This document shows positions 1 to 64,000 of a stretch of DNA of 64,000 nt, piece after piece (within the stretch, counting starts at the first letter, position 1; the number at the start of each line of letters is the position of its first letter). The notes below the pieces were generated by a model that worked only from the letters and a program-made list of their open reading frames with translations, had not been told where the DNA came from and made no database searches. This DNA comes from Fibrisoma limi BUZ 3. Its GTDB lineage: Bacteria; Bacteroidota; Bacteroidia; Cytophagales; Spirosomataceae. The stretch lies in the NCBI RefSeq assembly GCF_000296815.2, contig NZ_CAIT01000010.1, forward strand, positions 62,001 to 126,000. Direction: 5' to 3'. The position numbers and the translations under genes were made by a program.

Positions 1-513
<513 letters not shown>

Positions 514-539
514 GGTTAGCCTAAATAGAGTAGAAAGTA

Positions 540-570
540 GGGTCAGGCCAGTTGGCCTGACCCTTTTTTA
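540..570 (+). terminator. Rho-independent terminator of rpoC
   Basis: An 11-bp perfect stem (GGGTCAGGCCA at 540-550 with TGGCCTGACCC at 553-563) with a minimal loop is followed by TTTTTT. It lies between rpoC and the next gene, whose start is only 16 bases further on. Confidence 0.9.
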
Positions 571-585
571 TAAACCTACCTCAAC

Positions 586-906
586 ATGAATACGCAAGAA
601 CCTAACAATGAGGGTTCGATTGACGTCGAACTAACCGAAGAAATCGCTGAAGGTATTTACGCCAATCTGGCCATGATTGCCCATTCCAACAGTGAGTTCA
701 TCCTGGACTTTATTCGGTTGATGCCCGGTGTTCCTAAGGCGAAAGTAAAAGCCCGCATCATCCTGACGCCGGAACATGCCAAGCGACTGCTGGATGCACT
801 GCGTGAAAACATTAGTCGGTACGAAGAAGCGTATGGCGGAATCAATCAGCCAACGGATACATTCCGTTTTCCCTCAGGCTTTAGCGGGCCGGTGGGGCAG
901 GCGTAG
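586..906 (+). CDS. DUF3467 family protein
   Basis: Small acidic protein of 106 residues. The central block (YANLAMIAHSNSEFILDFI, then a segment ending LTPEHAKRLLDAL) matches the DUF3467 family, in which a short beta-rich domain with a conserved F-x-x-D-F is followed by a helix; no reaction is known for the family. There is no signal peptide or membrane segment, so it is cytoplasmic. It sits between rpoC and rpsL, a position I would expect to be conserved in relatives. The start at 586 is directly downstream of the rpoC terminator and has no Shine-Dalgarno sequence. Confidence 0.85.
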   Translation: MNTQEPNNEGSIDVELTEEIAEGIYANLAMIAHSNSEFILDFIRLMPGVPKAKVKARIILTPEHAKRLLDALRENISRYEEAYGGINQPTDTFRFPSGFSGPVGQA

Positions 907-979
907 GTTGGTTTGTGGTTTATAGTTTGAGTTGATCGAATAATAACTCCAGACTACGTACTAAATACCAGCTCATGCA

Positions 980-1009
980 TTGACATTCAGCCACTTTTCG
1001 CTATCTTTG
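980..1009 (+). promoter_or_regulatory. Bacteroidetes-type promoter of rpsL-rpsG
   Basis: A TTG at 980-982 and TATCTTTG at 1002-1009 are separated by 19 bp. This fits the Bacteroidetes housekeeping sigma consensus (TTG, 17-23 bp, TAnnTTTG) exactly. Transcription would start near 1015, about 40 bases before the rpsL ATG. Confidence 0.75.
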
Positions 1010-1053
1010 CACCTCAAATTTCGAGAAGACTGTTTTTTGTAACCAAATTAAGT

Positions 1054-1479
1054 ATGCCTACCATACAACAATTAGTACGCAAAGGCCGTGAAAAACTGGA
1101 GTTTAAGTCGAAATCTCCGGCTCTTGACGCCTGCCCTCAACGTCGGGGTGTGTGTACGCGTGTGTACACAACGACGCCTAAAAAGCCGAACTCAGCGCTG
1201 CGCAAAGTAGCTCGGGTACGGTTGTCGAACAACAAAGAAGTTAACGCCTACATTCCTGGCGAAGGCCACAACCTGCAGGAGCACTCAATCGTGCTGATCC
1301 GCGGAGGCCGGGTGAAAGACCTGCCGGGTGTTCGTTACCACATTGTACGTGGAGCGCTCGATACGGCCGGTGTAAATGGTCGTCTGCAAAGCCGCTCGAA
1401 ATACGGTGCCAAACGTCCGAAACCAGGTCAGGCTCCGGCAGCCGGCAAAGGTGCGCCAGCAAAAGGTAAAAAGAAATAA
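1054..1479 (+). CDS. rpsL: 30S ribosomal protein S12
   Basis: Ribosomal protein S12 sits at the decoding centre of the small subunit and affects translational fidelity. The sequence starts [12 protein letters not shown] and contains [15 protein letters not shown], with the lysines where streptomycin-resistance substitutions occur, and [13 protein letters not shown], with the aspartate that is methylthiolated in many bacteria. At 141 residues it is longer than the usual 124 because of a lysine/alanine/proline-rich tail after KYGAKRPK. It is the first gene of an rpsL-rpsG pair, 73 bases apart, transcribed from the promoter at 980-1009. No Shine-Dalgarno sequence precedes the ATG. Confidence 0.98.
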
Positions 1480-1552
1480 TTAACAAAATCTGACTGGGCG
1501 TGAAGATGAAGTATGGACACGTTCAGAGTAAGACCAAAAATCTGAAGACACA

Positions 1553-2020
1553 ATGAGAAAGGCGAAACCGCCCAAGCGTTACGTGTTACCCGACCCTAAG
1601 TTTAAAGAGGTCCTGGTAACCAAATTTGTGAACAACCTGATGTACGAGGGCAAGAAAAGCCTTGCGTACTCTATCTTCTACGATGCCCTTGAGGTTGTGG
1701 CTAAGCGTACAAACGACAATGGCCTGGAGATATGGAAGAAGGCGTTGAACAACGTTATGCCGTCGGTCGAAGTTAAGAGCCGTCGCGTTGGTGGTGCTAC
1801 GTTTCAGGTACCCACCGAAGTACGGGCAGATCGGAAAGTCTCGGTAGGCATGAAATGGCTGATCCGCTATGCTCGTTCGCGGGGTGAAAAAACAATGGTA
1901 GACCGACTGGCTGCTGAAATCATTGCTGCATCAAAAGGTGAAGGTGCTGCTGTGAAGAAGAAAGATGATACGCACCGTATGGCAGAAGCAAACAAGGCGT
2001 TCTCGCACTTCCGGTTCTAA
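1553..2020 (+). CDS. rpsG: 30S ribosomal protein S7
   Basis: Primary rRNA-binding protein that nucleates assembly of the 30S head domain. Its 155 residues match the usual bacterial length, and the start [17 protein letters not shown] and the block [24 protein letters not shown] are typical of S7. It follows rpsL as in the classical str operon, but the operon ends here: a strong terminator follows within 30 bases and no fusA or tufA is next. fusA must therefore lie elsewhere in this genome. Confidence 0.98.
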
Positions 2021-2045
2021 TCAGCCTGTTCATAGATTAACTGTC

Positions 2046-2073
2046 AAAAGCCATCCAACATTGGATGGCTTTT
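2046..2073. terminator. Terminator after rpsG
   Basis: A perfect 13-bp inverted repeat (AAAAGCCATCCAA at 2046-2058, TTGGATGGCTTTT at 2061-2073) has its T-run inside the stem. It closes the rpsL-rpsG transcript 26 bases after the rpsG stop and lies just ahead of the next ATG at 2089. Confidence 0.85.
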
Positions 2074-2088
2074 GTAGTTTTGTGAGGT

Positions 2089-2979
2089 ATGACGACCTTA
2101 GAAAACGACCAGCTCAGGGTTAGTATCCGGCCAAAAGGCGCTGAACTGACATCTATCTTTCATAAGCCGACTAATACCGAACACCTCTGGCAGGCTGATC
2201 CATCGGTATGGGGCTGGCACGCGCCGAACCTGTTTCCGATAGTAGGTGGTTGCCTGAACAACCAATTGAACATTCAGGGGAAAAGCTACCCGATGGAACG
2301 ACATGGCTTTGCGCGTCAATCAACGTTCATGCTGGTTGAATCTACTACATCACATGCCGTGTTTTCTTTGACGTCAAACAGCCAGACAGAAGCTGCTTAC
2401 CCGTATCGTTTTGAATTTCAGGTTATCTATGAACTCAACGAGTCGACCATTCAGGTAACGTACCGGGTGCAAAACGAGGATCAGCAGACAATGTACTTTT
2501 CTGTTGGAGCCCATCCCGCTTTTCGTGTACCTTTTAACGAAGACGAGGACTACGAAGATTACTTCATTGAGTTCGATAAAGAAGAGGAATTGCATACTCA
2601 TGTTTTGTCATCAGCCGGATTGTTTACGGGCGAAACCCGTCCTGTTGCGCTGGAAGCTGAAGATACGCGACTGCCACTAACAAAACATTTGTTTGATCAG
2701 GATGCGCTTGTTTTCAAATCGTTGAACTCCCGTCAGGTTTCTCTCAAAAGCTGGAAACATAGCAAAGCAGTCACGCTCGATTTTGCCGACTTTCCTTACT
2801 TGGGTATCTGGGCTAAACCGGGCGCACCTTTTGTATGTATTGAACCCTGGCTTGGATGCGCCGACAGCGAAGGACAACCAGTGCCAATTCAGGAGAAAGA
2901 AGCGATTCAGCACATCGGGGCGGGGGGCGTATTTAATGCATCATTTTCCATCCGAATCACCGAAGAAATATTGCTGTAA
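2089..2979 (+). CDS. Aldose 1-epimerase family protein (mutarotase-like)
   Basis: Protein of 296 residues with the galactose-mutarotase fold of the LacX/YeaD-like branch. Near the N-terminus are ISIRPKGAEL-like residues (SIRPKGAELTSIFH) and LWQADPSVWGWHAPNLFPIVG, then RHGFAR, and later FSVGAHPAFRVP with the conserved histidine. The end WLGCADSEG...IQEKEAI is also typical. Known members interconvert the alpha and beta anomers of sugars; the exact sugar cannot be told here. No signal peptide is present, so it should act in the cytoplasm. It is monocistronic between two terminators and converges on the OmpA-type gene. Confidence 0.88.
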   Translation: MTTLENDQLRVSIRPKGAELTSIFHKPTNTEHLWQADPSVWGWHAPNLFPIVGGCLNNQLNIQGKSYPMERHGFARQSTFMLVESTTSHAVFSLTSNSQTEAAYPYRFEFQVIYELNESTIQVTYRVQNEDQQTMYFSVGAHPAFRVPFNEDEDYEDYFIEFDKEEELHTHVLSSAGLFTGETRPVALEAEDTRLPLTKHLFDQDALVFKSLNSRQVSLKSWKHSKAVTLDFADFPYLGIWAKPGAPFVCIEPWLGCADSEGQPVPIQEKEAIQHIGAGGVFNASFSIRITEEILL

Positions 2980-2980
2980 A

Positions 2981-3014
2981 CAAAAGACCCGGGCGAACTC
3001 GCCCGGGTCTTTTG
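2981..3014. terminator. Bidirectional terminator
   Basis: A perfect 15-bp stem (2981-2995 with 3000-3014) encloses the loop AACT, with A-run and T-run ends. It lies between the convergent epimerase-like gene and the OmpA-family gene and would serve both. Confidence 0.9.
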
Positions 3015-3043
3015 TTATGATGTGACTGACGTAGTAGCCAACC

Positions 3044-3916
3044 TTACTTGTCATCGGTTGCAGGACCTTCTTCACCGGTTGAAACCAGGTTGAAGAACTG
3101 ATCAAGTTTCGGCGTCAAGATGATTTCCGTACGGCGGTTTACCTGACGGGTCGATGCAGTGGCGTTGTCGGCTTTAGGCGCATATTCGCCACGGCCTCCG
3201 GCAGTCAGACGAGCTGGGCTGATCCCAAATTTGTTTTGCAGCATCCGAACAACAGACGTTGCCCGCAGTACGCTAAGATCCCAGTTGTCTTTGATGTACT
3301 GAGTTGAGATAGGTACGATGTCCGTGTGGCCTTCAACCAGAATGTTCAGGTCCTTGTGGTCAGCGGCCACTTTAGCCACTTTACCCAATACTGTTTCAGC
3401 ACGGGCGTTGATGTCGTAGCTACCTGACCGGAACAGCATTTTGTCGGAGATCGATACGTAAACAACTCCACCACGAACTTCAACCTGTACGTCCTCATCA
3501 TTGACATCTTCCAGAGAGCGTTTCAGGCTTCTAACGAGGACAAGGTTAATCGAGTCTTTCTTCTGCATAGACGACGACATACCTGCAATCGTTTCCAGCG
3601 ATTTCTTCATACTTTCAGCCCCTGCTTTGCTGACAACTGACAGATCGGCCATGCGGTCGAGCAGGTTGCTGTTGTTTTTCTTCAGATAGTCTAGCTGGTT
3701 CTGCAGGTCGCTCAGTTGCTTATCCTTGTTCTGGATGTCAGTTTCCCGAGTAGCCAGTTGAGTCCGCAGATCAGCCGTACGCCGGTCGCAATCATTCAAC
3801 GAAGCCTGGGCTTTGTCGCGAGCCTCCTGAAGGGCTTTGATCTCGGCCAGTCGTTTCTTACTAGCACAGGAAGATAGCAGGGATAGAATAGCGCAGGCAA
3901 ACAGTAAACGCTTCAT
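3044..3916 (-). CDS. OmpA/MotB-domain lipoprotein
   Basis: Probable outer-membrane lipoprotein that anchors to peptidoglycan. Residues 1-17 form a lipoprotein signal with lipobox L-S-S-C (Cys17). Residues about 20-90 are charged heptad-like coiled coil. The C-terminal OmpA-like domain covers about 150-270, with EGHTDIVP at 195-202, NWDLSVLRA at 211-219 and NRRTEII at 260-266, the elements that bind diaminopimelate in this family. Length is 290 residues. It is transcribed alone; a possible -10 type element lies upstream at 4003-4010. The coiled coil plus OmpA arrangement resembles Pal-like tethers, but it is not the standard pal gene context, as no tolB is nearby. Confidence 0.9.
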   Translation of the reverse strand: MKRLLFACAILSLLSSCASKKRLAEIKALQEARDKAQASLNDCDRRTADLRTQLATRETDIQNKDKQLSDLQNQLDYLKKNNSNLLDRMADLSVVSKAGAESMKKSLETIAGMSSSMQKKDSINLVLVRSLKRSLEDVNDEDVQVEVRGGVVYVSISDKMLFRSGSYDINARAETVLGKVAKVAADHKDLNILVEGHTDIVPISTQYIKDNWDLSVLRATSVVRMLQNKFGISPARLTAGGRGEYAPKADNATASTRQVNRRTEIILTPKLDQFFNLVSTGEEGPATDDK

Positions 3917-3953
3917 GGGCTTTGATTAACTTTAAAACAGTGCTGAACGAAAA

Positions 3954-3971
3954 GACGGTCAACTAACCGTC
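3954..3971. promoter_or_regulatory. Inverted repeat in the OmpA-family leader
   Basis: GACGGT at 3954-3959 and ACCGTC at 3966-3971 form a small dyad with a six-base spacer about 40 bases upstream of the lipoprotein start. It could be an operator or an mRNA hairpin; sequence alone cannot decide. Confidence 0.25.
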
Positions 3972-4002
3972 ATTTATTAAGTATGTTGGGTTAATTTTTG
4001 GA

Positions 4003-4010
4003 CAAAATTA
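4003..4010 (-). promoter_or_regulatory. Candidate -7 element for the OmpA-family gene
   Basis: On the minus strand this reads TAATTTTG, a full match to TAnnTTTG, about 87 bases before the ATG at 3916. I find no TTG at the proper upstream spacing, so the promoter call is tentative. Confidence 0.35.
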
Positions 4011-4143
4011 ATAAAAACGCTGGTTTTATTACGTGATAATTTTTAAAGCCGGTTCTTTATTTTGTTGAACTTTGCTTAATGAAACGCTGATCAGCATTCC
4101 TGCTTGTTGCTTCTGATAAGCTCGGAAAGCAGCCTGTTCGATT

Positions 4144-5544
4144 TTACAAAAGTTGGCTTACCCCATAAGCACTCACTCCCAGAATTGATAGAACACTTAC
4201 CCAAAACCAGACGTCGTACCACAGTGAGGGCGTTAGCTCAGGTGGTAGCTGGCGGTACCGAAACATAAACGCAGCCCAGACAACTACCAGCAGCAGTACG
4301 GACGTAGCCAGACCGCCGAGCAGAATCATCAGGACCGGTAATTTGATGAATAGAAACAGTAGGCACCATATAGTAGGAAATGCACAGGATAAAATGGATA
4401 ACGTGCGTTTTCGGGCTGCCGGATCATCGAAACGAACCCAGCCAAGTTGTCCAAAGGCATCGCCAAAGATGCGGGCCCAACTGGCTGTGGCTGTAAACAA
4501 GGTTGAATACAGCACGAAAAAGGCACCGACCAGAAAAACCACTTTTGCGCCCGGCCCGAGCGTAGTGGTCATAAGCCGGGACAGTGTTTCAACCATAGCG
4601 TAGCCTTCAGGGATCTGGCCATGTTCATGCAATAGCGAAGCACCAAGCAGGTAAAATGCGGCCGTCACGGTTGTGTAGACGACCATCGAAAAAAGGGCAT
4701 CAACGGTCATGACCCGAATCCAGCCCCGCGCCCGTTCGGCCCAGGCACTGGCTTCGTTGTCAGGTGATAATACGCGAGGGCCTACGTAGGTAGCGTAGCC
4801 TTTTTCAATGCACCAGTAGTTATAATACATAATTTCGTCGCCCCCAACGCCCGTAATGCCGAAGGCGGCTAAGGCGACACCGACCGTAGCCGGAGGTAGT
4901 GAAAACGTTAAGCCTGATCCGAGTTCTTCGCCACTGATAGCGTAGGGCGTCCATTGCAACAGCAGCACCGACAGTAAGATCAAGCCGGTGAAGCCAATAA
5001 TCATCAAAAGGGTACCTTTCTCAATCCAGCCGTAGTTGCCCCGGTAGATAAGCAAAGCAGTTATAACAGCCGACAGGATAGCCCACCACGAAACGCTGAG
5101 AACAGGCAAGGCCATGTTAAGAACCAGAGCCACGCCCCCCACGATACCGCCCACCTGTAACAACTTAAGTCCCTGTAAGCTCAGCCATACCCAGATCGTC
5201 CAATGCGTAGCCTGAATCCGCCACCCCGGCAGCCGGTTCAGCGACTGCATGGTTGGTAGGCCGGTATAGATCGCGTTTTTGCCAAATTCGATCTGTAAAG
5301 CCACTTTCACGAGGCAACTGACCAGAATTACCCAGAACGTAACGAAGCCCGCTTTAGCCCCCAATGCCGTAGTCGCAATGAGTTCGCCGGAGCCGACAAT
5401 GGCCGCGGACAAAATGAAACCGGGCCCCAGATGACGTAGACGACCGACAAAGGTTGTTGGCGCGGGTCGTATTCGAGTGGCTGATAATACGTATGGATCA
5501 TGCAGTTCCGCAGCCGACGGAGGAGTGGGGGTTGTAGCAGACAT
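4144..5544 (-). CDS. Nramp-superfamily transporter lacking canonical metal motifs
   Basis: Integral membrane protein of 466 residues with about 11-12 hydrophobic segments. The first membrane helix aligns with Nramp (HLGPGFILSAAIVGSGELIA), but the DPGN metal motif is GSGE here (residues 51-54). In the sixth helix the MPH(N) motif is replaced by MYYN (239-242) within GDEIMYYNYW. Canonical Nramps import Mn2+ or Fe2+ with protons through exactly these residues, so the substrate of this clade is uncertain. I chose the ATG at 5544; an upstream in-frame GTG at 5583 adds 13 residues with no typical features. It is divergent from the lactonase gene and probably transcribed alone. Confidence 0.85.
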   Translation of the reverse strand: MSATTPTPPSAAELHDPYVLSATRIRPAPTTFVGRLRHLGPGFILSAAIVGSGELIATTALGAKAGFVTFWVILVSCLVKVALQIEFGKNAIYTGLPTMQSLNRLPGWRIQATHWTIWVWLSLQGLKLLQVGGIVGGVALVLNMALPVLSVSWWAILSAVITALLIYRGNYGWIEKGTLLMIIGFTGLILLSVLLLQWTPYAISGEELGSGLTFSLPPATVGVALAAFGITGVGGDEIMYYNYWCIEKGYATYVGPRVLSPDNEASAWAERARGWIRVMTVDALFSMVVYTTVTAAFYLLGASLLHEHGQIPEGYAMVETLSRLMTTTLGPGAKVVFLVGAFFVLYSTLFTATASWARIFGDAFGQLGWVRFDDPAARKRTLSILSCAFPTIWCLLFLFIKLPVLMILLGGLATSVLLLVVVWAAFMFRYRQLPPELTPSLWYDVWFWVSVLSILGVSAYGVSQLL

Positions 5545-5645
5545 AAGGCTGGTGCGCTGATGGAACTTACAAAATCGGCTCACGACAGTAGATTAGCGGG
5601 CCTGTTTTGTTTATCGTCAAAGCAACATTGCCTTATTTTCTCCTT

Positions 5646-6770
5646 ATGAAATCGTTTCTCACTACCATTCTATGCCTGCTTATGATGAGTGCCTATGCTC
5701 AGTCAGCTAAAGAAATCTTGTACGTTGGTACCTACTCGGTGCGGGGTAGCGAGGGGATTTATGTGTTCGAATTCGATCGGGCGACCGGCAATCTGAAACA
5801 GATGCAAACCGTGCCGAACGACAAAAGCCCGTCATTTCTGGCTATTCATCCGTCTGGGAAGTATTTATATTCCGTCAATGAAGGCGCTGATAAAAACGGT
5901 GGGGTGAGTGCCTATGCCATTGAGCCAAAAACCGGCAACTTGAATCCCCTGAATCAGCAGCCATCGAAGGGACGGGGGCCTTGCCATGTCAGTGTCGATC
6001 AAACCGGTAAGCTGGCGTTTGTATCAAATTATGGAGGAGGCACTTTCACGGTGCTGCCAATCAAGGCAGATGGAACACTGGGTGAACCAACAGAATCGAT
6101 GGAGTACACCGGCAGCGGCCCTAACCAGCAGCGGCAGGAAAAACCGCATATCCATTCGGCAACTCTTTCGCCTGATAACCGCTTTGTATACGTAGCTGAT
6201 CTTGGTTCTGACAAAGTATATATCTACGACATTGATCCGGCAAGCGGCAAGGTGAAACCAGCGGCAACTCCCTTTGTCTCCGTAAAGCCCGGTTCGGGAC
6301 CTCGCCACCTGGCCATTCATCCCAACGGTCGCTACGTTTATGTGGTTGAGGAGCTGACTTCGGCGGTGGCTACTTTTAAGCGTGATGCCAAAACCGGGGC
6401 ATTAACACTGATTCAGGACAATGTAAAGACGCTGCCTGCCGACTTCAGCGGTAACAATACCAGTGCAGACATTCATACCGATCCTACCGGTAAATACTTG
6501 TATCAGTCAAACCGGGGGTACAACGCGCTGGCCATATTGTCGATTGCTAAAGACGGTACTGTGACGCTGATGGGACAGCAGCCGACGGGTGGTAAAACTC
6601 CCCGTAACTTTATGGTTGATCCGAAAGGCCAATACGTGCTGGCCGCTAATCAGGAGACGGATAACATCACTGTGTTCCGGCTCGATCCAAAAACCGGAAA
6701 GTTGACCGACACTGGTAAATCCGTAAGTGTACCCTCGCCGGTCTGTCTGAAGCTCATGACCGTTCAGTAA
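5646..6770 (+). CDS. Secreted lactonase-family beta-propeller protein
   Basis: Protein of 374 residues of the 6-phosphogluconolactonase (YbhE/Pgl-like, seven-bladed beta-propeller) family. Repeats such as FLAIHPSGKYLYSVNE, GPCHVSVDQTGKLAFVSNYG and GPRHLAIHPNGRYVYVVEE mark the blades. The start chosen gives a clean signal peptide (MKSFLTTILCLLMMSAYA, then QS), so the protein is exported; this argues against a role in cytoplasmic pentose phosphate metabolism and for hydrolysis of an extracytoplasmic lactone. An upstream in-frame ATG at 5607 would spoil the signal sequence. No operon partner is seen. Confidence 0.87.
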   Translation: MKSFLTTILCLLMMSAYAQSAKEILYVGTYSVRGSEGIYVFEFDRATGNLKQMQTVPNDKSPSFLAIHPSGKYLYSVNEGADKNGGVSAYAIEPKTGNLNPLNQQPSKGRGPCHVSVDQTGKLAFVSNYGGGTFTVLPIKADGTLGEPTESMEYTGSGPNQQRQEKPHIHSATLSPDNRFVYVADLGSDKVYIYDIDPASGKVKPAATPFVSVKPGSGPRHLAIHPNGRYVYVVEELTSAVATFKRDAKTGALTLIQDNVKTLPADFSGNNTSADIHTDPTGKYLYQSNRGYNALAILSIAKDGTVTLMGQQPTGGKTPRNFMVDPKGQYVLAANQETDNITVFRLDPKTGKLTDTGKSVSVPSPVCLKLMTVQ

Positions 6771-6933
6771 ATATGCTGTCGTGTTGAGCCAGGTTATCGG
6801 CCTGCCTGATCAGTGTGGGGTTGAATAAAAGCCCATTTACTCAACTTTTTTGGGGCTTTGACAATAAAAGATGGATAGAAACAACTAATTCTCGGATAAA
6901 GCCGTTATCTTTAGAAGTTGTTAAGAAAATACA

Positions 6934-7125
6934 ATGCAAACAGGAACAGTTAAGTTTTTTAATGAGTCGAAAGGATTCGGCTTCATTAAGCCGGATGTTG
7001 CCGGTGATGACATTTTCGTCCACGCATCGGGACTCATTGACCAGATTCGTGAAAACGATAAGGTGAAATTCGAAGTTGAACGCGGCAAAAAAGGTTTAAA
7101 TGCCGTCAACGTCGAAGTTGTTTAG
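6934..7125 (+). CDS. Cold-shock domain protein
   Basis: Single cold-shock domain of 63 residues that binds single-stranded RNA or DNA through the RNP1 motif KGFGFI (13-18) and RNP2-like DIFVHAS (26-32). The start MQTGTVKFFNESKGFGFI is typical for Bacteroidetes Csp proteins. The leader contains TATCTTTA at 6906-6913, close to the Bacteroidetes -7 element, but without a good TTG. A palindromic terminator follows 35 bases after the stop, so it is monocistronic. Confidence 0.95.
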   Translation: MQTGTVKFFNESKGFGFIKPDVAGDDIFVHASGLIDQIRENDKVKFEVERGKKGLNAVNVEVV

Positions 7126-7160
7126 ATCGGAAGCCACTGAGGATTTAAGCTAACGTTAAG

Positions 7161-7184
7161 AACATGCCGTACGGCATGTTTTTT
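7161..7184 (+). terminator. Terminator of the cold-shock gene
   Basis: The perfect palindrome AACATGCC-GTAC-GGCATGTT (7161-7180) runs into TTTTTT. It contains an ATG in frame with the next gene, which should not be taken as that gene's start. Confidence 0.85.
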
Positions 7185-7307
7185 CGTTTTATGGGGTTCC
7201 TACGCAATTCGGTACACCAAGCCATAAGGTTGTATAGCCTAAACTCATCCATTGTTGATTATAGCTTCAGCATGCGAAAACTGTCTTGTCCGGGCGTATT
7301 TTTGGGT

Positions 7308-8423
7308 ATGAAGAACAGGCTGATCTTTACATTTTTAACCTGCTGTACGTTGACCATTACGCTGGCCCAATCCAACAAACGCCCCCGGGAGTATGGTATT
7401 CGATTTGGGGTGATGCCAACCGGATCGCTGAATGCCATTACCGACGTACCTGGCGTTCGCGTAGGCCAGGTTACGATTCAGCAGGGAGCCAACATCCGCA
7501 CTGGAGTAACGGCCATTCTGCCGCATGAGGGTAACATCTTTCAGCAAAAAGCACCAGCGGCCATTTACATTGGGAATGGATTTGGTAAGCTTACCGGCTA
7601 CAGCCAGGTAGAAGAGCTGGGTACGCTTGAAACCCCTATTGTGCTAACCAATACGTTGAGCGTCCCGACCGCAACGGATGCGCTGATTGACTATACGCTG
7701 GCTCAGCCTGCTAACGGAGAAGTCCGCTCAGTGAATCCCGTAGTGGGTGAAACAAACGACGGGTATCTGAATGACATTCGCGGGCGACATATTACTAAAC
7801 AGCACGTACTTCAGGCGCTTCAACAAGCCAGAACCGGGCCGGTTGAAGAAGGCAATGTGGGTGCCGGCACCGGCACCGTCTGCTTCGGCTACAAAGGCGG
7901 TATCGGTACGTCCTCCCGGAAATTACCTACGTCGCTGGGCGGTTATACTGTAGGCGTATTGGTCCAGACTAACTTCGGGGGTGTTCTACAGATTGCCGGC
8001 GTGCCGGTTGGGGTGAAGCTCGGTAAGTACAGCTTTAAGGAAAAACTCGATGGCTCGTGCATGATGGTTGTGCTGACAGATGCTCCTCTGGATGCTCGTA
8101 ATCTCAAGCGCCTGGCGAAACGGGCGTTCATGGGGCTGGCCCGTACGGGAGGCATTGCCTCGAACGGCAGCGGGGATTACGTCATTGCCGTGTCGACGGC
8201 ATACCGCATTCCGCACGAGACAACCAATCCGTTCGATGAGGTAAAACTGCTGCGCAACGATAACATGTCTCCCCTTTTCATGGCGGCTATTGAAGCTACC
8301 GAAGAAGCGATCATCAACTCCCTTTTCGCGGCTCAATCCCTCACCGGCGATCAGGGGCATCAGGTTGACGCTCTGCCGGTTAATCAGGTACTTGATCTGC
8401 TGCGGAAAGCAGGTCAAATTTAA
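7308..8423 (+). CDS. P1-family peptidase (DmpA/BapA-like aminopeptidase)
   Basis: N-terminal nucleophile peptidase of the DmpA / beta-peptidyl aminopeptidase family, 371 residues from the start chosen. The opening REYGIRFGVMPTGSLNAITDVPGVRVGQ is diagnostic in parts (GIRFG, NAITDVPGV). The autocleavage site is expected before Ser250 in LDGSCMMVVLTDAPL, and SNGSGDY at 286-291 supplies further active-site residues. ATG 7308 gives a signal peptide (MKNRLIFTFLTCCTLTITLAQ), so it is probably periplasmic. Upstream in-frame ATGs at 7272 and inside the preceding terminator at 7164 are less likely. The substrate could be N-terminal D- or beta-residues of peptides. Confidence 0.88.
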   Translation: MKNRLIFTFLTCCTLTITLAQSNKRPREYGIRFGVMPTGSLNAITDVPGVRVGQVTIQQGANIRTGVTAILPHEGNIFQQKAPAAIYIGNGFGKLTGYSQVEELGTLETPIVLTNTLSVPTATDALIDYTLAQPANGEVRSVNPVVGETNDGYLNDIRGRHITKQHVLQALQQARTGPVEEGNVGAGTGTVCFGYKGGIGTSSRKLPTSLGGYTVGVLVQTNFGGVLQIAGVPVGVKLGKYSFKEKLDGSCMMVVLTDAPLDARNLKRLAKRAFMGLARTGGIASNGSGDYVIAVSTAYRIPHETTNPFDEVKLLRNDNMSPLFMAAIEATEEAIINSLFAAQSLTGDQGHQVDALPVNQVLDLLRKAGQI

Positions 8424-8530
8424 CCGGACATGCCTGAATAAAATAAATTGAAAAACAAAACAGTCGGGCTAAGTAGTTTACCTCAACAGTATCCGCGTTT
8501 TGTTTACCTCCCCGGATGAGCTAACTAATT

Positions 8531-8555
8531 AACCCTTTGGAGGTTAAGGGTTTTC
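8531..8555. terminator. Weak hairpin before the M48 gene
   Basis: AACCCTT (8531-8537) and AAGGGTT (8546-8552) flank an 8-base loop and are followed by TTC. It may terminate the P1 peptidase transcript or lie in the M48 leader. Confidence 0.35.
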
Positions 8556-8564
8556 TGAGCAAAT

Positions 8565-10031
8565 ATGCATAAGATAAATACCCTAAGCCGATTCGCTCTG
8601 CTTGCGGCATTAGTCACCTTTACAACGTGTTCGCGTAACCCCGTCACGGGTAAGCGGGAAGTGATTCTAATGTCGAAAGAGCAGGAAATTGCCCTTGGTC
8701 AGGAGTCGCACCCAACCGTGGTTTCCAGCATGGGTTTATACGAAGACAAACGCCTGCAGGACTTTATCAATGAAAAAGGAAAGGCGATGGCCCGTATTTC
8801 GCACCGGCCCGATCTGCCGTATCAGTTCTACATTGTCGATTCGCCGGTCGTAAATGCGTTTGCTGTGCCGGGTGGCTACGTATATTTTACGCGGGGCATT
8901 ATGGCGCATTTTAATAACGAGGCTGAGTTTGCCGGGGTGCTGGGCCATGAGATTGGGCACATTACCGCACGGCATTCGGCCCGCCAGCAAAGCAAGCAAT
9001 TGTTCGGTACGGGCGCGCTGGTGCTCGGTTCAGTCTTGTTTGATAAGACCGGTCAGTTGACCGAACTGGCCTCTCAAGGTTTGCAGTTGGCCTTACTGGG
9101 TTATAGCCGCGCCCACGAGTCGGAGTCGGATGAGATTGGTGTAGAGTATTCCAGCAAGATCGGTTACGACGCTCGTGAAATGGCTGATTTCTTCGGTACG
9201 ATCAAGCGGATCCAGGAAAGCTCAGGGCAGGCCGTTCCCCAATTCATGTCGACGCACCCTGATCCGGGTAACCGCAACAAGCGCGTGTTGGAACTCGCGC
9301 AGCAGTATCAGACCAAAAATCCGGGTAGTTACCAGGTCGACCGTGACTCATACCTACGGATGATTGACGGGATCGTTTTTGGGGAAGATCCTAAACAGGG
9401 GTTTGTGGAGAACGCTATATTTTACCACCCCCAGCTCAAATTTCAGTTTCCCGTACCGAACGGGTGGCAGCACCAGAACTCACCGAGCCAGTTTCAGATG
9501 GCGGCTAAGGACGGAAAGTCGGCGATGATTTTAATGCTGGCAAAAGGCAATTCGCTCGACGAAGCTGCACAAAACACAGTCCAGCAATTTGGACTTCGCG
9601 TGCTGGAAAACCAGCGCACTACCATCAACGGAAATCCGGCCTACGTGCTTATCTCGCAACAGCAGCCTCAGCAGGGCCAGCAACAGACGCAAAGTACACA
9701 AAACGCATTACAGATTGCGTCGTGGCTGATTCAATACAACGGTACTATTTATGCCTTGCACGGACTGGCGGCTGCTCAGGGATTCAACGGTCCGTTTCGG
9801 ACGTTCCAGCAGGTGGCCGGCGGATTCCGGCAACTGACTGACCCGGATAAGTTGAACCGTCAGCCCGAACGCGTACGGGTGAAAAACGCTCCCCGCGACG
9901 GTACGTTTCGAGAAGTCATGACAGCGCTTGGAATGCCTGCCAATCGCCTGGAAGAGTTAGGGACACTCAACAGCTTACGGGCTGACGATCGCGTGGCGCG
10001 AGGTACTATGGTAAAGATTATTACCCGCTAG
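8565..10031 (+). CDS. M48-family metalloprotease lipoprotein
   Basis: Zinc peptidase of 488 residues resembling BepA/YfgC and Oma1-like proteases that police outer-membrane protein assembly. Zinc ligands are HEIGH (128-132) and the third ligand in ESESDE (185-190). The N-terminus has a hydrophobic stretch ending T-F-T-T-C (Cys22), a plausible lipobox, followed by SRNPVTGK, which is common in these proteases. Residues about 440-488 (TFREVMTALGMPANRLEEL then NSLRADDRVARGTMVKIIT) look like a LysM-type domain, giving a peptidoglycan-directed tail. A glutamine-rich patch lies near residues 360-380. It is monocistronic, ending at a long hairpin. Confidence 0.9.
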   Translation: MHKINTLSRFALLAALVTFTTCSRNPVTGKREVILMSKEQEIALGQESHPTVVSSMGLYEDKRLQDFINEKGKAMARISHRPDLPYQFYIVDSPVVNAFAVPGGYVYFTRGIMAHFNNEAEFAGVLGHEIGHITARHSARQQSKQLFGTGALVLGSVLFDKTGQLTELASQGLQLALLGYSRAHESESDEIGVEYSSKIGYDAREMADFFGTIKRIQESSGQAVPQFMSTHPDPGNRNKRVLELAQQYQTKNPGSYQVDRDSYLRMIDGIVFGEDPKQGFVENAIFYHPQLKFQFPVPNGWQHQNSPSQFQMAAKDGKSAMILMLAKGNSLDEAAQNTVQQFGLRVLENQRTTINGNPAYVLISQQQPQQGQQQTQSTQNALQIASWLIQYNGTIYALHGLAAAQGFNGPFRTFQQVAGGFRQLTDPDKLNRQPERVRVKNAPRDGTFREVMTALGMPANRLEELGTLNSLRADDRVARGTMVKIITR

Positions 10032-10033
10032 GT

Positions 10034-10085
10034 ATAGGGCAATCAGATCGATGAAGAACAGGCGTCATCGGTCTGATTGCCCTAT
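10034..10085. terminator. Long bidirectional hairpin terminator
   Basis: About 20 bp of stem with a single mismatch or wobble (10034-10053 paired with 10065-10085) separates the convergent M48 and DUF6265 genes. There is no long T-run, but position and symmetry fit a shared terminator. Confidence 0.7.
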
Positions 10086-10087
10086 GG

Positions 10088-10585
10088 TTACTGAGCCCGA
10101 TAAAATACGAACAGGTCGTTGAAGGCCCAGTTGCCATCTTTAGGTTGTCCGCGCCGGATGACGAGTTGGTCAGGACCGCGCTTTTCGTAGATAATCCGAA
10201 TCGACCCGTCTTCTTTTTCAAAAAGAGCCTGGTCTTTTTTCGCTTCAATAAACTTGTACCGATCGGATTTGTCCTTCTCTTCAACCCCGATCAGGCCCGG
10301 TTTGAAGTGTTTAACCATTGCTACCGGCCCTGACGATGTCTGCTCAAACGCAAATAACTCGTAAAGCGTCACCTTGTCATCTTTCATCATTCGGATGAAG
10401 CCCACTATGTTGTCGCCGGCGGGGGCGGTCCAGTTTGCTTCAATCGGGCCACCGTTGTACGTTCCCAGCCAGTGACCAGCCAGAAAGTTGACGTCGTTGA
10501 GTGAGCCGGTTTTCGGCTGGCTTTGGCCAGAGGCAGCGATGGCGAGAACGTAGTAAAAAATAAAAAGGGATACGAGGGTTTTCAT
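10088..10585 (-). CDS. DUF6265-like secreted protein
   Basis: Protein of 165 residues with a signal peptide (MKTLVSLFIFYYVLAIAASG, then QS). The mature part begins with LNDVNFLAGHWLGTYNGGPIE in overlapping pieces (NFLAGHW, GPIEANW) and continues with GDNIVGFIRMM and LYELFAFE, the pattern of the DUF6265 lipocalin-like family. No reaction is known. Its stop lies directly at the shared terminator with the M48 gene, and it is downstream of the M28 peptidase on the same strand with a 63-base gap, so both may be co-transcribed. Confidence 0.75.
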   Translation of the reverse strand: MKTLVSLFIFYYVLAIAASGQSQPKTGSLNDVNFLAGHWLGTYNGGPIEANWTAPAGDNIVGFIRMMKDDKVTLYELFAFEQTSSGPVAMVKHFKPGLIGVEEKDKSDRYKFIEAKKDQALFEKEDGSIRIIYEKRGPDQLVIRRGQPKDGNWAFNDLFVFYRAQ

Positions 10586-10648
10586 GGATCAGAATAGTTG
10601 GTACTACGAGAAGGGCAAAACTAGTGGTCTTTACTTGCAAATAACTTA

Positions 10649-12013
10649 CTACAAGCCATATTGATCAACCAGATAAACGATGGCCGCCATGGAGGCCGCC
10701 CCCAGGTCCAGTTCCCGTTTATTGACGGCTTCAAAACGGTCGATGCCCGTATGGTGGTAATCGAAGTACCGCTGCGAATCGGGCTTGAAGCCAAACAGAA
10801 CCGTACCTGACTGGGCGAGCGGACCAATATCAGCTCCGCCACCCCCAGGGCCAATCTCATGGAGGCCATACGGAGCCAGCAAGCTTTTCCATTGCGACAC
10901 TTTGGCCTTCTGCTCGGACGTTCCGACCACTCCAAAACCGCGGGGAGTGAAGCCGCCGTTGTCTGATTCAACAGCCGCTATGTGTTTCTCGCTGTTCTTT
11001 TTTGCGTAGTCGGCATAGCCAATACCACCCCGCAGTCCGTTTTCTTCGTTCATGAACATTACCGCCCGGATCGTCCGCTTAGGTTTAATACCGAGGGCTT
11101 TCATCATCCGCAATACCTCGATAGACTGAACGCAGCCAGCTCCGTCGTCGTGGGCACCTTCTGCCAAATCCCACGAATCAAGATGCCCGCCGACTACGAT
11201 GATTTCGTCCGGCTTCTCGGAGCCTTTAATTTCACCCACTACGTTGTAAGACTTAGCATCGGGGAGGCTCTGGCAATTTTGTTTAAAATAGAACGTAAGA
11301 TTCGGGTCTTCGCTGAGCAGCCGGCTCAGTTCATTAGCGCCGTTGGTACTGATGGCAGCCGTCGGAATAAGCGGCACACCAGCGCCGTAGCGCATGCTGC
11401 CCGTATGCGGATTATCGTCCTGGGCCGTCGTCATTGAGCGAATGATAGCGCCTACAGCACCAAATTTTGCTGCAAACGTAGCGCCATTGGCTCGCTGATC
11501 GACCGCTCCACCGTAGGCCTCGAAGGTGTTTAGCTTCGTAGGGTCCATGGGTCGATTGAAGAACACAATTTTACCTTTGATCTTATCGGCTCCCAGTGCC
11601 TCCAGCTCTTTGACGTTTTTTACCTCAACTACGCCAGCTTCGATGCCCTTGGGAGGAGTGGCTACCGAACCGCCCAAGGCAGCGATCGGTACGGTTAGTT
11701 TCCGCTTCCCCGTCCGAATGTAGGCTTCTTCTTTTGGGCCGCGCTCCCAGTGTGGTACCATTACTTCCTGCAGAAACACCCGGTCGAACCCTTCTTTTTC
11801 CATGGTCTGTTTAGCCCACTCGACCGCTTTCTGGGCTCCCGGTGAACCGCTGAGTCGTGGACCGACCTGTTTCGTAAGCTGCCGGAGCCATTCGTAGGAT
11901 TTGCCGTTAGTAAGCGTTTCATTGAACAGACTGCGGATAGCAACCGAGTCGGGCGATTGAGCCAGTAAGGTGGTGGATAATACGGCTAGACTAAACGAAA
12001 GCGTAATCTTCAT
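10649..12013 (-). CDS. Secreted M28-family aminopeptidase/carboxypeptidase
   Basis: Zinc metallopeptidase of 454 residues with signal peptide MKITLSFSLAVLSTTLLAQ. A PA-type insertion lies around residues 120-240. Metal ligands fit M28: His277 in GGHLDSW, Asp289 in AHDDGAG, Glu323/Glu324 in NEENG, Asp351 in ESDNGG and His420 in FDYHHT. The architecture (N-terminal segment, PA domain, peptidase domain) resembles human plasma glutamate carboxypeptidase-like enzymes. It probably works in the periplasm in peptide scavenging. Together with the P1 and M48 proteins it forms a run of three extracytoplasmic peptidases. Confidence 0.92.
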   Translation of the reverse strand: MKITLSFSLAVLSTTLLAQSPDSVAIRSLFNETLTNGKSYEWLRQLTKQVGPRLSGSPGAQKAVEWAKQTMEKEGFDRVFLQEVMVPHWERGPKEEAYIRTGKRKLTVPIAALGGSVATPPKGIEAGVVEVKNVKELEALGADKIKGKIVFFNRPMDPTKLNTFEAYGGAVDQRANGATFAAKFGAVGAIIRSMTTAQDDNPHTGSMRYGAGVPLIPTAAISTNGANELSRLLSEDPNLTFYFKQNCQSLPDAKSYNVVGEIKGSEKPDEIIVVGGHLDSWDLAEGAHDDGAGCVQSIEVLRMMKALGIKPKRTIRAVMFMNEENGLRGGIGYADYAKKNSEKHIAAVESDNGGFTPRGFGVVGTSEQKAKVSQWKSLLAPYGLHEIGPGGGGADIGPLAQSGTVLFGFKPDSQRYFDYHHTGIDRFEAVNKRELDLGAASMAAIVYLVDQYGL

Positions 12014-12234
12014 ACAATGTCAGGTCGTGTTAGTTATCATAAATTCCGCTGAATTTAAGCAGGATGCCTGAAATAGTCGGAACACCGAAAAATTATCGAC
12101 CGGATAATTGAAATTTCCAACGGATCAAACAGCGCATAGGTAACCATAGTTGAACACAGGAAAACTTATTGCTGCCTGGTCGCTATCAGAATGATTGGCT
12201 GGGTGGTATCGTCATTCACTTATCATTGAACGTT

Positions 12235-13209
12235 ATGGCAACTCAATCCATCAGTCACTTTTTTTCAAATCTTTGGGTGCTGCTCAAGGACTCTTACAAT
12301 GGGTTTTTGAATGACCGTTGTCTGAAGTTAAGTGCAGCCCTGGCCTACTATACCGTGTTTTCGCTGGCCCCACTGTTGGTACTGGTGATATCGTTGATCA
12401 GCATTTTTTTGGGTGAAGATGCCATTCAGGGGCAAATCTTCTCTCAAATTAACGGGCTGGTAGGTAACGAAGCCGCCAGGCAGATTCAGGATATGATCAA
12501 AGCCGTAGAACTGTCGGGTAAAACCAATACAGCGCTGGGCATCGGTATCGTAACGCTCGTGGTCGGGGCAACCACTATCTTTATTGAGATTCAGGATTCA
12601 GTGAACCTCATCTGGCGGGTAAAGGCAAAACCGAAACGGGGCTGGCTTAAACTGCTCAAAGACCGGCTGCTGTCCTCCTCGCTGGTCATCAGCCTTGGCT
12701 TTTTGCTGCTGGTATCGCTGATCATCAACGGAGTTGTGCTGGCTCTGAGTGATTTCCTGACACGCTACATTCCGCAGATTGGTGTAATCCTGATCAGCGC
12801 CTTCAACTTTCTGATCAGTACGGCGGTCATTACTACCCTGTTTGGTATCATTTTCAAAGTGCTTCCTGATGCCAAGATCGCCTGGAAGGATGTTCGCTGG
12901 GGTGCCTTCTTTACAGCGCTGCTATTTATGCTGGGCCGCTATCTGATTGGGCTGTACGTTGAGACCACAACAACCAGTTCCGCTTATGGTGCAGCCGGTT
13001 CGCTGATTGTCATTCTTGTCTGGATTTATTACACCGCGGCCATTCTATACTTTGGTGCCGAGTTTACGCAGGCCTATGCCAATCATTTCGGTGTGAGGAT
13101 TGAACCGGCCGACTATGCTGTGTATGTCGAACAGGTTGAACGCGAACGAGACGTATCGATTATTCCAACCGAGCATAAAATTGAAGAGGCACGTAGTAAA
13201 GAACGGTAA
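12235..13209 (+). CDS. YihY/BrkB-family membrane protein
   Basis: Inner-membrane protein of 324 residues with about six hydrophobic segments. The conserved features are LSAALAYYTVFSLAPLLVLV near the N-terminus, SVNLIWRVK-type residues in the loop, and the C-terminal SAYGAAGSLIVILVWIYYTA with GAEFTQAYA. Formerly called ribonuclease BN, members are now treated as transporters or envelope proteins of unknown substrate. I chose ATG 12235; an in-frame ATG at 12169 would add a poorly conserved extension. It is divergent from the M28 peptidase and upstream of the chaperone pair. Confidence 0.9.
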   Translation: MATQSISHFFSNLWVLLKDSYNGFLNDRCLKLSAALAYYTVFSLAPLLVLVISLISIFLGEDAIQGQIFSQINGLVGNEAARQIQDMIKAVELSGKTNTALGIGIVTLVVGATTIFIEIQDSVNLIWRVKAKPKRGWLKLLKDRLLSSSLVISLGFLLLVSLIINGVVLALSDFLTRYIPQIGVILISAFNFLISTAVITTLFGIIFKVLPDAKIAWKDVRWGAFFTALLFMLGRYLIGLYVETTTTSSAYGAAGSLIVILVWIYYTAAILYFGAEFTQAYANHFGVRIEPADYAVYVEQVERERDVSIIPTEHKIEEARSKER

Positions 13210-13313
13210 GGTAGGGGAAGTTTGTTTATACAATGGGTTGGTTTTAAGGGGCTATCCCCTACTAGACCAACACCATGTAAAAACCGTACAACCAGAATTT
13301 ACAACTGCCTCAA

Positions 13314-14219
13314 ATGGACTTTATTGATTACTACAGTGTCCTGGGCGTACCGAAAACGGCGTCGGAGGACGACATAAAAAAAGCGTATCGGAAACTGGCC
13401 CGGAAGCACCATCCGGACCTGAATCCGAATGACCCGGAAGCTCACAAAAAATTCCAGCAGATCAACGAGGCCAATGAAGTGCTGACTGATCCGGAAAAGC
13501 GCAAGAAGTACGACCAGTACGGCAAAGACTGGCAGCATGCCGAGCAATTTGAAGAAGCCCGGCGGCAGCAACAGCAACGGCGTTCCTACACACAGGGTTC
13601 TACCGATGAGTTTGACTTCTCGGAGGGATTCGGCGGGGCCGACTTCTCGGATTTCTTCTCGTCGCTGTTTGGGCAGGAGGCCGGGGCAGGGCGCGGTCGG
13701 CGCGAAACCCGGTATCGCGGCCCGGACTATCAGGCTGAACTGCATCTGAGTCTACGTGATGCGCATGCTACCCACAAACAAACCCTGACCGTTAATGGTA
13801 AAAACATTCGTATCACCGTACTGGCGGGTGTTGAAAACGGGCAGAAGATCAAACTGGCGGGCTACGGCGGCCCCGGCGTGAACGGTGGTCCGGATGGTGA
13901 CCTGTATATTACGTTCGTTATCGCCGACGATCCACGCTACAAACGGAAAGGAAATGATCTGTACGTTGACGAAGAAATAGACCTGTACACGGCAGTTCTG
14001 GGCGGTGAAAAAATCATCCAAACCTTCGATGGAAAAGTGAAGGTTTCGGTGCCGGCCGGGACGCAGAATGGATCGAAGATAAGGTTAAAAGGCAAAGGGT
14101 TTCCGGTTTACAAACAGGAAGGTGCCTTTGGTGATCTGTACGTGCAGTGGCAGGTAAACTTGCCGACGAATCTGACAGACGAGCAGAAAGAACTATTCCG
14201 GAAATTGGCGGCCCTCTAA
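13314..14219 (+). CDS. cbpA: DnaJ-like co-chaperone, CbpA type
   Basis: Class B J-domain protein of 301 residues. The J-domain covers 1-70 with the HPD tripeptide at 33-35, which stimulates Hsp70 ATPase. A Gly/Phe-rich linker (about 90-125) follows, then two C-terminal beta-barrel substrate-binding domains; the cysteine-rich zinc finger of true DnaJ is absent. It lies 12 bases upstream of a CbpM-like modulator gene, the arrangement known for cbpA-cbpM, which supports the name. The product should deliver clients to DnaK and may associate with the nucleoid. Confidence 0.92.
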
Positions 14220-14231
14220 CCAATAACTCGT

Positions 14232-14531
14232 ATGGAGACTTTAGTATCGGTCAATGAATTTTGCGTTTACCACCAGGTTGAAGTCAGCTTTGTTTATTTG
14301 CTGGAGCAACGCGGCTTGATACAAACCACTCAGGTCGACCAGTCGGTCTACGTGCATCCTGAATTCGTAGCCCGGCTGGAGAAACTGGTTCGACTGCACC
14401 AGGACCTGGCCGTTCATGCAGACGATCTGGATATTGTGATCAACCTGCTCGATCAATTGGAACACCTGCAGCGTGAGGTTGTTCAGCTACAAAATCGACT
14501 GGCTTTCTATGAGTCAATGACTGAACATTAA
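14232..14531 (+). CDS. cbpM: Chaperone modulator CbpM-like
   Basis: Protein of 99 residues with a MerR-like helix-turn-helix fold: VNEFCVYHQVEVSFVYLLEQ then VDQSVYVHPEFVARLEKLVRLH, followed by a C-terminal helix (LLDQLEHLQREVVQLQNRL). In enterobacteria CbpM binds the J-domain of CbpA and inhibits it. Spacing of 12 bases from cbpA and a terminator directly at its stop show a two-gene unit. Confidence 0.87.
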   Translation: METLVSVNEFCVYHQVEVSFVYLLEQRGLIQTTQVDQSVYVHPEFVARLEKLVRLHQDLAVHADDLDIVINLLDQLEHLQREVVQLQNRLAFYESMTEH

Positions 14532-14570
14532 CCAACGGTTGCAGACAAAACTGCCCGCAACCGTTGGTTA
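14529..14570. terminator. Bidirectional terminator after cbpM
   Basis: A perfect 14-bp stem (14529-14542 with 14557-14570) starts at the cbpM stop codon. It lies between convergent cbpM and the SRPBCC gene. Confidence 0.85.
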
Positions 14571-14578
14571 ATATTCAG

Positions 14579-15061
14579 TTAGGCCATTGCCAACTCCATA
14601 TCCCCCATGTGCTTGTGGCTGGCAAGGTTCCGGCTTTCGAGTAATTGCTTCAAAGCGGCTACATCGTGTCTGATCAGACGGGTAAACAGTTCCGACGTTA
14701 GGGTGGGCAGCAGTTCGTACGTACCTGTCGGTTCAATAGTAAGCTCGTAGGTGAAGTAAGTGTGGTTCCCCACTGGCTCAAACAGGCGCTGTCCCCACAT
14801 GGGCATCGTGGCGTTGGTAGACCGGAAAGTCACCCGGGCGTCGGCTTCAACTGCTTCGATAATCCCCTGAAACGTAAACTGATTACCCAGGTACGTAACG
14901 GTTTCCTGAAATGGCATGTGTTCGACTGGCGAGCCGGAGATGATAGGCCAGCGGGCGCTCAGGCCCGTGCGCCATGCCGAATCGTTGTCAAAGCAACCTG
15001 CAAAAGCAAATACCTCATCGATAGGGCGCTCGATGATCTCGGATACATGAATGCTGATCAT
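14579..15061 (-). CDS. SRPBCC (START-like) family protein
   Basis: Cytoplasmic protein of 160 residues with the helix-grip fold: the start MISIHVSEIIERPIDEVFAF and later FEPVGNHTYFTYELTIEP are typical of the polyketide cyclase/SRPBCC group, which forms a hydrophobic ligand pocket. No catalytic residues can be assigned. It appears monocistronic. The 248-base gap upstream to the esterase terminator shows no gene. Confidence 0.8.
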   Translation of the reverse strand: MISIHVSEIIERPIDEVFAFAGCFDNDSAWRTGLSARWPIISGSPVEHMPFQETVTYLGNQFTFQGIIEAVEADARVTFRSTNATMPMWGQRLFEPVGNHTYFTYELTIEPTGTYELLPTLTSELFTRLIRHDVAALKQLLESRNLASHKHMGDMELAMA

Positions 15062-15251
15062 GTTGAAGGTAGTTTTCTGGTTAAAAGTTATTCGTTGTTT
15101 ACGTTGTTGGTACAGAGGAGGTGAACGAATCGTATGCTAAATTAGGTCGAGTTCAGATGGAAGACTATCGGTAAGTCGTTGAACCGGAACAGGTGACCAA
15201 TGAACTGTAATTAATTGGGTATCAAAGCCTACTTGTGTAATTAGTATTCAT

Positions 15252-15287
15252 AAAAAAACCTGACCAGCCGACCGGTCAGGTTTTTTT
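15252..15287. terminator. Bidirectional-looking terminator of the esterase gene
   Basis: AAAAAAACCTGACC (15252-15265) pairs with GGTCAGGTTTTTTT (15274-15287). It lies 22 bases beyond the stop of the esterase gene, and on that strand ends in a seven-T run. Confidence 0.9.
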
Positions 15288-15309
15288 GCAAAGCTGTTTG
15301 CAAGGAGGC

Positions 15310-16476
15310 TTACTGGAACAGGAGCGGAGCGTATTCACTCAGATACTGTCGCCAGTTGATCCAGGTATGACCGCCGTCTGTTTCCTTGTACTGGTACTTA
15401 ATCTTGTGCTGGTCGAACAGAGCCATGGTTTGTTTACACGATTCCAGCAGAAAATCATCTTTTCCGATCTGGAACAGAAACAGCTTGTTGTTTTTGTTAA
15501 ACGCCGGGTCCTGCAAGGTTTTAGCATAGCGGGTACCGGCTTCATTGGCCGTACCGCCGAAGAAGCCCGAACTGAACACACCAACGTAGCTGAACAACTC
15601 AGGATGCAGCAGGGCTACGTTCAGAGTCTGGATACCGCCCATCGACAAGCCGGCCAACGCTCGTTTGTCGCGCCCCGCCAGCGTACGGTAATTCTTTTCT
15701 ACATAGGGCATCACATCATTAAGCAGCTCGTTAGCAAACATCTCCTGCATCTGTGGAAGCCGCTGCGCAAAGTCGGCCATAGTTGAAGAAGGAGGCATTG
15801 GCATGCTGCCGTTCGGCATGACAACGATCATGGGTTTAGCTTTACCGGCTGCAATCAGGTTATCGAGAATGAAACCGGCCCGGCCGATGGTGTTCCAGCC
15901 TGAATCATCGTCGCCCCCGCCGTGGAGCAGGTAAAATACCGGATACTTGGTTTTGCCCTGCTCGTAACCGGGAGGGGTGTATATATGCATCCGGCGGGGC
16001 GTGGCCAGCGATTTCGATTGATACCAGGCCTGACGTACTTCGCCGTGTGGTACCGGCTGAATTTCTTCGAAGGCGGTTTCCTTGCCGGTTACGGCCATCA
16101 TGTTTTCAAGGCTGCTGATCCCCTGCTTGATAACCGGATTCTTAGGGTCCATAGTCCGGACACCATCGACCGTGAGGGTGTAGCTGTAATAATCCGGCTT
16201 CAGCGGTCCTGTAACTACCGACCAGACGCCCTGTTCGTTTTTGGTCAGGTTGAGCGGTTTGCCTCCGCCCAGGAAATCGCCCGCAACGGTCACTTCGCTG
16301 GCTTTAGGCGCGTAGATGCGAAGGGCTACCCGATTGTCGGCGAGTACCTGCGGAGACCTGAGCGTATCGTTCGGGTTTGGTTGCCGCTGGGGTGCCTGAG
16401 CCATGAGTTTTCCGCCTACCAGTAGCGTGGTCATAAGCAGTGCATTCACGTAGCGCACCCGATGTTTGACTAACAT
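15310..16476 (-). CDS. Secreted Fes-like esterase with N-terminal E-set domain
   Basis: Alpha/beta hydrolase of 388 residues with a signal peptide (through [10 protein letters not shown]). Residues about 45-135 form an Ig-like/CBM48 E-set domain ([21 protein letters not shown]). The catalytic domain has [12 protein letters not shown] (184-194), nucleophile Ser278 in GLSMGG, acid Asp340 or Asp341 in IGKDDFL and His370 in GGHTW. The same order is seen in enterochelin esterases and in CE1 feruloyl/acetyl-xylan esterases; the location outside the cytoplasm and the E-set domain suggest a carbohydrate ester as substrate. It is transcribed alone. Confidence 0.88.
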
Positions 16477-16622
16477 AAGGCTGAAGAGTTAAGGGTTTAC
16501 GTTAAAAAGCAGGTCGTTAGGTATTATACCCATTCTCAAACTGCGGGACACTTTGGATTATATTTTGTTATACTTGCTAATGTAAATACCTGTCCTACTC
16601 TCCACCATGCCGCAACGTTCCT

Positions 16623-17234
16623 ATGGCTTTCTTCAACAAAGGATTTGGGCGCAAACGCGAGTCGGTCGCTAACGACCGGATTCCGCCCGGCCAATACGAA
16701 ACCCGCGACTTTCCTGTGCTGACTGCCGGGCCGACGCCCCGCATTCCACTGACGACCTGGTCGTTCACGCTGGAAGGACTGGTTGAATCCTCAGTCCAGT
16801 TGAACTGGGACCAATTCAACGCCCTGCCGCATCAGTCATTCACAAATGACATTCACTGCGTAACGAAGTGGTCGAAGCTGGATACCCATTGGGAGGGCGT
16901 AAGCATTGATACGTTGCTCGAACAGGTTACACTAAAGCCTGAAGCCCGTTACGTGATGGCCTATTCATACGGCGACTACACCACGAACATTCCGCTCGAC
17001 GATCTGCGAAACGGAAAAGCCTTTGTCGGACTGCGCTACGAAGGATTGCCGCTTGCGCCTGAGCATGGTGGACCTGCCCGGCTGGTAGTGCCGCATCTGT
17101 ACTTCTGGAAAAGTGCCAAATGGATTAAAGGACTGCGGTTTATGGAGCATGACCAACCCGGATTTTGGGAGCGCGGAGGGTATAGTATGTACGGCGATCC
17201 CTGGCGCGAACAACGGTATCGTAGCGACGATTAA
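16623..17234 (+). CDS. Sulfite-oxidase-fold molybdopterin oxidoreductase
   Basis: Protein of 203 residues with the sulfite-oxidase Mo-cofactor domain. The molybdenum-ligating cysteine is Cys79 in NDIHCVTKWSKLDTHWEGV, and downstream LRYEGLPLAPEHGGPARLVVP is the conserved cofactor-binding segment. There is no Tat signal, unlike MsrP or periplasmic sulfite dehydrogenases, and no haem or dimerisation domain, so it should be cytoplasmic. It heads a tight cluster with an FAD/NAD(P) reductase 17 bases downstream, the likely electron partner. The substrate is unknown. Confidence 0.9.
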   Translation: MAFFNKGFGRKRESVANDRIPPGQYETRDFPVLTAGPTPRIPLTTWSFTLEGLVESSVQLNWDQFNALPHQSFTNDIHCVTKWSKLDTHWEGVSIDTLLEQVTLKPEARYVMAYSYGDYTTNIPLDDLRNGKAFVGLRYEGLPLAPEHGGPARLVVPHLYFWKSAKWIKGLRFMEHDQPGFWERGGYSMYGDPWREQRYRSDD

Positions 17235-17251
17235 GCCACTCACCAGACACT

Positions 17252-17992
17252 ATGGAGCGAATTCAGTGGCAGCTTGCACGGGTAAAATCCATCGTGCAGG
17301 AAACGCCCCGTGTAAAAACATTTACGCTAACACTACCGAACTGGATACCCCACCTGCCCGGTCAGCACTACGATCTACGATTAACAGCCGAGGATGGTTA
17401 CCAGGCCCAGCGCAGTTACTCGATTGCATCACCGCCTGAGCAAACGGGCGAAATTGACCTGACTGTCGAATTGATAGACGATGGTGAAGTATCCGCGTAT
17501 TTGCACGAGGGCGTAGCACCCGGCGATCAACTGGAAGTACGGGGGCCTATCGGGGGGTATTTTGTTTGGCAAGACGCCATGAAACACGTGCCGCTTTTGC
17601 TGGTGGCAGGCGGTTCGGGTGTTGTTCCGCTCATGGCCATGCTACGGCACCGGGCAAAAATTGGCGCTACGAATCCAACCCGGCTGCTTTTCAGCGTACG
17701 ATCGGCCGAAGAGGCTATTTACCGGGACGAACTGGAGGAAATGGCCAGGCACGATGCGCAGTTTGACCTGCTACTGACGTTTACCCGCGACGTACCAGTA
17801 GACTGGGCAGGCTACCACCGCCGGATTGACCGGCTGATGCTAACAGAAGTACTACATCGGTTCGAGACCCAACCGCACTGTTTCATCTGCGGGCCAACGC
17901 TGCTGGTTGAACAGGTTGCCAATACGTTGGCCGAGCTGGGCTTATCTGCCGACACGATTCGAACCGAACGCTTTGGACCAACTGGTACGTAA
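17252..17992 (+). CDS. Ferredoxin-reductase-like FAD/NAD(P)H oxidoreductase
   Basis: Protein of 246 residues of the ferredoxin-NADP reductase superfamily. The FAD site is RSYSIASPP (54-62), the nucleotide-binding glycine motif GGSGVVPLMAML lies at 120-131, and CGPTLLVE (213-220) is the NAD(P)-ribose element near the C-terminus. No 2Fe-2S domain is attached. Its place directly after the molybdopterin enzyme suggests that it passes electrons between NAD(P)H and that enzyme. The next gene starts 14 bases after its stop. Confidence 0.9.
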   Translation: MERIQWQLARVKSIVQETPRVKTFTLTLPNWIPHLPGQHYDLRLTAEDGYQAQRSYSIASPPEQTGEIDLTVELIDDGEVSAYLHEGVAPGDQLEVRGPIGGYFVWQDAMKHVPLLLVAGGSGVVPLMAMLRHRAKIGATNPTRLLFSVRSAEEAIYRDELEEMARHDAQFDLLLTFTRDVPVDWAGYHRRIDRLMLTEVLHRFETQPHCFICGPTLLVEQVANTLAELGLSADTIRTERFGPTGT

Positions 17993-18006
17993 AACCAACT
18001 TAGGCC

Positions 18007-18300
18007 ATGAACCCGGAAACCGATACGATAAACGAAGCGCTGCGACTGGATGGCAATGCCGTAGCCGGCGATCTGCAAATGCTCATGGGGTTTGATGTTA
18101 CGTTGCTTCAGGCGCAGTGTGGCCACTGTCAGAACGAAGGTGTATTTGCGTCGCTGGTGGCATATGTCAGAGGGCCGGGGATTGTACTGCGCTGCCCCAC
18201 CTGCGAAGGGCTGGTCCTTCAGATTGTGAAAACGCCTACGTCGATCATCGTGAATCTGGAAGGAATGGCCCGTAGCGTTATGTACTTACCAATGAGTTGA
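18007..18300 (+). CDS. DUF6510-like zinc-ribbon protein
   Basis: Protein of 97 residues with two cysteine pairs, C38-x2-C41 and C63-x2-C66, that fit a zinc ribbon or rubredoxin-like knuckle. The N-terminal LRLDGNAVAGDLQMLMGFDVT and the C-terminal MARSVMYLP agree with the DUF6510 family as I know it, whose genes tend to accompany molybdopterin/flavin oxidoreductases. It may be a structural partner of the two upstream enzymes; this is inferred from spacing only. Confidence 0.75.
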   Translation: MNPETDTINEALRLDGNAVAGDLQMLMGFDVTLLQAQCGHCQNEGVFASLVAYVRGPGIVLRCPTCEGLVLQIVKTPTSIIVNLEGMARSVMYLPMS

Positions 18301-18322
18301 ATCACGTTAGCTTAGTTCTTGT

Positions 18323-18793
18323 ATGGTACAAGCACAATCCTTTTTACTCATTCTACCGCTGTTAATGTTTGGATGCCGTAGTGGGTCTTCAGAAACCGAA
18401 AGGAAAACAGCCGCTGTGACCGACTCCGTCATGGAAGCCGTTGAGTCGGCTACTAACACCAGACAGTGTTTCCGGCAGATTGTCGGGCGAGATACAACGA
18501 TGCTCACGCTCACAACGGGAGATTCTATCGTTACTGGTGAACTAACCGTACTGCCATTTGAGAAAGACCAGGCTCGTGGTCCCATCCGGGGAACGATGGC
18601 AGCTAATCAGATTACAGCGCAATGGCAACGGTCAGGCGAGGGTGTAACGCAGCCCTACGAAATCGTCTTTACCATGAAAGGCGACTCCGTAGTCTGGCGA
18701 GAAGGCGAACGGGTTGAGAAACAGGGCGTATGGGTACTGAAGAATCCAGCGCAGAGCTATCAATACGTATTGACAAAAACAGATTGTCAATAA
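18323..18793 (+). CDS. Hypothetical lipoprotein
   Basis: Protein of 156 residues with a hydrophobic N-terminus ending L-M-F-G-C (Cys18), a plausible lipobox. The mature part (CFRQIVGRDTTMLTLTTGDS, then VTGELTVLPFEKD and a short beta-rich remainder) resembles small beta-barrel lipoproteins of Bacteroidetes, but I do not recognise a named family. It starts 22 bases after the DUF6510 gene and so may be last in that operon, although a lipoprotein does not obviously fit a cytoplasmic redox unit. Confidence 0.7.
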   Translation: MVQAQSFLLILPLLMFGCRSGSSETERKTAAVTDSVMEAVESATNTRQCFRQIVGRDTTMLTLTTGDSIVTGELTVLPFEKDQARGPIRGTMAANQITAQWQRSGEGVTQPYEIVFTMKGDSVVWREGERVEKQGVWVLKNPAQSYQYVLTKTDCQ

Positions 18794-18802
18794 GCCATAG
18801 CC

Positions 18803-19909
18803 TTATTTATCCAGATCGATGTACGACATAGTATGCACGTCGTCGGCCTTGGTGTTGACGAACTTCTTTTCCGGATTGTCGTATTCCGAGATGAAAAGTC
18901 GCTTGCCCTTGAGCAACACCTCTGCGGGCTGGTCGAGTCGTCCGTCCTTACCGTCGGTGTCGCCATTCTGGGCCAGTGTCGTAACCTTCCCATCGGGCGA
19001 AACGGTCATGATCGCGTTCATGCGGGAGTTGCAGAGGTAAATGGTATTGTCGGTGCGGTCGATGATCAGACCATCAATGCAGGGAATCTTCTGACTGAGC
19101 TTTACGACCTCCTTCGACGCCAACGTACCATCGGGTTTAAGTGTCAGGCGGTACAACGTGCCGTCGCCGAAACTGCCGGTATAAAAACGACCCTGACTGT
19201 CGTAGTCCAATCCATCGGCTCCGTTATCAACACCTGTTTCATTCACCTGCGTTGTGAACGTTGCCAGCACGTGCGGGTCCATGGTTTTGGGTTTCAGGGC
19301 AACGACCCCTTTGTTCAACTCGTCGAGAGTAAACCGAAGAACCGCGCTGCCCTTATCATTGTCGGGCATGTCCCACTGGCTGTCTGTCACGTAGATCGTA
19401 TTGCCGCCCCAAACCACCGCATTAGCCAGCGCAAAGCCCGTCACAACCGGTTCGACTCCAACAGCTTTCCCGTTCTGCATCCGGACGCGCATCAGCCGGG
19501 ATTTGTAGTTTTTGTCGTTTTCGTATTGATTGTCGGCGTAGTACAAATTACCATCCGGACCGAACGCCAGGTCCATTGGGCAAGCGTGTTTGGTGTCCGG
19601 ATGGGCGGGCAGGCTTGTGAAGAAATGAAGCGAGTCTTCGCCAACGGTGACCAGCACCCCCGGAAACGAATTGTCGGCCAGGTTGGGTACCGACAAATAC
19701 ACCGTACCGTCGGGGCCGAGGGCGAGACCATCAGGCGTATTGTATTTAGCTGGTAAAGTGTACAGCAGTTTTGGGTTGCCAACGGTCGATACGGTCGCCT
19801 GAGCACTGTCGAGGTTACCCGTATCAACTCCCTGCGCGTTTTCTTTTTTCTGTTGGCAACCAGCGGCCAACCCGACGCCTACTAAAATGAGAACAAGATT
19901 GCTTTTCAT
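18803..19909 (-). CDS. SMP-30/NHL-type beta-propeller lipoprotein
   Basis: Protein of 368 residues with a lipoprotein signal (MKSNLVLILVGVGLAAGC, Cys18). The body shows propeller blades such as DGLALGPDGTVYLSVPN, DLAFGPDGNLYYADN and GADGLDYDSQGRFYTGSFGD, in the style of gluconolactonase/SMP-30 and strictosidine-synthase-like proteins. It would sit in a membrane facing the periplasm or outside. A lactonase or binding role is possible; catalytic residues cannot be assigned by eye. Its stop is 9 bases from the convergent lipoprotein gene stop. Confidence 0.82.
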   Translation of the reverse strand: MKSNLVLILVGVGLAAGCQQKKENAQGVDTGNLDSAQATVSTVGNPKLLYTLPAKYNTPDGLALGPDGTVYLSVPNLADNSFPGVLVTVGEDSLHFFTSLPAHPDTKHACPMDLAFGPDGNLYYADNQYENDKNYKSRLMRVRMQNGKAVGVEPVVTGFALANAVVWGGNTIYVTDSQWDMPDNDKGSAVLRFTLDELNKGVVALKPKTMDPHVLATFTTQVNETGVDNGADGLDYDSQGRFYTGSFGDGTLYRLTLKPDGTLASKEVVKLSQKIPCIDGLIIDRTDNTIYLCNSRMNAIMTVSPDGKVTTLAQNGDTDGKDGRLDQPAEVLLKGKRLFISEYDNPEKKFVNTKADDVHTMSYIDLDK

Positions 19910-20002
19910 GGTAATACGCTGAGTGATATGTACTTGCTCATGCGTAAACCTTGTGTTCTGGAAAATGTTATGAACGTCTATTCAACTGTAATAGACCGTT
20001 GG

Positions 20003-22063
20003 CTACGTATTACTAGACGCAACTCGGCCCAGCAGTATAGCTAATCCGGCAAAGAACAAAGCCCCCAGCAGCATATATCCTTCTTCACCTAAAGCCCCCG
20101 CCAGCGCCGGCTCGAGCGTTAAGCTGGTCAGGGCATTGTAAATGGAATCGTTAACCGAAAGGAGAGCAACCAGGACCCCTGCCAGTGCTCCACCGGCTAC
20201 CAGGCCTGTAGCAAACAGGTTGCCCCGGCCAAGGTCGGCATCTTCTTCGACGCGGTTCCGGCGCTTGGCGTTCCAGTCGGTAAAAGCTTTGACGCAGCCC
20301 CCTACGAAGATAGGCAACGTAGTGGACAGGGGTAAATACAATCCTACGGCAAAGGCCAGTGCGCTAACGCCGACCAATTCAAATACGAAGGCCAGGAAAG
20401 CCCCCACCAGAACAAACTGCCAGTCGAGGTTAAACGATAGCAGCCCTTTGATGAGCGTAGCCATCAGCGTACCCTGCGGAGCCGGAAACTTGTCGCTGCC
20501 AATGGCATGCGTGACGCCCTGAGCCAGGAGGTCGGGCGTAGGCGTATCCAGAATTTTAACCGTAGCGCCTATAACGAGCGACGAGACAATAACTCCCACG
20601 AATAGGGCCATCTGCTGATATTTAGGCGTAGCGCCGACCAGATACCCCGTTTTCAGATCCTGCGACGTAGCACCGGCCGTAGCAGCCGCTACGCAGATCA
20701 TACTACCAACCACAAGAACAGCCGGTTCAAAGGCTTTGCCCGTCAAACCGAAGCCGATAAATACCAGCGCGGTTCCCATAATGGTGGCGATGGTCATGCC
20801 GGATACGGGCGATGAACTCGACCCGATCAGTCCCACGATCCGGCTGGCAACCGTCACGAAAAAGAAGCCGAAGATAATGACCAGAATACCCAGCAGCAAC
20901 TTGGTCAGTAACGTATCGCCCGGAACCTGCGGTAGAATAACCATCAGCCCGACCAGAATAAGGCTACCAAAAATCACTACCCGGATGGATAAGTCCTGCT
21001 CAGTACGGCGAACGGCACCATTTTCCCCGCTCAGATCGACGCTCCCTCGGGTAAAACTCTGCCGGAACGACGATACGATAGTCGGAATTGTTTTCAGCAG
21101 GGTCATGAACCCACCGGCTGTTACAGCACCAGCGCCAATCTGCCGAATGTAGGCCCGATAGATGGCTGCGGCCGTATCCTCAAAGGTTTTTGTTTCCGGG
21201 TTCCAGCCACCAGGACCACCGGCCGCGTTAACATCAGCCAGATAGCCAAGTTTTTGAAGCTGAGCCGCGATGATTTCGCCCGGAACCAGCGACGCCAGCA
21301 ACGGTATCAGGCCCAGCCAGGCCAGAATACCCCCGCCAACCAGGACCGCCGAAATCCGAAACCCGATGATGTAGCCGACACCCAGGTACTCGGGAGTAAT
21401 TTCGCCTGCTACCTGCGCTGATGGAAAATATCGGTTGGCTTGTTTCGTAGCCCAGACGGGCACTTCGGCAATGATATGCAGTACCTTCTGAAGCACGGCG
21501 TACAGGAGTGCTACGCCAAGACCCTGGTAGGCCGTTTTGGCAAAATTACCACCCCGTTCGCCAGCCATCAGTACCGACGCACAGGCTGTTCCTTCGGGAT
21601 AAGGCAGCGTTCCATGTTCCTGCACGATGAGCGACCGGCGTAGTGGAATCATCATTAAGGTGCCCACCAGTCCGCCGAGGATAGCGAGCGTCAAGATGGT
21701 CCAATAGTTAAAAAAATCGGCCCCGACGCTCTGGCCATTTTCGCCGGCAGTCAGGAACAGAAAGCCCGGCATGGTAAACACAACCCCCGATGCAATGCTC
21801 TCACCGGCTGAGCCTGTCGTTTGAATGATGTTATTTTCAAGAATCGTGGTGTTCAGAAATCGTCGGCCCAGCGATATAGCCAGAACGGCAATAGGAATGG
21901 AAGCCGATACCGACAGACCCGCTTTAAGGGATAGATAGACGGTTGCAGCCCCGAAGAGTATACCAAAAACAGCACCGGTAATAATCGCCTTAAGCGTAAA
22001 TTCAGCAGGCGATTCGGTCGCAGGTACGAAGGGTTTGAGATCAGGTAGGGGTTTAGTTTCCAT
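20003..22063 (-). CDS. OPT-family oligopeptide transporter
   Basis: Large inner-membrane protein of 686 residues with about 14-16 hydrophobic segments. The start PAEFTLKAIITGAVFGILFG, the NNIIQTTGSAGESIASGVVF segment (in parts), the LPYPEGTACASVLMAGE segment and the ATAGATSQDLKTGYLVGATP block are characteristic of prokaryotic OPT proteins. Members take up peptides or metal chelates by proton coupling; the substrate cannot be told. It is probably monocistronic, 93 bases from the SMP-30-like gene. Confidence 0.93.
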   Translation of the reverse strand: METKPLPDLKPFVPATESPAEFTLKAIITGAVFGILFGAATVYLSLKAGLSVSASIPIAVLAISLGRRFLNTTILENNIIQTTGSAGESIASGVVFTMPGFLFLTAGENGQSVGADFFNYWTILTLAILGGLVGTLMMIPLRRSLIVQEHGTLPYPEGTACASVLMAGERGGNFAKTAYQGLGVALLYAVLQKVLHIIAEVPVWATKQANRYFPSAQVAGEITPEYLGVGYIIGFRISAVLVGGGILAWLGLIPLLASLVPGEIIAAQLQKLGYLADVNAAGGPGGWNPETKTFEDTAAAIYRAYIRQIGAGAVTAGGFMTLLKTIPTIVSSFRQSFTRGSVDLSGENGAVRRTEQDLSIRVVIFGSLILVGLMVILPQVPGDTLLTKLLLGILVIIFGFFFVTVASRIVGLIGSSSSPVSGMTIATIMGTALVFIGFGLTGKAFEPAVLVVGSMICVAAATAGATSQDLKTGYLVGATPKYQQMALFVGVIVSSLVIGATVKILDTPTPDLLAQGVTHAIGSDKFPAPQGTLMATLIKGLLSFNLDWQFVLVGAFLAFVFELVGVSALAFAVGLYLPLSTTLPIFVGGCVKAFTDWNAKRRNRVEEDADLGRGNLFATGLVAGGALAGVLVALLSVNDSIYNALTSLTLEPALAGALGEEGYMLLGALFFAGLAILLGRVASSNT

Positions 22064-22153
22064 GTAAACGGAGAATTTCAGTGAAATAATAACGCTTTTC
22101 CGGCAAACCCTTCCCGGAACAATTGAATTAATTCATCAACCTTGGGTAATCAC

Positions 22154-22183
22154 TTGACTTTTGTGCAGACAGTGCGATATTTG
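22154..22183 (+). promoter_or_regulatory. Promoter of tRNA-Gly
   Basis: TTG (22154-22156) and GATATTTG (22176-22183, seven of eight matches to TAnnTTTG) are 19 bp apart. The tRNA begins 12 bases further on. Confidence 0.65.
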
Positions 22184-22195
22184 TATACGCAACAA

Positions 22196-22268
22196 GCGGA
22201 AGTAGCTCAGTTGGTAGAGCGGCAGCTTCCCAAGCTGCAGGTCGCGAGTTCGAGACTCGTCTTCCGCT
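22196..22268 (+). tRNA. tRNA-Gly (anticodon CCC)
   Basis: All four arms fold: acceptor GCGGAAG/CTTCCGC, D-arm GCTC/GAGC, anticodon stem GCAGC/GCTGC around the loop TTCCCAA (anticodon CCC at 22229-22231) and T-arm GCGAG/CTCGT around TTCGAGA. The discriminator base is T and CCA is not encoded, so it must be added enzymatically. It decodes GGG. It is a single tRNA with its own promoter and terminator. Confidence 0.97.
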
Positions 22269-22290
22269 CAGGTGTAATTTATTAAAAATT

Positions 22291-22326
22291 AGCCACTTAG
22301 CTTTGTAGTTGAGTGGCTTTTTCTTT
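22291..22326 (+). terminator. Terminator of tRNA-Gly
   Basis: AGCCACT (22291-22297) pairs with AGTGGCT (22312-22318), followed by TTTTTCTTTT. Confidence 0.8.
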
Positions 22327-22433
22327 TATAAATGTAGAGTGGTTTGCACGTTGGCCTACACAAATAACTTCAGGACTATTCGAACAGAGGTGCGTTCGGC
22401 CAAAAAGCAACCTCGTCTCTATTTGTCATAGTA

Positions 22434-22649
22434 TTGGCTGTTCACCTCACTCAATCTAAAACCAGTGACCAATCCCAGCCAACCCGTAACGATTACATGA
22501 CGCTGGGTAACCCCAATGGTTTTAATGTTGACCCAACTAGCGAAGCCGCTTACCTGACCCTTCGGCTGACGTACACGCTCCGCTCCCTTCAATGTAGCTA
22601 CGTTCTAATACGTATCAATACCTCGGGTGGGTTATCTAGCTGGGTTTGA
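22434..22649 (+). pseudogene. Possible decayed fragment of a secreted nuclease-like protein
   Basis: This short open frame begins only with TTG and has no signal sequence. The peptide MTLGNPNGFNVDPTSE followed by AAYLTLRLTYTLRS resembles, from memory, the LGNPS...NYLMVKPQYALSY start of the mature DNA/RNA non-specific endonucleases found in many bacteria. The frame then ends without any catalytic motif. I take it as a remnant; the rest of 22330-22770 holds nothing I can recognise. The similarity is by eye and weak. Confidence 0.3.
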
Positions 22650-22771
22650 TACTCTGTTGGAAAACAAGAGAAGAGCCCGCGGTACCCAAATGCTGCCAAC
22701 GCTATTGGGCCACTACCAGATAGTTCATTAAACGGGTTTTAGATATATTTACTGGCTCTAATCCCTTCTTG

Positions 22772-23845
22772 ATGAAACGATGGTTTATCCTGGATCGTAG
22801 CGATTGGCTGCTGCTTCTGGGACAGTACCCAGTCATTCCTTTTGTCAACTACCTCATGCTGGGCGAGCCGTATCTCGCCAATACCAAGCTATTTCTGTTC
22901 GTTACGGTTTCGACATCGGTGACGTATCTGTTGTTTGTCTGGCTGATGGATAGCTGGCGCAAGTACGTACTTTATCGGTTTCCGGCGTTGAACCAGTCTA
23001 CCCAACGGATTAGCTCCTCGCTGAGTGTGTATATAGCCCTGACCTGGCTGCTTTGCTTGGTGAACTTCGGGGCTTACGAAGTAGCAGACGTACCCGGTTA
23101 TCTGTTCTCGTGGGCTAAATTCGGTGGGGCGGCTCTACTCGGTATGCTATTCAACGTACTGTCTGCCAGTATTTTTGAGGCTATTTATTTTCACGGACAA
23201 TGGCGGAAGACCCTGGAGCGGGAGTATGAACTGAAGCAATTGAACATGCAGCGGCAACTGGATGTGCTGAAGCAACAGGTCAACCCTCACTTTCTGTTTA
23301 ACAGCCTCAACTCACTTATCGCACTCATTGGCGAAGATTCTGTTAAAGCGGAGGTCTTTGCCGAAGAACTCAGCTCGGTTTACCGGTACGTATTGCGGAC
23401 CAACCGGAGCGAGCATTCAGGCAGTAACGTACCCGACCTCTCGCAGCACCTGACCGATCTTGACTCAGAACTGACCTTTATTCAGTCATACTACAACTTG
23501 CTGAAAACGCGATACGGCAGTGGTTTGCACATGATCGTATGCGTCGATGAGCAGTTTGGGCTTTACCAACTGCCTCCGCTTACGCTGCAACTGCTGGTTG
23601 AGAACGCCGTAAAGCATAATGTTACGCTGCCTGAACAACCATTACACATTCAGATCTGCACCGACGAATCAGGTACCTTGCGGGTTTTCAACAACATTCA
23701 GCGCAAGCACGTCAGAGTGTTAAGCAACGGCGTAGGGCTGAGTAATATCCTCGCCAAGTACGCGGTGCTGGGACAACCTGCGCCCAGCGTGCGGGAAGCC
23801 GACGGGCAATTTATGGTCACGCTTCCGCTTATTAAGGCGGTGTGA
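22772..23845 (+). CDS. LytS/YehU-type sensor histidine kinase
   Basis: Membrane histidine kinase of 357 residues. About four hydrophobic segments cover residues 12-140, followed by a coiled linker and the His_kinase box QQVNPHFLFNSLNSL with phospho-acceptor His173. The ATP-binding part has LQLLVENAVKHN and a late G-box (NGVGLSNI). This family normally pairs with a LytTR response regulator next door, but none is adjacent, so it is an orphan; a LytTR protein without receiver lies at 40141. I use ATG 22772; the TTG just before it is not needed. Confidence 0.9.
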   Translation: MKRWFILDRSDWLLLLGQYPVIPFVNYLMLGEPYLANTKLFLFVTVSTSVTYLLFVWLMDSWRKYVLYRFPALNQSTQRISSSLSVYIALTWLLCLVNFGAYEVADVPGYLFSWAKFGGAALLGMLFNVLSASIFEAIYFHGQWRKTLEREYELKQLNMQRQLDVLKQQVNPHFLFNSLNSLIALIGEDSVKAEVFAEELSSVYRYVLRTNRSEHSGSNVPDLSQHLTDLDSELTFIQSYYNLLKTRYGSGLHMIVCVDEQFGLYQLPPLTLQLLVENAVKHNVTLPEQPLHIQICTDESGTLRVFNNIQRKHVRVLSNGVGLSNILAKYAVLGQPAPSVREADGQFMVTLPLIKAV

Positions 23846-23984
23846 GAAGTTGCAACTGGTGATTCACGAAGGGCGACAACTCGTCAACGCGGCTTCATTG
23901 GTAAATTTTTTTCGTTTCGGAGGGTTAGCCGTTTCCCGAGCACCTATTTCCCTACTCCTTTGGCTCTGTAAACAATAAACAGTA

Positions 23985-24146
23985 ATGAGCCATTTACTTC
24001 TTGTCCTGTCGGTAAGCTGCAAAAAAGAAGTCGACATGGTTGAACCCAGGGCGACGGATACATCGAAGCCAGGCGGTTTAATTAAGCTGAATGCAGGAGC
24101 CGTGAAAATTTACCATTTTAGAAAATTCAAAACATATTGCGTCTAA
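23985..24146 (+). CDS. Short lipoprotein-like open frame
   Basis: A 53-residue frame (MSHLLLVLSVSCKKEVDMVE at its start) with a lipobox-like L-S-V-S-C at residue 12, then polar residues. The C-K-K-E pattern is common after the lipidated cysteine in Bacteroidetes, but the leader is too short and lacks basic residues, so this may be a fragment of an older lipoprotein gene. The rest of the 370-base gap between the histidine kinase and the gene at 24216 shows nothing. Confidence 0.25.
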   Translation: MSHLLLVLSVSCKKEVDMVEPRATDTSKPGGLIKLNAGAVKIYHFRKFKTYCV

Positions 24147-24215
24147 GCTGGTAATAGCTCCAGCATGCTGAGTCGTTTGGAAACAGACCGGGCAGCATAA
24201 TCAGGAATTGATACA

Positions 24216-24533
24216 ATGGCTCAACAAGACCAACATACCGTAGAGTACGTAATAAGTCAGCAGGCCTACGAAAAGGCCTATCGTAGTTTGCCGGAACAGG
24301 GGACCGATCAACAAAAAGCCCAGTCTGCTAAGGTGATGGCGAAACAATACCGGCTCAATACGAGAGATACCGCTAATGCCGGCAAATGGGTGATGTGGTC
24401 CGTAGGTGAAGAATCGTTCGAGTTTACCTGGCAGAATGGAGCCTGGCGGCCACCCGCCAACATCGTGGTGTTAAACGATGCCGATCGGTCGGTGGTTGAT
24501 CTTACATCGTTTCCAGACAAACCGCTTGACTAG
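24216..24533 (+). CDS. Hypothetical protein
   Basis: Polar protein of 105 residues without signal peptide or membrane segment. The first half is helical and rich in Q, A and K (YEKAYRSLPEQGTDQQKAQS), and the second half is tryptophan-rich (KWVMWSVGEESFEFTWQNGAW). I do not recognise a family. Codon use is like its neighbours, which favours a real gene. It stands alone between two gaps of about 370 and 170 bases. Confidence 0.55.
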   Translation: MAQQDQHTVEYVISQQAYEKAYRSLPEQGTDQQKAQSAKVMAKQYRLNTRDTANAGKWVMWSVGEESFEFTWQNGAWRPPANIVVLNDADRSVVDLTSFPDKPLD

Positions 24534-24706
24534 TTGTAATAGAAACATAAGAAAGCGGGTGTAGTAGGGTACGAGACGTACTGCCTCATCGGCCCAATAA
24601 AAGCTTATTGTCTTTATTAATGGCAATAACCCATTAAAACCACATAGTCTTTATGCTTTAGGTGAAAAGGTATTGTTGATTTATTCCTTGCAATCACTCG
24701 TAAAGC

Positions 24707-27331
24707 ATGTTTAAGATTTCAATCAGCTTCCTGTCTGCCTTCCTGCTGACCTTCGGTATGAACAATAACGGAGGACTGCTAAAAAAACAGGAAGTTACGC
24801 CTACAGTCGTCGCACTGCCGGATTATCCCGCTGAATTACAGGTTACTAACTTTTCGGGACCCGAGCTGACACCCAGCCCGGCTTGTCTGGCGGTAGCACC
24901 AACCGGCGAGGTGTTTGTTGGCGTCGACAAGCAAGGTTCCCTTGGTAAAAAGCCGAATCTGGGCAGTATTGTTCGGCTGGTTGATACGGACAACGATGGA
25001 AACGTAGATCAGCATACAACCTTTGCTCAGGTAGATAACCCGCGCGGTATTTTCGTACTGGGTGCTCAGGTGTTTGTCCTGCACGCCGTATTCTCGCCGG
25101 AAACCGGCAAAGCCACAGGCATGAATCTGGTGGTATTTGACGACAGGAACGGGGATGGTGTAGCCGACGGCCCTTCAAAACCATTGATTGAGAACATCAG
25201 TAATACGGCCTTCATCCAGCAACGAGGAGTCGACCATGCGACCAACGGCATCCGGATGGGTATCGACGGCTGGATCTACATTGCCGTCGGTGACTTTGGC
25301 TTCCACAACGCGGTTGACCGCTCGGGCAAAAAGCTGACCATGCTGGGTGGAGGGATTGTACGGGTACGGCCCGATGGTACCGAAATGGAGATATATTCAC
25401 ACGGTATGCGTAACATCTACGATGTGGCCATTGACCCGTACATGAATATTTTTACCCGCGACAATACCAACGATGGAGGTGGCTGGAACATCCGGTTCAG
25501 TCATCAGATTCAATCCGCCGAATACGGGTACCCGGTGCTGTTCAAGCACTTTACGGACGAAATCATCCCGGCCCTGGTCGATGTTGGGGGCGGCTCAGGT
25601 ACCGGTTCGTTGTTTATGGATGAACCCACCTGGCCCCAGAAGTACAACCAGGTGCCAATGATGGCCGATTGGGGCCGTAACCAGCTTTACATTCACCGAG
25701 TTACGCCGGACAAAGCATCGTTTACCCAGAAAGAAGAGGAATTTATCAGACTGCCGCAGATCACCGATGTCGATGTCGATGGTTCGGGCCGGATGTACCT
25801 GGCGGCCTGGAACGGGGCGAGCTATGTGGGCAACCCCAGCAAGGGCTACGTAGTGCGTGTGGTGCCGCAGAACTGGACTTATACGGCGTTCCCGAACCTG
25901 AAAAAAGCGTCGGTGAAAAAGCTGGCCGTCATGCTTGCATCCCAAAGCGCGGTGTTGCGTTTGCACGCATCTCAGGAACTGCTGACCCGTCCCGCAAAAC
26001 AAGCGGCCAAAGCCGCCTGGCAGGTAGCAACCAACCAGAAGTTATCGCTGGCCAGCCGGGTGGCTGGTATCTTTACCTATGCACAGATCGCCCAGGCAAA
26101 CGGCATTGATAATCTGGTTAAGCTAACCCAGGACGCATCCGTACGGGAGTTTGCGTTTCGGGCGTTGGCTGACCGTAAGCCCTTTGTTGGCAACGTACCG
26201 TTGGCACCATTCCTTGAAGGTGTTAAAGATCCTTCGGAGCGGGTGCAGGTGGCTGCGCTGGTTGGATTGGGTCGGCTCGAGAAACAAGAAGCGGCTTCTG
26301 CTCTATTGCAGGTGGCGGTGCCCGCTACGTTTGCCGCACCCGGGAAGGACGTCGAAGGCCCACATGCTACGCCGAATGCCGATATTGTACCGGCTCATGT
26401 GGCCGCCCGGTCTTTGGTAAAACTAAACGCGGTGGATGCCTGTTTGCAGGCCATCAACTCACCAAACGCTACGCTGGCTCTATGGGCGTTGCGCTATATG
26501 CATACACCCGAAGCAGCCAACGGATTGATAAAAGCGTACCAGCAAGCCAAGGAGCCGACGCTCAAGAACCAGATTCTGGTTACGCTAGCCCGTTTGTATA
26601 AGCAGGAGGCACCGTATGATGCATCCTGGTGGTGGAGTACTCGCCCAGATACGCATGGACCGTATTACAAAGCAATTGAGTGGGAGGCATCGCCCGCCAT
26701 CCGGACGCTGTTGATCAGTGAATGGCAACAAGCCAGCAATAAGCCGTTTTTTACGGACCTGAACAGCAGACTTCGGCTCGAAATCCCTGAGTTTGGTGTA
26801 GAAACGCCGGTGGCCGTTCAGGAAGACAATAAAGTGGACCTGGAAAAGATTCGTAGTAAGAAAGGGCAGGTTGGGGCAGCTTCGATTGAAGATGTTATGC
26901 TGGCGATTGCGAAGATTCCTGGCGATGCAGCTTTAGGTAAGACCCTGTTTATACAACAGGGGTGTGTAGCCTGCCATAGTCTTAGTAAGAACGAACCAAT
27001 GAAAGGCCCCTTCATGGGGCAGATTGGGTCCATAATGAACCGGGAGCAGATTGCCGAGTCAATCCTGAAGCCTAATGCATCAATATCACAGGGCTTTTCG
27101 ACTGTATTGATCACGGCCAAAGGAAACAAGAGCTACACTGGCTTCGTAACCGAAGAATCGTCTAGCCGGGTTGTTCTCCGCGATATTGCCGGACAGGTGT
27201 ACACAATCAGAAAGACGGATATCATGAGCCGCAAAGAAATGGAGACATCCATGATGCCGACGGGGTTGGCCAACGCCCTGTCTTACGACGAGTTCGCTTC
27301 GCTGATTACCTTCCTATCGCAACAAAAATGA
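24707..27331 (+). CDS. Secreted dehydrogenase-like propeller / HEAT / cytochrome c fusion
   Basis: Protein of 874 residues of the membrane-bound dehydrogenase group typical of Planctomycetes and Bacteroidetes. The N-terminus is a signal sequence. Residues about 30-400 form a PQQ-dependent sugar-dehydrogenase-like beta-propeller (EVFVGVDKQG, NGIRMGIDGWIYIAVGD, YSHGMRNIYDVAIDP). Residues about 410-640 are HEAT-like helical repeats (VREFAFRALADRKPF, RVQVAALVGLGRLEKQEA). The C-terminus carries one c-type cytochrome with C753-V-A-C-H757. It would oxidise a carbohydrate-like substrate in the periplasm and pass electrons to its own haem; the substrate is unknown. Monocistronic, ending at a hairpin. 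Confidence 0.88.
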   Translation: MFKISISFLSAFLLTFGMNNNGGLLKKQEVTPTVVALPDYPAELQVTNFSGPELTPSPACLAVAPTGEVFVGVDKQGSLGKKPNLGSIVRLVDTDNDGNVDQHTTFAQVDNPRGIFVLGAQVFVLHAVFSPETGKATGMNLVVFDDRNGDGVADGPSKPLIENISNTAFIQQRGVDHATNGIRMGIDGWIYIAVGDFGFHNAVDRSGKKLTMLGGGIVRVRPDGTEMEIYSHGMRNIYDVAIDPYMNIFTRDNTNDGGGWNIRFSHQIQSAEYGYPVLFKHFTDEIIPALVDVGGGSGTGSLFMDEPTWPQKYNQVPMMADWGRNQLYIHRVTPDKASFTQKEEEFIRLPQITDVDVDGSGRMYLAAWNGASYVGNPSKGYVVRVVPQNWTYTAFPNLKKASVKKLAVMLASQSAVLRLHASQELLTRPAKQAAKAAWQVATNQKLSLASRVAGIFTYAQIAQANGIDNLVKLTQDASVREFAFRALADRKPFVGNVPLAPFLEGVKDPSERVQVAALVGLGRLEKQEAASALLQVAVPATFAAPGKDVEGPHATPNADIVPAHVAARSLVKLNAVDACLQAINSPNATLALWALRYMHTPEAANGLIKAYQQAKEPTLKNQILVTLARLYKQEAPYDASWWWSTRPDTHGPYYKAIEWEASPAIRTLLISEWQQASNKPFFTDLNSRLRLEIPEFGVETPVAVQEDNKVDLEKIRSKKGQVGAASIEDVMLAIAKIPGDAALGKTLFIQQGCVACHSLSKNEPMKGPFMGQIGSIMNREQIAESILKPNASISQGFSTVLITAKGNKSYTGFVTEESSSRVVLRDIAGQVYTIRKTDIMSRKEMETSMMPTGLANALSYDEFASLITFLSQQK

Positions 27332-27339
27332 GTGGATAT

Positions 27340-27368
27340 GACGGTAGGCGACTCGTTTGCCTACCGTC
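27340..27368 (+). terminator. Hairpin after the dehydrogenase-like gene
   Basis: GACGGTAGGC (27340-27349) and GCCTACCGTC (27359-27368) form a 10-bp stem directly after the stop, with only a short T-run. The remaining bases to 27664 hold no recognisable gene. Confidence 0.6.
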
Positions 27369-27664
27369 TTCACTGTCTGATGCACTGATACTCCTGGCTT
27401 GGATTAGGTTTAGCGCATTCTTAATGTTCGGGAGGTAGCGCTCCAAAAGGCTTTAATCACTTGTTGATAAGGGGGATACTTCCTGCTGTCAATTAAACGT
27501 CCTGGTGGTTTTAGCCGCGTTCAAGGGGCGGTCAGGATGGCTCATGCTTTTCAGAAGAGTAGTCCAGGAACACAGCCTTTTCGCCCGGCCACGGACGTAA
27601 ACAATGCCCTTGCCTGTAGCGTTGTATTTAGCAAGATTAGGTTCAATCAATAATACTCAATGTT

Positions 27665-28246
27665 ATGGACAGTCTAAATCCAACACAGCGCTGGTGGCTA
27701 ATGGTGGCCCGGGGCGTACTCTACATCCTGATTGGTGCCGTTATGTTCGTTTTTGCGAATACCTACACCGCCCAGTCTGGAGCCATTCTGGGTACCCTTG
27801 CCGTACTGGCTGGTGTATGCCAGTTAGTTTTCTCGTTTACGAATCAACGCAAAGACAAGAACCACATCTGGGGCATTCTGCACGGACTGACCGACGTAGC
27901 ATTTGGCGTAGCCATCTTCCTGTTTTCTGATGGGACGGTCAAAGGGTTTGTCGATATACTGGGCTTCTGGGCTATGATGTATGCGTTTCTGCAATCGGTG
28001 CAGGCGATGTATACCTTCATGGCTGCTCGCGGTGCCGGTGTGGTGAGTGGTACGAGCATTGTTCACTTCGCCAATATCCTGGCAGCGGGTGGGCTGGCGT
28101 TTTCACTGCTCTTACGTCCGGCCGGTTTTGATGATTCACTCGGATACGTAGGCGTATTCCCAATCGCATTAGGGGTGCTGATTATCGTACTGACGCAGCA
28201 GATGCGGGCACAGGCCGAGCGGTCGTACCACAATGCAGATCGGTAA
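27665..28246 (+). CDS. HdeD-family (DUF308) membrane protein
   Basis: Membrane protein of 193 residues with six hydrophobic segments and the DUF308 pattern: RWWLMVARGVLYILIGAVMF, then ILGTLAVLAGVCQLVFSF, then WGILHGLTDVAFGVAIFLF, and the repeat-like second half. E. coli HdeD is linked to acid resistance, but the molecular role is unknown. The transcript ends at a hairpin between it and the convergent gene. Confidence 0.87.
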   Translation: MDSLNPTQRWWLMVARGVLYILIGAVMFVFANTYTAQSGAILGTLAVLAGVCQLVFSFTNQRKDKNHIWGILHGLTDVAFGVAIFLFSDGTVKGFVDILGFWAMMYAFLQSVQAMYTFMAARGAGVVSGTSIVHFANILAAGGLAFSLLLRPAGFDDSLGYVGVFPIALGVLIIVLTQQMRAQAERSYHNADR

Positions 28247-28257
28247 GTAAATCTGAT

Positions 28258-28294
28258 TCATGGACGTTAGCCATAGCCGGCCTAACGTCCATGA
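28258..28294. terminator. Bidirectional hairpin between convergent genes
   Basis: TCATGGACGTTAG (28258-28270) is matched by CTAACGTCCATGA (28282-28294). It has no T-run, so termination efficiency is unsure, but position between two convergent stops fits. Confidence 0.6.
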
Positions 28295-28295
28295 G

Positions 28296-29783
28296 TTATA
28301 CCGTTGCCTCCAGTGATGCGGGTGGCATTTGTTCTTCCTGCTGTTGGCGCACCTGCTGGCCAATTGGAACGTATTCAACTTCGCAGGGGAATCCAAACAG
28401 GCAGTTGTCTTTAATCTGCTTCACCACGCTGTCGGGCACCATCTGCTCCCAGCCTTCTTCACCACGCTGAATCATATCCAGCACCTGATCGGTCGAAATG
28501 TGGAGGTTTTCTTCGATGTAATCCCGAATGTCTTCAATCTTGTCGTTCCGAACCAGGTACTGAAACAGCGGCTCCAGCGTGGGCGGCAGTGCAAATTCCT
28601 GGCAGGTATAAACCTTTTCGTCGCGGAGCGTGGGGTAAACGAACAGCTTTACCTTTCGGCTGAACAGCGTTGCAAACGACTCCAGAATACCCCCCGGCAG
28701 AAATTCATAATGTCCTTCGTCGAAGATGTATTCCAGGTTGGGAATACCCAGCACAAGCCCGATTTTAAGCCGGGTCAGTCGAGCCAGATAAGCAACCAGA
28801 CGGTAGTACTCGTGGTAGTTGGAGATCATCACGGTCTGGCCCATTGAGCACAGAATATCGACCCGGTCCAGGAAATCCTTCTCATCAATCCCTTGTTCGT
28901 TGGCTTTCAGGTTGTGCAGGGTCAGCTCCGACACCATCACCACCCGCTTTTCATCCACATCGTCCTCGGCTTTAAATTGCTTCAGGCCGTTGTTGATCAT
29001 ATCCATATGGACGTTCGTGACCGGACGCAGGCGTCCGCGCATCATCAGGATGTGCTTTTTGTAAAGTGCTTCCGATGGTTGCAGCACCCGCCCATCAGGT
29101 CCGAAGAGTGCAGCGTCCGTAAACCCATTTTTGACCAGGTGCAAACTCATCAGGCGGTTGTCGACACCGGCAAAATCGGGGCCATCAAGCCGGATCATGT
29201 CAATCTGGATGCGCTCCGGCGATAGATCATCCATCAACGACAATACCAGCGTTTCGGGGGATTTAGCGTAGTAGAAACAGCCATAAATTAGGTTAACGCC
29301 AATGACGCCAAGGGCTTGTTGCTGCAAAATATTCTCGTTATCCAGCATCCGAACGTGGATAATCACGTCGTTGTAGCCGGCCTGCGGGGTTAGCTGAAAC
29401 CGGCAGCCGATCCAACCGTGGCCTTCGTTGGTTTTTTGGTAATTCAGGGCCACAACCGTATTGGCAAAGGCGAAGAACGTAGTGTCAACTCCGCGTTTCT
29501 CGGCCAGTCGCTTTTCGAGCAGGTTGTATTCTTTATTAAGCATTTTGATCAGCCGTGATTCGACCACGTAGCGACCACTATCCTCTACACCGTAAATCGC
29601 ATCGCTGAACGTCATGTCATAGGCTGACATAGTTTTGGCAATAGTACCCGACGAGCCACCGGCTTTAAAGAACATCGCGGCTGTTTCCTGACCGGCACCA
29701 ATCTCCGCAAACGAACCATAAATCCGCCGGTCGAGGTTAATTCGCAATGCTTTTTGTTTCGTGCCTATATTTTTTTCGTACAT
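28296..29783 (-). CDS. Conserved uncharacterised protein of about 495 residues
   Basis: A soluble protein with no signal peptide or membrane segment. Highly ordered blocks such as LRINLDRRIYGSFAEIGAGQ, SGTIAKTMSAYDMTFSDAIYG, GHGWIGCRF and MLDNENILQQQALGVIGVNL look strongly constrained and suggest an enzyme. I recall this protein as widespread in Bacteroidetes and some other phyla under automatic names (nucleotide adenylyltransferase, TonB receptor) that do not fit the sequence, so I give none. The HxGH and ISSTxxR motifs of NMN adenylyltransferases are absent. The C-terminal 30 residues are Q/E-rich and variable-looking. It is monocistronic and divergent from the gamma-glutamylcyclotransferase gene. 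Confidence 0.8.
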   Translation of the reverse strand: MYEKNIGTKQKALRINLDRRIYGSFAEIGAGQETAAMFFKAGGSSGTIAKTMSAYDMTFSDAIYGVEDSGRYVVESRLIKMLNKEYNLLEKRLAEKRGVDTTFFAFANTVVALNYQKTNEGHGWIGCRFQLTPQAGYNDVIIHVRMLDNENILQQQALGVIGVNLIYGCFYYAKSPETLVLSLMDDLSPERIQIDMIRLDGPDFAGVDNRLMSLHLVKNGFTDAALFGPDGRVLQPSEALYKKHILMMRGRLRPVTNVHMDMINNGLKQFKAEDDVDEKRVVMVSELTLHNLKANEQGIDEKDFLDRVDILCSMGQTVMISNYHEYYRLVAYLARLTRLKIGLVLGIPNLEYIFDEGHYEFLPGGILESFATLFSRKVKLFVYPTLRDEKVYTCQEFALPPTLEPLFQYLVRNDKIEDIRDYIEENLHISTDQVLDMIQRGEEGWEQMVPDSVVKQIKDNCLFGFPCEVEYVPIGQQVRQQQEEQMPPASLEATV

Positions 29784-29833
29784 CGTATCTGCTGCTTGCT
29801 ACACTAAATTTACAACACAAACTTACAAAACCC

Positions 29834-30349
29834 ATGCCCGCTACCTCTTCAACCTCTGTTATGGATTTGTTGTTTGTGTACGGTACCCTCAGGCAAGGAG
29901 CCCGTAACGAGGCTGCCGCGTACCTCCATCAACGCAGTAGGCACGTTGGTATTGGCTTCCTGCCGGGCAAACTATACTATGTCGACTGGTATCCCGGCGC
30001 GGTGTATCAGCCGACAGGAGCAACCGTTACGGGCCAATACCGGTCAGACGTACCGTCAGACATAACCAATCTCGTCGGGTCTGACGGTACGTCTGACCAA
30101 CACAGCCCCCTCATCGATCAGGCTCCCTTTATCACCGGCGACGTTTTTCGTCTGCACCATCCTGCCGAAATGCTGACTTTTCTCGACGATTATGAAGATG
30201 TAACCGCCGATGGTAAGGGAATCTACGTTCGGGAGTTGTTGCCTGTTATGCTGCTTGGACAACCAACAACGGCCTGGGTTTATTTATACAACCGGCCGGT
30301 GACGCAATTAGTGCTCATCGAATCCGGAGATTTCGCGGCTTATCTTTGA
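29834..30349 (+). CDS. Gamma-glutamylcyclotransferase-like protein with an in-frame palindromic insert
   Basis: Protein of 171 residues with the GGCT/AIG2 fold: VYGTLR (15-20) binds the gamma-glutamyl group, LYYVDWYPGAV follows, and Glu121 in FLDDYEDV is the likely catalytic acid. Members release 5-oxoproline or cleave gamma-glutamylamines. Residues 70-88 (RSDVPSDITNLVGSDGTSD) are encoded by a 57-bp palindrome at 30042-30098 and would extend a surface loop between two core strands. The family normally passes directly to the next strand here (FITGDVFRL). The start at 29834 fits, and ATG 29861 is a possible shorter start. Confidence 0.85.
   Translation: MPATSSTSVMDLLFVYGTLRQGARNEAAAYLHQRSRHVGIGFLPGKLYYVDWYPGAVYQPTGATVTGQYRSDVPSDITNLVGSDGTSDQHSPLIDQAPFITGDVFRLHHPAEMLTFLDDYEDVTADGKGIYVRELLPVMLLGQPTTAWVYLYNRPVTQLVLIESGDFAAYL
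30042..30098. repeat. In-frame palindromic element inside the gamma-glutamylcyclotransferase gene
   Basis: Two perfect 20-bp arms (30042-30061 and 30079-30098) enclose a 17-base centre; total length 57 bases, a multiple of three. Each arm itself contains the heptamer GTCAGAC twice. No second copy was found by eye in the window. The host frame stays open through it, as with Rickettsia palindromic elements. It may also act as an RNA hairpin in the message. Confidence 0.7.
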
Positions 30350-30360
30350 TCAGGGGCAAA

Positions 30361-30393
30361 ACAAAAAGGCAACCCGTCGGGATGCCTTTTTGT
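30361..30393. terminator. Bidirectional terminator
   Basis: ACAAAAAGGCA (30361-30371) and TGCCTTTTTGT (30383-30393) form an 11-bp stem with A and T runs at the base, between the convergent cyclotransferase and S41 protease genes. Confidence 0.85.
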
Positions 30394-30413
30394 GAACCTG
30401 AAGCCTGCTCGTT

Positions 30414-31916
30414 TTATTTAAACAAGCCGTTAGGGGCATCGAAGAACATGTTACCTCCTGCGGCCTTGTCATCAAGCGAGGAGCCAACACTTGGCATTTC
30501 ACGTTGTGTGCCAACACCAAGCCGGCCATTCACCGTACCCGTAATCCGACCAACCGCAGTGCGCAAAAGCGGTTCGTTAGCGATGTCGCCTAATTGAGGC
30601 AACACCAGATTGGTTTCGAAAACTACTGCGTTAGGCACAAAGCCGCCAGAATAGTCAGACTGTCCCAACGAATTAAATGACTTGGTAACAATCGGCTGTA
30701 AGCCTAACTTAACCTTACGGGCTGCATATCGGTCTTCAATGGTGATTGAGCCGACGTTTTTACCGACGGTCGTGTCGCCTATCACCTGAACATCCATGTA
30801 TGGCTTCAATCCATTAATCAACAACTCACTCGCCGAGGCCGTTGCATCGGAGGTGAGCACGAATACCCGCTGAAGATTAGCGCCTACGTTTTGTGATTTG
30901 TTGCTGAAGCGGCTCGACAGCCCACCTGCCTGACCAGCGCGATTGAACTGGTCCATGATGAGCTTATTGTACTCCTGGCGGTAGAATACTTTGCTGTTGT
31001 CTACGCCTTTGCCGATCAGGCTGGCCAGATTAAGCGCCGACGATACGTAGCCGCCTGGGTTATAGCGTAAATCAACCACCAGTTCGTTGATACCAGCACC
31101 TTTGAAGCGAGCGAACGCATTGTCGATCTTCTGGTCGTATGTCCGGTCAGTAGGACCGCCTGGGCCAGTGATGAACTGGTTGTATACCAGGTACCCGATC
31201 TTTTTGCTGCCAACCGTAAATGTCGTGTCAAGCAAAACGGGGTCTTCTGCCAGTTGAATAGCCTGGATACGCTTGTCCTGACCGGTGCTTAACTGACCGT
31301 TGGTTGCCGTAACGAAAGTATAAGTACGGGTGTCAATGTTCTGACTGACGTCCAGCAGGGTGGCGTAATTAGCCCGTGTCAGTGTTTGCCCGTCAATTTT
31401 GTTGAATATATCGCCCCGCTTTACGCCTGCTCTTGCTGCCGGCGAGTTAGGAAGTACGTACAGAACCCGGCCAATGACATTATCCGTCCCCGATGGATAG
31501 AGATTCAGGCGGAATTCCATACCCGTCGTTCTGGCAATGCCACTCAACGAATTCTTTAGATCCTGAGCGTTGTCATACATGAACGAAAACCGGTCGCCGT
31601 CGGGGCGTGTTTGCCGGTTGTATCGGTACAGCAACGATTCGAAGAATAAGTTAGGCTGCTGATCAAAGTTGAGCGTACTGGCATCTGGCAGTTTATCATT
31701 CCAGTAGTAGTACACTTGCATTGAGTCCAGAATCCAGCGGTTAAGATTGGCATCCGTTACCGTTCCCTGAAAATTCCGGTCGTAGGGATTGGCTGCGGTG
31801 GCATTGCCTGTGCCTGGTGATGAAGGATCTACCTGCGGGTCTTTACAGGCAGTTAGTAAAAACGCGCTGGATGCCACTGCTAACAGGGCCGGGCGCCAGC
31901 CAAAGACTTTTTTCAT
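30414..31916 (-). CDS. S41-family C-terminal processing peptidase lipoprotein
   Basis: Protein of 500 residues with lipoprotein signal (lipobox L-T-A-C, Cys24). An N-terminal tail-like region is followed by a PDZ domain (GVKRGDIFNKIDGQTL, within about 155-210) and the S41 peptidase core, with ELVVDLRYNPGGYVSSALN and the catalytic serine region SDATASASELLINGL. Such enzymes cleave unfolded or tagged proteins outside the cytoplasm. The ATG at 31916 gives the correct signal; an in-frame GTG seven codons upstream is rejected. It is monocistronic. Confidence 0.9.
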   Translation of the reverse strand: MKKVFGWRPALLAVASSAFLLTACKDPQVDPSSPGTGNATAANPYDRNFQGTVTDANLNRWILDSMQVYYYWNDKLPDASTLNFDQQPNLFFESLLYRYNRQTRPDGDRFSFMYDNAQDLKNSLSGIARTTGMEFRLNLYPSGTDNVIGRVLYVLPNSPAARAGVKRGDIFNKIDGQTLTRANYATLLDVSQNIDTRTYTFVTATNGQLSTGQDKRIQAIQLAEDPVLLDTTFTVGSKKIGYLVYNQFITGPGGPTDRTYDQKIDNAFARFKGAGINELVVDLRYNPGGYVSSALNLASLIGKGVDNSKVFYRQEYNKLIMDQFNRAGQAGGLSSRFSNKSQNVGANLQRVFVLTSDATASASELLINGLKPYMDVQVIGDTTVGKNVGSITIEDRYAARKVKLGLQPIVTKSFNSLGQSDYSGGFVPNAVVFETNLVLPQLGDIANEPLLRTAVGRITGTVNGRLGVGTQREMPSVGSSLDDKAAGGNMFFDAPNGLFK

Positions 31917-32076
31917 AAGTATCTGTATAGTTCGCACTTGTAAGCTTACTAGTAACGAAAAATAACGGGATAAGATTTATTAAAAGGTCATTAATTACCA
32001 AAGAAAATTTGACCCTTTGTTGATGTAGCCAATTTAGTTAGGCTCATCTCCGGAAAGCCCATGATTTGAGAGCAAT

Positions 32077-32430
32077 TCAATAGAACGCATCTTCCAGATG
32101 GCGAATCTGCGTGGTACCGTTTGCCAGTGATACGGACACAATGTCGAAGCGAATGTCGTGGTGCCAGTCTTTAGTAAAGATGTAGTGCTCGGCGGCTTTC
32201 ATGACCAGCCGGGTTTTGGTGTAGGAGACGAATTCTTCCGGATTGCCAAAACTGAGGTTGGTCCGGGTTTTGACTTCAACAAAAATCAGGAGCTTGTTCT
32301 TCTGGGCAATCAGGTCAATTTCAGCGTGCTGGTGGCGGTAGTTACGTTCCAGAATCTGGTAGCCTTTGTCCTGAAGGAAGCGGACGGCCTCGGCTTCGCC
32401 CTGTTTGCCGGTTTCGTTGTGCTGGGCCAT
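32077..32430 (-). CDS. yraN: YraN/UPF0102 family protein
   Basis: Protein of 117 residues with the restriction-endonuclease-like motif layout: GEAEAVRFLQDKGYQILERN, then HAEIDLIAQ and FVEVKTR, giving the E-x-D...E-x-K pattern expected for a metal-dependent nuclease fold. Function is not established. It starts at 32430, divergent from lipB with about 90 bases between. Confidence 0.93.
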   Translation of the reverse strand: MAQHNETGKQGEAEAVRFLQDKGYQILERNYRHQHAEIDLIAQKNKLLIFVEVKTRTNLSFGNPEEFVSYTKTRLVMKAAEHYIFTKDWHHDIRFDIVSVSLANGTTQIRHLEDAFY

Positions 32431-32519
32431 GATGATATGGGAGTTACGGTGTAAAATCGAACGAAAACCGCCTTTTTTGTTGTTCTAACCAGAAGGATGC
32501 TTCGCTTTGCCATAAAGCA

Positions 32520-33290
32520 ATGAACAGTCGCCCAAATAAACAAATAGACGTTCAGGACTTAGGACTGATCGATTACCAAACCGCCTGGGATTACCAGGAG
32601 CAATTGTTCGCCCGGATCGTGGCGCAGAAAGTAGCTAATCGGTCCTTGCCCACTGATGAGCAGCAACTGACCCCCAATTACCTGTTGTTTTGCGAACATC
32701 CCCACGTGTATACCCTCGGCACGAGCGGGCACGAAAGCAACCTGTTGGTCGATGAACAACGACTAACTACTGAACTGGGCGCTACGTTCTTTAAAATCCG
32801 GCGCGGGGGCGACATAACGTACCACGGCCCCGGTCAGTTAGTGGGGTACCCGATTCTGGATCTGGACAACTTCTTCACGGATATTCACCGCTACATGCGG
32901 TTGCTGGAAGAAGCTATTATTCTGACGCTGGCCGATTATGGCCTGCAAGCTGGCCGGATCGACGGCCTGACGGGCGTCTGGCTCGACGCCGACGACGGTA
33001 CTGGTCAGATTGGGCCAAATCCGCGCAAAATCTGCGCGATGGGCGTCAAAGCCAGCCGTTGGGTAACGATGCACGGGTTTGCGTTGAACGTAAATACGGA
33101 TTTATCGTATTTTGGGCATATTGTTCCCTGTGGCATTGCCGACAAAGCCGTTACGTCGCTGGCGCAGGAGCTTGGGTACGTAGTGCCGCTTGAGGAAGTA
33201 AGCCAAAAAGTCTTGGGGCACTTGACCGAGTTGTTTGAATTTAAGGTAACAATGAACGAATCGGGCTTGCCGGCTCTGGTTCGCATATGA
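32520..33290 (+). CDS. lipB: Lipoyl(octanoyl) transferase LipB
   Basis: Transfers octanoyl from acyl-carrier protein to lipoyl domains of 2-oxoacid dehydrogenases in the cytoplasm. The 256-residue sequence has the signature RRGGDITYHGPGQLVGYP, the catalytic lysine Lys177 in AMGVKASRW and the acyl-thioester cysteine Cys204 in PCGI. The length is a little greater than the E. coli protein. It heads an operon-like series (gene at 33333, exonuclease, rnr) with short gaps. Its substrate enzyme component gene lpdA lies elsewhere in the window. Confidence 0.96.
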   Translation: MNSRPNKQIDVQDLGLIDYQTAWDYQEQLFARIVAQKVANRSLPTDEQQLTPNYLLFCEHPHVYTLGTSGHESNLLVDEQRLTTELGATFFKIRRGGDITYHGPGQLVGYPILDLDNFFTDIHRYMRLLEEAIILTLADYGLQAGRIDGLTGVWLDADDGTGQIGPNPRKICAMGVKASRWVTMHGFALNVNTDLSYFGHIVPCGIADKAVTSLAQELGYVVPLEEVSQKVLGHLTELFEFKVTMNESGLPALVRI

Positions 33291-33332
33291 GAGAATCAGG
33301 CGTGGGTTCAGGCGCACGTCCTTGCATTGATT

Positions 33333-33737
33333 ATGAAAAAAGATATTCAATTTTTGCCCGTTGAAGGAGTTCAGGTTGTGATTGCCCGCAAGCTGAACGC
33401 CATGAACGAATACGATTGGCAGGTATTTCTGATCAACCAGAACGACGTTCCGATTAAAACTGTGTTCGTAACGTCGAAAGGCTACGGTCTGAAAGACGAA
33501 GAAGAACAGAAAACCTCTACCCTGCGGCATTTTTTTACGGAGTTGCAGCCGGGCGAGCATCAGGTGATTGAAACGATCATGCCCGATGTGTTTCACCTCA
33601 ACAATGAGTATTGGGTGAGTTATTTTATCGGCGAACAGGTTTTCGACAAAAAGTTTATTTTCGTGCCGGATAGCATCGTCGAAGAAAACCTGATTCCTGT
33701 TCCGGCACTGGGGCTGGAGGGAATTCTGCACGAGTAG
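33333..33737 (+). CDS. Conserved hypothetical protein
   Basis: Protein of 134 residues, 42 bases after lipB and 14 bases before the exonuclease gene. The sequence (MKKDIQFLPVEGVQVVIARK at its start, DWQVFLINQNDVPIKTVFVTS, HLNNEYWVSYFIGEQVFDKK later) suggests a compact beta-rich domain without signal or membrane segment. I do not recognise a family with confidence. The start uses ATG 33333, two codons after a TTG. Its invariable-looking position in this cluster suggests a cytoplasmic housekeeping role, but nothing more can be said. Confidence 0.75.
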   Translation: MKKDIQFLPVEGVQVVIARKLNAMNEYDWQVFLINQNDVPIKTVFVTSKGYGLKDEEEQKTSTLRHFFTELQPGEHQVIETIMPDVFHLNNEYWVSYFIGEQVFDKKFIFVPDSIVEENLIPVPALGLEGILHE

Positions 33738-33751
33738 CTCCTTATTTTGCC

Positions 33752-34495
33752 ATGCAACAGCCTATTCCCTGGAAGCGTAAATTAAAGAACCTCCTGTTTA
33801 TTGACCTGAAGACTGTTGCGGCCGAGTCGGTGTACGAGCGCGTCGACCCACGGCTGAAGCGCCAATGGGAACAGAAAGCGGCTTACTTCCGCAATGAAGA
33901 TAACTGGACAACCTCCGAATGGTACGACAACCGGGCTTCCTATTACGCGGAGTTCGGCCGGATTGTCTGCATCGGCATCGGTGGGTTATACTGGGATGAG
34001 TCGGACCAGCCTTTCCTGAAGATCAAGACGCTGGCCGACGACGATGAGCGGGCCATTCTGGAAGATTTTCTTCAGATTGTTAACCGCTACCCTCCGAACG
34101 AGTTAGTGCTGTGTGCCCACAACGGTAAGGAATTTGACTTTCCGTACATATGCCGTCGGCTTATGGTAAACGGCTTTACGTTGCCGTCGGCGCTGAATCT
34201 GGCTGGGAAGAAGCCCTGGGACATTCCTCATCAGGATACGCTCGACCGCTGGCGATTCGGTGAAAGTCGCCATTTCGTGCCGCTCGATCTGCTGGCGGCT
34301 GTGCTTGGCGTTCCGGCCAAACCGCTGGAGATGACCGGCGATCAGACCAGTCTGGTTTACCATCAGGAGCGCGATATGAATCGTATCCGGCAGTATGCCC
34401 GCGATTCAATTGCCATGCTGGTGCAGGTGTATCTGCGGATGATCGGTGGCCCCATTGTCGACGAGCAGCACATCGTTCAGACCGACTGGGCGTAG
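33752..34495 (+). CDS. PolB-like DEDD 3'-5' exonuclease-fold protein with altered Exo I
   Basis: Protein of 247 residues matching the predicted PolB-like exonuclease family (ribonuclease-H fold). Exo II (CAHNGKEFDF, with Asp129) and Exo III (RQYARDSIAML, Asp218) are intact. Exo I should read D-x-E, but here it is D18-L-K20 in LLFIDLKTVA, so one of the four metal-binding acids is a lysine. Loss of that Glu would be expected to abolish activity unless another residue replaces it. It lies in the lipB-rnr cluster and precedes a structured spacer before rnr. Confidence 0.87.
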   Translation: MQQPIPWKRKLKNLLFIDLKTVAAESVYERVDPRLKRQWEQKAAYFRNEDNWTTSEWYDNRASYYAEFGRIVCIGIGGLYWDESDQPFLKIKTLADDDERAILEDFLQIVNRYPPNELVLCAHNGKEFDFPYICRRLMVNGFTLPSALNLAGKKPWDIPHQDTLDRWRFGESRHFVPLDLLAAVLGVPAKPLEMTGDQTSLVYHQERDMNRIRQYARDSIAMLVQVYLRMIGGPIVDEQHIVQTDWA

Positions 34496-34567
34496 TAACG
34501 CGGGCCAGAACCCGCGTAGAAAGCCAATGTCGGCTCTTTAAAAATCGCGGGATTAAGCCCGCGTTAC
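34495..34567. repeat. REP-like element with two matching hairpins
   Basis: Outer arms GTAACGCGGGC (34495-34505) and GCCCGCGTTAC (34557-34567) are perfect inverted repeats. Inside, CGCGGG-n6-CCCGCG occurs twice (34499-34516 and 34546-34563), with a smaller hairpin AGCC/GGCT between. The element fills the whole gap between the exonuclease stop and rnr, in the layout of a bacterial interspersed palindromic repeat. Confidence 0.6.
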
Positions 34568-34571
34568 ATTC

Positions 34572-37007
34572 ATGAGAAACGGAAAACCAAAACAAAATAA
34601 ATACACCAAATCGGCTGCAACCCGACCGCGGGAGCAGGGTTTGGAGAAGCGAAGCAAGGAACGCTCAGGCCAGACGAAGGCCGTTCAGAAAGCGGATTCC
34701 TTCTTAGACGAATTGAAAAATGATCTGGTTGCATTCTTCCGGGTCAACGATGAGGAATCGTTTACGTACCAGCAGGTGCTGGATCACTTTGGCGTAGGCG
34801 ACCGTAAGATGAAACTGATTATGCAGGGCCTGATCGGTGAACTCACCGACGAAGGTGCCCTGACCCGCCTACCCGACGGCAGTTACCGCGCCGACGATAC
34901 CGCCGGAACCATTGAGGGTGTTGTTGACCACGTGAACCAGCGGTTTGCGTTTGTGGTGCCGACTACGGCCAATGGCGTTCGTGGCGACCGTGATGATGAC
35001 ATCTGGGTGGCTACCGACGATTTAGGCGGAGCCGTAGACGGTGACCGGGTGCGGGTCGTAACGTACACCGACTCCAGCAACCGCGGCCGACGGACCGAAG
35101 GTAAGGTTGCGGAGGTGGTCGAGCGTGGCCGCACAGAAATTGTCGGTCGAATCGAAGTGTGGCCTACCTACGGGTTTGTGGTGCCCGATAGCAAAAAACT
35201 TTACGAGGACATCTACATCCCCAAAGAAAAACTGGGCGATGCCAATGATGGCGACAAGGTCATAATCCGGCTTACGAAATACCCTGATCCGCGTGGTAAT
35301 CGCGGGCGATTTGAGGGTGAGGTCGTAACCGTACTGGGACTTGCCGGGCAGAATAATACGGAAATGCACGCGATCTTGGCCGAGTTCGGGTTGCCGATTA
35401 CTTTCCCGGCTGAGGTTGAGCAGGAGGCTGAGGCTATTTCGGCTGTACTGACCGAAACAGACCTGAAAGGCCGACGGGATATCCGTGAGGTTACTACGTT
35501 TACTATCGACCCGGTGGATGCCAAGGATTTTGACGACGCGCTGTCGGTGCAGATTCTCGACAACGGTCACTTCGAGATCGGTGTTCACATTGCCGACGTA
35601 ACGCACTACGTTAAACCCGGCACGCAACTCGAAGAAGAAGCCTTCCGTCGCGCTACGTCAGTATATCTGGTTGACCGGGTTGTGCCGATGCTGCCGGAAA
35701 AACTGTCGAACAACCTCTGTTCGCTACGACCTAACGAAGATAAACTCACCTTCTCGGCGGTCTTTGAAATGACGCCCGAAGCTAAGGTGGTGAAGGAATG
35801 GTTTGGCCGGACAGTGATTCATTCAAACCGGCGCTTCTCTTATGAAGAAGCACAGGAGATTCTGAATACCGGGCAAGGCGATTACCTCGAAGAACTGCGT
35901 CTGCTGAACGAATTGGCGTACAAGCTTCGGGATGTACGGTTCAAAAATGGAGCTATCAACTTCGAAACGGTGGAAGTACGGTTTAAGCTCGACGAAAACG
36001 GTGTGCCGCTGTCAGTTTATCCAAAAATCCGGCAGGATACGAATAAGTTGATTGAGGAGTTTATGCTGCTGGCTAACAAACGTGTGGCGGAGTTCGTCCA
36101 CTCACTGTCGAAGCCGGGACAGGAAAACACGATGGTGTACCGGATTCACGAAGGGCCGGACGAGGCTAAGCTGCAACAGTTTGCGGATTTTGCCGGTCGG
36201 CTGGGCTATAAGCTCAAGCTGGACGACGAGCACCTGTCGGGTTCAATGAACCGTTTCATGGACAGCATCGAAGGTAAGCCGGAGCAGAACATGCTACAGC
36301 AACTGGCCGTTCGGACCATGTCAAAAGCCCGGTACAGTACGGAAGATTTAGGTCACTTTGGCCTGGCGTTCCGTCGCTATTCGCACTTTACGTCGCCTAT
36401 TCGCCGGTATCCGGACATGATGGCGCATCGCCTGTTGCAGCATTACCTCGATAAAGGAAAACCTGCCGATCGCGATGAGTACGAGGATAAATGTCGCCAC
36501 TCGTCGGAGCGGGAGCGGATGGCTGCCGAGGCCGAGCGGGCCAGTATCAAGTACAAACAGGTGGAGTTTATGAGCCGCATGGACCCCCAGCGCACCTTCG
36601 AAGGGGTCATATCGGGCGTAACGGAGTTTGGTATTTTCGTCGAAATCATCGAAAACAACTGCGAAGGACTAGTACGTATGCAGGACCTGAGCGACGATTA
36701 CTACGAGTTCGATAAAGAGAACTACCGGCTCATTGGCCAGCGGACGAAGAAGATGTATACCTTCGGCGACCCGGTTGAGGTTCGCGTGAAAGAAACCAAC
36801 CTGGCGCGCCGGAGCATTGATTTCGAACTCGTGACTGACCGGCCTTCGCGGATTGCCAACGTTGGCTTTAACCGTAAGAGTCGGAGTCACCGCGATGATA
36901 GCGGTCTTCGTGGTAGCCGGTCGTCACAGCGCAGCAGCGGATCTAAACGGAAAGAAGGAACTGCTTCTAAAGGTGAAAACCGACGCGGTGGTCGCGGACG
37001 GCGATAG
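34572..37007 (+). CDS. rnr: Ribonuclease R
   Basis: Exoribonuclease of 811 residues that degrades structured RNA 3' to 5'. A winged-helix region lies at about 42-105 and cold-shock domains at 112-260. The RNB catalytic domain starts near 300 with TIDPVDAKDFDDAL (311-324, metal-binding aspartates), and an S1 domain covers about 675-755 (RTFEGVISGVTEFGIFVEI). The tail is basic and Ser/Gly/Arg-rich, as in many RNase R proteins. It is the last gene of the lipB cluster; a terminator follows. Confidence 0.97.
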   Translation: MRNGKPKQNKYTKSAATRPREQGLEKRSKERSGQTKAVQKADSFLDELKNDLVAFFRVNDEESFTYQQVLDHFGVGDRKMKLIMQGLIGELTDEGALTRLPDGSYRADDTAGTIEGVVDHVNQRFAFVVPTTANGVRGDRDDDIWVATDDLGGAVDGDRVRVVTYTDSSNRGRRTEGKVAEVVERGRTEIVGRIEVWPTYGFVVPDSKKLYEDIYIPKEKLGDANDGDKVIIRLTKYPDPRGNRGRFEGEVVTVLGLAGQNNTEMHAILAEFGLPITFPAEVEQEAEAISAVLTETDLKGRRDIREVTTFTIDPVDAKDFDDALSVQILDNGHFEIGVHIADVTHYVKPGTQLEEEAFRRATSVYLVDRVVPMLPEKLSNNLCSLRPNEDKLTFSAVFEMTPEAKVVKEWFGRTVIHSNRRFSYEEAQEILNTGQGDYLEELRLLNELAYKLRDVRFKNGAINFETVEVRFKLDENGVPLSVYPKIRQDTNKLIEEFMLLANKRVAEFVHSLSKPGQENTMVYRIHEGPDEAKLQQFADFAGRLGYKLKLDDEHLSGSMNRFMDSIEGKPEQNMLQQLAVRTMSKARYSTEDLGHFGLAFRRYSHFTSPIRRYPDMMAHRLLQHYLDKGKPADRDEYEDKCRHSSERERMAAEAERASIKYKQVEFMSRMDPQRTFEGVISGVTEFGIFVEIIENNCEGLVRMQDLSDDYYEFDKENYRLIGQRTKKMYTFGDPVEVRVKETNLARRSIDFELVTDRPSRIANVGFNRKSRSHRDDSGLRGSRSSQRSSGSKRKEGTASKGENRRGGRGRR

Positions 37008-37016
37008 GAAATAGAT

Positions 37017-37049
37017 GCCCGACTAAGCAACTGGTCGGGCTTATTTTAT
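37017..37049 (+). terminator. Terminator of rnr
   Basis: GCCCGAC (37017-37023) pairs with GTCGGGC (37034-37040), followed by TTATTTTA. The next start is only 11 bases away. Confidence 0.75.
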
Positions 37050-37059
37050 ACACAATCGT

Positions 37060-37494
37060 ATGGATGAATTTATGCAGGAGGCCATTCGGCAGGCGCGCAA
37101 AAGCCTGAACGAAGGCGGTATTCCTATTGGCTCAGCGCTGGTCAAAAATGGCCGGCTGGTAGCGTCAGGGCATAATAAGCGGGTGCAGGAGAACAATCCT
37201 ATTCTGCACGGTGAAATGGATTGTCTTAACAATGCTGGTCGGGTTGGCTCGTTCCGCGATACGGTAATCTATTCCACGCTGATGCCGTGCTACATGTGCG
37301 CCGGAACAATCGTGCAGTTCAAGATTCCGAAGGTGATTGTTGCCGAATCGCGGACGTTTGCCGGGGCACGGGAATTCATGGAACAGCATGGCGTCGAAGT
37401 CATCGATCTTGATCTGCCCGAATGCGTCGATATGATGAACCAGTTTATTGCACAAAAACCGGAAATCTGGAACGAAGATATCGGTGAGTTGTAG
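37060..37494 (+). CDS. Cytosine/nucleoside deaminase of the yeast Fcy1 type
   Basis: Zinc deaminase of 144 residues in the cytidine deaminase fold. The zinc site is H50-G-E52 and P76-C-Y-M-C80 (PCYMCAG). The C-terminal segment (DMMNQFIAQKPEIWNEDIGE) resembles the yeast cytosine deaminase tail ending W-x-E-D-I-G-E. Yeast Fcy1 deaminates cytosine to uracil; by analogy this protein may act on a free base in pyrimidine salvage. It is monocistronic after the rnr terminator. Confidence 0.88.
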   Translation: MDEFMQEAIRQARKSLNEGGIPIGSALVKNGRLVASGHNKRVQENNPILHGEMDCLNNAGRVGSFRDTVIYSTLMPCYMCAGTIVQFKIPKVIVAESRTFAGAREFMEQHGVEVIDLDLPECVDMMNQFIAQKPEIWNEDIGEL

Positions 37495-37637
37495 GTATAA
37501 ACTCTATTGAATAAGAGGGTAATGTGCCGTTTAATAAAGGCATTGTCGATTATAATTCGGCTTTAATCTAAATTTTTTCATGTGTTTCAGTTGCGGTTTA
37601 ATTTTCGCCCTCTAATGTAACCGTAACTGTATTAACC

Positions 37638-38465
37638 GTGAAATTTTGTTGGATAGCTACTTGCTCAGGAGCTTTATGGCTGGGCGCTGTATTGTCTACG
37701 TTTGCGCAACGATCGGCCATTTGGCAGGAAAAGCCCGGTACCTGGGTACTCAACGCGGGCATTGGCGTAACGCGCTATGCCGGTGATCTCAACGAAGGCG
37801 ATTTTCTGGCCAAGCCCAGGCTGGGAGCAGCCCTCGACGTAGCATTTGCGTATCGAATCTCAAATCGCCTGACACTGCGGGCCGAAACGCAGCTTTATAC
37901 CCTTCATGGCAGTCAGCAGAACACGCGTCTTGCCTACAACAACCTGTCATTTAAGAGCTTGAACCCCGACCTGTGGGCAGGTTTGCAGGTGGATGCCTGG
38001 CCCGTTAATCATCGCACCCGTAAAGCCATTCCGTATGGTTTTGCGGGTGTTGGGTTTACATACATTACGCCTAAGGCAACGTACAAGGGCGAGACGTATA
38101 GCTTAGCTCCCTTACAGACGGAGGGGGTAGCGTATAACCGCCTGCCTGTGATTATTCGTTATGGGGCCGGTTTGCCTGTCGCTGCTACAGAGCGATTCAA
38201 AATCCACCTCGAAGGCAGCTACACCCACGTAATGAGCGATTATGTTGACGACGTAAGCACCAGGTACGTGGTTCAAACTGGTCGTAGTCCGCTGGCAGTT
38301 GCCCTGGCTGATCGCCGATCAGAAATAGGCCTGCCCCTAAACAAAGCCGGTGCTCAGCGGGGAAACAGTGGCAAAAACGATGGTTATTTGATTCTGTCTG
38401 TGCGGTTTATCCATATCATCAGCACAAAAGCCCAGCGAAACTACCGCCTGAGTATGCGCGGTTAG
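37638..38465 (+). CDS. Outer-membrane beta-barrel protein (DUF6089-like)
   Basis: Protein of 275 residues beginning with GTG and a clear signal peptide (VKFCWIATCSGALWLGAVLS, then TFAQ). The opening of the mature part, WVLNAGIGVTRYAGDLNEG, and alternating beta strands fit a small outer-membrane barrel of the DUF6089 type seen across Bacteroidetes. The GTG start is chosen because no ATG gives the signal sequence. The C-terminus (QRNYRLSMRG) lacks the usual final aromatic residue. It precedes the isoprenoid gene by 59 bases. Confidence 0.7.
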   Translation: MKFCWIATCSGALWLGAVLSTFAQRSAIWQEKPGTWVLNAGIGVTRYAGDLNEGDFLAKPRLGAALDVAFAYRISNRLTLRAETQLYTLHGSQQNTRLAYNNLSFKSLNPDLWAGLQVDAWPVNHRTRKAIPYGFAGVGFTYITPKATYKGETYSLAPLQTEGVAYNRLPVIIRYGAGLPVAATERFKIHLEGSYTHVMSDYVDDVSTRYVVQTGRSPLAVALADRRSEIGLPLNKAGAQRGNSGKNDGYLILSVRFIHIISTKAQRNYRLSMRG

Positions 38466-38485
38466 GGTTTTGGGCCGTTTTGCCT

Positions 38486-38493
38486 TATTTTTG
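38486..38493 (+). promoter_or_regulatory. Candidate -7 element for the polyprenyl synthase operon
   Basis: TATTTTTG at 38486-38493 is a full match to TAnnTTTG, about 30 bases ahead of the ATG. The best upstream TTG is too close (13 bp). Confidence 0.3.
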
Positions 38494-38524
38494 GCCCATA
38501 ACCCAGCGGAATATCGCCTAGTTC

Positions 38525-39496
38525 ATGAGTCCTGCCACTTTCATTGACGCTTTACAGAACGAACTACAAACTACTCAATACGGTCAACGACCACCCGAGC
38601 TGTACGATCCCATTCGCTACATTATGAATTTGGGTGGTAAGCGATTACGCCCGCTGATGACGCTGATGGGGGCTTATTTGTTTACGGACGACTGGCAAAA
38701 GGCAGTACGCCCGGCACTGGCAGTGGAGGTATTTCATAACTTCACCCTGATGCACGACGATATTATGGACAAGGCTCCTTTGCGTCGTGGTCAGCCCACG
38801 GTTCATGAGAAATGGAATCATAACATCGCTATCCTGTCGGGCGATGTTATGCTCGTTAATGCATACGAACTGCTGCTTGATATTGATACCGACAAGCTGA
38901 AGAAAGTCCTGGCCCGTTTTAATCGTACGGCGGCCGAGGTTTGTGAGGGCCAGCAATTCGACATGAACTTCGAAACGCGCTGGGACGTAACCGAAACCGA
39001 ATACATCGATATGATTCGGTTAAAAACGTCCGTACTGCTGGGGTTTGCGCTTGAATTGGGCGGATTAATTGCCGGTGCAGACGAGACTACGACCGACCAC
39101 CTGCGCGAAGGTGGAATTAATATTGGCATCGGCTTTCAGCTTAAAGACGATTTGCTGGATGTCTACGGCGATCCGGTAAAATTTGGGAAGCAGGTCGGGG
39201 GGGATATTATCGCGAACAAGAAGACGTTCCTGCTGATTGAAGCGCTTGAGCAGGCCACCGGTCCAATCCGGGATGAGTTAATCGGTTGGTTGAACCGGAC
39301 TACGTTCGACAAAGCAGAGAAAGTTCAGGCGGTTACGTCTATCTATGATCAACTCGGTATTCGCCAGGTTACGGAGGCACGCATAAATGAATACTTTGCC
39401 CGCGGATTTGCCAACTTCGAACAGATCGACGCTGACACTTCGCGGAAGTCGTTGTTAATGGAATATGTCAGGCAACTGGCTGAAAGAGAGAGCTAA
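38525..39496 (+). CDS. Polyprenyl diphosphate synthase (trans-isoprenyl)
   Basis: Condenses isopentenyl diphosphate units with an allylic diphosphate. The 323-residue sequence has the first aspartate-rich motif LMHDDIMDKAPLRRG (Asp78-Asp82) and the second QLKDDLLDVYG (Asp208-Asp209), with GGKRLRP near the start. Chain length cannot be fixed by eye. It heads a three-gene unit; the rhomboid gene starts two bases after its stop. Confidence 0.95.
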   Translation: MSPATFIDALQNELQTTQYGQRPPELYDPIRYIMNLGGKRLRPLMTLMGAYLFTDDWQKAVRPALAVEVFHNFTLMHDDIMDKAPLRRGQPTVHEKWNHNIAILSGDVMLVNAYELLLDIDTDKLKKVLARFNRTAAEVCEGQQFDMNFETRWDVTETEYIDMIRLKTSVLLGFALELGGLIAGADETTTDHLREGGINIGIGFQLKDDLLDVYGDPVKFGKQVGGDIIANKKTFLLIEALEQATGPIRDELIGWLNRTTFDKAEKVQAVTSIYDQLGIRQVTEARINEYFARGFANFEQIDADTSRKSLLMEYVRQLAERES

Positions 39497-39498
39497 AC

Positions 39499-40119
39499 AT
39501 GAGTACAACACTGATCATCATATTGGTTACCGTCGCCATTAGCGTCTGGGGCTGGAACGACCCCGCTGTTATGGACCGATGGATCATGAATCCGTACCAG
39601 ATTTCCCGGCGCGGTCAGTATTACCGCCTGCTGACCTCAGGATTTCTGCACGCTGACTGGGGGCACCTGTTCTTTAACATGCTCAGCTTGTATTTCTTTG
39701 GCGGTTTTGTCGAGATGGTGTTTGGTGCCTTGTTCCCGGGTAGTGGAGCCATTTATCTGATCGGGTTTTACCTGATTGGTATTCTGGTATCTGATATTCC
39801 CAGCTTTCTGAAGCACCGGTATGACCCCGGCTATAACTCGTTGGGAGCATCTGGTGGCGTATCGGCAATCATCTTCGCAGGTATCATGTTCCGGCCATTA
39901 GCCGACATTTGTCTGTACTTTGCCTTCTGCATTCCGGGCTTTATCTTCGGCCTGCTGTATATTGCGTATTCCTACTATGAATCGCGCCGGGGCCGGGGCT
40001 ACGTCAACCACGATGCTCACCTTTACGGTGCTCTTTTTGGGATTCTGTTCATGGTGGTGATCTACCCGCCAGTGATTCCGCAATTTTTTGAGCAGATTGC
40101 CAACTGGCGCTTATTCTGA
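39499..40119 (+). CDS. Rhomboid-family intramembrane serine protease
   Basis: Membrane protease of 206 residues with six helices. Catalytic Ser118 is in SLGASGGVSA, the general-base His174 in HDAHLYGAL, and the first-loop histidine pair in LHADWGHLFFN (51-56). It cuts within the membrane near the periplasmic face. It lies between the isoprenoid synthase and a membrane LytTR regulator, with a two-base and a 21-base gap, so a regulatory role on that protein is possible but unproven. Confidence 0.9.
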   Translation: MSTTLIIILVTVAISVWGWNDPAVMDRWIMNPYQISRRGQYYRLLTSGFLHADWGHLFFNMLSLYFFGGFVEMVFGALFPGSGAIYLIGFYLIGILVSDIPSFLKHRYDPGYNSLGASGGVSAIIFAGIMFRPLADICLYFAFCIPGFIFGLLYIAYSYYESRRGRGYVNHDAHLYGALFGILFMVVIYPPVIPQFFEQIANWRLF

Positions 40120-40140
40120 CAAGTGAGGTAGCTGTTTGGT

Positions 40141-41046
40141 ATGGTCAGGTTATTCAGTCAGCCCTATCCGATTGACGATGACCCGCTACGGCAACTCCGG
40201 AGGGCAGCCGTTATTGGTCTTTTCGTTGGCCTGTTTCTGGTTGCGTTTCAGCCGTTCGGTCTGAGCAACTGGCAAACGCCCCATAAAGTGCTCAAAATAG
40301 CTGGGTTCGGGTTGGTAACGTTTTTCATAACGGCCTTCAACTTCATCGTCTGGCAACGGTTGTTCCCTCGGCAGTTCACCGAAAATCACTGGACTGTTGG
40401 CCGCGAAATTCTGCTGGTTACGGGTAATATCCTCTTAATTGCCATCGGGAACCGGTTCTACCTGGAATGGCTGCTGGGCGAAGGGGAGGATAGCGGTCTG
40501 AGCTGGTCAGCTATGGTTCTGATTACGTTCCTGATTGGTCTCTTTCCCACAACCGGGGCTGTGCTGCTCAGTTACATTGCCCGATTGCGGAAATACACCC
40601 GTGAAGCGGCTGAATTGCCTGTTCACGGTACCGACGAAACACCAGCTATCGAAGCGATTCCGGCTTCAGGATCGCAACTAACCCTGCTGGCCGAAAACGA
40701 AAAAGACTCGTTGACATTTCCAGTGGCCGATCTGTTGTACATCGAATCCAGCGATAATTACTGCACCGTCGTTTATCTGAAAGCCGACTCATCCGGTACG
40801 TTACAACCCGTAAAGCCGCTGTTACGGAGTAGCCTGAGCCGGTTGGAAAGCCAGATCCATCAATCGTACACTGTCCGCAAACCGCTTGTCCGCTGCCACC
40901 GATCATTTTTGGTTAACCTTGATCGGGTTGAGCGTGTAACGGGTAACGCCCAGGGGTACAAGCTTCATCTGCTGGGAGGGCAGTTTCAGATTCCGGTGGC
41001 CCGCAAGTACAACGATACGCTGGTGGCGGAACTAAAGTCTTTGTAG
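40141..41046 (+). CDS. Membrane-anchored LytTR DNA-binding regulator
   Basis: Protein of 301 residues. Four or so hydrophobic segments (about 20-45, 55-75, 88-108 and 120-145) form the N-terminal half. The C-terminal half (about 175-300) is a LytTR domain (TFPVADLLYIESSDNYCTVVY, then KPLVRCHRSFLVNL and QGYKLHLLGGQFQIPVARKY). No receiver domain is present, so it does not take a phosphate in the usual way. It may respond to a membrane cue directly or be released by proteolysis from the neighbouring rhomboid; this is inference. Confidence 0.87.
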   Translation: MVRLFSQPYPIDDDPLRQLRRAAVIGLFVGLFLVAFQPFGLSNWQTPHKVLKIAGFGLVTFFITAFNFIVWQRLFPRQFTENHWTVGREILLVTGNILLIAIGNRFYLEWLLGEGEDSGLSWSAMVLITFLIGLFPTTGAVLLSYIARLRKYTREAAELPVHGTDETPAIEAIPASGSQLTLLAENEKDSLTFPVADLLYIESSDNYCTVVYLKADSSGTLQPVKPLLRSSLSRLESQIHQSYTVRKPLVRCHRSFLVNLDRVERVTGNAQGYKLHLLGGQFQIPVARKYNDTLVAELKSL

Positions 41047-41190
41047 AACGTCCCAGCTGCCTTTCCAAACAGCCTACGCATTTGTCAAACGTCCCAAAAC
41101 GTTGCGAGTCAGCCCTTTGATTTGCGGGCGTTAGGGTGGCTGCTGTACGTTTGTTCCATCGCAACAACGACGCGAACAAACGAAACAGAT

Positions 41191-41886
41191 ATGAAAACGC
41201 TGCTTACGCTCCTGCTGATCACCCATGTCGCTACCGGCTTTACGGCACTGTTGGTTGGCCTGATTCCCATGTTCTCGCATAAGGGAGGTAAACTTCACAA
41301 TCGTGCCGGACGCATCTACGTCTATTGCATGATTACGGTAGCCATCACCGCATTTCTGTTATGTGTGCTGCAGCCGTTCAGGATGATGCGGCTGTTTTTG
41401 ACCGGCATTGCCGTACTAAGCTTTTATCTGAGCATGACGGGTTGGCGGGCAACGAAACAGAAAAAATCAGGACCGACAGCCTTTGACCGCGGCTTAAGCT
41501 ACGTAACGATCCTAGTTAGTGCGGCCATGATCGGCTTTGGCGTTTACCTGCTGACCCAATACGGAATGGGCTCATTCTTCGCCGTTGTGTTTACCTTTTT
41601 CGGCATCCTGACCAGCGTTTTCGCGGTGAAAGATGCGCGTGAGTTTGATAAACCGAGCCCTAAGCTCCACTGGTTTTTTCAGCACTTTATCCGGATGGGG
41701 GGCTCTTACATTGCTACGTTTACGGCGGCTTTAGTTACGAATATGGCCCGGATTCTGCCGGCGGACGCACCCGAGTGGGCCGGTACAATCGGCTGGATTG
41801 CGCCATCCATTGTCGGGGGCATGCTGATCGGCCGAACCGTGCGCTATTACATTATGAAGTTTAACCTGAAACCATCGGTTCAGTAA
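41191..41886 (+). CDS. DUF2306-like membrane protein
   Basis: Membrane protein of 231 residues with seven hydrophobic segments. The start MKTLLTLLLITHVATGFTAL, followed by GLIPMFSHKGGKLHNRAGRIYVY, resembles the DUF2306/YqaA-like family whose H-x-x-x-G-x-x-y pattern faces the membrane. No enzyme role is known. The ATG at 41191 is preferred to a TTG 69 bases upstream. It follows the LytTR gene by 144 bases. Confidence 0.75.
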   Translation: MKTLLTLLLITHVATGFTALLVGLIPMFSHKGGKLHNRAGRIYVYCMITVAITAFLLCVLQPFRMMRLFLTGIAVLSFYLSMTGWRATKQKKSGPTAFDRGLSYVTILVSAAMIGFGVYLLTQYGMGSFFAVVFTFFGILTSVFAVKDAREFDKPSPKLHWFFQHFIRMGGSYIATFTAALVTNMARILPADAPEWAGTIGWIAPSIVGGMLIGRTVRYYIMKFNLKPSVQ

Positions 41887-41939
41887 AATCAAATTTCTGG
41901 GTCATCCTTTCTTAACCTCATAGATCTTCACAAAAACGT

Positions 41940-42797
41940 ATGAAATCGATTCTGAGCGCTTTAGTTCTTTTCGCAAGTTGTCTGCTGGTTCGTTCGGTAG
42001 CGGCAAATTCCACGACCTCCGTAAGCGGCCAGATTGTTGACAGGGATAAGCGGCCTGTTGCCTATGTCAGCATCGGCGTGGTTAATACGTCAGTCGGCAC
42101 GGTAGCCGATGGGCAGGGGCGCTTCACGTTGTACATCACCGATAAAGTAAAACTAACCGATACTGTCAGAATCAGTCTGATTGGTTACCGCCCCCTGGCC
42201 TTAACAGTAGTTGCGCTTACTGAGCAAATGGCCAAAGATGAGTCGTTAATGCTGGAGGAAGATGTTCGTCAGCTCAGCGAAGTACGTATTAACGCTTCGT
42301 CAAGTAAGGTGAAGACCCTCGGTAAAACTGGTTATCAGACGGGTATGGTTACCAACTTTGCGTTGAGTGAACTCCCCCGGCAGAATCTGGGGTCCGAAAT
42401 AGGTCGCCGGTTCAACGTATCGAAAGGAGTTAATCGCCTGGAAAAATACCAGTTCTACGTCATCACAAACTACGACAGCGTTCGGTTTCGGATCAATGTG
42501 TACCGGGCGAAGGATATGCAGAATCTGTTGGCACAGAACATCTACGTTACAATGGCTGGAAAGGTGCGCAAATGGGTAGAGGTGGATCTGCTGCCGTATC
42601 AGATCATAACGTCAGACGATGTTATCGTGTCGGTTCAATGGATCGATAGTACCGGCAAAGGATCGGCCGTACAGATGCCGATTCAAATGCCTGCGGCTGC
42701 GACGCACTACTATCGCTATGGCAGTCAGGATCGCTGGAAGAAATTCAGGGGAATGACTACGTCTATGAACCTGACCTTCACCCGTAGCCGAACGTAG
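41940..42797 (+). CDS. Secreted protein with a CarboxypepD_reg-type domain
   Basis: Protein of 285 residues with a signal peptide (through RSVAANS). Residues about 28-115 (VSGQIVDRDKRPVAYVSIGV, then VGTVADGQGRFTLYI) are the carboxypeptidase regulatory-like domain common at the start of Bacteroidetes outer-membrane receptors. After it comes a polar beta-rich half with no TonB plug. It may be a free periplasmic or surface module. The stop is one base from the convergent GDSL gene stop. Confidence 0.75.
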   Translation: MKSILSALVLFASCLLVRSVAANSTTSVSGQIVDRDKRPVAYVSIGVVNTSVGTVADGQGRFTLYITDKVKLTDTVRISLIGYRPLALTVVALTEQMAKDESLMLEEDVRQLSEVRINASSSKVKTLGKTGYQTGMVTNFALSELPRQNLGSEIGRRFNVSKGVNRLEKYQFYVITNYDSVRFRINVYRAKDMQNLLAQNIYVTMAGKVRKWVEVDLLPYQIITSDDVIVSVQWIDSTGKGSAVQMPIQMPAAATHYYRYGSQDRWKKFRGMTTSMNLTFTRSRT

Positions 42798-43502
42798 CTA
42801 CTGAGCCAGTAACTTTTTCGCGACCGGCAGAGCGGCCTCGGCCCACTGCTGCATCTGTCGGCCGGAATAATGCAGGCCGTCGCTGGCAAACTGCGCTGTA
42901 TTCCCGGCCGCTTTGCGGGTGATCGGCGTAATGTTCACGAAGGCGATATTCGCCTTGAGGCATTCGTCCTGGGCAATGGCGTTGAAGGTGTCTATCTCAG
43001 CCGCTATCTGCTTTGCATCGCGGTTTTTTGCGAACGGCGATTGCCCCCAATCCGGAATTGACAGCACGAAAACGCGGTTCGGTCGGCCACCGGCAAAGCG
43101 GATGGACGTTTCTAGCAATCCCCGAAACTCAGTACGGTAGCGGTCGGTGCTCTGGCCCCGATATTGATTGTTAACGCCGATCAGCAGCGAAACCAGATCA
43201 TAGGTTTTCTGATTACCGCTGGCCTTAATGGCATCCTGTAGTTCGGCCGTAGTCCAGCCGGTCCGGGCGATAATATCCGGATTTGAGAGGCTAACGCTGT
43301 CCCGACGAAGCATATCGGCCAGTTGAACGCTCCAGCGCTCATACTCTGATGCACTCTCGCCAATGGTATACGAATCCCCCAGCGACAGAAACGAGTATTT
43401 CTGAGCCGGAGAAGACGATGGCTGGGTCAATATCATAATGGGTTCGTCAAAGCGCTCACCGCAGGCCAGCAGGAAGGACGCAAGAATAAGAAAGAGTTTC
43501 AT
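42798..43502 (-). CDS. SGNH/GDSL hydrolase lipoprotein
   Basis: Protein of 234 residues with a lipoprotein signal (LILASFLLACGE). The catalytic blocks are FLSLGDSYTIGES (block I serine), SLLIGVNNQYRG (block III asparagine) and FASDGLHYSGRQ (block V Asp and His). It probably de-esterifies a lipid or sugar on the cell surface. It stands alone, convergent with the CarboxypepD_reg-type gene. Confidence 0.88.
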   Translation of the reverse strand: MKLFLILASFLLACGERFDEPIMILTQPSSSPAQKYSFLSLGDSYTIGESASEYERWSVQLADMLRRDSVSLSNPDIIARTGWTTAELQDAIKASGNQKTYDLVSLLIGVNNQYRGQSTDRYRTEFRGLLETSIRFAGGRPNRVFVLSIPDWGQSPFAKNRDAKQIAAEIDTFNAIAQDECLKANIAFVNITPITRKAAGNTAQFASDGLHYSGRQMQQWAEAALPVAKKLLAQ

Positions 43503-43599
43503 AGGCCGGAAAATAATCAGGCTGATGTACGGATTTCACCGCTGAACAGATTGCGGGAGTGACGTTATCCGACCTCAGCCTGATTGAACCGATTCTTAG

Positions 43600-44680
<1,081 letters not shown>

Positions 44681-44804
44681 GAACTTGTCCTCTGTATGTG
44701 TTGAAACTAAATTAGTACGTAAATCGCGCGCTGGACAATCGGCAACGGGAGCCTTGTGACTAGGTTAACGCTCAGTCTCCGAGCATCCAGCGTCGGCTAA
44801 TCGA

Positions 44805-44812
44805 CAAATATA
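44805..44812 (-). promoter_or_regulatory. Candidate -7 element for prfB
   Basis: On the minus strand it reads TATATTTG, a full match to TAnnTTTG, about 125 bases before the prfB ATG. No TTG is found at the right spacing. Confidence 0.35.
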
Positions 44813-44837
44813 GAACAAAAGCAGACCGCCTGAAGGT

Positions 44838-44871
44838 TTGGTAGCGGAATCAACTTTTCAGCCTACCTTTG
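44838..44871 (+). promoter_or_regulatory. Bacteroidetes-type promoter of lpdA
   Basis: TTG (44838-44840) and TACCTTTG (44864-44871) are 23 bp apart, the upper end of the accepted spacing. It would give a leader of about 125 bases to lpdA at 45003. The prfB candidate element lies back to back with it, and nothing else occupies 44681-45002. Confidence 0.55.
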
Positions 44872-45002
44872 CGTTCGCCAAATAGGGTTATTGATCGTCA
44901 TTCGGTGGTCATTGTCATCATGGATTGTTTTTATCTGACGACTGACAGCCGTGACTACCGCAGGCCGATCAAGACCGATTAATGACTAAACAAATCTGAC
45001 TA

Positions 45003-46400
45003 ATGGCTTCACAATACGATGTAATCGTCGTGGGTAGCGGGCCAGGTGGCTACGTAGCCGCCATCCGGGCTTCGCAATTAGGCATGAAAACGGCCGTCAT
45101 CGAGCGCGAGAGCCTCGGCGGTATCTGTCTGAACTGGGGCTGTATCCCAACCAAAGCCCTGCTGAAGAGTGCGCAGGTTTTTGAATACATCAAACACTCA
45201 ACTGATTACGGCATCACGGTCGGCGAAGCGAATCCCGATTTCAGCGCGGTAATCAAACGGAGCCGGGGCGTAGCCGACAGCATGAGCAAGGGCGTCCAGT
45301 TCCTGATGAAAAAGAACAAAATCGATGTAATCAATGGCACGGGTAAAGTAAAGCCCGGCAAAAAGATTGACGTAACGGACAAAGACGGCAAAACCACCGA
45401 ATACGAAGCCAAACACATCATCATTGCTACCGGCGGCCGCGCCCGTGAATTACCGACCGTACCCATCGACGGTCAGAAAGTGATCGAATACCGCAAGGCA
45501 ATGGTGCTCGAAAAGCGCCCGGAAACCATGCTTATCATTGGGTCCGGGGCAATCGGGGTTGAGTTTGCCTACGTCTACAACAGCATGGGCACCAAGGTGA
45601 CCATCATTGAATTCATGCCGAATGTTGTGCCGGTCGAAGACGAAGACGTATCGAAAGAGCTGGCCAAACAGTACAAAAAACTGGGCATCGATATCTTCAC
45701 TAAATCGGAAGTGACGAAGGTGGATACCAGCGGCAACGGCTGCAAGGTGTTCGTCAAAACCCCCGACGGTGAGAAAACCTTCGACGTGGATGTTGTGCTG
45801 TCGGCGGCTGGTGTGGTAGCAAACATCGAGAACGTTGGTTTGGAAGAGGTTGGTATCAAAACCGACCGCGGCAAAATCGTAACCGACGACTACTACCGTA
45901 CTAATGTGGAGGGGTACTACGCCATCGGCGACGTAACGAAAGGACAGGCCCTGGCACACGTAGCTTCCGCTGAAGGGATTATCTGCGTGGAGAAGATTGC
46001 CGGTCTGCCGCACGTTGAACCCCTGAACTACAACAACATTCCGGGCTGTACGTACTGCACGCCTGAAATTGCGTCGGTTGGCTATACCGAAAAAGCTGCC
46101 CGTGAAGCCGGGTATGAGCTGAAGGTGGGTAAGTTTCCATTCACGGCGTCGGGTAAGGCTAAAGCATCCGGTGCTCCGGAAGGATTCGTCAAGGTGATTT
46201 TTGACGCCAAATACGGCGAGTTCCTGGGGGCTCACTTCATCGGCAACAACGTAACCGAGATGATTGCTGAGGTAGTGGCCGCCCGTAAGCTCGAAACAAC
46301 CGGCGAGGAAATCCTGAAAGCCGTTCACCCGCACCCGACCATGTCGGAAGCGATCAAGGACGCAACAGAGGCCGCCTACGGCGAAGCCATCCATTTGTAG
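45003..46400 (+). CDS. lpdA: Dihydrolipoyl dehydrogenase
   Basis: E3 flavoprotein of 465 residues, used by 2-oxoacid dehydrogenases and glycine cleavage to reoxidise lipoamide. FAD-binding GSGPGG lies at 11-16 and the redox-active disulphide in GGICLNWGCIPT (Cys42, Cys47). A second nucleotide fold (IIGSGAIGVEFA) and the C-terminal HPHPTMSE with the acid-base histidine complete the family. It stands alone and is not in a pdh operon. A terminator follows after a repeat-rich gap. Confidence 0.96.
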   Translation: MASQYDVIVVGSGPGGYVAAIRASQLGMKTAVIERESLGGICLNWGCIPTKALLKSAQVFEYIKHSTDYGITVGEANPDFSAVIKRSRGVADSMSKGVQFLMKKNKIDVINGTGKVKPGKKIDVTDKDGKTTEYEAKHIIIATGGRARELPTVPIDGQKVIEYRKAMVLEKRPETMLIIGSGAIGVEFAYVYNSMGTKVTIIEFMPNVVPVEDEDVSKELAKQYKKLGIDIFTKSEVTKVDTSGNGCKVFVKTPDGEKTFDVDVVLSAAGVVANIENVGLEEVGIKTDRGKIVTDDYYRTNVEGYYAIGDVTKGQALAHVASAEGIICVEKIAGLPHVEPLNYNNIPGCTYCTPEIASVGYTEKAAREAGYELKVGKFPFTASGKAKASGAPEGFVKVIFDAKYGEFLGAHFIGNNVTEMIAEVVAARKLETTGEEILKAVHPHPTMSEAIKDATEAAYGEAIHL

Positions 46401-46409
46401 TTGTTTGTG

Positions 46410-46472
46410 GTTCGTAGTTTGTGGTTTGATGCTGGCTAGCCTCTGACGAACAACAAACCATAAACTGCGAAC
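46410..46472. repeat. Imperfect inverted repeat of the GTTTGTGGTTT type
   Basis: A 19-bp arm at 46410-46428 and its inverse at 46454-46472 match at 17 of 19 positions, 25 bases apart. The sequence style, GTTTGTGGTTTRTAGTTTG, also appears at 912-929. It lies between lpdA and its terminator. Confidence 0.5.
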
Positions 46473-46492
46473 AACGAACTGGAAATTACAGT

Positions 46493-46531
46493 CCCCGTTC
46501 AACCGAAATGCGTTGGACGGGGGCTTTTTTT
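46493..46531 (+). terminator. Terminator of lpdA
   Basis: CCCCGTTCAAC (46493-46503) and GTTGGACGGGG (46512-46522) form an 11-bp stem with one G-T pair, followed by a seven-T run. Confidence 0.85.
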
Positions 46532-46544
46532 ATCCCTAATTTTG
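46513..46544 (+). promoter_or_regulatory. Promoter of mutL, overlapping the lpdA terminator
   Basis: TTG (46513-46515) and TAATTTTG (46537-46544) are 21 bp apart, a full match to the Bacteroidetes consensus. The -33 region sits in the right arm of the lpdA terminator, and the mutL ATG is 50 bases downstream. Confidence 0.6.
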
Positions 46545-46593
46545 TTGTACATTGTAAGGTACGGCAAACGGCCGTCAGGGAGACTAATCAACC

Positions 46594-48627
46594 ATGTTGA
46601 ACGTAATTCAATTGTTACCGGATTCGATCGCCAACCAGATTGCGGCAGGGGAGGTGGTGCAGCGGCCGGCTTCGGTAGTAAAGGAGTTGCTCGAAAATTC
46701 GGTAGACGCACACGCGAAATCAATACAGCTAATCGTCCGCGAGGCCGGTCGTAACCTGATTCAAATTGTCGACGATGGCGTAGGGATGTCGGAAACCGAT
46801 GCCCGTATGAGTTTTGAACGGCACGCTACGTCGAAGATTCGGTCGTCAGACGATCTGTTCCGCATCCGTACGATGGGCTTCCGGGGCGAAGCTCTGGCGT
46901 CGATAGCGGCCGTGGCGCAGATTGAGATGCGCACCCGGCGGGCCACCGACGAACTTGGCACCCTGATTCGGATTGAAGGCTCCGACCTGAAAACGCAGGA
47001 AGCGGTGTCGTGCCTGCCTGGCACGAATATCCTGGTGAAGAATCTGTTCTTCAACGTACCGGCCCGGCGTAACTTTCTGAAATCCAATTCCGTTGAGATG
47101 CGGCACATCATCGACGAGTTTCAACGCATAGCGCTGGCTCATCCTGAAGTGGCTTTTTCACTCTTTCATAACGATCAGGAGATCTATAATCTGCCCGTTG
47201 GTAAGCTGAGTCGCCGGATCATCGATATGTTCGGTAAAAGCTATCGCGAACAATTGGCATACTGCGAGGAACAAACGCCGTACGTAACGGTCAAAGGGTA
47301 CATTGGTAAGCCAGAGTCGGCCAAGAAGACGCGTAACGAGCAGTTTTTCTTTGTTAACAACCGGTTTATTCGGCACAATTACCTGCATCACGCCGTTATT
47401 GGGGCTTATGAGGGTACGTTGCCTGACAACAGCCACCCGTTCTATGTGCTGTTTGTCGAGATTGACCCGTCGCATATTGACATCAATATTCACCCGACTA
47501 AAACTGAAATCAAGTTTGACGATGAACGGTCGGTGTATGCCATTATGATGGCCGCCGTCCGGAAGGCGGTCGGTGTGTATAACCTTGCCCCTTCACTCGA
47601 CTTCGAGTCGGACGTGAACTTTCTGTCGGGCGGTCGGCGTATATCGCAGCAGGAAACAGGTTCGCCGAATATCGAATCCCGGTCCGGCGACGTTGCTGGT
47701 CCGAAGCCAGTGATGCCCTCCTGGGCTACAGGTGAGCCGAAAACCGATCGGCCCGCGCCTGAACGTAGTTCGGCCGTTCGTCCGGCTTCGTTGGATCGGG
47801 CAGCCGGTGGCAGCTTCGATGTGCCCCGTAAGCCGTCGGCCAACAACTGGCAGGCGCTGTTCGAAGGGTTATCTACCAACGACGAATCGAGCGGAAGCCA
47901 GCAATCGCTTCAGGGCGACCAGACCGGCGATTGGCTGGGGCCGGCTAAAGCGCCAGTTGCTATCCCTGACGAACCGACTGAGTTGGTAACAATCGGAAGT
48001 CGCGCTAATCAGATACCGGCCGGACAAGCAATATCGGTCGAGATAGAGGAAGAAACCATCGTGCAGGTGCAGAACCGTTACCTGGTTGCGCCGGTCAAGT
48101 CGGGATTGATGGTAATTGATCAGCGGGGAGCCTACGAACGGATTCTTTACGATCAGTTTCATGCTGCCCTGACAAAGCATAACGGGGCCTCGCAGCAATT
48201 GCTGTTTCCGAAGACCGTAACGCTGGCCCCGGTTGACTTTCAACTGGCTCTTGAACTGCGCGATGAACTAACCAGCCTCGGCTTTCAGTTTGATGAGTTA
48301 GGAGCCAATACGTTCGTGATCCGGGGCGTACCGGCGCAGACGTCCGACGAGCGCGAAGAAGAGTTATTCGCGAACCTGCTGGCACAACTTCGTGAGGATA
48401 CGGCCCGCGACCGCCACGGTCGGCTGAAGCTGGATCGATCCGAAGCGCTGGCCCGGTCATTGGCCCGGCGATCGGCAGCACGGCATGTGGCCCGGCTGAA
48501 CGTAACCGAACGTAAAGCATTAGTAGATCAATTAGTTGCATCATCGAACCCGAGCTATACGCCCGGCGGAGATCCAATTACGACCGTGCTCACACTGGAT
48601 AAAATTGCGGGACTATTTAAGTCGTAA
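46594..48627 (+). CDS. mutL: DNA mismatch repair protein MutL
   Basis: MutL of 677 residues couples mismatch recognition to strand removal. The N-terminal GHKL ATPase (about 1-330) has LLENSVDAHAK, DDGVGMSE and GFRGEALASIA. A flexible linker with low-complexity character covers about 340-480, then comes the C-terminal dimerisation domain. There the endonuclease motif DQHA-x2-E-x4-E reads D509-Q-R-G-A-Y-E-R-I-L-Y-D520, and the usual PHGRP-like segment reads TPGGDP, so nicking activity looks lost. It heads an operon with two rhomboid genes (35 and 3 bases apart). Confidence 0.95.
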   Translation: MLNVIQLLPDSIANQIAAGEVVQRPASVVKELLENSVDAHAKSIQLIVREAGRNLIQIVDDGVGMSETDARMSFERHATSKIRSSDDLFRIRTMGFRGEALASIAAVAQIEMRTRRATDELGTLIRIEGSDLKTQEAVSCLPGTNILVKNLFFNVPARRNFLKSNSVEMRHIIDEFQRIALAHPEVAFSLFHNDQEIYNLPVGKLSRRIIDMFGKSYREQLAYCEEQTPYVTVKGYIGKPESAKKTRNEQFFFVNNRFIRHNYLHHAVIGAYEGTLPDNSHPFYVLFVEIDPSHIDINIHPTKTEIKFDDERSVYAIMMAAVRKAVGVYNLAPSLDFESDVNFLSGGRRISQQETGSPNIESRSGDVAGPKPVMPSWATGEPKTDRPAPERSSAVRPASLDRAAGGSFDVPRKPSANNWQALFEGLSTNDESSGSQQSLQGDQTGDWLGPAKAPVAIPDEPTELVTIGSRANQIPAGQAISVEIEEETIVQVQNRYLVAPVKSGLMVIDQRGAYERILYDQFHAALTKHNGASQQLLFPKTVTLAPVDFQLALELRDELTSLGFQFDELGANTFVIRGVPAQTSDEREEELFANLLAQLREDTARDRHGRLKLDRSEALARSLARRSAARHVARLNVTERKALVDQLVASSNPSYTPGGDPITTVLTLDKIAGLFKS

Positions 48628-48662
48628 TTGGGTTAATAATTGTAAATTGTCGAAACACAATC

Positions 48663-49442
48663 ATGTTTGCGTTAACGCCCGTTGTCCGTGCCCTGTTGTT
48701 GATTAATGTCCTTGTGTACTTTGTTACGAACGAGCAGATTATTGAACAATTCGGATTGCACTCATTTTTATCGGATCTGTTCAACCCGACTCAGTTCCTG
48801 ACGCATATGTTTCTGCACGGCGGGTTTATGCATTTGCTGAGCAATATGATTGGGTTAATTGTGTTTGGGCCCATGCTGGAGCGTACGTGGGGTCCTAAAC
48901 GCTTTACGTTTTTTTATCTGTTCTGTGGCATAGGGGCAGCGTTGTTATTCTCCGGTGTAAACTATTACGAGATGATCGACGTATATGAGGCTGTCAGGGA
49001 TTATCGGGCCGAACCGACGCCGGAGAAATTTCTTGGATTTTTTACCACGCAGGCCAGTTCGCTTTATGATCAGGTGGCGGGGTTTATAGAGCAATATGAG
49101 CAGCAACCAAACAATCCCCGTTTTGTGGAGGGTAGTTTGCAGATTATCAATCGATATTATCTGAATCAGGTTGATCAGCCGATGGTTGGGGCGTCGGGAG
49201 CAATTTTTGGTGTGATTATGGGATTTGGTTTGTTGTTCCCAAACACTGAGTTGTTTTTATTGTTTCCACCTATACCAATCAAGGCGAAGTATCTCGTTAT
49301 CTTTTACGGGGCCTATGAGTTATATTCAGGTGTGTATCGGGCGCAAGCCGACAACATAGCGCACTTCGCTCACATTGGAGGCATGTTGTTTGCATTCATA
49401 CTGATAAAATACTGGGGTTCACAACGAAAAACTTTTTATTGA
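48663..49442 (+). CDS. Rhomboid-family serine protease
   Basis: Membrane protease of 259 residues, six or more helices. Ser178 in VGASGAIFG and His237 in HFAHIGG form the dyad, and MFLHGGFMHLLSNM (49-62) is the first-loop histidine region. A 70-residue polar insertion (about 100-172) sits between two helices and is unusual for compact bacterial rhomboids. It follows mutL by 35 bases and precedes a second rhomboid gene by three bases. Confidence 0.92.
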   Translation: MFALTPVVRALLLINVLVYFVTNEQIIEQFGLHSFLSDLFNPTQFLTHMFLHGGFMHLLSNMIGLIVFGPMLERTWGPKRFTFFYLFCGIGAALLFSGVNYYEMIDVYEAVRDYRAEPTPEKFLGFFTTQASSLYDQVAGFIEQYEQQPNNPRFVEGSLQIINRYYLNQVDQPMVGASGAIFGVIMGFGLLFPNTELFLLFPPIPIKAKYLVIFYGAYELYSGVYRAQADNIAHFAHIGGMLFAFILIKYWGSQRKTFY

Positions 49443-49445
49443 GTA

Positions 49446-50369
49446 ATGAGCGGGTTGTTTGATGATTTTCGAAGCGAATTCAACAAGCCCAACAACACGT
49501 TGGTGCAATTGATATTGGTGAATACGGTTGTTTTTTTGACGCTGCTACTGGCCAGAGTGGGATTGACTATGGCCAATCAGCCGGGTACGTATGATTTTAT
49601 TCTGGCGCAGTTAACAATTCCCGCTACACTGAGCGCATTTCTACATAAACCCTGGACTCTGTTTACCTATTTCTTCACGCATCAGGATATTTTCCATATC
49701 CTGTATAACATGCTGTTTTTATACTGGTTCGGTCGGTTGATTGATGAATATCTGGGTAACCGCCGACTCGTGGGCCTGTATTTTCTGGGTGGCTTAGCGG
49801 GTGGAGCGCTTTACCTGCTCATGTACAACCTGGTCCCTTATTTTCAAAATCAAGCTGAATCTGCGCAAATGCTGGGCGCTTCGGCGGCTGCCTTCTCGGT
49901 TGCGGTTGGGGCAGCAACGCTGTTGCCAAACTATACATTTCACCTGCTGTTTTTCGGCCCTGTACGGATCAAGTACATTGTCTTTTTCTTTATTGTCCTG
50001 TCTATTGCGCAATCGGCCGGGCCGAATGCCGGTGGTAACCTGGCTCACCTGGGGGGGACGTTCCTGGGCTTCTTTTTCGTAAAACTGCTTCAGAATGGTA
50101 CCGATTTAGGCAGGCCAATCTATTGGGTTATGGATGGCTGGCAGAGCCTTGTTAAGCCAAAACCGGCCGTAAAAGTGTCGTACCGTCAGCGCAGTAGCAC
50201 CAGCGCTCATGCCAGTACGTATGCGTCGGCTGGAAGCAGTGCATCATCTGTGTCGGCACCCGATCAGGATGAAGTCGATGCGATTCTCGACAAGATTTCG
50301 CGGTCGGGATACGAGAGTCTGACACGGGAAGAAAAGCAGAAGCTCTTCCGTGCAAGCCAGAGGAATTAA
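49446..50369 (+). CDS. Rhomboid-family protease with C-terminal DUF6576-type tail
   Basis: Protein of 307 residues. Ser146 in LGASAAAFS and His201 in GGNLAHLGG keep the catalytic dyad, but the usual glycine after the serine is alanine. The first-loop FFTHQDIFHILYNM is present. After the last helix, about residue 225, a polar Ser-rich linker leads to DEVDAILDKISRSGYESLT with EEKQKLFRAS, a DUF6576-like helical tail. It is the last gene of the mutL operon and ends at a strong terminator. Confidence 0.9.
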   Translation: MSGLFDDFRSEFNKPNNTLVQLILVNTVVFLTLLLARVGLTMANQPGTYDFILAQLTIPATLSAFLHKPWTLFTYFFTHQDIFHILYNMLFLYWFGRLIDEYLGNRRLVGLYFLGGLAGGALYLLMYNLVPYFQNQAESAQMLGASAAAFSVAVGAATLLPNYTFHLLFFGPVRIKYIVFFFIVLSIAQSAGPNAGGNLAHLGGTFLGFFFVKLLQNGTDLGRPIYWVMDGWQSLVKPKPAVKVSYRQRSSTSAHASTYASAGSSASSVSAPDQDEVDAILDKISRSGYESLTREEKQKLFRASQRN

Positions 50370-50381
50370 AACAAATCTTGT

Positions 50382-50440
50382 AAAAATCTAAGCCCTTAAT
50401 CTACTGCGTATATAGCGGATGATTAAGGGCTTAGATTTTT
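50382..50440. terminator. Long terminator after the rhomboid operon
   Basis: Perfect 19-bp arms (50382-50400 and 50422-50440) with A-run and T-run ends enclose a 21-base loop. It would act in both directions. Confidence 0.9.
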
Positions 50441-50555
50441 TATAAATGGTAAAAAATGTAGTAGCTTCGCGGCCCAGGTATTGGACACCCAGCTACGGAA
50501 ACATTGTACTTTGTACGTTTGTTGTTGTAACACAGACGCTTTTCTGCTACCAACC

Positions 50556-52490
50556 ATGCTGATTACCCCCGGTAAACTTTTAGCCACCATCAATACCCCT
50601 GACGACCTCCGCCGACTTGATAAATCGCTTTTGCCGCGTGTCGCCGATGAACTTCGCCAGTTCATAATTGATAACGTATCCGTATACGGTGGCCACTTTG
50701 GTGCGAGCCTCGGTGTTGTCGAATTGACCGTAGCGCTGCACTATGTATTTAACACACCCGACGATCAGCTCGTTTGGGATGTGGGTCATCAGGCGTATGG
50801 ACATAAAATCCTGACAGGCCGCCGGGACCGGTTTCATACCAACCGATTCTACAAAGGCATTTCTGGATTTCCCAAGCGTAAGGAAAGCGAATACGATGCG
50901 TTTGGCGTAGGCCACTCGTCAACGTCTATTTCGGCCGCGCTGGGTATGGCGGTGGCGTCGCAGTTGCAGGGGAACCGCCAGCGAAATCACATTGCCGTGA
51001 TCGGCGATGGTGCCATGACTGCCGGGGAGGCTTTTGAAGGTATGAACCATGCCGGGGCTACCGATAGCAACCTGCTCATCGTCCTGAACGATAACTGCAT
51101 GAGCATCGATCCCAACGTAGGGGCGCTGCGTGAATACCTGACCGATATCACTACGTCCCAGACCTACAACAAGGTTAAGGATGAGGTCTGGAACCTGCTC
51201 GGTAAGATGAGTAAGTTCGGAAAAAGTGCACAGGAAATTGTCTCAAAGGTTGAGTCGGGTATCAAAGCGTCGCTGCTGGACCAGAGCAACTTGTTTGAGT
51301 CACTGCATCTTCGCTATTTCGGACCGATCGACGGTCATGACATCGATCATCTGGTCAGCGTACTGGATGATCTAAAAAATATTCCCGGTCCTAAGCTGCT
51401 GCACTGCCTGACTGTAAAAGGGAAAGGGTATGCACCCGCCGAAAAGGATCAGACCAAGTGGCACGCGCCTGGCCTGTTCGACAAGGTAACCGGCGAGATC
51501 AAGAAAAAAACGTTCACCACGCCCCAGCCGCCGAAGTACCAGGACGTTTTCGGGCATACGCTGGTTGAACTTGCCGAAAAAAACCCCCGGGTTGTGGGTG
51601 TTACGCCCGCTATGCCGTCGGGCTCATCGATGAACATTATGATGAAGGCCATGCCGGAGCGGGCCTTCGACGTGGGTATTGCTGAGCAACACGCCGTTAC
51701 GTTCTCGGCGGGTATGGCCACACAGGGAGAGGTTGTGTTCTGTAACATCTATTCGACGTTCATGCAGCGGGCCTACGACCAGGTGATCCACGACGTATGT
51801 ATTCAGGAACTACCGGTCATTTTCTGCCTCGACCGTGCTGGTTTTGCTGGTGCAGACGGGCCTACGCATCACGGCGCCTATGATCTGGCGTATATGCGTT
51901 GCGTACCGAACATGATTGTGGCCGCTCCGATGAACGAGCAGGAGCTTCGTAATTTGATGTTCACGGCCCAGTCGGACGAAATCCAGCAGGGCAAGCAGGC
52001 ATTTACCATCCGCTACCCACGCGGTGAGGGAGTGATGCCAAACTGGCGGACGCCCCTGGAACAACTGCCGATTGGTAAAGGTCGTATGATTCAGGATGGC
52101 GAAGGCGTGGCCATTCTGACCATTGGTCATATCGGAAACAGTGCTGTAGAAGCCTGTACTATACTGGCCAGCGAAGGCATACAGCCCGCACATTTCGACA
52201 TGCGCTATGTAAAGCCGCTCGACGAAGAAATGTTACACCAGATTTTCCAGCGCTTTGACCGCGTGCTGACGGTTGAAGACGGTTGTGTGATGGGTGGTTT
52301 CGGCAGCGCGGTGCTGGAGTTCATGGCCGATCATGGTTATGCAGCCCGCGTAAAACGGCTGGGTATTCCGGATGCTGTTATCGAACATGGTGAGCAGATT
52401 GAATTGCAACATGAGTGCGGGTTTGATCCGCAGGGCATAGCCGAAGCTGTGCGCGAACTACTGTTTGCCGGTCGGTCAGTAACGGTATAA
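50556..52490 (+). CDS. dxs: 1-deoxy-D-xylulose-5-phosphate synthase
   Basis: Thiamine-diphosphate enzyme of 644 residues that condenses pyruvate with glyceraldehyde 3-phosphate in the first step of the MEP isoprenoid pathway. The TPP-binding motif GDGAMTAGEAFEGMNHAG, the VWDVGHQAYGHKILTGR segment and the C-terminal transketolase domain (AEQHAVTFSAGMA) are clear. ATG 50556 is the normal start; an upstream TTG is rejected. It supplies precursors used by the polyprenyl synthase in this window. It precedes lysC by 92 bases. Confidence 0.97.
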   Translation: MLITPGKLLATINTPDDLRRLDKSLLPRVADELRQFIIDNVSVYGGHFGASLGVVELTVALHYVFNTPDDQLVWDVGHQAYGHKILTGRRDRFHTNRFYKGISGFPKRKESEYDAFGVGHSSTSISAALGMAVASQLQGNRQRNHIAVIGDGAMTAGEAFEGMNHAGATDSNLLIVLNDNCMSIDPNVGALREYLTDITTSQTYNKVKDEVWNLLGKMSKFGKSAQEIVSKVESGIKASLLDQSNLFESLHLRYFGPIDGHDIDHLVSVLDDLKNIPGPKLLHCLTVKGKGYAPAEKDQTKWHAPGLFDKVTGEIKKKTFTTPQPPKYQDVFGHTLVELAEKNPRVVGVTPAMPSGSSMNIMMKAMPERAFDVGIAEQHAVTFSAGMATQGEVVFCNIYSTFMQRAYDQVIHDVCIQELPVIFCLDRAGFAGADGPTHHGAYDLAYMRCVPNMIVAAPMNEQELRNLMFTAQSDEIQQGKQAFTIRYPRGEGVMPNWRTPLEQLPIGKGRMIQDGEGVAILTIGHIGNSAVEACTILASEGIQPAHFDMRYVKPLDEEMLHQIFQRFDRVLTVEDGCVMGGFGSAVLEFMADHGYAARVKRLGIPDAVIEHGEQIELQHECGFDPQGIAEAVRELLFAGRSVTV

Positions 52491-52507
52491 AGTAGACCGC
52501 TAAAATT

Positions 52508-52564
52508 GCCACAGATTACACTAACTACGCAGAAGCTATCTGTGTAACTGGTGTAATCTGTGGC
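52508..52564. repeat. Inverted repeat of the CCACAGATTACAC type
   Basis: Perfect 14-bp arms (52508-52521 and 52551-52564) are separated by 29 bases, between dxs and lysC. The arm sequence is like a dispersed repeat seen in many Bacteroidetes genomes, as I recall. It may terminate or process the dxs message but has no strong T-run. Confidence 0.55.
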
Positions 52565-52582
52565 CTTTATATATGTGCCAAT

Positions 52583-53848
52583 ATGAAAGTCTTTAAATTC
52601 GGAGGAGCGTCTGTAAAGGAAGCGGCTGGCGTACGCAATCTGACTCGTATTGTTCAGTCGCAGGGGAGGGGGGCAGTAGTTGTGGTTTCGGCAATGGGAA
52701 AAACAACCAATGCGCTGGAAGAGGTAGTACGGGCGTATGCTAGTGGCGATACCGACCAGACAACTGCGCACTGGGCCAGCGTCAGAGCATACCACGAGGC
52801 TATTATGCGCGACCTGGCTGGCGATCATTTTGAAGATACATTTCAGCCGGTGCTAGAGACCTTTACTGCTGTTGAAACTTATCTGCGCCAGCCGACCACC
52901 GGTTCTTTCGACCAAATTTATGATCAGATCGTCTCCATTGGCGAAGTTGTGTCTACCCAGATTGTAGCAGCCTATCTGAACGCCCAAAACGTATCTACTT
53001 ATTGGGCTGACGCCCGGGAGCTTGTTTATACAGATGCGACCTACCGAGAGGGAAAAGTGGACTGGGAGCAGACCAGTCGGCAGATTCAGGCCCTATCAGC
53101 AACTAGACCGAAGCAGGACGTTATCGTTACGCAGGGCTTTGTTGGCCGGTCGCCAAACGGCTTAACAACAACACTTGGCCGCGAAGGCTCTGACTACACG
53201 GCTGCCATTTTTGCGTTCTGTCTGGATGCCGAAAGTGTTACGATCTGGAAAGACGTACCGGGGGTATTGAATGCAGACCCGAAGTGGTTTGATGATACGG
53301 TACTGCTGGAAAAAATAACGTACCAGGATGCAATTGAGCTAGCCTACTACGGAGCAACGGTGATTCATCCCAAAACGATTAAACCGCTTCAGAATAAAGG
53401 GATTCCGTTATATGTCCGGTCGTTCGTTGAACCGGATAAACCCGGTACGGCGATCGGCGATTTTGAGCAACACCTGCCTATCTCGTCCTTTATTTTCAAG
53501 GTCAACCAGGTTTTGATTTCGCTGCACCCGAAAGACTTCTCATTCATTGCTGAGGATAACCTGAGTCTAATCTTTGGGCAGTTTGCGGAGGCAGGCGTGA
53601 AAATCAATCTGATGCAGAACACCGCTATCAGTTTTTCAGTCGTTGTCGATCAGAATCCTGCCCGAGTGCCGGCTTTGTTAGAGCAGTTGCGCCAGAACTT
53701 TCGGGTAAATTATAACGAAGGGCTGGAACTGGTCACCATCCGATACTACGACCAAAATACCATCGATCGGGTGCTCATCAACAAAAAGCTATTATTAGAG
53801 CAGAAAAGCCGCTATACGGTGCAACTGGTTGTGAAAGACCTGGGATAA
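52583..53848 (+). CDS. lysC: Aspartate kinase (monofunctional)
   Basis: Phosphorylates aspartate, the first step to lysine, threonine and methionine. The 421-residue protein starts MKVFKFGGASVKEA (the usual KFGGTS with Ala), followed by the amino acid kinase domain with a late LGREGSDYTA motif. The C-terminal third contains ACT-type regulation (about 300-421). No homoserine dehydrogenase is fused. It is convergent with the PorP/SprF-like gene across a terminator. Confidence 0.95.
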   Translation: MKVFKFGGASVKEAAGVRNLTRIVQSQGRGAVVVVSAMGKTTNALEEVVRAYASGDTDQTTAHWASVRAYHEAIMRDLAGDHFEDTFQPVLETFTAVETYLRQPTTGSFDQIYDQIVSIGEVVSTQIVAAYLNAQNVSTYWADARELVYTDATYREGKVDWEQTSRQIQALSATRPKQDVIVTQGFVGRSPNGLTTTLGREGSDYTAAIFAFCLDAESVTIWKDVPGVLNADPKWFDDTVLLEKITYQDAIELAYYGATVIHPKTIKPLQNKGIPLYVRSFVEPDKPGTAIGDFEQHLPISSFIFKVNQVLISLHPKDFSFIAEDNLSLIFGQFAEAGVKINLMQNTAISFSVVVDQNPARVPALLEQLRQNFRVNYNEGLELVTIRYYDQNTIDRVLINKKLLLEQKSRYTVQLVVKDLG

Positions 53849-53885
53849 TTCCTGTAGCATAGTTGAAGCCCTTGCTACAGGAATT
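53847..53885. terminator. Bidirectional terminator after lysC
   Basis: AATTCCTGTAGCA (53847-53859) and TGCTACAGGAATT (53873-53885) form a perfect 13-bp stem that begins within the lysC stop codon. Confidence 0.85.
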
Positions 53886-53891
53886 TTGATG

Positions 53892-54923
53892 TCAGAACTT
53901 GGGGCAAGGCAATTTCTTGTCCCGCCGACGAACACCACCACGACGGGCTTCTGGTTTTTCGAAAATGTACGACAGCGAAATTTCGTGCGAACCGCCACTG
54001 GCACCGAGTGTCGAAATTGTAGCATCGTAGCTGTAGCCAACCGAAAACTTATCCATCCGGTAGCCAACCAGCATGGCCAGGGCGTCGTGGTTGTTGATCG
54101 TCTGGTTATACCGCTTGAACGGAATGCCCCGATAATAGGCACCAACTGTTATGGGTGAATATGTTAGGTACGCGCCCAGGTCGAGCTGGTCGTATTTCCC
54201 CTGAAACTTATACATGACCACCGGCGAAAAACTGATTTCCCGGTCCCACTCATCGCCGTAGCCGGTGTAACCGCCTAATGGAATCCGAAGTCCGGCGTGG
54301 AAACTGCCCTTAACCGGCAGTCGGCTCTGGTCACCAACAAAAAAGTTTTGGTTTGGGCGGTTAATGTGGTGGGCCGATACGCCTACCCAGTACCAGTCAG
54401 AATACACCAGACCGCCAGTTGAGAAATCAAGGTAACGATTTTGTGGTGATCCACCCTGGGCTGTTGGATCGGCGGTAGCGCTGCCCGTGATGAATCCACG
54501 GTCATTAAACTGGTCGCCAAACGTGAGTCCGAAATAATTGATATTCCGATTAACGTATGACCCTTGCAGGCCGAGCCGCACAAATGATTGCTCACCTACC
54601 TGGAACTGATACGAATATTGCAGGCCAATGTCGGTCGACTGAATACGGCCCTGACCCTGATTGTCGGATTGGATTAGTAAGCCTACGCCACTGTTGAAGC
54701 GCTCAAAATAATGATCGAGGCCAACCAGAGCAGTTACGTAGTTTGTAATGGCCGGCCACTGGTTGCGATAATTGACCGTAATGCGCGGAGCCAGCGCCGA
54801 TCCTGCAAAGGCTGGACTCAGGTACTGGGGAGCCGCATAAAACTGCGTAAATTGAGGATCCTGAGCAATTGCCAGTTGGCACACTGCCATGAATAAACCG
54901 GCCAAAATGTATTTCTTACTCAT
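53892..54923 (-). CDS. PorP/SprF-family type IX secretion membrane protein
   Basis: Outer-membrane beta-barrel protein of 343 residues with signal peptide MSKKYILAGLFMAVCQLAIA. The mature start QDPQFTQFYAAPQYLSPAFAGS is a hallmark of the PorP/SprF family. These proteins help a partner large protein with a type B sorting domain cross the outer membrane or attach outside. The divergent gene at 55218 encodes just such a protein, so they are probably a pair. ATG 54923 is preferred to an upstream TTG. An AR/RR-rich tail (GVRRRDKKLPCPKF) ends the protein. Confidence 0.93.
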   Translation of the reverse strand: MSKKYILAGLFMAVCQLAIAQDPQFTQFYAAPQYLSPAFAGSALAPRITVNYRNQWPAITNYVTALVGLDHYFERFNSGVGLLIQSDNQGQGRIQSTDIGLQYSYQFQVGEQSFVRLGLQGSYVNRNINYFGLTFGDQFNDRGFITGSATADPTAQGGSPQNRYLDFSTGGLVYSDWYWVGVSAHHINRPNQNFFVGDQSRLPVKGSFHAGLRIPLGGYTGYGDEWDREISFSPVVMYKFQGKYDQLDLGAYLTYSPITVGAYYRGIPFKRYNQTINNHDALAMLVGYRMDKFSVGYSYDATISTLGASGGSHEISLSYIFEKPEARRGGVRRRDKKLPCPKF

Positions 54924-55217
54924 AATGACGTTGTAGTGCAAAGAATGGGCCAACTATTTCACCTGTTTGTGGGTCTATAAGAAACGAAAGCCAAACGAAT
55001 TACAGTTAAAATCGTTTCTTACAAACCAGTTAACTCCCATTAGCCAGTAAAAGCAGGACCTGCAATTATCCTTTGTTGCTACCTCGGATTCGGCCGTTCC
55101 TACTTCTATAAAATTAGCCGGTTTTTGGATGGTTTTCAGGCTGTCAGGCGATAAAATTTTAGTGCGGCCTTTTCGTTTACAATAACGTAACGCCCCCTCA
55201 GTCTGTTATGCTCGGGG

Positions 55218-58200
55218 ATGAATTTGATAGGTGGGCTTAGTCAATGTTTCTCCATGTTCATTTCTATTCACTATAGGTATTTAGTTGCGCTGTGGGCTAT
55301 GTTGCTCCTGCTGGCGAGTTTTCCGTCGGCGTATGGGCAGACAGGCTTTCGATTCAGTGGCAGGACGTGTGTGCCGGATCAGGAGTGTAAAGCCGATTCG
55401 GTTACGTTTACGGACAGTGTGCTGGCGGGGGTTACTACCCGTGTCTGGGACTTTGGCGACGGCACTTCGGTGACCAAACAGCGGGATTCAGTGGCTCGTC
55501 ACGTGTATCAGCAGCCTGGTGCTTATACGGTTCGGCTCACCCGCACGGTGAACGGAGTAACGCAAACTGTCGAAAAATTTGTGAACGTATTTCCGCGGCC
55601 GCAGCCTTTCAGTAACTGGCGGACAGATACGACCATCTGTCAAGGGGAAGTCATTACATTAGATCCATACCCCAATGGTGCCCCACAAGGGCTGATTTAC
55701 AAATGGTATCCGAAGGGCGACACGACGCAGACCATTCAGGTCGACAGTTCCGGTTGTTACTCGGTCGAGGCTATTGACCCCACAACTGGTTGTTCGTATC
55801 AGGACCGGATCAATGTTGATGTCTGCGGTGAGCAGAAGCAATCGCAGGGCGTAAAGTGGTATTTTGGTAACAACGCCGGTCTGGATTTCAGCGGTGGTGG
55901 TACGCCACAGCCGATCGAGGACGGTAAACTGAGCACCATCGAAGGGTCTTCGTCCATCGCTAATACGAAAGGAGAGCTGCTATTTTATACGGACGGGATC
56001 ACCATTTATGATGCTGATGGGAAGCCGATGAAATCACTTGTTCCGGGCGATACCGCGCAAGTGGGGATTCCGTTGGGCGGCAACCGCAATTCGACGCAAT
56101 CGGCGCTGATCGTGCCGAAACCAACTTGCCGCGGCTGCGAATATCTTTATTACGTGTACACTACCGCTGAGATTCGTGGGAAGCGCACGTTGACTTACAG
56201 TGTAGTCGACATGCGGGAGAACCAGGGTAAAGGAGCGATCGTCGATAAGAATATCCCGGTTTCGGAGAATGGCACTGAGCAGTCAGCATCCGTAAAAAAT
56301 GAGCGTGATTCAACGTACTGGGTAATTACACGGATTTATGGTACCAATAAATTTGAAGTCCGCAACCTGAACCGCAGCGAAGACACAACCCCGAAGACGT
56401 ATGAGGGTGGACAAGTGATCGATTCGCTGTCGAAGGGGGAAGGATATATCAAAATCGGCCCCGCCGACACAACGGGCGGTCAGGAAGGAAACCGGCCTAT
56501 GGCGGTTGTGGTACCTGGCCCGCCTAAGAATTCCATCGATCTTTTTACGTTCAATGATTCGCTGGGAACGATAAAGTTTGAACGAACAATAGACTTAGGG
56601 CCGGCGCCACCCAAGGCGTATGGGGTAGAATTTTCGCCCGATGGGAAGTCGTTATACGTAACGATGCTGGCCGATACTAACGCAGACGGTAGTCAGAAGG
56701 GGGCGTCGTATATTCTAAAATATGATCTGAACCAGCGAGACTCCCTGCTAACCGGTTCCCGAACGGTGGTCGACAGTAGTACTACACGGCAGTACGGCTC
56801 GCTTCAGATTGGTCCGGATGGTCGTATCTACGTAGCCATAGAAGGCAGCACGTCGCTCGGGACCATCGAAAACCCGAACGGTGGTTTGCTCGATAGCTTA
56901 CGGTTCAATCTGAACGGCCAATCGCTGGGCGGGAAAACCAGTCAGTTGGGGTTGCCCAACCTGGTCGATAACTTCAACGATCAATCAAGCGGACCAGGTT
57001 TTACCTACGCCGATACCTGCGCCACGTCACCCACTACGTTTCAGGCCAGTCCGAACTGTCCGAAGTTGAAGGAGACGTACACCTGGAACTTTGGCGACGG
57101 TAGCCGTCCGGTTTCTACGACGGCGTTGCAGCCGCAGTTGCATACGTATCAGCAAGCGGGCGACTATCCGGTAAGTCTTCAGATAACCACACGAACCGCC
57201 CAGGGGGCAATCTGTAAGGATACAGTAATCCGCGATACGATCACGATTGTCGATACACCGGCCAAGATGGAGCTTGGCGATAATCGAGATGTCTGCGATA
57301 AACGAGGGATAACCCTGGATGCACAGGTGCAGGCCAGTAACTACGTCTGGGTCATTAATGGAGCCGTGGCGGGTAGGCAGAAAACCATCACCATCAACCG
57401 GCCCGGCTACTACTATGTTGTCGGTCTTGCGGCCAATGGCGGCTGTTTTGAAAGTGATACGGTTGAGCTTCGAATATTTGCCCCGCCGGCTCTTGATCTC
57501 GGTCCTGATACGGTATTCTGCTACCGAAGCAGCGTTAACCTGACCGTACCACAACAAACCTGGTCGGAGTTTGAGTGGAGTACCGGAAGCAAAGACCGCT
57601 CAACAACCGTGTCGCAGGCGGGACAGTATTTTGTAACGGCTAAGAATTTCAGGGGCTGCGTTAACTCAGATACGATCAACGTAACGGAACTGCCGAAGCT
57701 CAACCTACGGGCTGCGCTGACGGGGCCGTCGGCCTGCACAACGGCTGATGGGGTGATCGAACTGACACCAACCCCGGCCGGTCGATACGAATACATCTGG
57801 AGCCGCGCCGATGGGGCCGTGTTGCCAGGAACAACAAACCGACAGGGGAATTTGCCGGAAGGATCCTACCGAATTAACGCTACGGATAGCCTAAGGGGCT
57901 GTAAGGCCGATACGTTGTTTGCGTTGAAGTCGCCGGTAAATAACCTGGCCATTACCCCGTCCGTACGGCCTGCGTTGTGTAGCATTCCAAACAGCGGTAC
58001 CATCAACGTCACCGTGCAGGGCGGAATGCCGGTAGGTTATATCTGGCTTGATGGAAACAACAATCCGGTGAGTACCAGCGCTGTGTTTGGGCAGGCAGCG
58101 CCGGGTTTATACGGCGTACAGGTCACCGACAGCCGTGGTTGTAAAGCCTTTACGAATAGCATTCGAGTGGGGCTCGATAGCACCGGGTTCGCCAGTCTGG

Positions 58201-58910
58201 GGCCAAACCGCCAACGATGTGTGGGCGATACAGTACAGTTAATACCACAGGATGGGGCCCTGGCCGGTAATCAGTACCAATGGAGTACCGGCCAGACCAC
58301 CCGACTGATTATCGTCAACCAGCCGGGAACGTATAGTGTCGTTGTGCGCAATCCACAAACCGGTTGCGTCGGCCGAAGTAGCGTACAGGTAGGCGACCGA
58401 CCGGCTCCGGCTGTGAGTCTTGTTCCAGAAACGTCTATTTGCGAAGGGGATAACGGCCGTATTCAGCTCACGCCCAATGGTGGGTCAGGCCTGAGGTACG
58501 TCTGGCCGCAGACAGGCGATACAACCCGATCCATTACGGTCAGTCGGGTAGGGGAATACGCTGTGCGGGTAACAGATCCCGCTGGCTGTACGGCCACGGT
58601 TGCTACCCGCGTTGTCAATCGCTGCGAACCGCGTGTAAATATTCCGGATGCGTTCTCACCAAACGGCGACGGGGTGAACGACGTATTGCAGGTCTTTACG
58701 TCGTACGTTACTGACTATGAACTACGGATCTATAACCGCTGGGGCGAAGTCATCTTTGTAAGCAATAATCCCGAGCAAAAATGGGATGGAACCTACAAGG
58801 GAGCGGCCTATCCTCCGATGCTCTACCCCTACGTTATTTCCTATAAAAGTGAGTCATTTCCTGAGCGCGGAAAGACCGTAAAACGGGGTTCTGTACTGGT
58901 AATCAGGTAG
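55218..58910 (+). CDS. Large secreted protein with PKD repeats and type B sorting domain
   Basis: Protein of 1230 residues with a hydrophobic signal (through SFPSAYGQ). Several PKD-like domains are visible (RVWDFGDGTSVTKQRDSVAR with HVYQQPGAYTVRL; later TYTWNFGDGSRPVS and HTYQQAGDYPVSL). Cys-containing Ig-like repeats of the GxxxxxCxxDTV type fill 720-1130. The C-terminal ~90 residues (NIPDAFSPNGDGVNDVLQVF, then YNRWGEVIFVSN and KWDGTYKG) are the gliding-motility type CTD that directs type IX secretion. It is likely surface-exposed and adhesive. A later ATG at 55254 is a possible start. Confidence 0.93.
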   Translation: MNLIGGLSQCFSMFISIHYRYLVALWAMLLLLASFPSAYGQTGFRFSGRTCVPDQECKADSVTFTDSVLAGVTTRVWDFGDGTSVTKQRDSVARHVYQQPGAYTVRLTRTVNGVTQTVEKFVNVFPRPQPFSNWRTDTTICQGEVITLDPYPNGAPQGLIYKWYPKGDTTQTIQVDSSGCYSVEAIDPTTGCSYQDRINVDVCGEQKQSQGVKWYFGNNAGLDFSGGGTPQPIEDGKLSTIEGSSSIANTKGELLFYTDGITIYDADGKPMKSLVPGDTAQVGIPLGGNRNSTQSALIVPKPTCRGCEYLYYVYTTAEIRGKRTLTYSVVDMRENQGKGAIVDKNIPVSENGTEQSASVKNERDSTYWVITRIYGTNKFEVRNLNRSEDTTPKTYEGGQVIDSLSKGEGYIKIGPADTTGGQEGNRPMAVVVPGPPKNSIDLFTFNDSLGTIKFERTIDLGPAPPKAYGVEFSPDGKSLYVTMLADTNADGSQKGASYILKYDLNQRDSLLTGSRTVVDSSTTRQYGSLQIGPDGRIYVAIEGSTSLGTIENPNGGLLDSLRFNLNGQSLGGKTSQLGLPNLVDNFNDQSSGPGFTYADTCATSPTTFQASPNCPKLKETYTWNFGDGSRPVSTTALQPQLHTYQQAGDYPVSLQITTRTAQGAICKDTVIRDTITIVDTPAKMELGDNRDVCDKRGITLDAQVQASNYVWVINGAVAGRQKTITINRPGYYYVVGLAANGGCFESDTVELRIFAPPALDLGPDTVFCYRSSVNLTVPQQTWSEFEWSTGSKDRSTTVSQAGQYFVTAKNFRGCVNSDTINVTELPKLNLRAALTGPSACTTADGVIELTPTPAGRYEYIWSRADGAVLPGTTNRQGNLPEGSYRINATDSLRGCKADTLFALKSPVNNLAITPSVRPALCSIPNSGTINVTVQGGMPVGYIWLDGNNNPVSTSAVFGQAAPGLYGVQVTDSRGCKAFTNSIRVGLDSTGFASLGPNRQRCVGDTVQLIPQDGALAGNQYQWSTGQTTRLIIVNQPGTYSVVVRNPQTGCVGRSSVQVGDRPAPAVSLVPETSICEGDNGRIQLTPNGGSGLRYVWPQTGDTTRSITVSRVGEYAVRVTDPAGCTATVATRVVNRCEPRVNIPDAFSPNGDGVNDVLQVFTSYVTDYELRIYNRWGEVIFVSNNPEQKWDGTYKGAAYPPMLYPYVISYKSESFPERGKTVKRGSVLVIR

Positions 58911-58932
58911 TGCTTTTCTCCTGTTTTTTTCG

Positions 58933-58940
58933 TAAATTTG
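58933..58940 (+). promoter_or_regulatory. Candidate -7 element of ruvB
   Basis: TAAATTTG is a full match to TAnnTTTG. Transcription would start near 58946, so the message would open directly with the hairpin at 58953-58989. No clear TTG is found upstream. Confidence 0.4.
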
Positions 58941-58952
58941 ACCAAAACGGAT

Positions 58953-58989
58953 CCCCAAAATAACGGCTTTTCAAGCCGTTATTTTGGGG
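58953..58989. promoter_or_regulatory. Perfect 17-bp hairpin in the ruvB leader
   Basis: CCCCAAAATAACGGCTT (58953-58969) and its exact inverse (58973-58989) enclose a 3-base loop, 21 bases before the ruvB ATG. It could terminate the upstream gene or protect or control the ruvB message; no T-run follows the right arm. Confidence 0.6.
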
Positions 58990-59010
58990 TATTCTGACCA
59001 ACTGATCATC

Positions 59011-60039
59011 ATGCGAAACGACTTTCTGAAAGGAACAGGAGAAGGGATGACGGCCACTGATAAGGAGATCGAACGGGCGCTTCGACCGCTTTCGTTTGAA
59101 GACTTTACCGGCCAGGCTAAAGTCCTCGAAAACCTCGAAGTGTTCGTAAAAGCTGCTATGCAGCGGGGCGATGCACTCGACCACGTACTGCTCCACGGCC
59201 CTCCGGGTTTGGGTAAAACGACCTTGTCGCACATCATTGCCAACGAACTGAACGCGAATATTAAGATGACGTCCGGACCGGTGCTTGACAAACCAAGTGA
59301 TCTGGCCGGTCTGCTGACCAACCTACAGCCCAACGACGTTCTGTTTATCGACGAGATCCACCGGCTGAACCCGATTGTGGAGGAGTATCTGTACTCAGCG
59401 ATGGAGGATTATAAGATTGATATCATGCTCGACTCGGGGCCGAACGCCCGGACGGTGCAGATCAAACTGAATCCGTTTACGCTGATCGGGGCTACAACGC
59501 GGGCCGGTATGCTGACGTCTCCGTTGCGGGCACGTTTCAGTATCAATTGTCGGTTGGAGTATTATGATGCCAAGCTGCTCACGACCATCGTTCAACGGTC
59601 GGCCGCTATTCTGGGCACCCCAATCGACGAGGAAGGGGCCTTTGAGATTGCCCGCCGAAGCCGGGGGACTCCACGTATCGCCAACAACCTGCTGCGCCGG
59701 ACCCGTGACTTTGCACAGGTGAAAGGGAACGGCTATATCAATGTCGAAATTGCCGAGATGGCCCTGAGTGCGCTGGACGTAGATCAGAACGGTCTTGACG
59801 AAATGGACAATCGAATTCTGTCGACCATCATCGAGAAGTTCAAAGGCGGGCCAGTTGGTCTGACAACCATTGCCACTGCCTGCGGTGAGGAAGCGGAGAC
59901 GATCGAAGAGGTGTATGAGCCGTTCCTGATTCAGGAAGGTTTTCTGAAGCGGACATCGCGCGGCCGGGAGGCTACCGAGAAAGCATATCATCACCTCGGT
60001 ATCATGCCGAACTACAAAACCGGCGAGTTATTCGGGTAA
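59011..60039 (+). CDS. ruvB: Holliday junction branch-migration ATPase RuvB
   Basis: AAA+ motor of 342 residues that drives branch migration with RuvA. Walker A is GPPGLGKTT, Walker B is LFIDEIHRL, and sensor and arginine-finger regions follow (GATTRAG, RARF). The winged-helix DNA-binding domain ends the protein ([12 protein letters not shown], then YHHLG). It starts at ATG 59011; an upstream TTG within the hairpin is rejected. The message is monocistronic: ruvA and ruvC are not adjacent. Confidence 0.97.
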
Positions 60040-60048
60040 TCAATAAGT

Positions 60049-60106
60049 AAGAAGCCCGGCTATCAAGCGCAACGTAGTACGTTGTCGTTTGATAGCCGGG
60101 CTTCTT
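60049..60106. terminator. Bidirectional terminator between ruvB and the ArsR gene
   Basis: An 18-bp stem (60049-60066 with 60089-60106) carries a second small palindrome (CAACGTA/TACGTTG) in its loop. It lies 10 bases after the ruvB stop, between convergent genes. Confidence 0.85.
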
Positions 60107-60119
60107 CGTTTGCGCGATA

Positions 60120-60428
60120 CTAAGCCAGGATTTTGCTCTTGTAGATGCAATCAATCACCTCTGCCACTGCCGTATCTACCAGAAAATAGTAGATATTCTT
60201 CCCACTTCGACGGATGTCGAGAATTCCCTTATCACGCATGTTAATCAGGTGATGTGAAATCAGAGATTGCTCGGCGTTCAGATTTTTGTAAATCGTCGAG
60301 ACGTTCAATTCCTTGCTGTCATTCAGCATCTGAATGATTTTGATGCGCAGAGGATGAGCCACAGCTTTTAAAACGTAAGCCGCTTTATCAACGCGCTTTT
60401 CATCGTCCATTACTTTTTCAGTAGCCAT
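60120..60428 (-). CDS. ArsR-family winged-helix regulator
   Basis: Protein of 102 residues with one winged helix-turn-helix: AYVLKAVAHPLRIKIIQML, then VSTIYKNLNAEQSLISHHLI (recognition helix) and MRDKGILDIRRSGKNIYYFL. The metal-binding ELCVCDL motif of ArsR/SmtB sensors is absent, so it may respond to something else or act through redox or partner signals. It stands alone; a perfect 12-bp palindrome just upstream suggests self-regulation. Confidence 0.9.
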   Translation of the reverse strand: MATEKVMDDEKRVDKAAYVLKAVAHPLRIKIIQMLNDSKELNVSTIYKNLNAEQSLISHHLINMRDKGILDIRRSGKNIYYFLVDTAVAEVIDCIYKSKILA

Positions 60429-60440
60429 ACAGTATACTGT
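60429..60440. promoter_or_regulatory. Operator-like palindrome before the ArsR gene
   Basis: ACAGTATACTGT is a perfect 12-bp palindrome touching the start codon of the regulator gene at 60428. ArsR-type dimers bind such dyads, so an autoregulatory site is plausible. The remaining bases to 60659 hold nothing I can name. Confidence 0.45.
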
Positions 60441-60659
60441 TAGGTGTGCGTGTACGGTGAAAGATACTCTAATTTCAACAGTTGTGAATCTGTGTATTAT
60501 TAGATTTGAGGCTTAATTTATCCAAAGGTTCATTTTGTAATACTATTCTTTAATGTAGCTACTTAAATAGTTCGATGGATTTAATTGATGCCTTGGAGAT
60601 GAATAATATCCTGATTGTCAATATGTAAATTAATATCATCATAAGTTTACTTTTTTGAT

Positions 60660-61592
60660 CTATCGTTTACCTCGCCAACTGATCAGAAAGACTCCAGTTA
60701 AAACCAGTAGGGTTCCGAAAACTTGTGCTATGCTTATGGTTTCGTTCAGCAAAGTTGTGGCCAGGATAATGGTAAAAATCGGACCGACACTGGCTACAAT
60801 GGAAGCATTACCTGATCCAACCCGTTTGATGCCTTCGGCAATCATAAACGTTGGAATGACGGTAACAAACAAAGCCATTGCAGCCGCCAGGCCATACACT
60901 GCCAGGGGGTACCCAGTCAGGTGCAGGCCGTTGGCAATTGCACAGTGCAAAACCGTTGGAACCGTAGCGGCCATCATCGCGTAACAAGTATAGCGCTGTG
61001 AGCCAACGAGCGAGATCATGTTGTCGCTGCCGACCAGGTAGATGGCATACACCAGGCCGCTTAAAATAACCCAGAAGGCCCCCAGAACTACGTTCTTCTG
61101 CGCGGATGTTTCAATATTTCCGATAAATGCAATCAAAAGGCCCGTATAGGTTAAAGCCAGCGCCAATACCTGTAGTCGAGTAATTCGGCGGCCATAGCCA
61201 ATGGCGTTCATGAACAACACAAAGGTGGGATATACAAACAGCAGAATACGTTCCAGACTAGCTGTTATATACACCAATCCCAGAAAATTGAAGAAGCTGG
61301 CCAGATAATAACCCGTGATCCCCAGCATAGCCAGCGTTGCCCACTGACGCAGCGTCAGCTTACCCATTACTTGATCGGCCGACTGGCGTGACAAATTCAA
61401 CGCTATGCCGATATAAAACGGCAAGGCAAACAACATTCGCAACGTCAACAGCGAGATCGAATCGATGTGGTATTGATAAGCCAGCTTGATCAGAATACCC
61501 TTCATGGCAAAGCAGAATGCCGCCAAAAAGACGAACAATGCACCCAGCCAATATGAAAATCGCGTCGTTGAGGATTCAGCAGGAACATTCAT
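60660..61592 (-). CDS. EamA/DMT-superfamily transporter
   Basis: Inner-membrane protein of 310 residues with ten hydrophobic segments, built as two EamA repeats (about 15-150 and 165-305). The second repeat contains SVGPIFTIILATTLLNETIS, a typical DMT signature. Such exporters handle amino acids, nucleotides or metabolites; none can be assigned. It starts ten bases after the der terminator and so may be read from its own promoter or by read-through. Confidence 0.88.
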   Translation of the reverse strand: MNVPAESSTTRFSYWLGALFVFLAAFCFAMKGILIKLAYQYHIDSISLLTLRMLFALPFYIGIALNLSRQSADQVMGKLTLRQWATLAMLGITGYYLASFFNFLGLVYITASLERILLFVYPTFVLFMNAIGYGRRITRLQVLALALTYTGLLIAFIGNIETSAQKNVVLGAFWVILSGLVYAIYLVGSDNMISLVGSQRYTCYAMMAATVPTVLHCAIANGLHLTGYPLAVYGLAAAMALFVTVIPTFMIAEGIKRVGSGNASIVASVGPIFTIILATTLLNETISIAQVFGTLLVLTGVFLISWRGKR

Positions 61593-61595
61593 AAC

Positions 61596-61622
61596 AAAAA
61601 AACCCTCCGAGGGGGAGGGTTT
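61596..61622 (-). terminator. Terminator of der
   Basis: On the minus strand ACCCTCC-like arms (GGAGGG at 61614-61619 with CCCTCC at 61603-61608) are followed by a seven-T run (A run at 61596-61602). It lies between the der stop and the ATG of the EamA gene. Confidence 0.8.
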
Positions 61623-61625
61623 AGT

Positions 61626-62933
61626 TCATTTCTGGCGGAAAAATATCGTAATGGGTACCCCATCGAACCCAAAGTTTTCCCGAAGCTTATTTTCCAGAAA
61701 ACGCTCGTAGGGCTCCTTGATGTACTGGGGTAGGTTGCAGAAAAAGACAAACGTCGGTGAGGGTGTCGGCAACTGAAGCATGTACTTGATCTTGATCTGC
61801 TTGCCTTTGGTGGCTGGGGGCGGATACGCTTCAATCACCGGCTGCAGGGCTTCGTTCAGCTTTGAAGTCGCAATTTTCTTATGCTTATTCTCATACACCT
61901 CCATTGCTTTTTCCATCACCTGGAAAATACGCTGCTTTTCATGAACCGAAGCAAAGATGATGGGTAAATAATCGATCGGGGCCATTCGCTGCACCATCTC
62001 CTTACGCAGTACGTCGGCGGTCCGGTGGTCTTTTTCAACGGCATCCCATTTGTTAACCATAATTACTACGCCTTTCTTGGCCCGCACAGCCTGACCAATG
62101 ATGTTGAGGTCCTGTGCTTCGAGACCCCGGGTTGCATCGAGCATAACAATGCACACATCCGACTCTTCCATTGCCTTTATGGAGCGCAGAATGGAATAGA
62201 ATTCGATATTATCCTGGATGCGGGCTTTACGCCGAATGCCGGCTGTATCGGTCAGGATAAAATCTTTGCCATACGCCTTGTAGCGGGTGTTGATTGCGTC
62301 GCGGGTTGTGCCGGCAATGTCGGTTACAATACTACGCTCCCTGCCGGTCAATACGTTCAGAAACGACGATTTACCTACGTTTGGCCGCCCCAGGATGGCA
62401 ATCCGGGGAATGCCTGCTTCCGGATCTTCGACGCCTTCGCTCTGAAAATGCTTCACGACCTCATCGAGCAGATCGCCAGTGCCGCTACCCGTTTGCGACG
62501 AAATTGGATGCGGATCGCCTAGCCCGAGTGCATAAAACTCAGAAGCCGCCTGCTGGCGATCGAACGTTTCGGCTTTATTGGCCACTACATACACCGGCTT
62601 TTTCGACCGGCGCAGTACGTTAGCAAAATCCTGATCAAGGCCGGTCAGCCCGGTCATGGTATCGACAACAAACAGCAGGACGGTAGCTTCTTCAATAGCA
62701 ATCTCTACCTGCTCCCGAATGGCCCCCTCAAAAATATCCTCCGACCCGACGACGTAGCCGCCGGTATCGATTACCGTAAATCGCTTATCAGTCCACTCGG
62801 CATAGCCGTAATGCCGGTCGCGAGTGACACCGCTCTGGTTATCCATAATGGCCTGCCGCTGCTCCGTTAGCCGGTTAAACAGCGTTGATTTCCCGACGTT
62901 CGGGCGGCCAACAATTGCTACAATATTTGCCAT
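61626..62933 (-). CDS. der: Ribosome-assembly GTPase Der (EngA)
   Basis: Double GTPase of 435 residues for 50S assembly. Two G domains are seen: [12 protein letters not shown] near residue 8 and [12 protein letters not shown] near residue 183, with DTGG and DTAG switch motifs and NKAE/NKWD specificity motifs. A C-terminal KH-like domain follows ([11 protein letters not shown], then [11 protein letters not shown] and [11 protein letters not shown]). It follows era by 97 bases across a purine/pyrimidine tract and ends at its own terminator. Confidence 0.97.
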
Positions 62934-62939
62934 GATTCG

Positions 62940-63024
62940 AAGGAGAGGGAGGAAAGGAGGAAGGGAATAAAAGGGAAAGCATGTAACTCCTTTCTCCTTT
63001 CTTCATTTCCTCCCCTTCCTCCTT
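62940..63024. repeat. Homopurine/homopyrimidine inverted tract between era and der
   Basis: Bases 62941-62979 are almost all purine (GGAGGAAAGGAGG-type repeats), and 62987-63024 are almost all pyrimidine, so the two halves form an imperfect inverted repeat around CATGTA. It fills the era-der gap. Confidence 0.55.
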
Positions 63025-63030
63025 TAAAAA

Positions 63031-63963
63031 TTATTCATCATATCCCAACCGCTTGAGCGTTCGCTCTTTCTGCCGCCAGTCGGGTTCTACTTTGACGAAT
63101 GTGTCTAAAAATACTTTTTTACCGAAGAACCGTTCCAGTTCCTCGCGGGCCATAATGCCCGTTTTCTTAATCATCTTACCACCCTCGCCCAATAGAATGG
63201 CGCGTTGCGTGGTACGTTCAACCAGAATTTCGGATTGAATCACGATAATGTCGTCCTTGTCCTTGAAAGACGTAATGACAACCTCGCAGCTATAGGGTAC
63301 TTCTTTTTTGTAGTTCAGGAAGATTTTCTCCCGTATGATTTCGGAAGCGAAAAAACGCTCGGGTTTGTCCGTCAGTTCGTCTTTGGGGAAGTAGGGCGGG
63401 TGCTGGGGCAACCGACTGACAATGCCTTCAAACAGCTTGTCAATATTAAAGGCATTCAGCGCTGAAATCGGTATGATCTCCTGGGCTTTAAAATGCTCCT
63501 GCCAGTACGCTATTTTTTCGGATACCTGTTCTTGTGTGGCTAAGTCTACTTTGTTGATCAGCAGCAGAATGGGCGTCTCCGTGCGCTGAAGCCGCTCGAT
63601 AACATCGTTTTCGTCGTGTTGTTCGAAAATGTCCGTCACGAACAGAACTACATCGGCGTCTTCGAGCGAGCCTCGCACAAAGCTCATCATCGACTCATGC
63701 AGTTTGTACTGCGGTTTGATGATGCCCGGCGTATCTGAGTAAACGAGTTGAAACTCTTGTCCGTTGTGCATCCCGTTCAGGATGCCCATAATGCGGTGAC
63801 GAGTAGTTTGGGCCTTCGAGGTGATGATGGACAGGCGTTCGCCGACGAGTTGATTCATCAGCGTCGATTTACCCACGTTGGGTTTACCCACAATGCTGAC
63901 AAAGCCGGCTTTGTGATCGGGCGATACCTCGCCGATCAGCGGATTTTCAAGGTCTGTATTCAT
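63031..63963 (-). CDS. era: GTPase Era
   Basis: Ribosome-assembly GTPase of 310 residues that binds the 3' end of 16S rRNA. The GTPase domain has [17 protein letters not shown] in switch I, DTPG and NKVD, and the C-terminal KH domain covers about 215-300 (REKIFLNYKKEVPYSCEVVI, then GKMIKKTGIMAREELE). ATG 63963 is chosen; the open frame continues to a TTG at 63990 with no family similarity. Upstream neighbour lies outside the window; era and der probably share a direction but not an uninterrupted message. Confidence 0.97.
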   Translation of the reverse strand: MNTDLENPLIGEVSPDHKAGFVSIVGKPNVGKSTLMNQLVGERLSIITSKAQTTRHRIMGILNGMHNGQEFQLVYSDTPGIIKPQYKLHESMMSFVRGSLEDADVVLFVTDIFEQHDENDVIERLQRTETPILLLINKVDLATQEQVSEKIAYWQEHFKAQEIIPISALNAFNIDKLFEGIVSRLPQHPPYFPKDELTDKPERFFASEIIREKIFLNYKKEVPYSCEVVITSFKDKDDIIVIQSEILVERTTQRAILLGEGGKMIKKTGIMAREELERFFGKKVFLDTFVKVEPDWRQKERTLKRLGYDE

Positions 63964-64000
63964 GTTAGGTGATCCCGCTGACAGTAGCAACGGCTTGGTA

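Follow-up and report, generated by a model that had tools for sequence, protein, structure and literature searches.

A palindrome inside a gamma-glutamylcyclotransferase gene of Fibrisoma limi, very probably two inverted units of a dispersed 21-bp REP-like element

Introduction

The Rickettsia palindromic elements (RPEs) and the Wolbachia WPEs are, like the sequences described here, dispersed palindromes found both between genes and in frame within conserved genes. Orthologous host genes can share the insertion site, and the encoded stretches have been modelled as solvent-exposed (PMC2229807, PMC3767692). RPEs of Rickettsia measure 84-150 bp (PMC2229807, PMC3767692), whereas the unit in Fibrisoma has 21 bp, a comparison made by description only. 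RPE-4 and RPE-6 are CGTC-tagged (PMC3733652); the Fibrisoma family carries neither a GTAG nor a CGTC tag and is thus separate from the Rickettsia elements.

REP, BIME and REPIN sequences are hairpins of 20-40 bp that occur as single units, inverted pairs and clusters (PMC3733652), as do the Fibrisoma units. GTAG REPs, with intragenic copies in several species (PMC3733652), are tagged and RAYT-associated, whereas the Fibrisoma units show no GTAG in their flanks and no copy-flanked transposase gene. The five phyla for which CGTC REPs are reported include the Bacteroidetes; these repeats have no known dedicated transposase and occur in genes (PMC3733652), their stems almost always begin with AT, their loops have 4-5 bases and most of their ends fit CCA (PMC3733652). 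By contrast, the Fibrisoma unit starts its stem with GGTC and has a three-base loop, which sets it outside the CGTC REPs. The absence of a terminal motif likens it, by description only, to the untagged REP-like families of M. tuberculosis, D. radiodurans, Bordetella, Brucella and Cyanobacteria, which have no conserved one (PMC3733652).

The first-pass annotation of this locus knew of no such element in the phylum. This was too strong, since CGTC-tagged REPs are reported in Bacteroidetes, in passages that name no coding copies there (PMC3733652). Coding REPs are already known elsewhere, and the Fibrisoma family fits neither known tag.

Results

The palindrome and its host gene

The window, that is, the whole stretch of 64,000 nucleotides of Fibrisoma limi DNA that was analysed, holds the following features.

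29834..30349, + strand: gamma-glutamylcyclotransferase-like gene (GGACT, PF06094), 171 aa, host of the insert
30026..30127, + strand: whole extra stretch, about residues 65-98, with the palindrome as its core; missing from homologues in seven other genera
30042..30062, + strand: REP-like unit 1, GGTCAGACGTACCGTCAGACA, reading RSDVPSD; its last base departs from the consensus C
30063..30077, + strand: spacer between the units, 3 bp shorter in F. montanum
30078..30098, - strand: REP-like unit 2, inverted, exact consensus, with the + strand reading GSDGTSD

The host protein was matched by Pfam GGACT PF06094 at 69.7 bits (cut-off 22.8). Translation from the ATG at 29834 yields 171 aa, and an alternative ATG at 29747 yields 200 aa. 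Re-reading of the window bore out the claimed 57-bp perfect palindrome and the open frame through it: positions 30042-30098, coding for residues 70-89 of the 171, form an exact palindrome whose 20-bp arms, GGTCAGACGTACCGTCAGAC at 30042-30061 and GTCTGACGGTACGTCTGACC at 30079-30098, enclose a 17-base centre. The motif GTCAGAC was said to stand twice in each arm, and it does so when the motif or its complement is counted. With up to three mismatches allowed, the arm occurred at no second place in the window, nor did any of 100 shuffles contain it.

Each arm is part of a 21-bp unit, GGTCAGACGTACCGTCAGACC, and the palindrome consists of two such units in inverted orientation. The unit is itself a small imperfect hairpin, GGTC-A-GACG-TAC-CGTC-A-GACC, with an A.A mismatch and a loop of three bases; its folding energy is -8.6 kcal/mol for the single unit and -13.7 for the T-A pair form. 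As RNA, the two units together form a single 20-bp stem at -43.4 kcal/mol (77 bases) versus a shuffled mean of -18.1 (z = -8.9).

The F. montanum orthologue (L063) shows 79% identity and carries the pair at the same site, in frame. Both arms are identical (20/20 and 20/20), compared with 7/17 for the centre (30062-30078) and 370/456 for the coding flanks; at flank identity, 40 identical arm bases out of 40 would have a chance of 0.81^40, about 2e-4. Seventeen genomes outside the genus matched the host protein, seven on both sides of the insert and the other ten on one side only. All seven have at most four codons where Fibrisoma has 33-38 residues; stops within the match occur in two of them (G018 and G029, one match each). 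The expectation that close relatives would lack the loop was therefore wrong for the closest one, F. montanum, and right for the other genera (7/7 matched on both sides). Since F. montanum shares the insert and the other genera are without it, the insert predates the split of the two species, and it is probably younger than the split of the genera. The window palindrome is thus a copy of long standing, passed on by descent, of a REP/BIME-like family. The proposed surface loop agrees with the gaps in the homologues, from which its placement is drawn because the structure model (alignment of two sequences, mean pLDDT 35) was unusable.

Immediately before the gene, 78 of the 80 bases at 29754-29833 agree with F. 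montanum, more than in the gene itself (about 81%). These bases include the start of a divergent 495-aa gene.

Copies across the genome and in the congener

The dispersed copies looked for at the first pass were found both in the window genome (G000, 7.63 Mb) and in its congener (G001, very probably Fibrisoma montanum HYT19); the genus belongs to the Spirosomataceae, Bacteroidota. The 19-base core with up to three mismatches occurs at 99 places in G000, versus 2 for the pattern read backwards, and with up to two mismatches at no fewer than 91 places in G001. Units with up to four mismatches numbered 97 in 48 clusters in G000 (43 stretches around core places) and at least 89 in at least 37 clusters in G001 (30 stretches). 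One 19-mer place, G000:C6:1812387 (L100), yielded no 21-mer unit. Three clusters with four-mismatch units only (in L110, L127 and L130) were left out, which reduced the 48 to 45 clear clusters. A looser unit pattern with three mismatches gave 109 matches on each strand, versus 28 and 24 for the control; because of this high background, only its exact matches were used.

With up to three mismatches, 90 units in the G000 stretches share a common palindromic consensus that folds as a hairpin, as REP-like units do. At this threshold, 15 clusters hold one unit, 20 hold two, seven hold three, two hold four, one holds six and three hold none. Neighbouring units are inverted in 40 of 45 pairs in G000 and in 32 of 49 in G001 (among the matches listed). 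Inverted neighbours differ less from each other than shuffled pairs do, with mean mismatches of 1.22 versus 1.52 in G000 (P = 0.0002) and 0.72 versus 1.23 in G001 (0 of 5000 shuffles), a likeness that could stem from subfamilies.

Among the six bases on each side of the 90 units, only the preceding C stands out (71/90), and no GTAG-like tetranucleotide was found at the unit end. The end pair of the unit is G-C in 79 cases, C-G in six and other in five in G000 (n = 90); the respective numbers in G001 are 73, 10 and two (n = 85, among the matches listed). The exchange between G-C and C-G is compensated, a double change with few intermediates, though it may mark a subfamily.

Tandem arrays of a 15-bp repeat, CGGTCWGRCGTGACY (five codons), adjoin several clusters, with which they have the half-unit CGGTCAGACG in common. 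They were located at the following positions.

L104:3378-3449 and 11092-11155; G000:C5:334055, C6:337082 and C6:624809: 15-bp tandem repeats

At some N-termini these are read as SDRVT-like repeats, and the pattern is also present in G003, G005 and G016.

Copies inside genes

By hand count, 13 of the 45 clear clusters lie in frame within open genes and 32 are intergenic. The genes concerned, named by Pfam where a family matched, are listed here.

window cyclotransferase gene
RnpA (Ribonuclease_P), four units
GH13 protein
GlpD
conserved protein without Pfam match
ThiF/rhodanese (MoeB-like) protein
second conserved protein without Pfam match, cluster near the N-terminus
SpoU methylase, cluster near the N-terminus
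MutS-domain protein
Peptidase_S15 protein
hydantoinase/oxoprolinase
AraC-type regulator
NFACT (RqcH-like) protein

The two cases near the N-terminus are L093 and L104; the first of these genes, with TTG as its start codon, may be shorter. The likeness to Rickettsia palindromic elements drawn at the first pass is strengthened by the 12 further genes with in-frame units and by homologue gaps in two of the 13 genes. In F. montanum, the sequence on either side of the cluster could be matched for 12 of the 13 in-gene cases, and 11 of these 12 have a unit there.

The 22 in-gene units use four readings, or close variants of them: SDGTSD (10), GLTVRLT (5), GQTYRQT (4) and SDVPSD (3). Five of the six frames of the unit are open; the fifth open frame, VRRTVR, is unused and the sixth has stops. 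Under equal use of the five, the chance that one given open frame goes unused is 0.7 per cent, by our own arithmetic.

The RnpA gene (L091:3161-3730, G000:C5 at about 532 kb) has four units in G000 and three recognisable ones in F. montanum, whose insert is similar. RnpA matches were obtained in 37 of 39 genomes. In the DNA of G005, query residues 1-54 run straight into 113-189, with none of the approximately 58 residues between them present, and in G017 only 18 bases lie between query residues 57 and 112. The match to solved RnpA relatives is broken likewise, between 38 and 118. These breaks indicate that Fibrisoma RnpA is longer by about 48-58 residues, of which units encode about half.

Copies between genes

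By hand count, the 32 intergenic clusters comprise 21 flanked by co-directional genes and 11 flanked by convergent genes, and no cluster is flanked by divergent ones. Control gaps of at least 60 bp without units, from the same stretches, comprised 74 co-directional, 13 convergent and 25 divergent cases. The deficit in divergent gaps (0/32 clusters versus 25/112 controls, P = 3e-4) compares clusters called by hand with controls from an automatic gene call. REPs are likewise reported mostly between co-directional or convergent genes (PMC3733652). The mainly non-coding placement (32/45) is REP-like, and the coding share is above the 'seldom' that a five-point REP definition allows for coding copies (PMC12306157).

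Five overlaps with ORF starts (L105, L106, L118, the first cluster of L128, and L129) were counted as intergenic because the F. montanum gene, or the family match, begins downstream. Also counted as intergenic were L103 and L114, which touch a gene 3' end, and L097 and L115, which overlap short ORFs of 53 and 70 aa. The pseudaminic acid cytidylyltransferase gene PseF (L095:3315-4280, 296.5 bits) is flanked by a unit pair on each side, and F. montanum has units at both places.

Conservation of the copies

For 39 of the 45 clear clusters, the two flanks have aligned counterparts in F. montanum, and a unit (up to four mismatches) is present there in 32 of the 39. The seven sites without it are L090 (first), L102, L104 (second), L106, L114, L121 and L125; the six clusters outside this count are L089, L099, L109, L124 (second), L126 and L128 (second). 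Among eleven specially aligned sites, six have an F. montanum unit, with one to four mismatches, and five have none, a sample that leans to loss because its sites were picked for having no counterpart in the first F. montanum stretches. The sites without an F. montanum unit show that not every copy has been kept, and the number of units varies within orthologous clusters.

The claim of a mobile palindrome agrees with the dispersed copies. The 11 sites aligned with the congener, which are biased towards loss, included neither a clean empty site nor a target duplication, so that insertion is a matter of inference. Most testable sites are old, and we infer mobility.

In seven in-gene orthologue pairs, unchanged residues keep the same codon in 67 of 77 cases within units versus 1640 of 2443 outside (P = 7e-5), a comparison biased by the units having been found by similarity in both species. 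L104 shows no such excess, with 7/12 kept in units versus 285/468 outside.

Distribution outside Fibrisoma

With one mismatch allowed, the unit pattern matched nine of 150 family genomes and was absent from 141. The matching genomes have 75 places in G000, 79 in G001, 27 in G033, which belongs to another genus, and one to five in each of six others. The variant amplified in G033 is particular to it, mostly GGTCCGACGTTCCGTCTGACC, which has a C.T mismatch (for example C55:22-42 and C93:17383-17403); some copies form inverted pairs and three lie near contig ends. In an even draw of 395 phylum genomes with no mismatch allowed, G000 was the sole match.

Among public genomes, the exact 19-mer was found in F. 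montanum and, outside it, at six loci, of which five are in Bacteroidota and one in Streptomyces; about two chance matches are expected by estimate. The five Bacteroidota loci belong to Emticicia, Cytophagales, Cytophagaceae and, for two of them, a single Chitinophagales record; four of the five have the full 21-mer. A literature search found no paper with the 19-mer or its complements, and the Fibrisoma papers, by title, include none on such repeats.

A RAYT-like gene

A RAYT-like gene (L143:1420-2112, G000:C6 at about 748 kb) encodes 230 aa with an NHIH motif in the translation and scores 79.8 bits with NF047646 (cut-off 80) and 23.3 bits with Y1_Tnp (cut-off 23). It is syntenic in both species, with DNA 88% identical. 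No unit with up to four mismatches was found in the 12-kb stretch around it in either species and, the gene not being flanked by copies, the element's way of moving is unproved. A second, shorter Y1_Tnp match on C7 reached 22.7 bits. A RAYT-based REPtron was considered and rejected, as no RAYT gene flanked by units was found in either species.

Discussion

We consider it very probable that the window palindrome represents two inverted units of an untagged REP-like element of 21 bp that is dispersed in the genome and, like BIMEs and REPINs, occurs as single units, inverted pairs and clusters. Insertion into the cyclotransferase gene would have taken place in the ancestor of both Fibrisoma species. 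The insert may have been tolerated because 21 bp make seven codons, five of the six frames are open and the peptides would fit an inter-strand loop, those from the four frames in use being SDGTSD, SDVPSD, GLTVRLT and GQTYRQT. Since then, arms or copies would have corrected one another, the hairpin would have been under selection, or both, so that the palindrome was maintained. Spread in trans, perhaps by a single-strand transposase of the Y1/RAYT type, is the least certain step, possible but rather doubtful.

Alternatively, the units could be sites bound by a protein that organises the chromosome or otherwise recognises a specific DNA sequence, and be retained for their usefulness rather than through mobility: a palindromic 21-mer suits a protein dimer, and units are conserved while spacers vary, with 32 of 39 testable sites shared. 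However, the number of units changes in orthologous clusters, seven of the 39 sites are without a unit in the congener, and nearly all other genera searched are without it, which leaves this reading improbable. The first-pass annotation had also considered an RNA hairpin control. The RNA would indeed form a 20-bp stem with arms invariant between the two Fibrisoma species, but a regulatory hairpin particular to the cyclotransferase gene is very unlikely because the 21-bp unit also sits in 12 unrelated genes and 32 intergenic clusters; moreover, no Rfam family was above threshold at this place (best overlap 23.8 bits, gathering score 80).

Two further explanations concern the origin of the sequence itself. 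Arrays of CGGTCWGRCGTGACY beside several clusters, with their shared half-unit, would be expected if the units were a by-product of these tandem repeats, yet the window has no tandem array and the array pattern occurs at 15 places in G000 versus 97 units; we give this origin hardly any credence. Template switching within the cyclotransferase gene can yield perfect palindromes, and the arms do match each other; such a local formation is refuted by the 21-mer copies at many other places, and practically nothing is left of its probability.

Rickettsia and Wolbachia provide the best-known cases of palindromic inserts kept in frame; in Fibrisoma, a genus of Bacteroidota, 13 genes of one genome have such inserts. 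The congener reveals which sites, arms and spacers have been kept, so that the question of whether such inserts are tolerated, corrected or selected becomes directly testable, and this in a genome that, at 7.6 Mb, exceeds those of Rickettsia by far. A broader proposal, which we hold to be speculative and on balance unlikely, is that a coding-capable, untagged palindrome family of Bacteroidota has repeatedly lengthened proteins, RnpA by four units, and has been kept palindromic by hairpin-templated correction or selection while the genes diverge, without a dedicated flanking transposase. The RNase P protein of Fibrisoma is shown to have about 50 extra residues, about half of them from four units.
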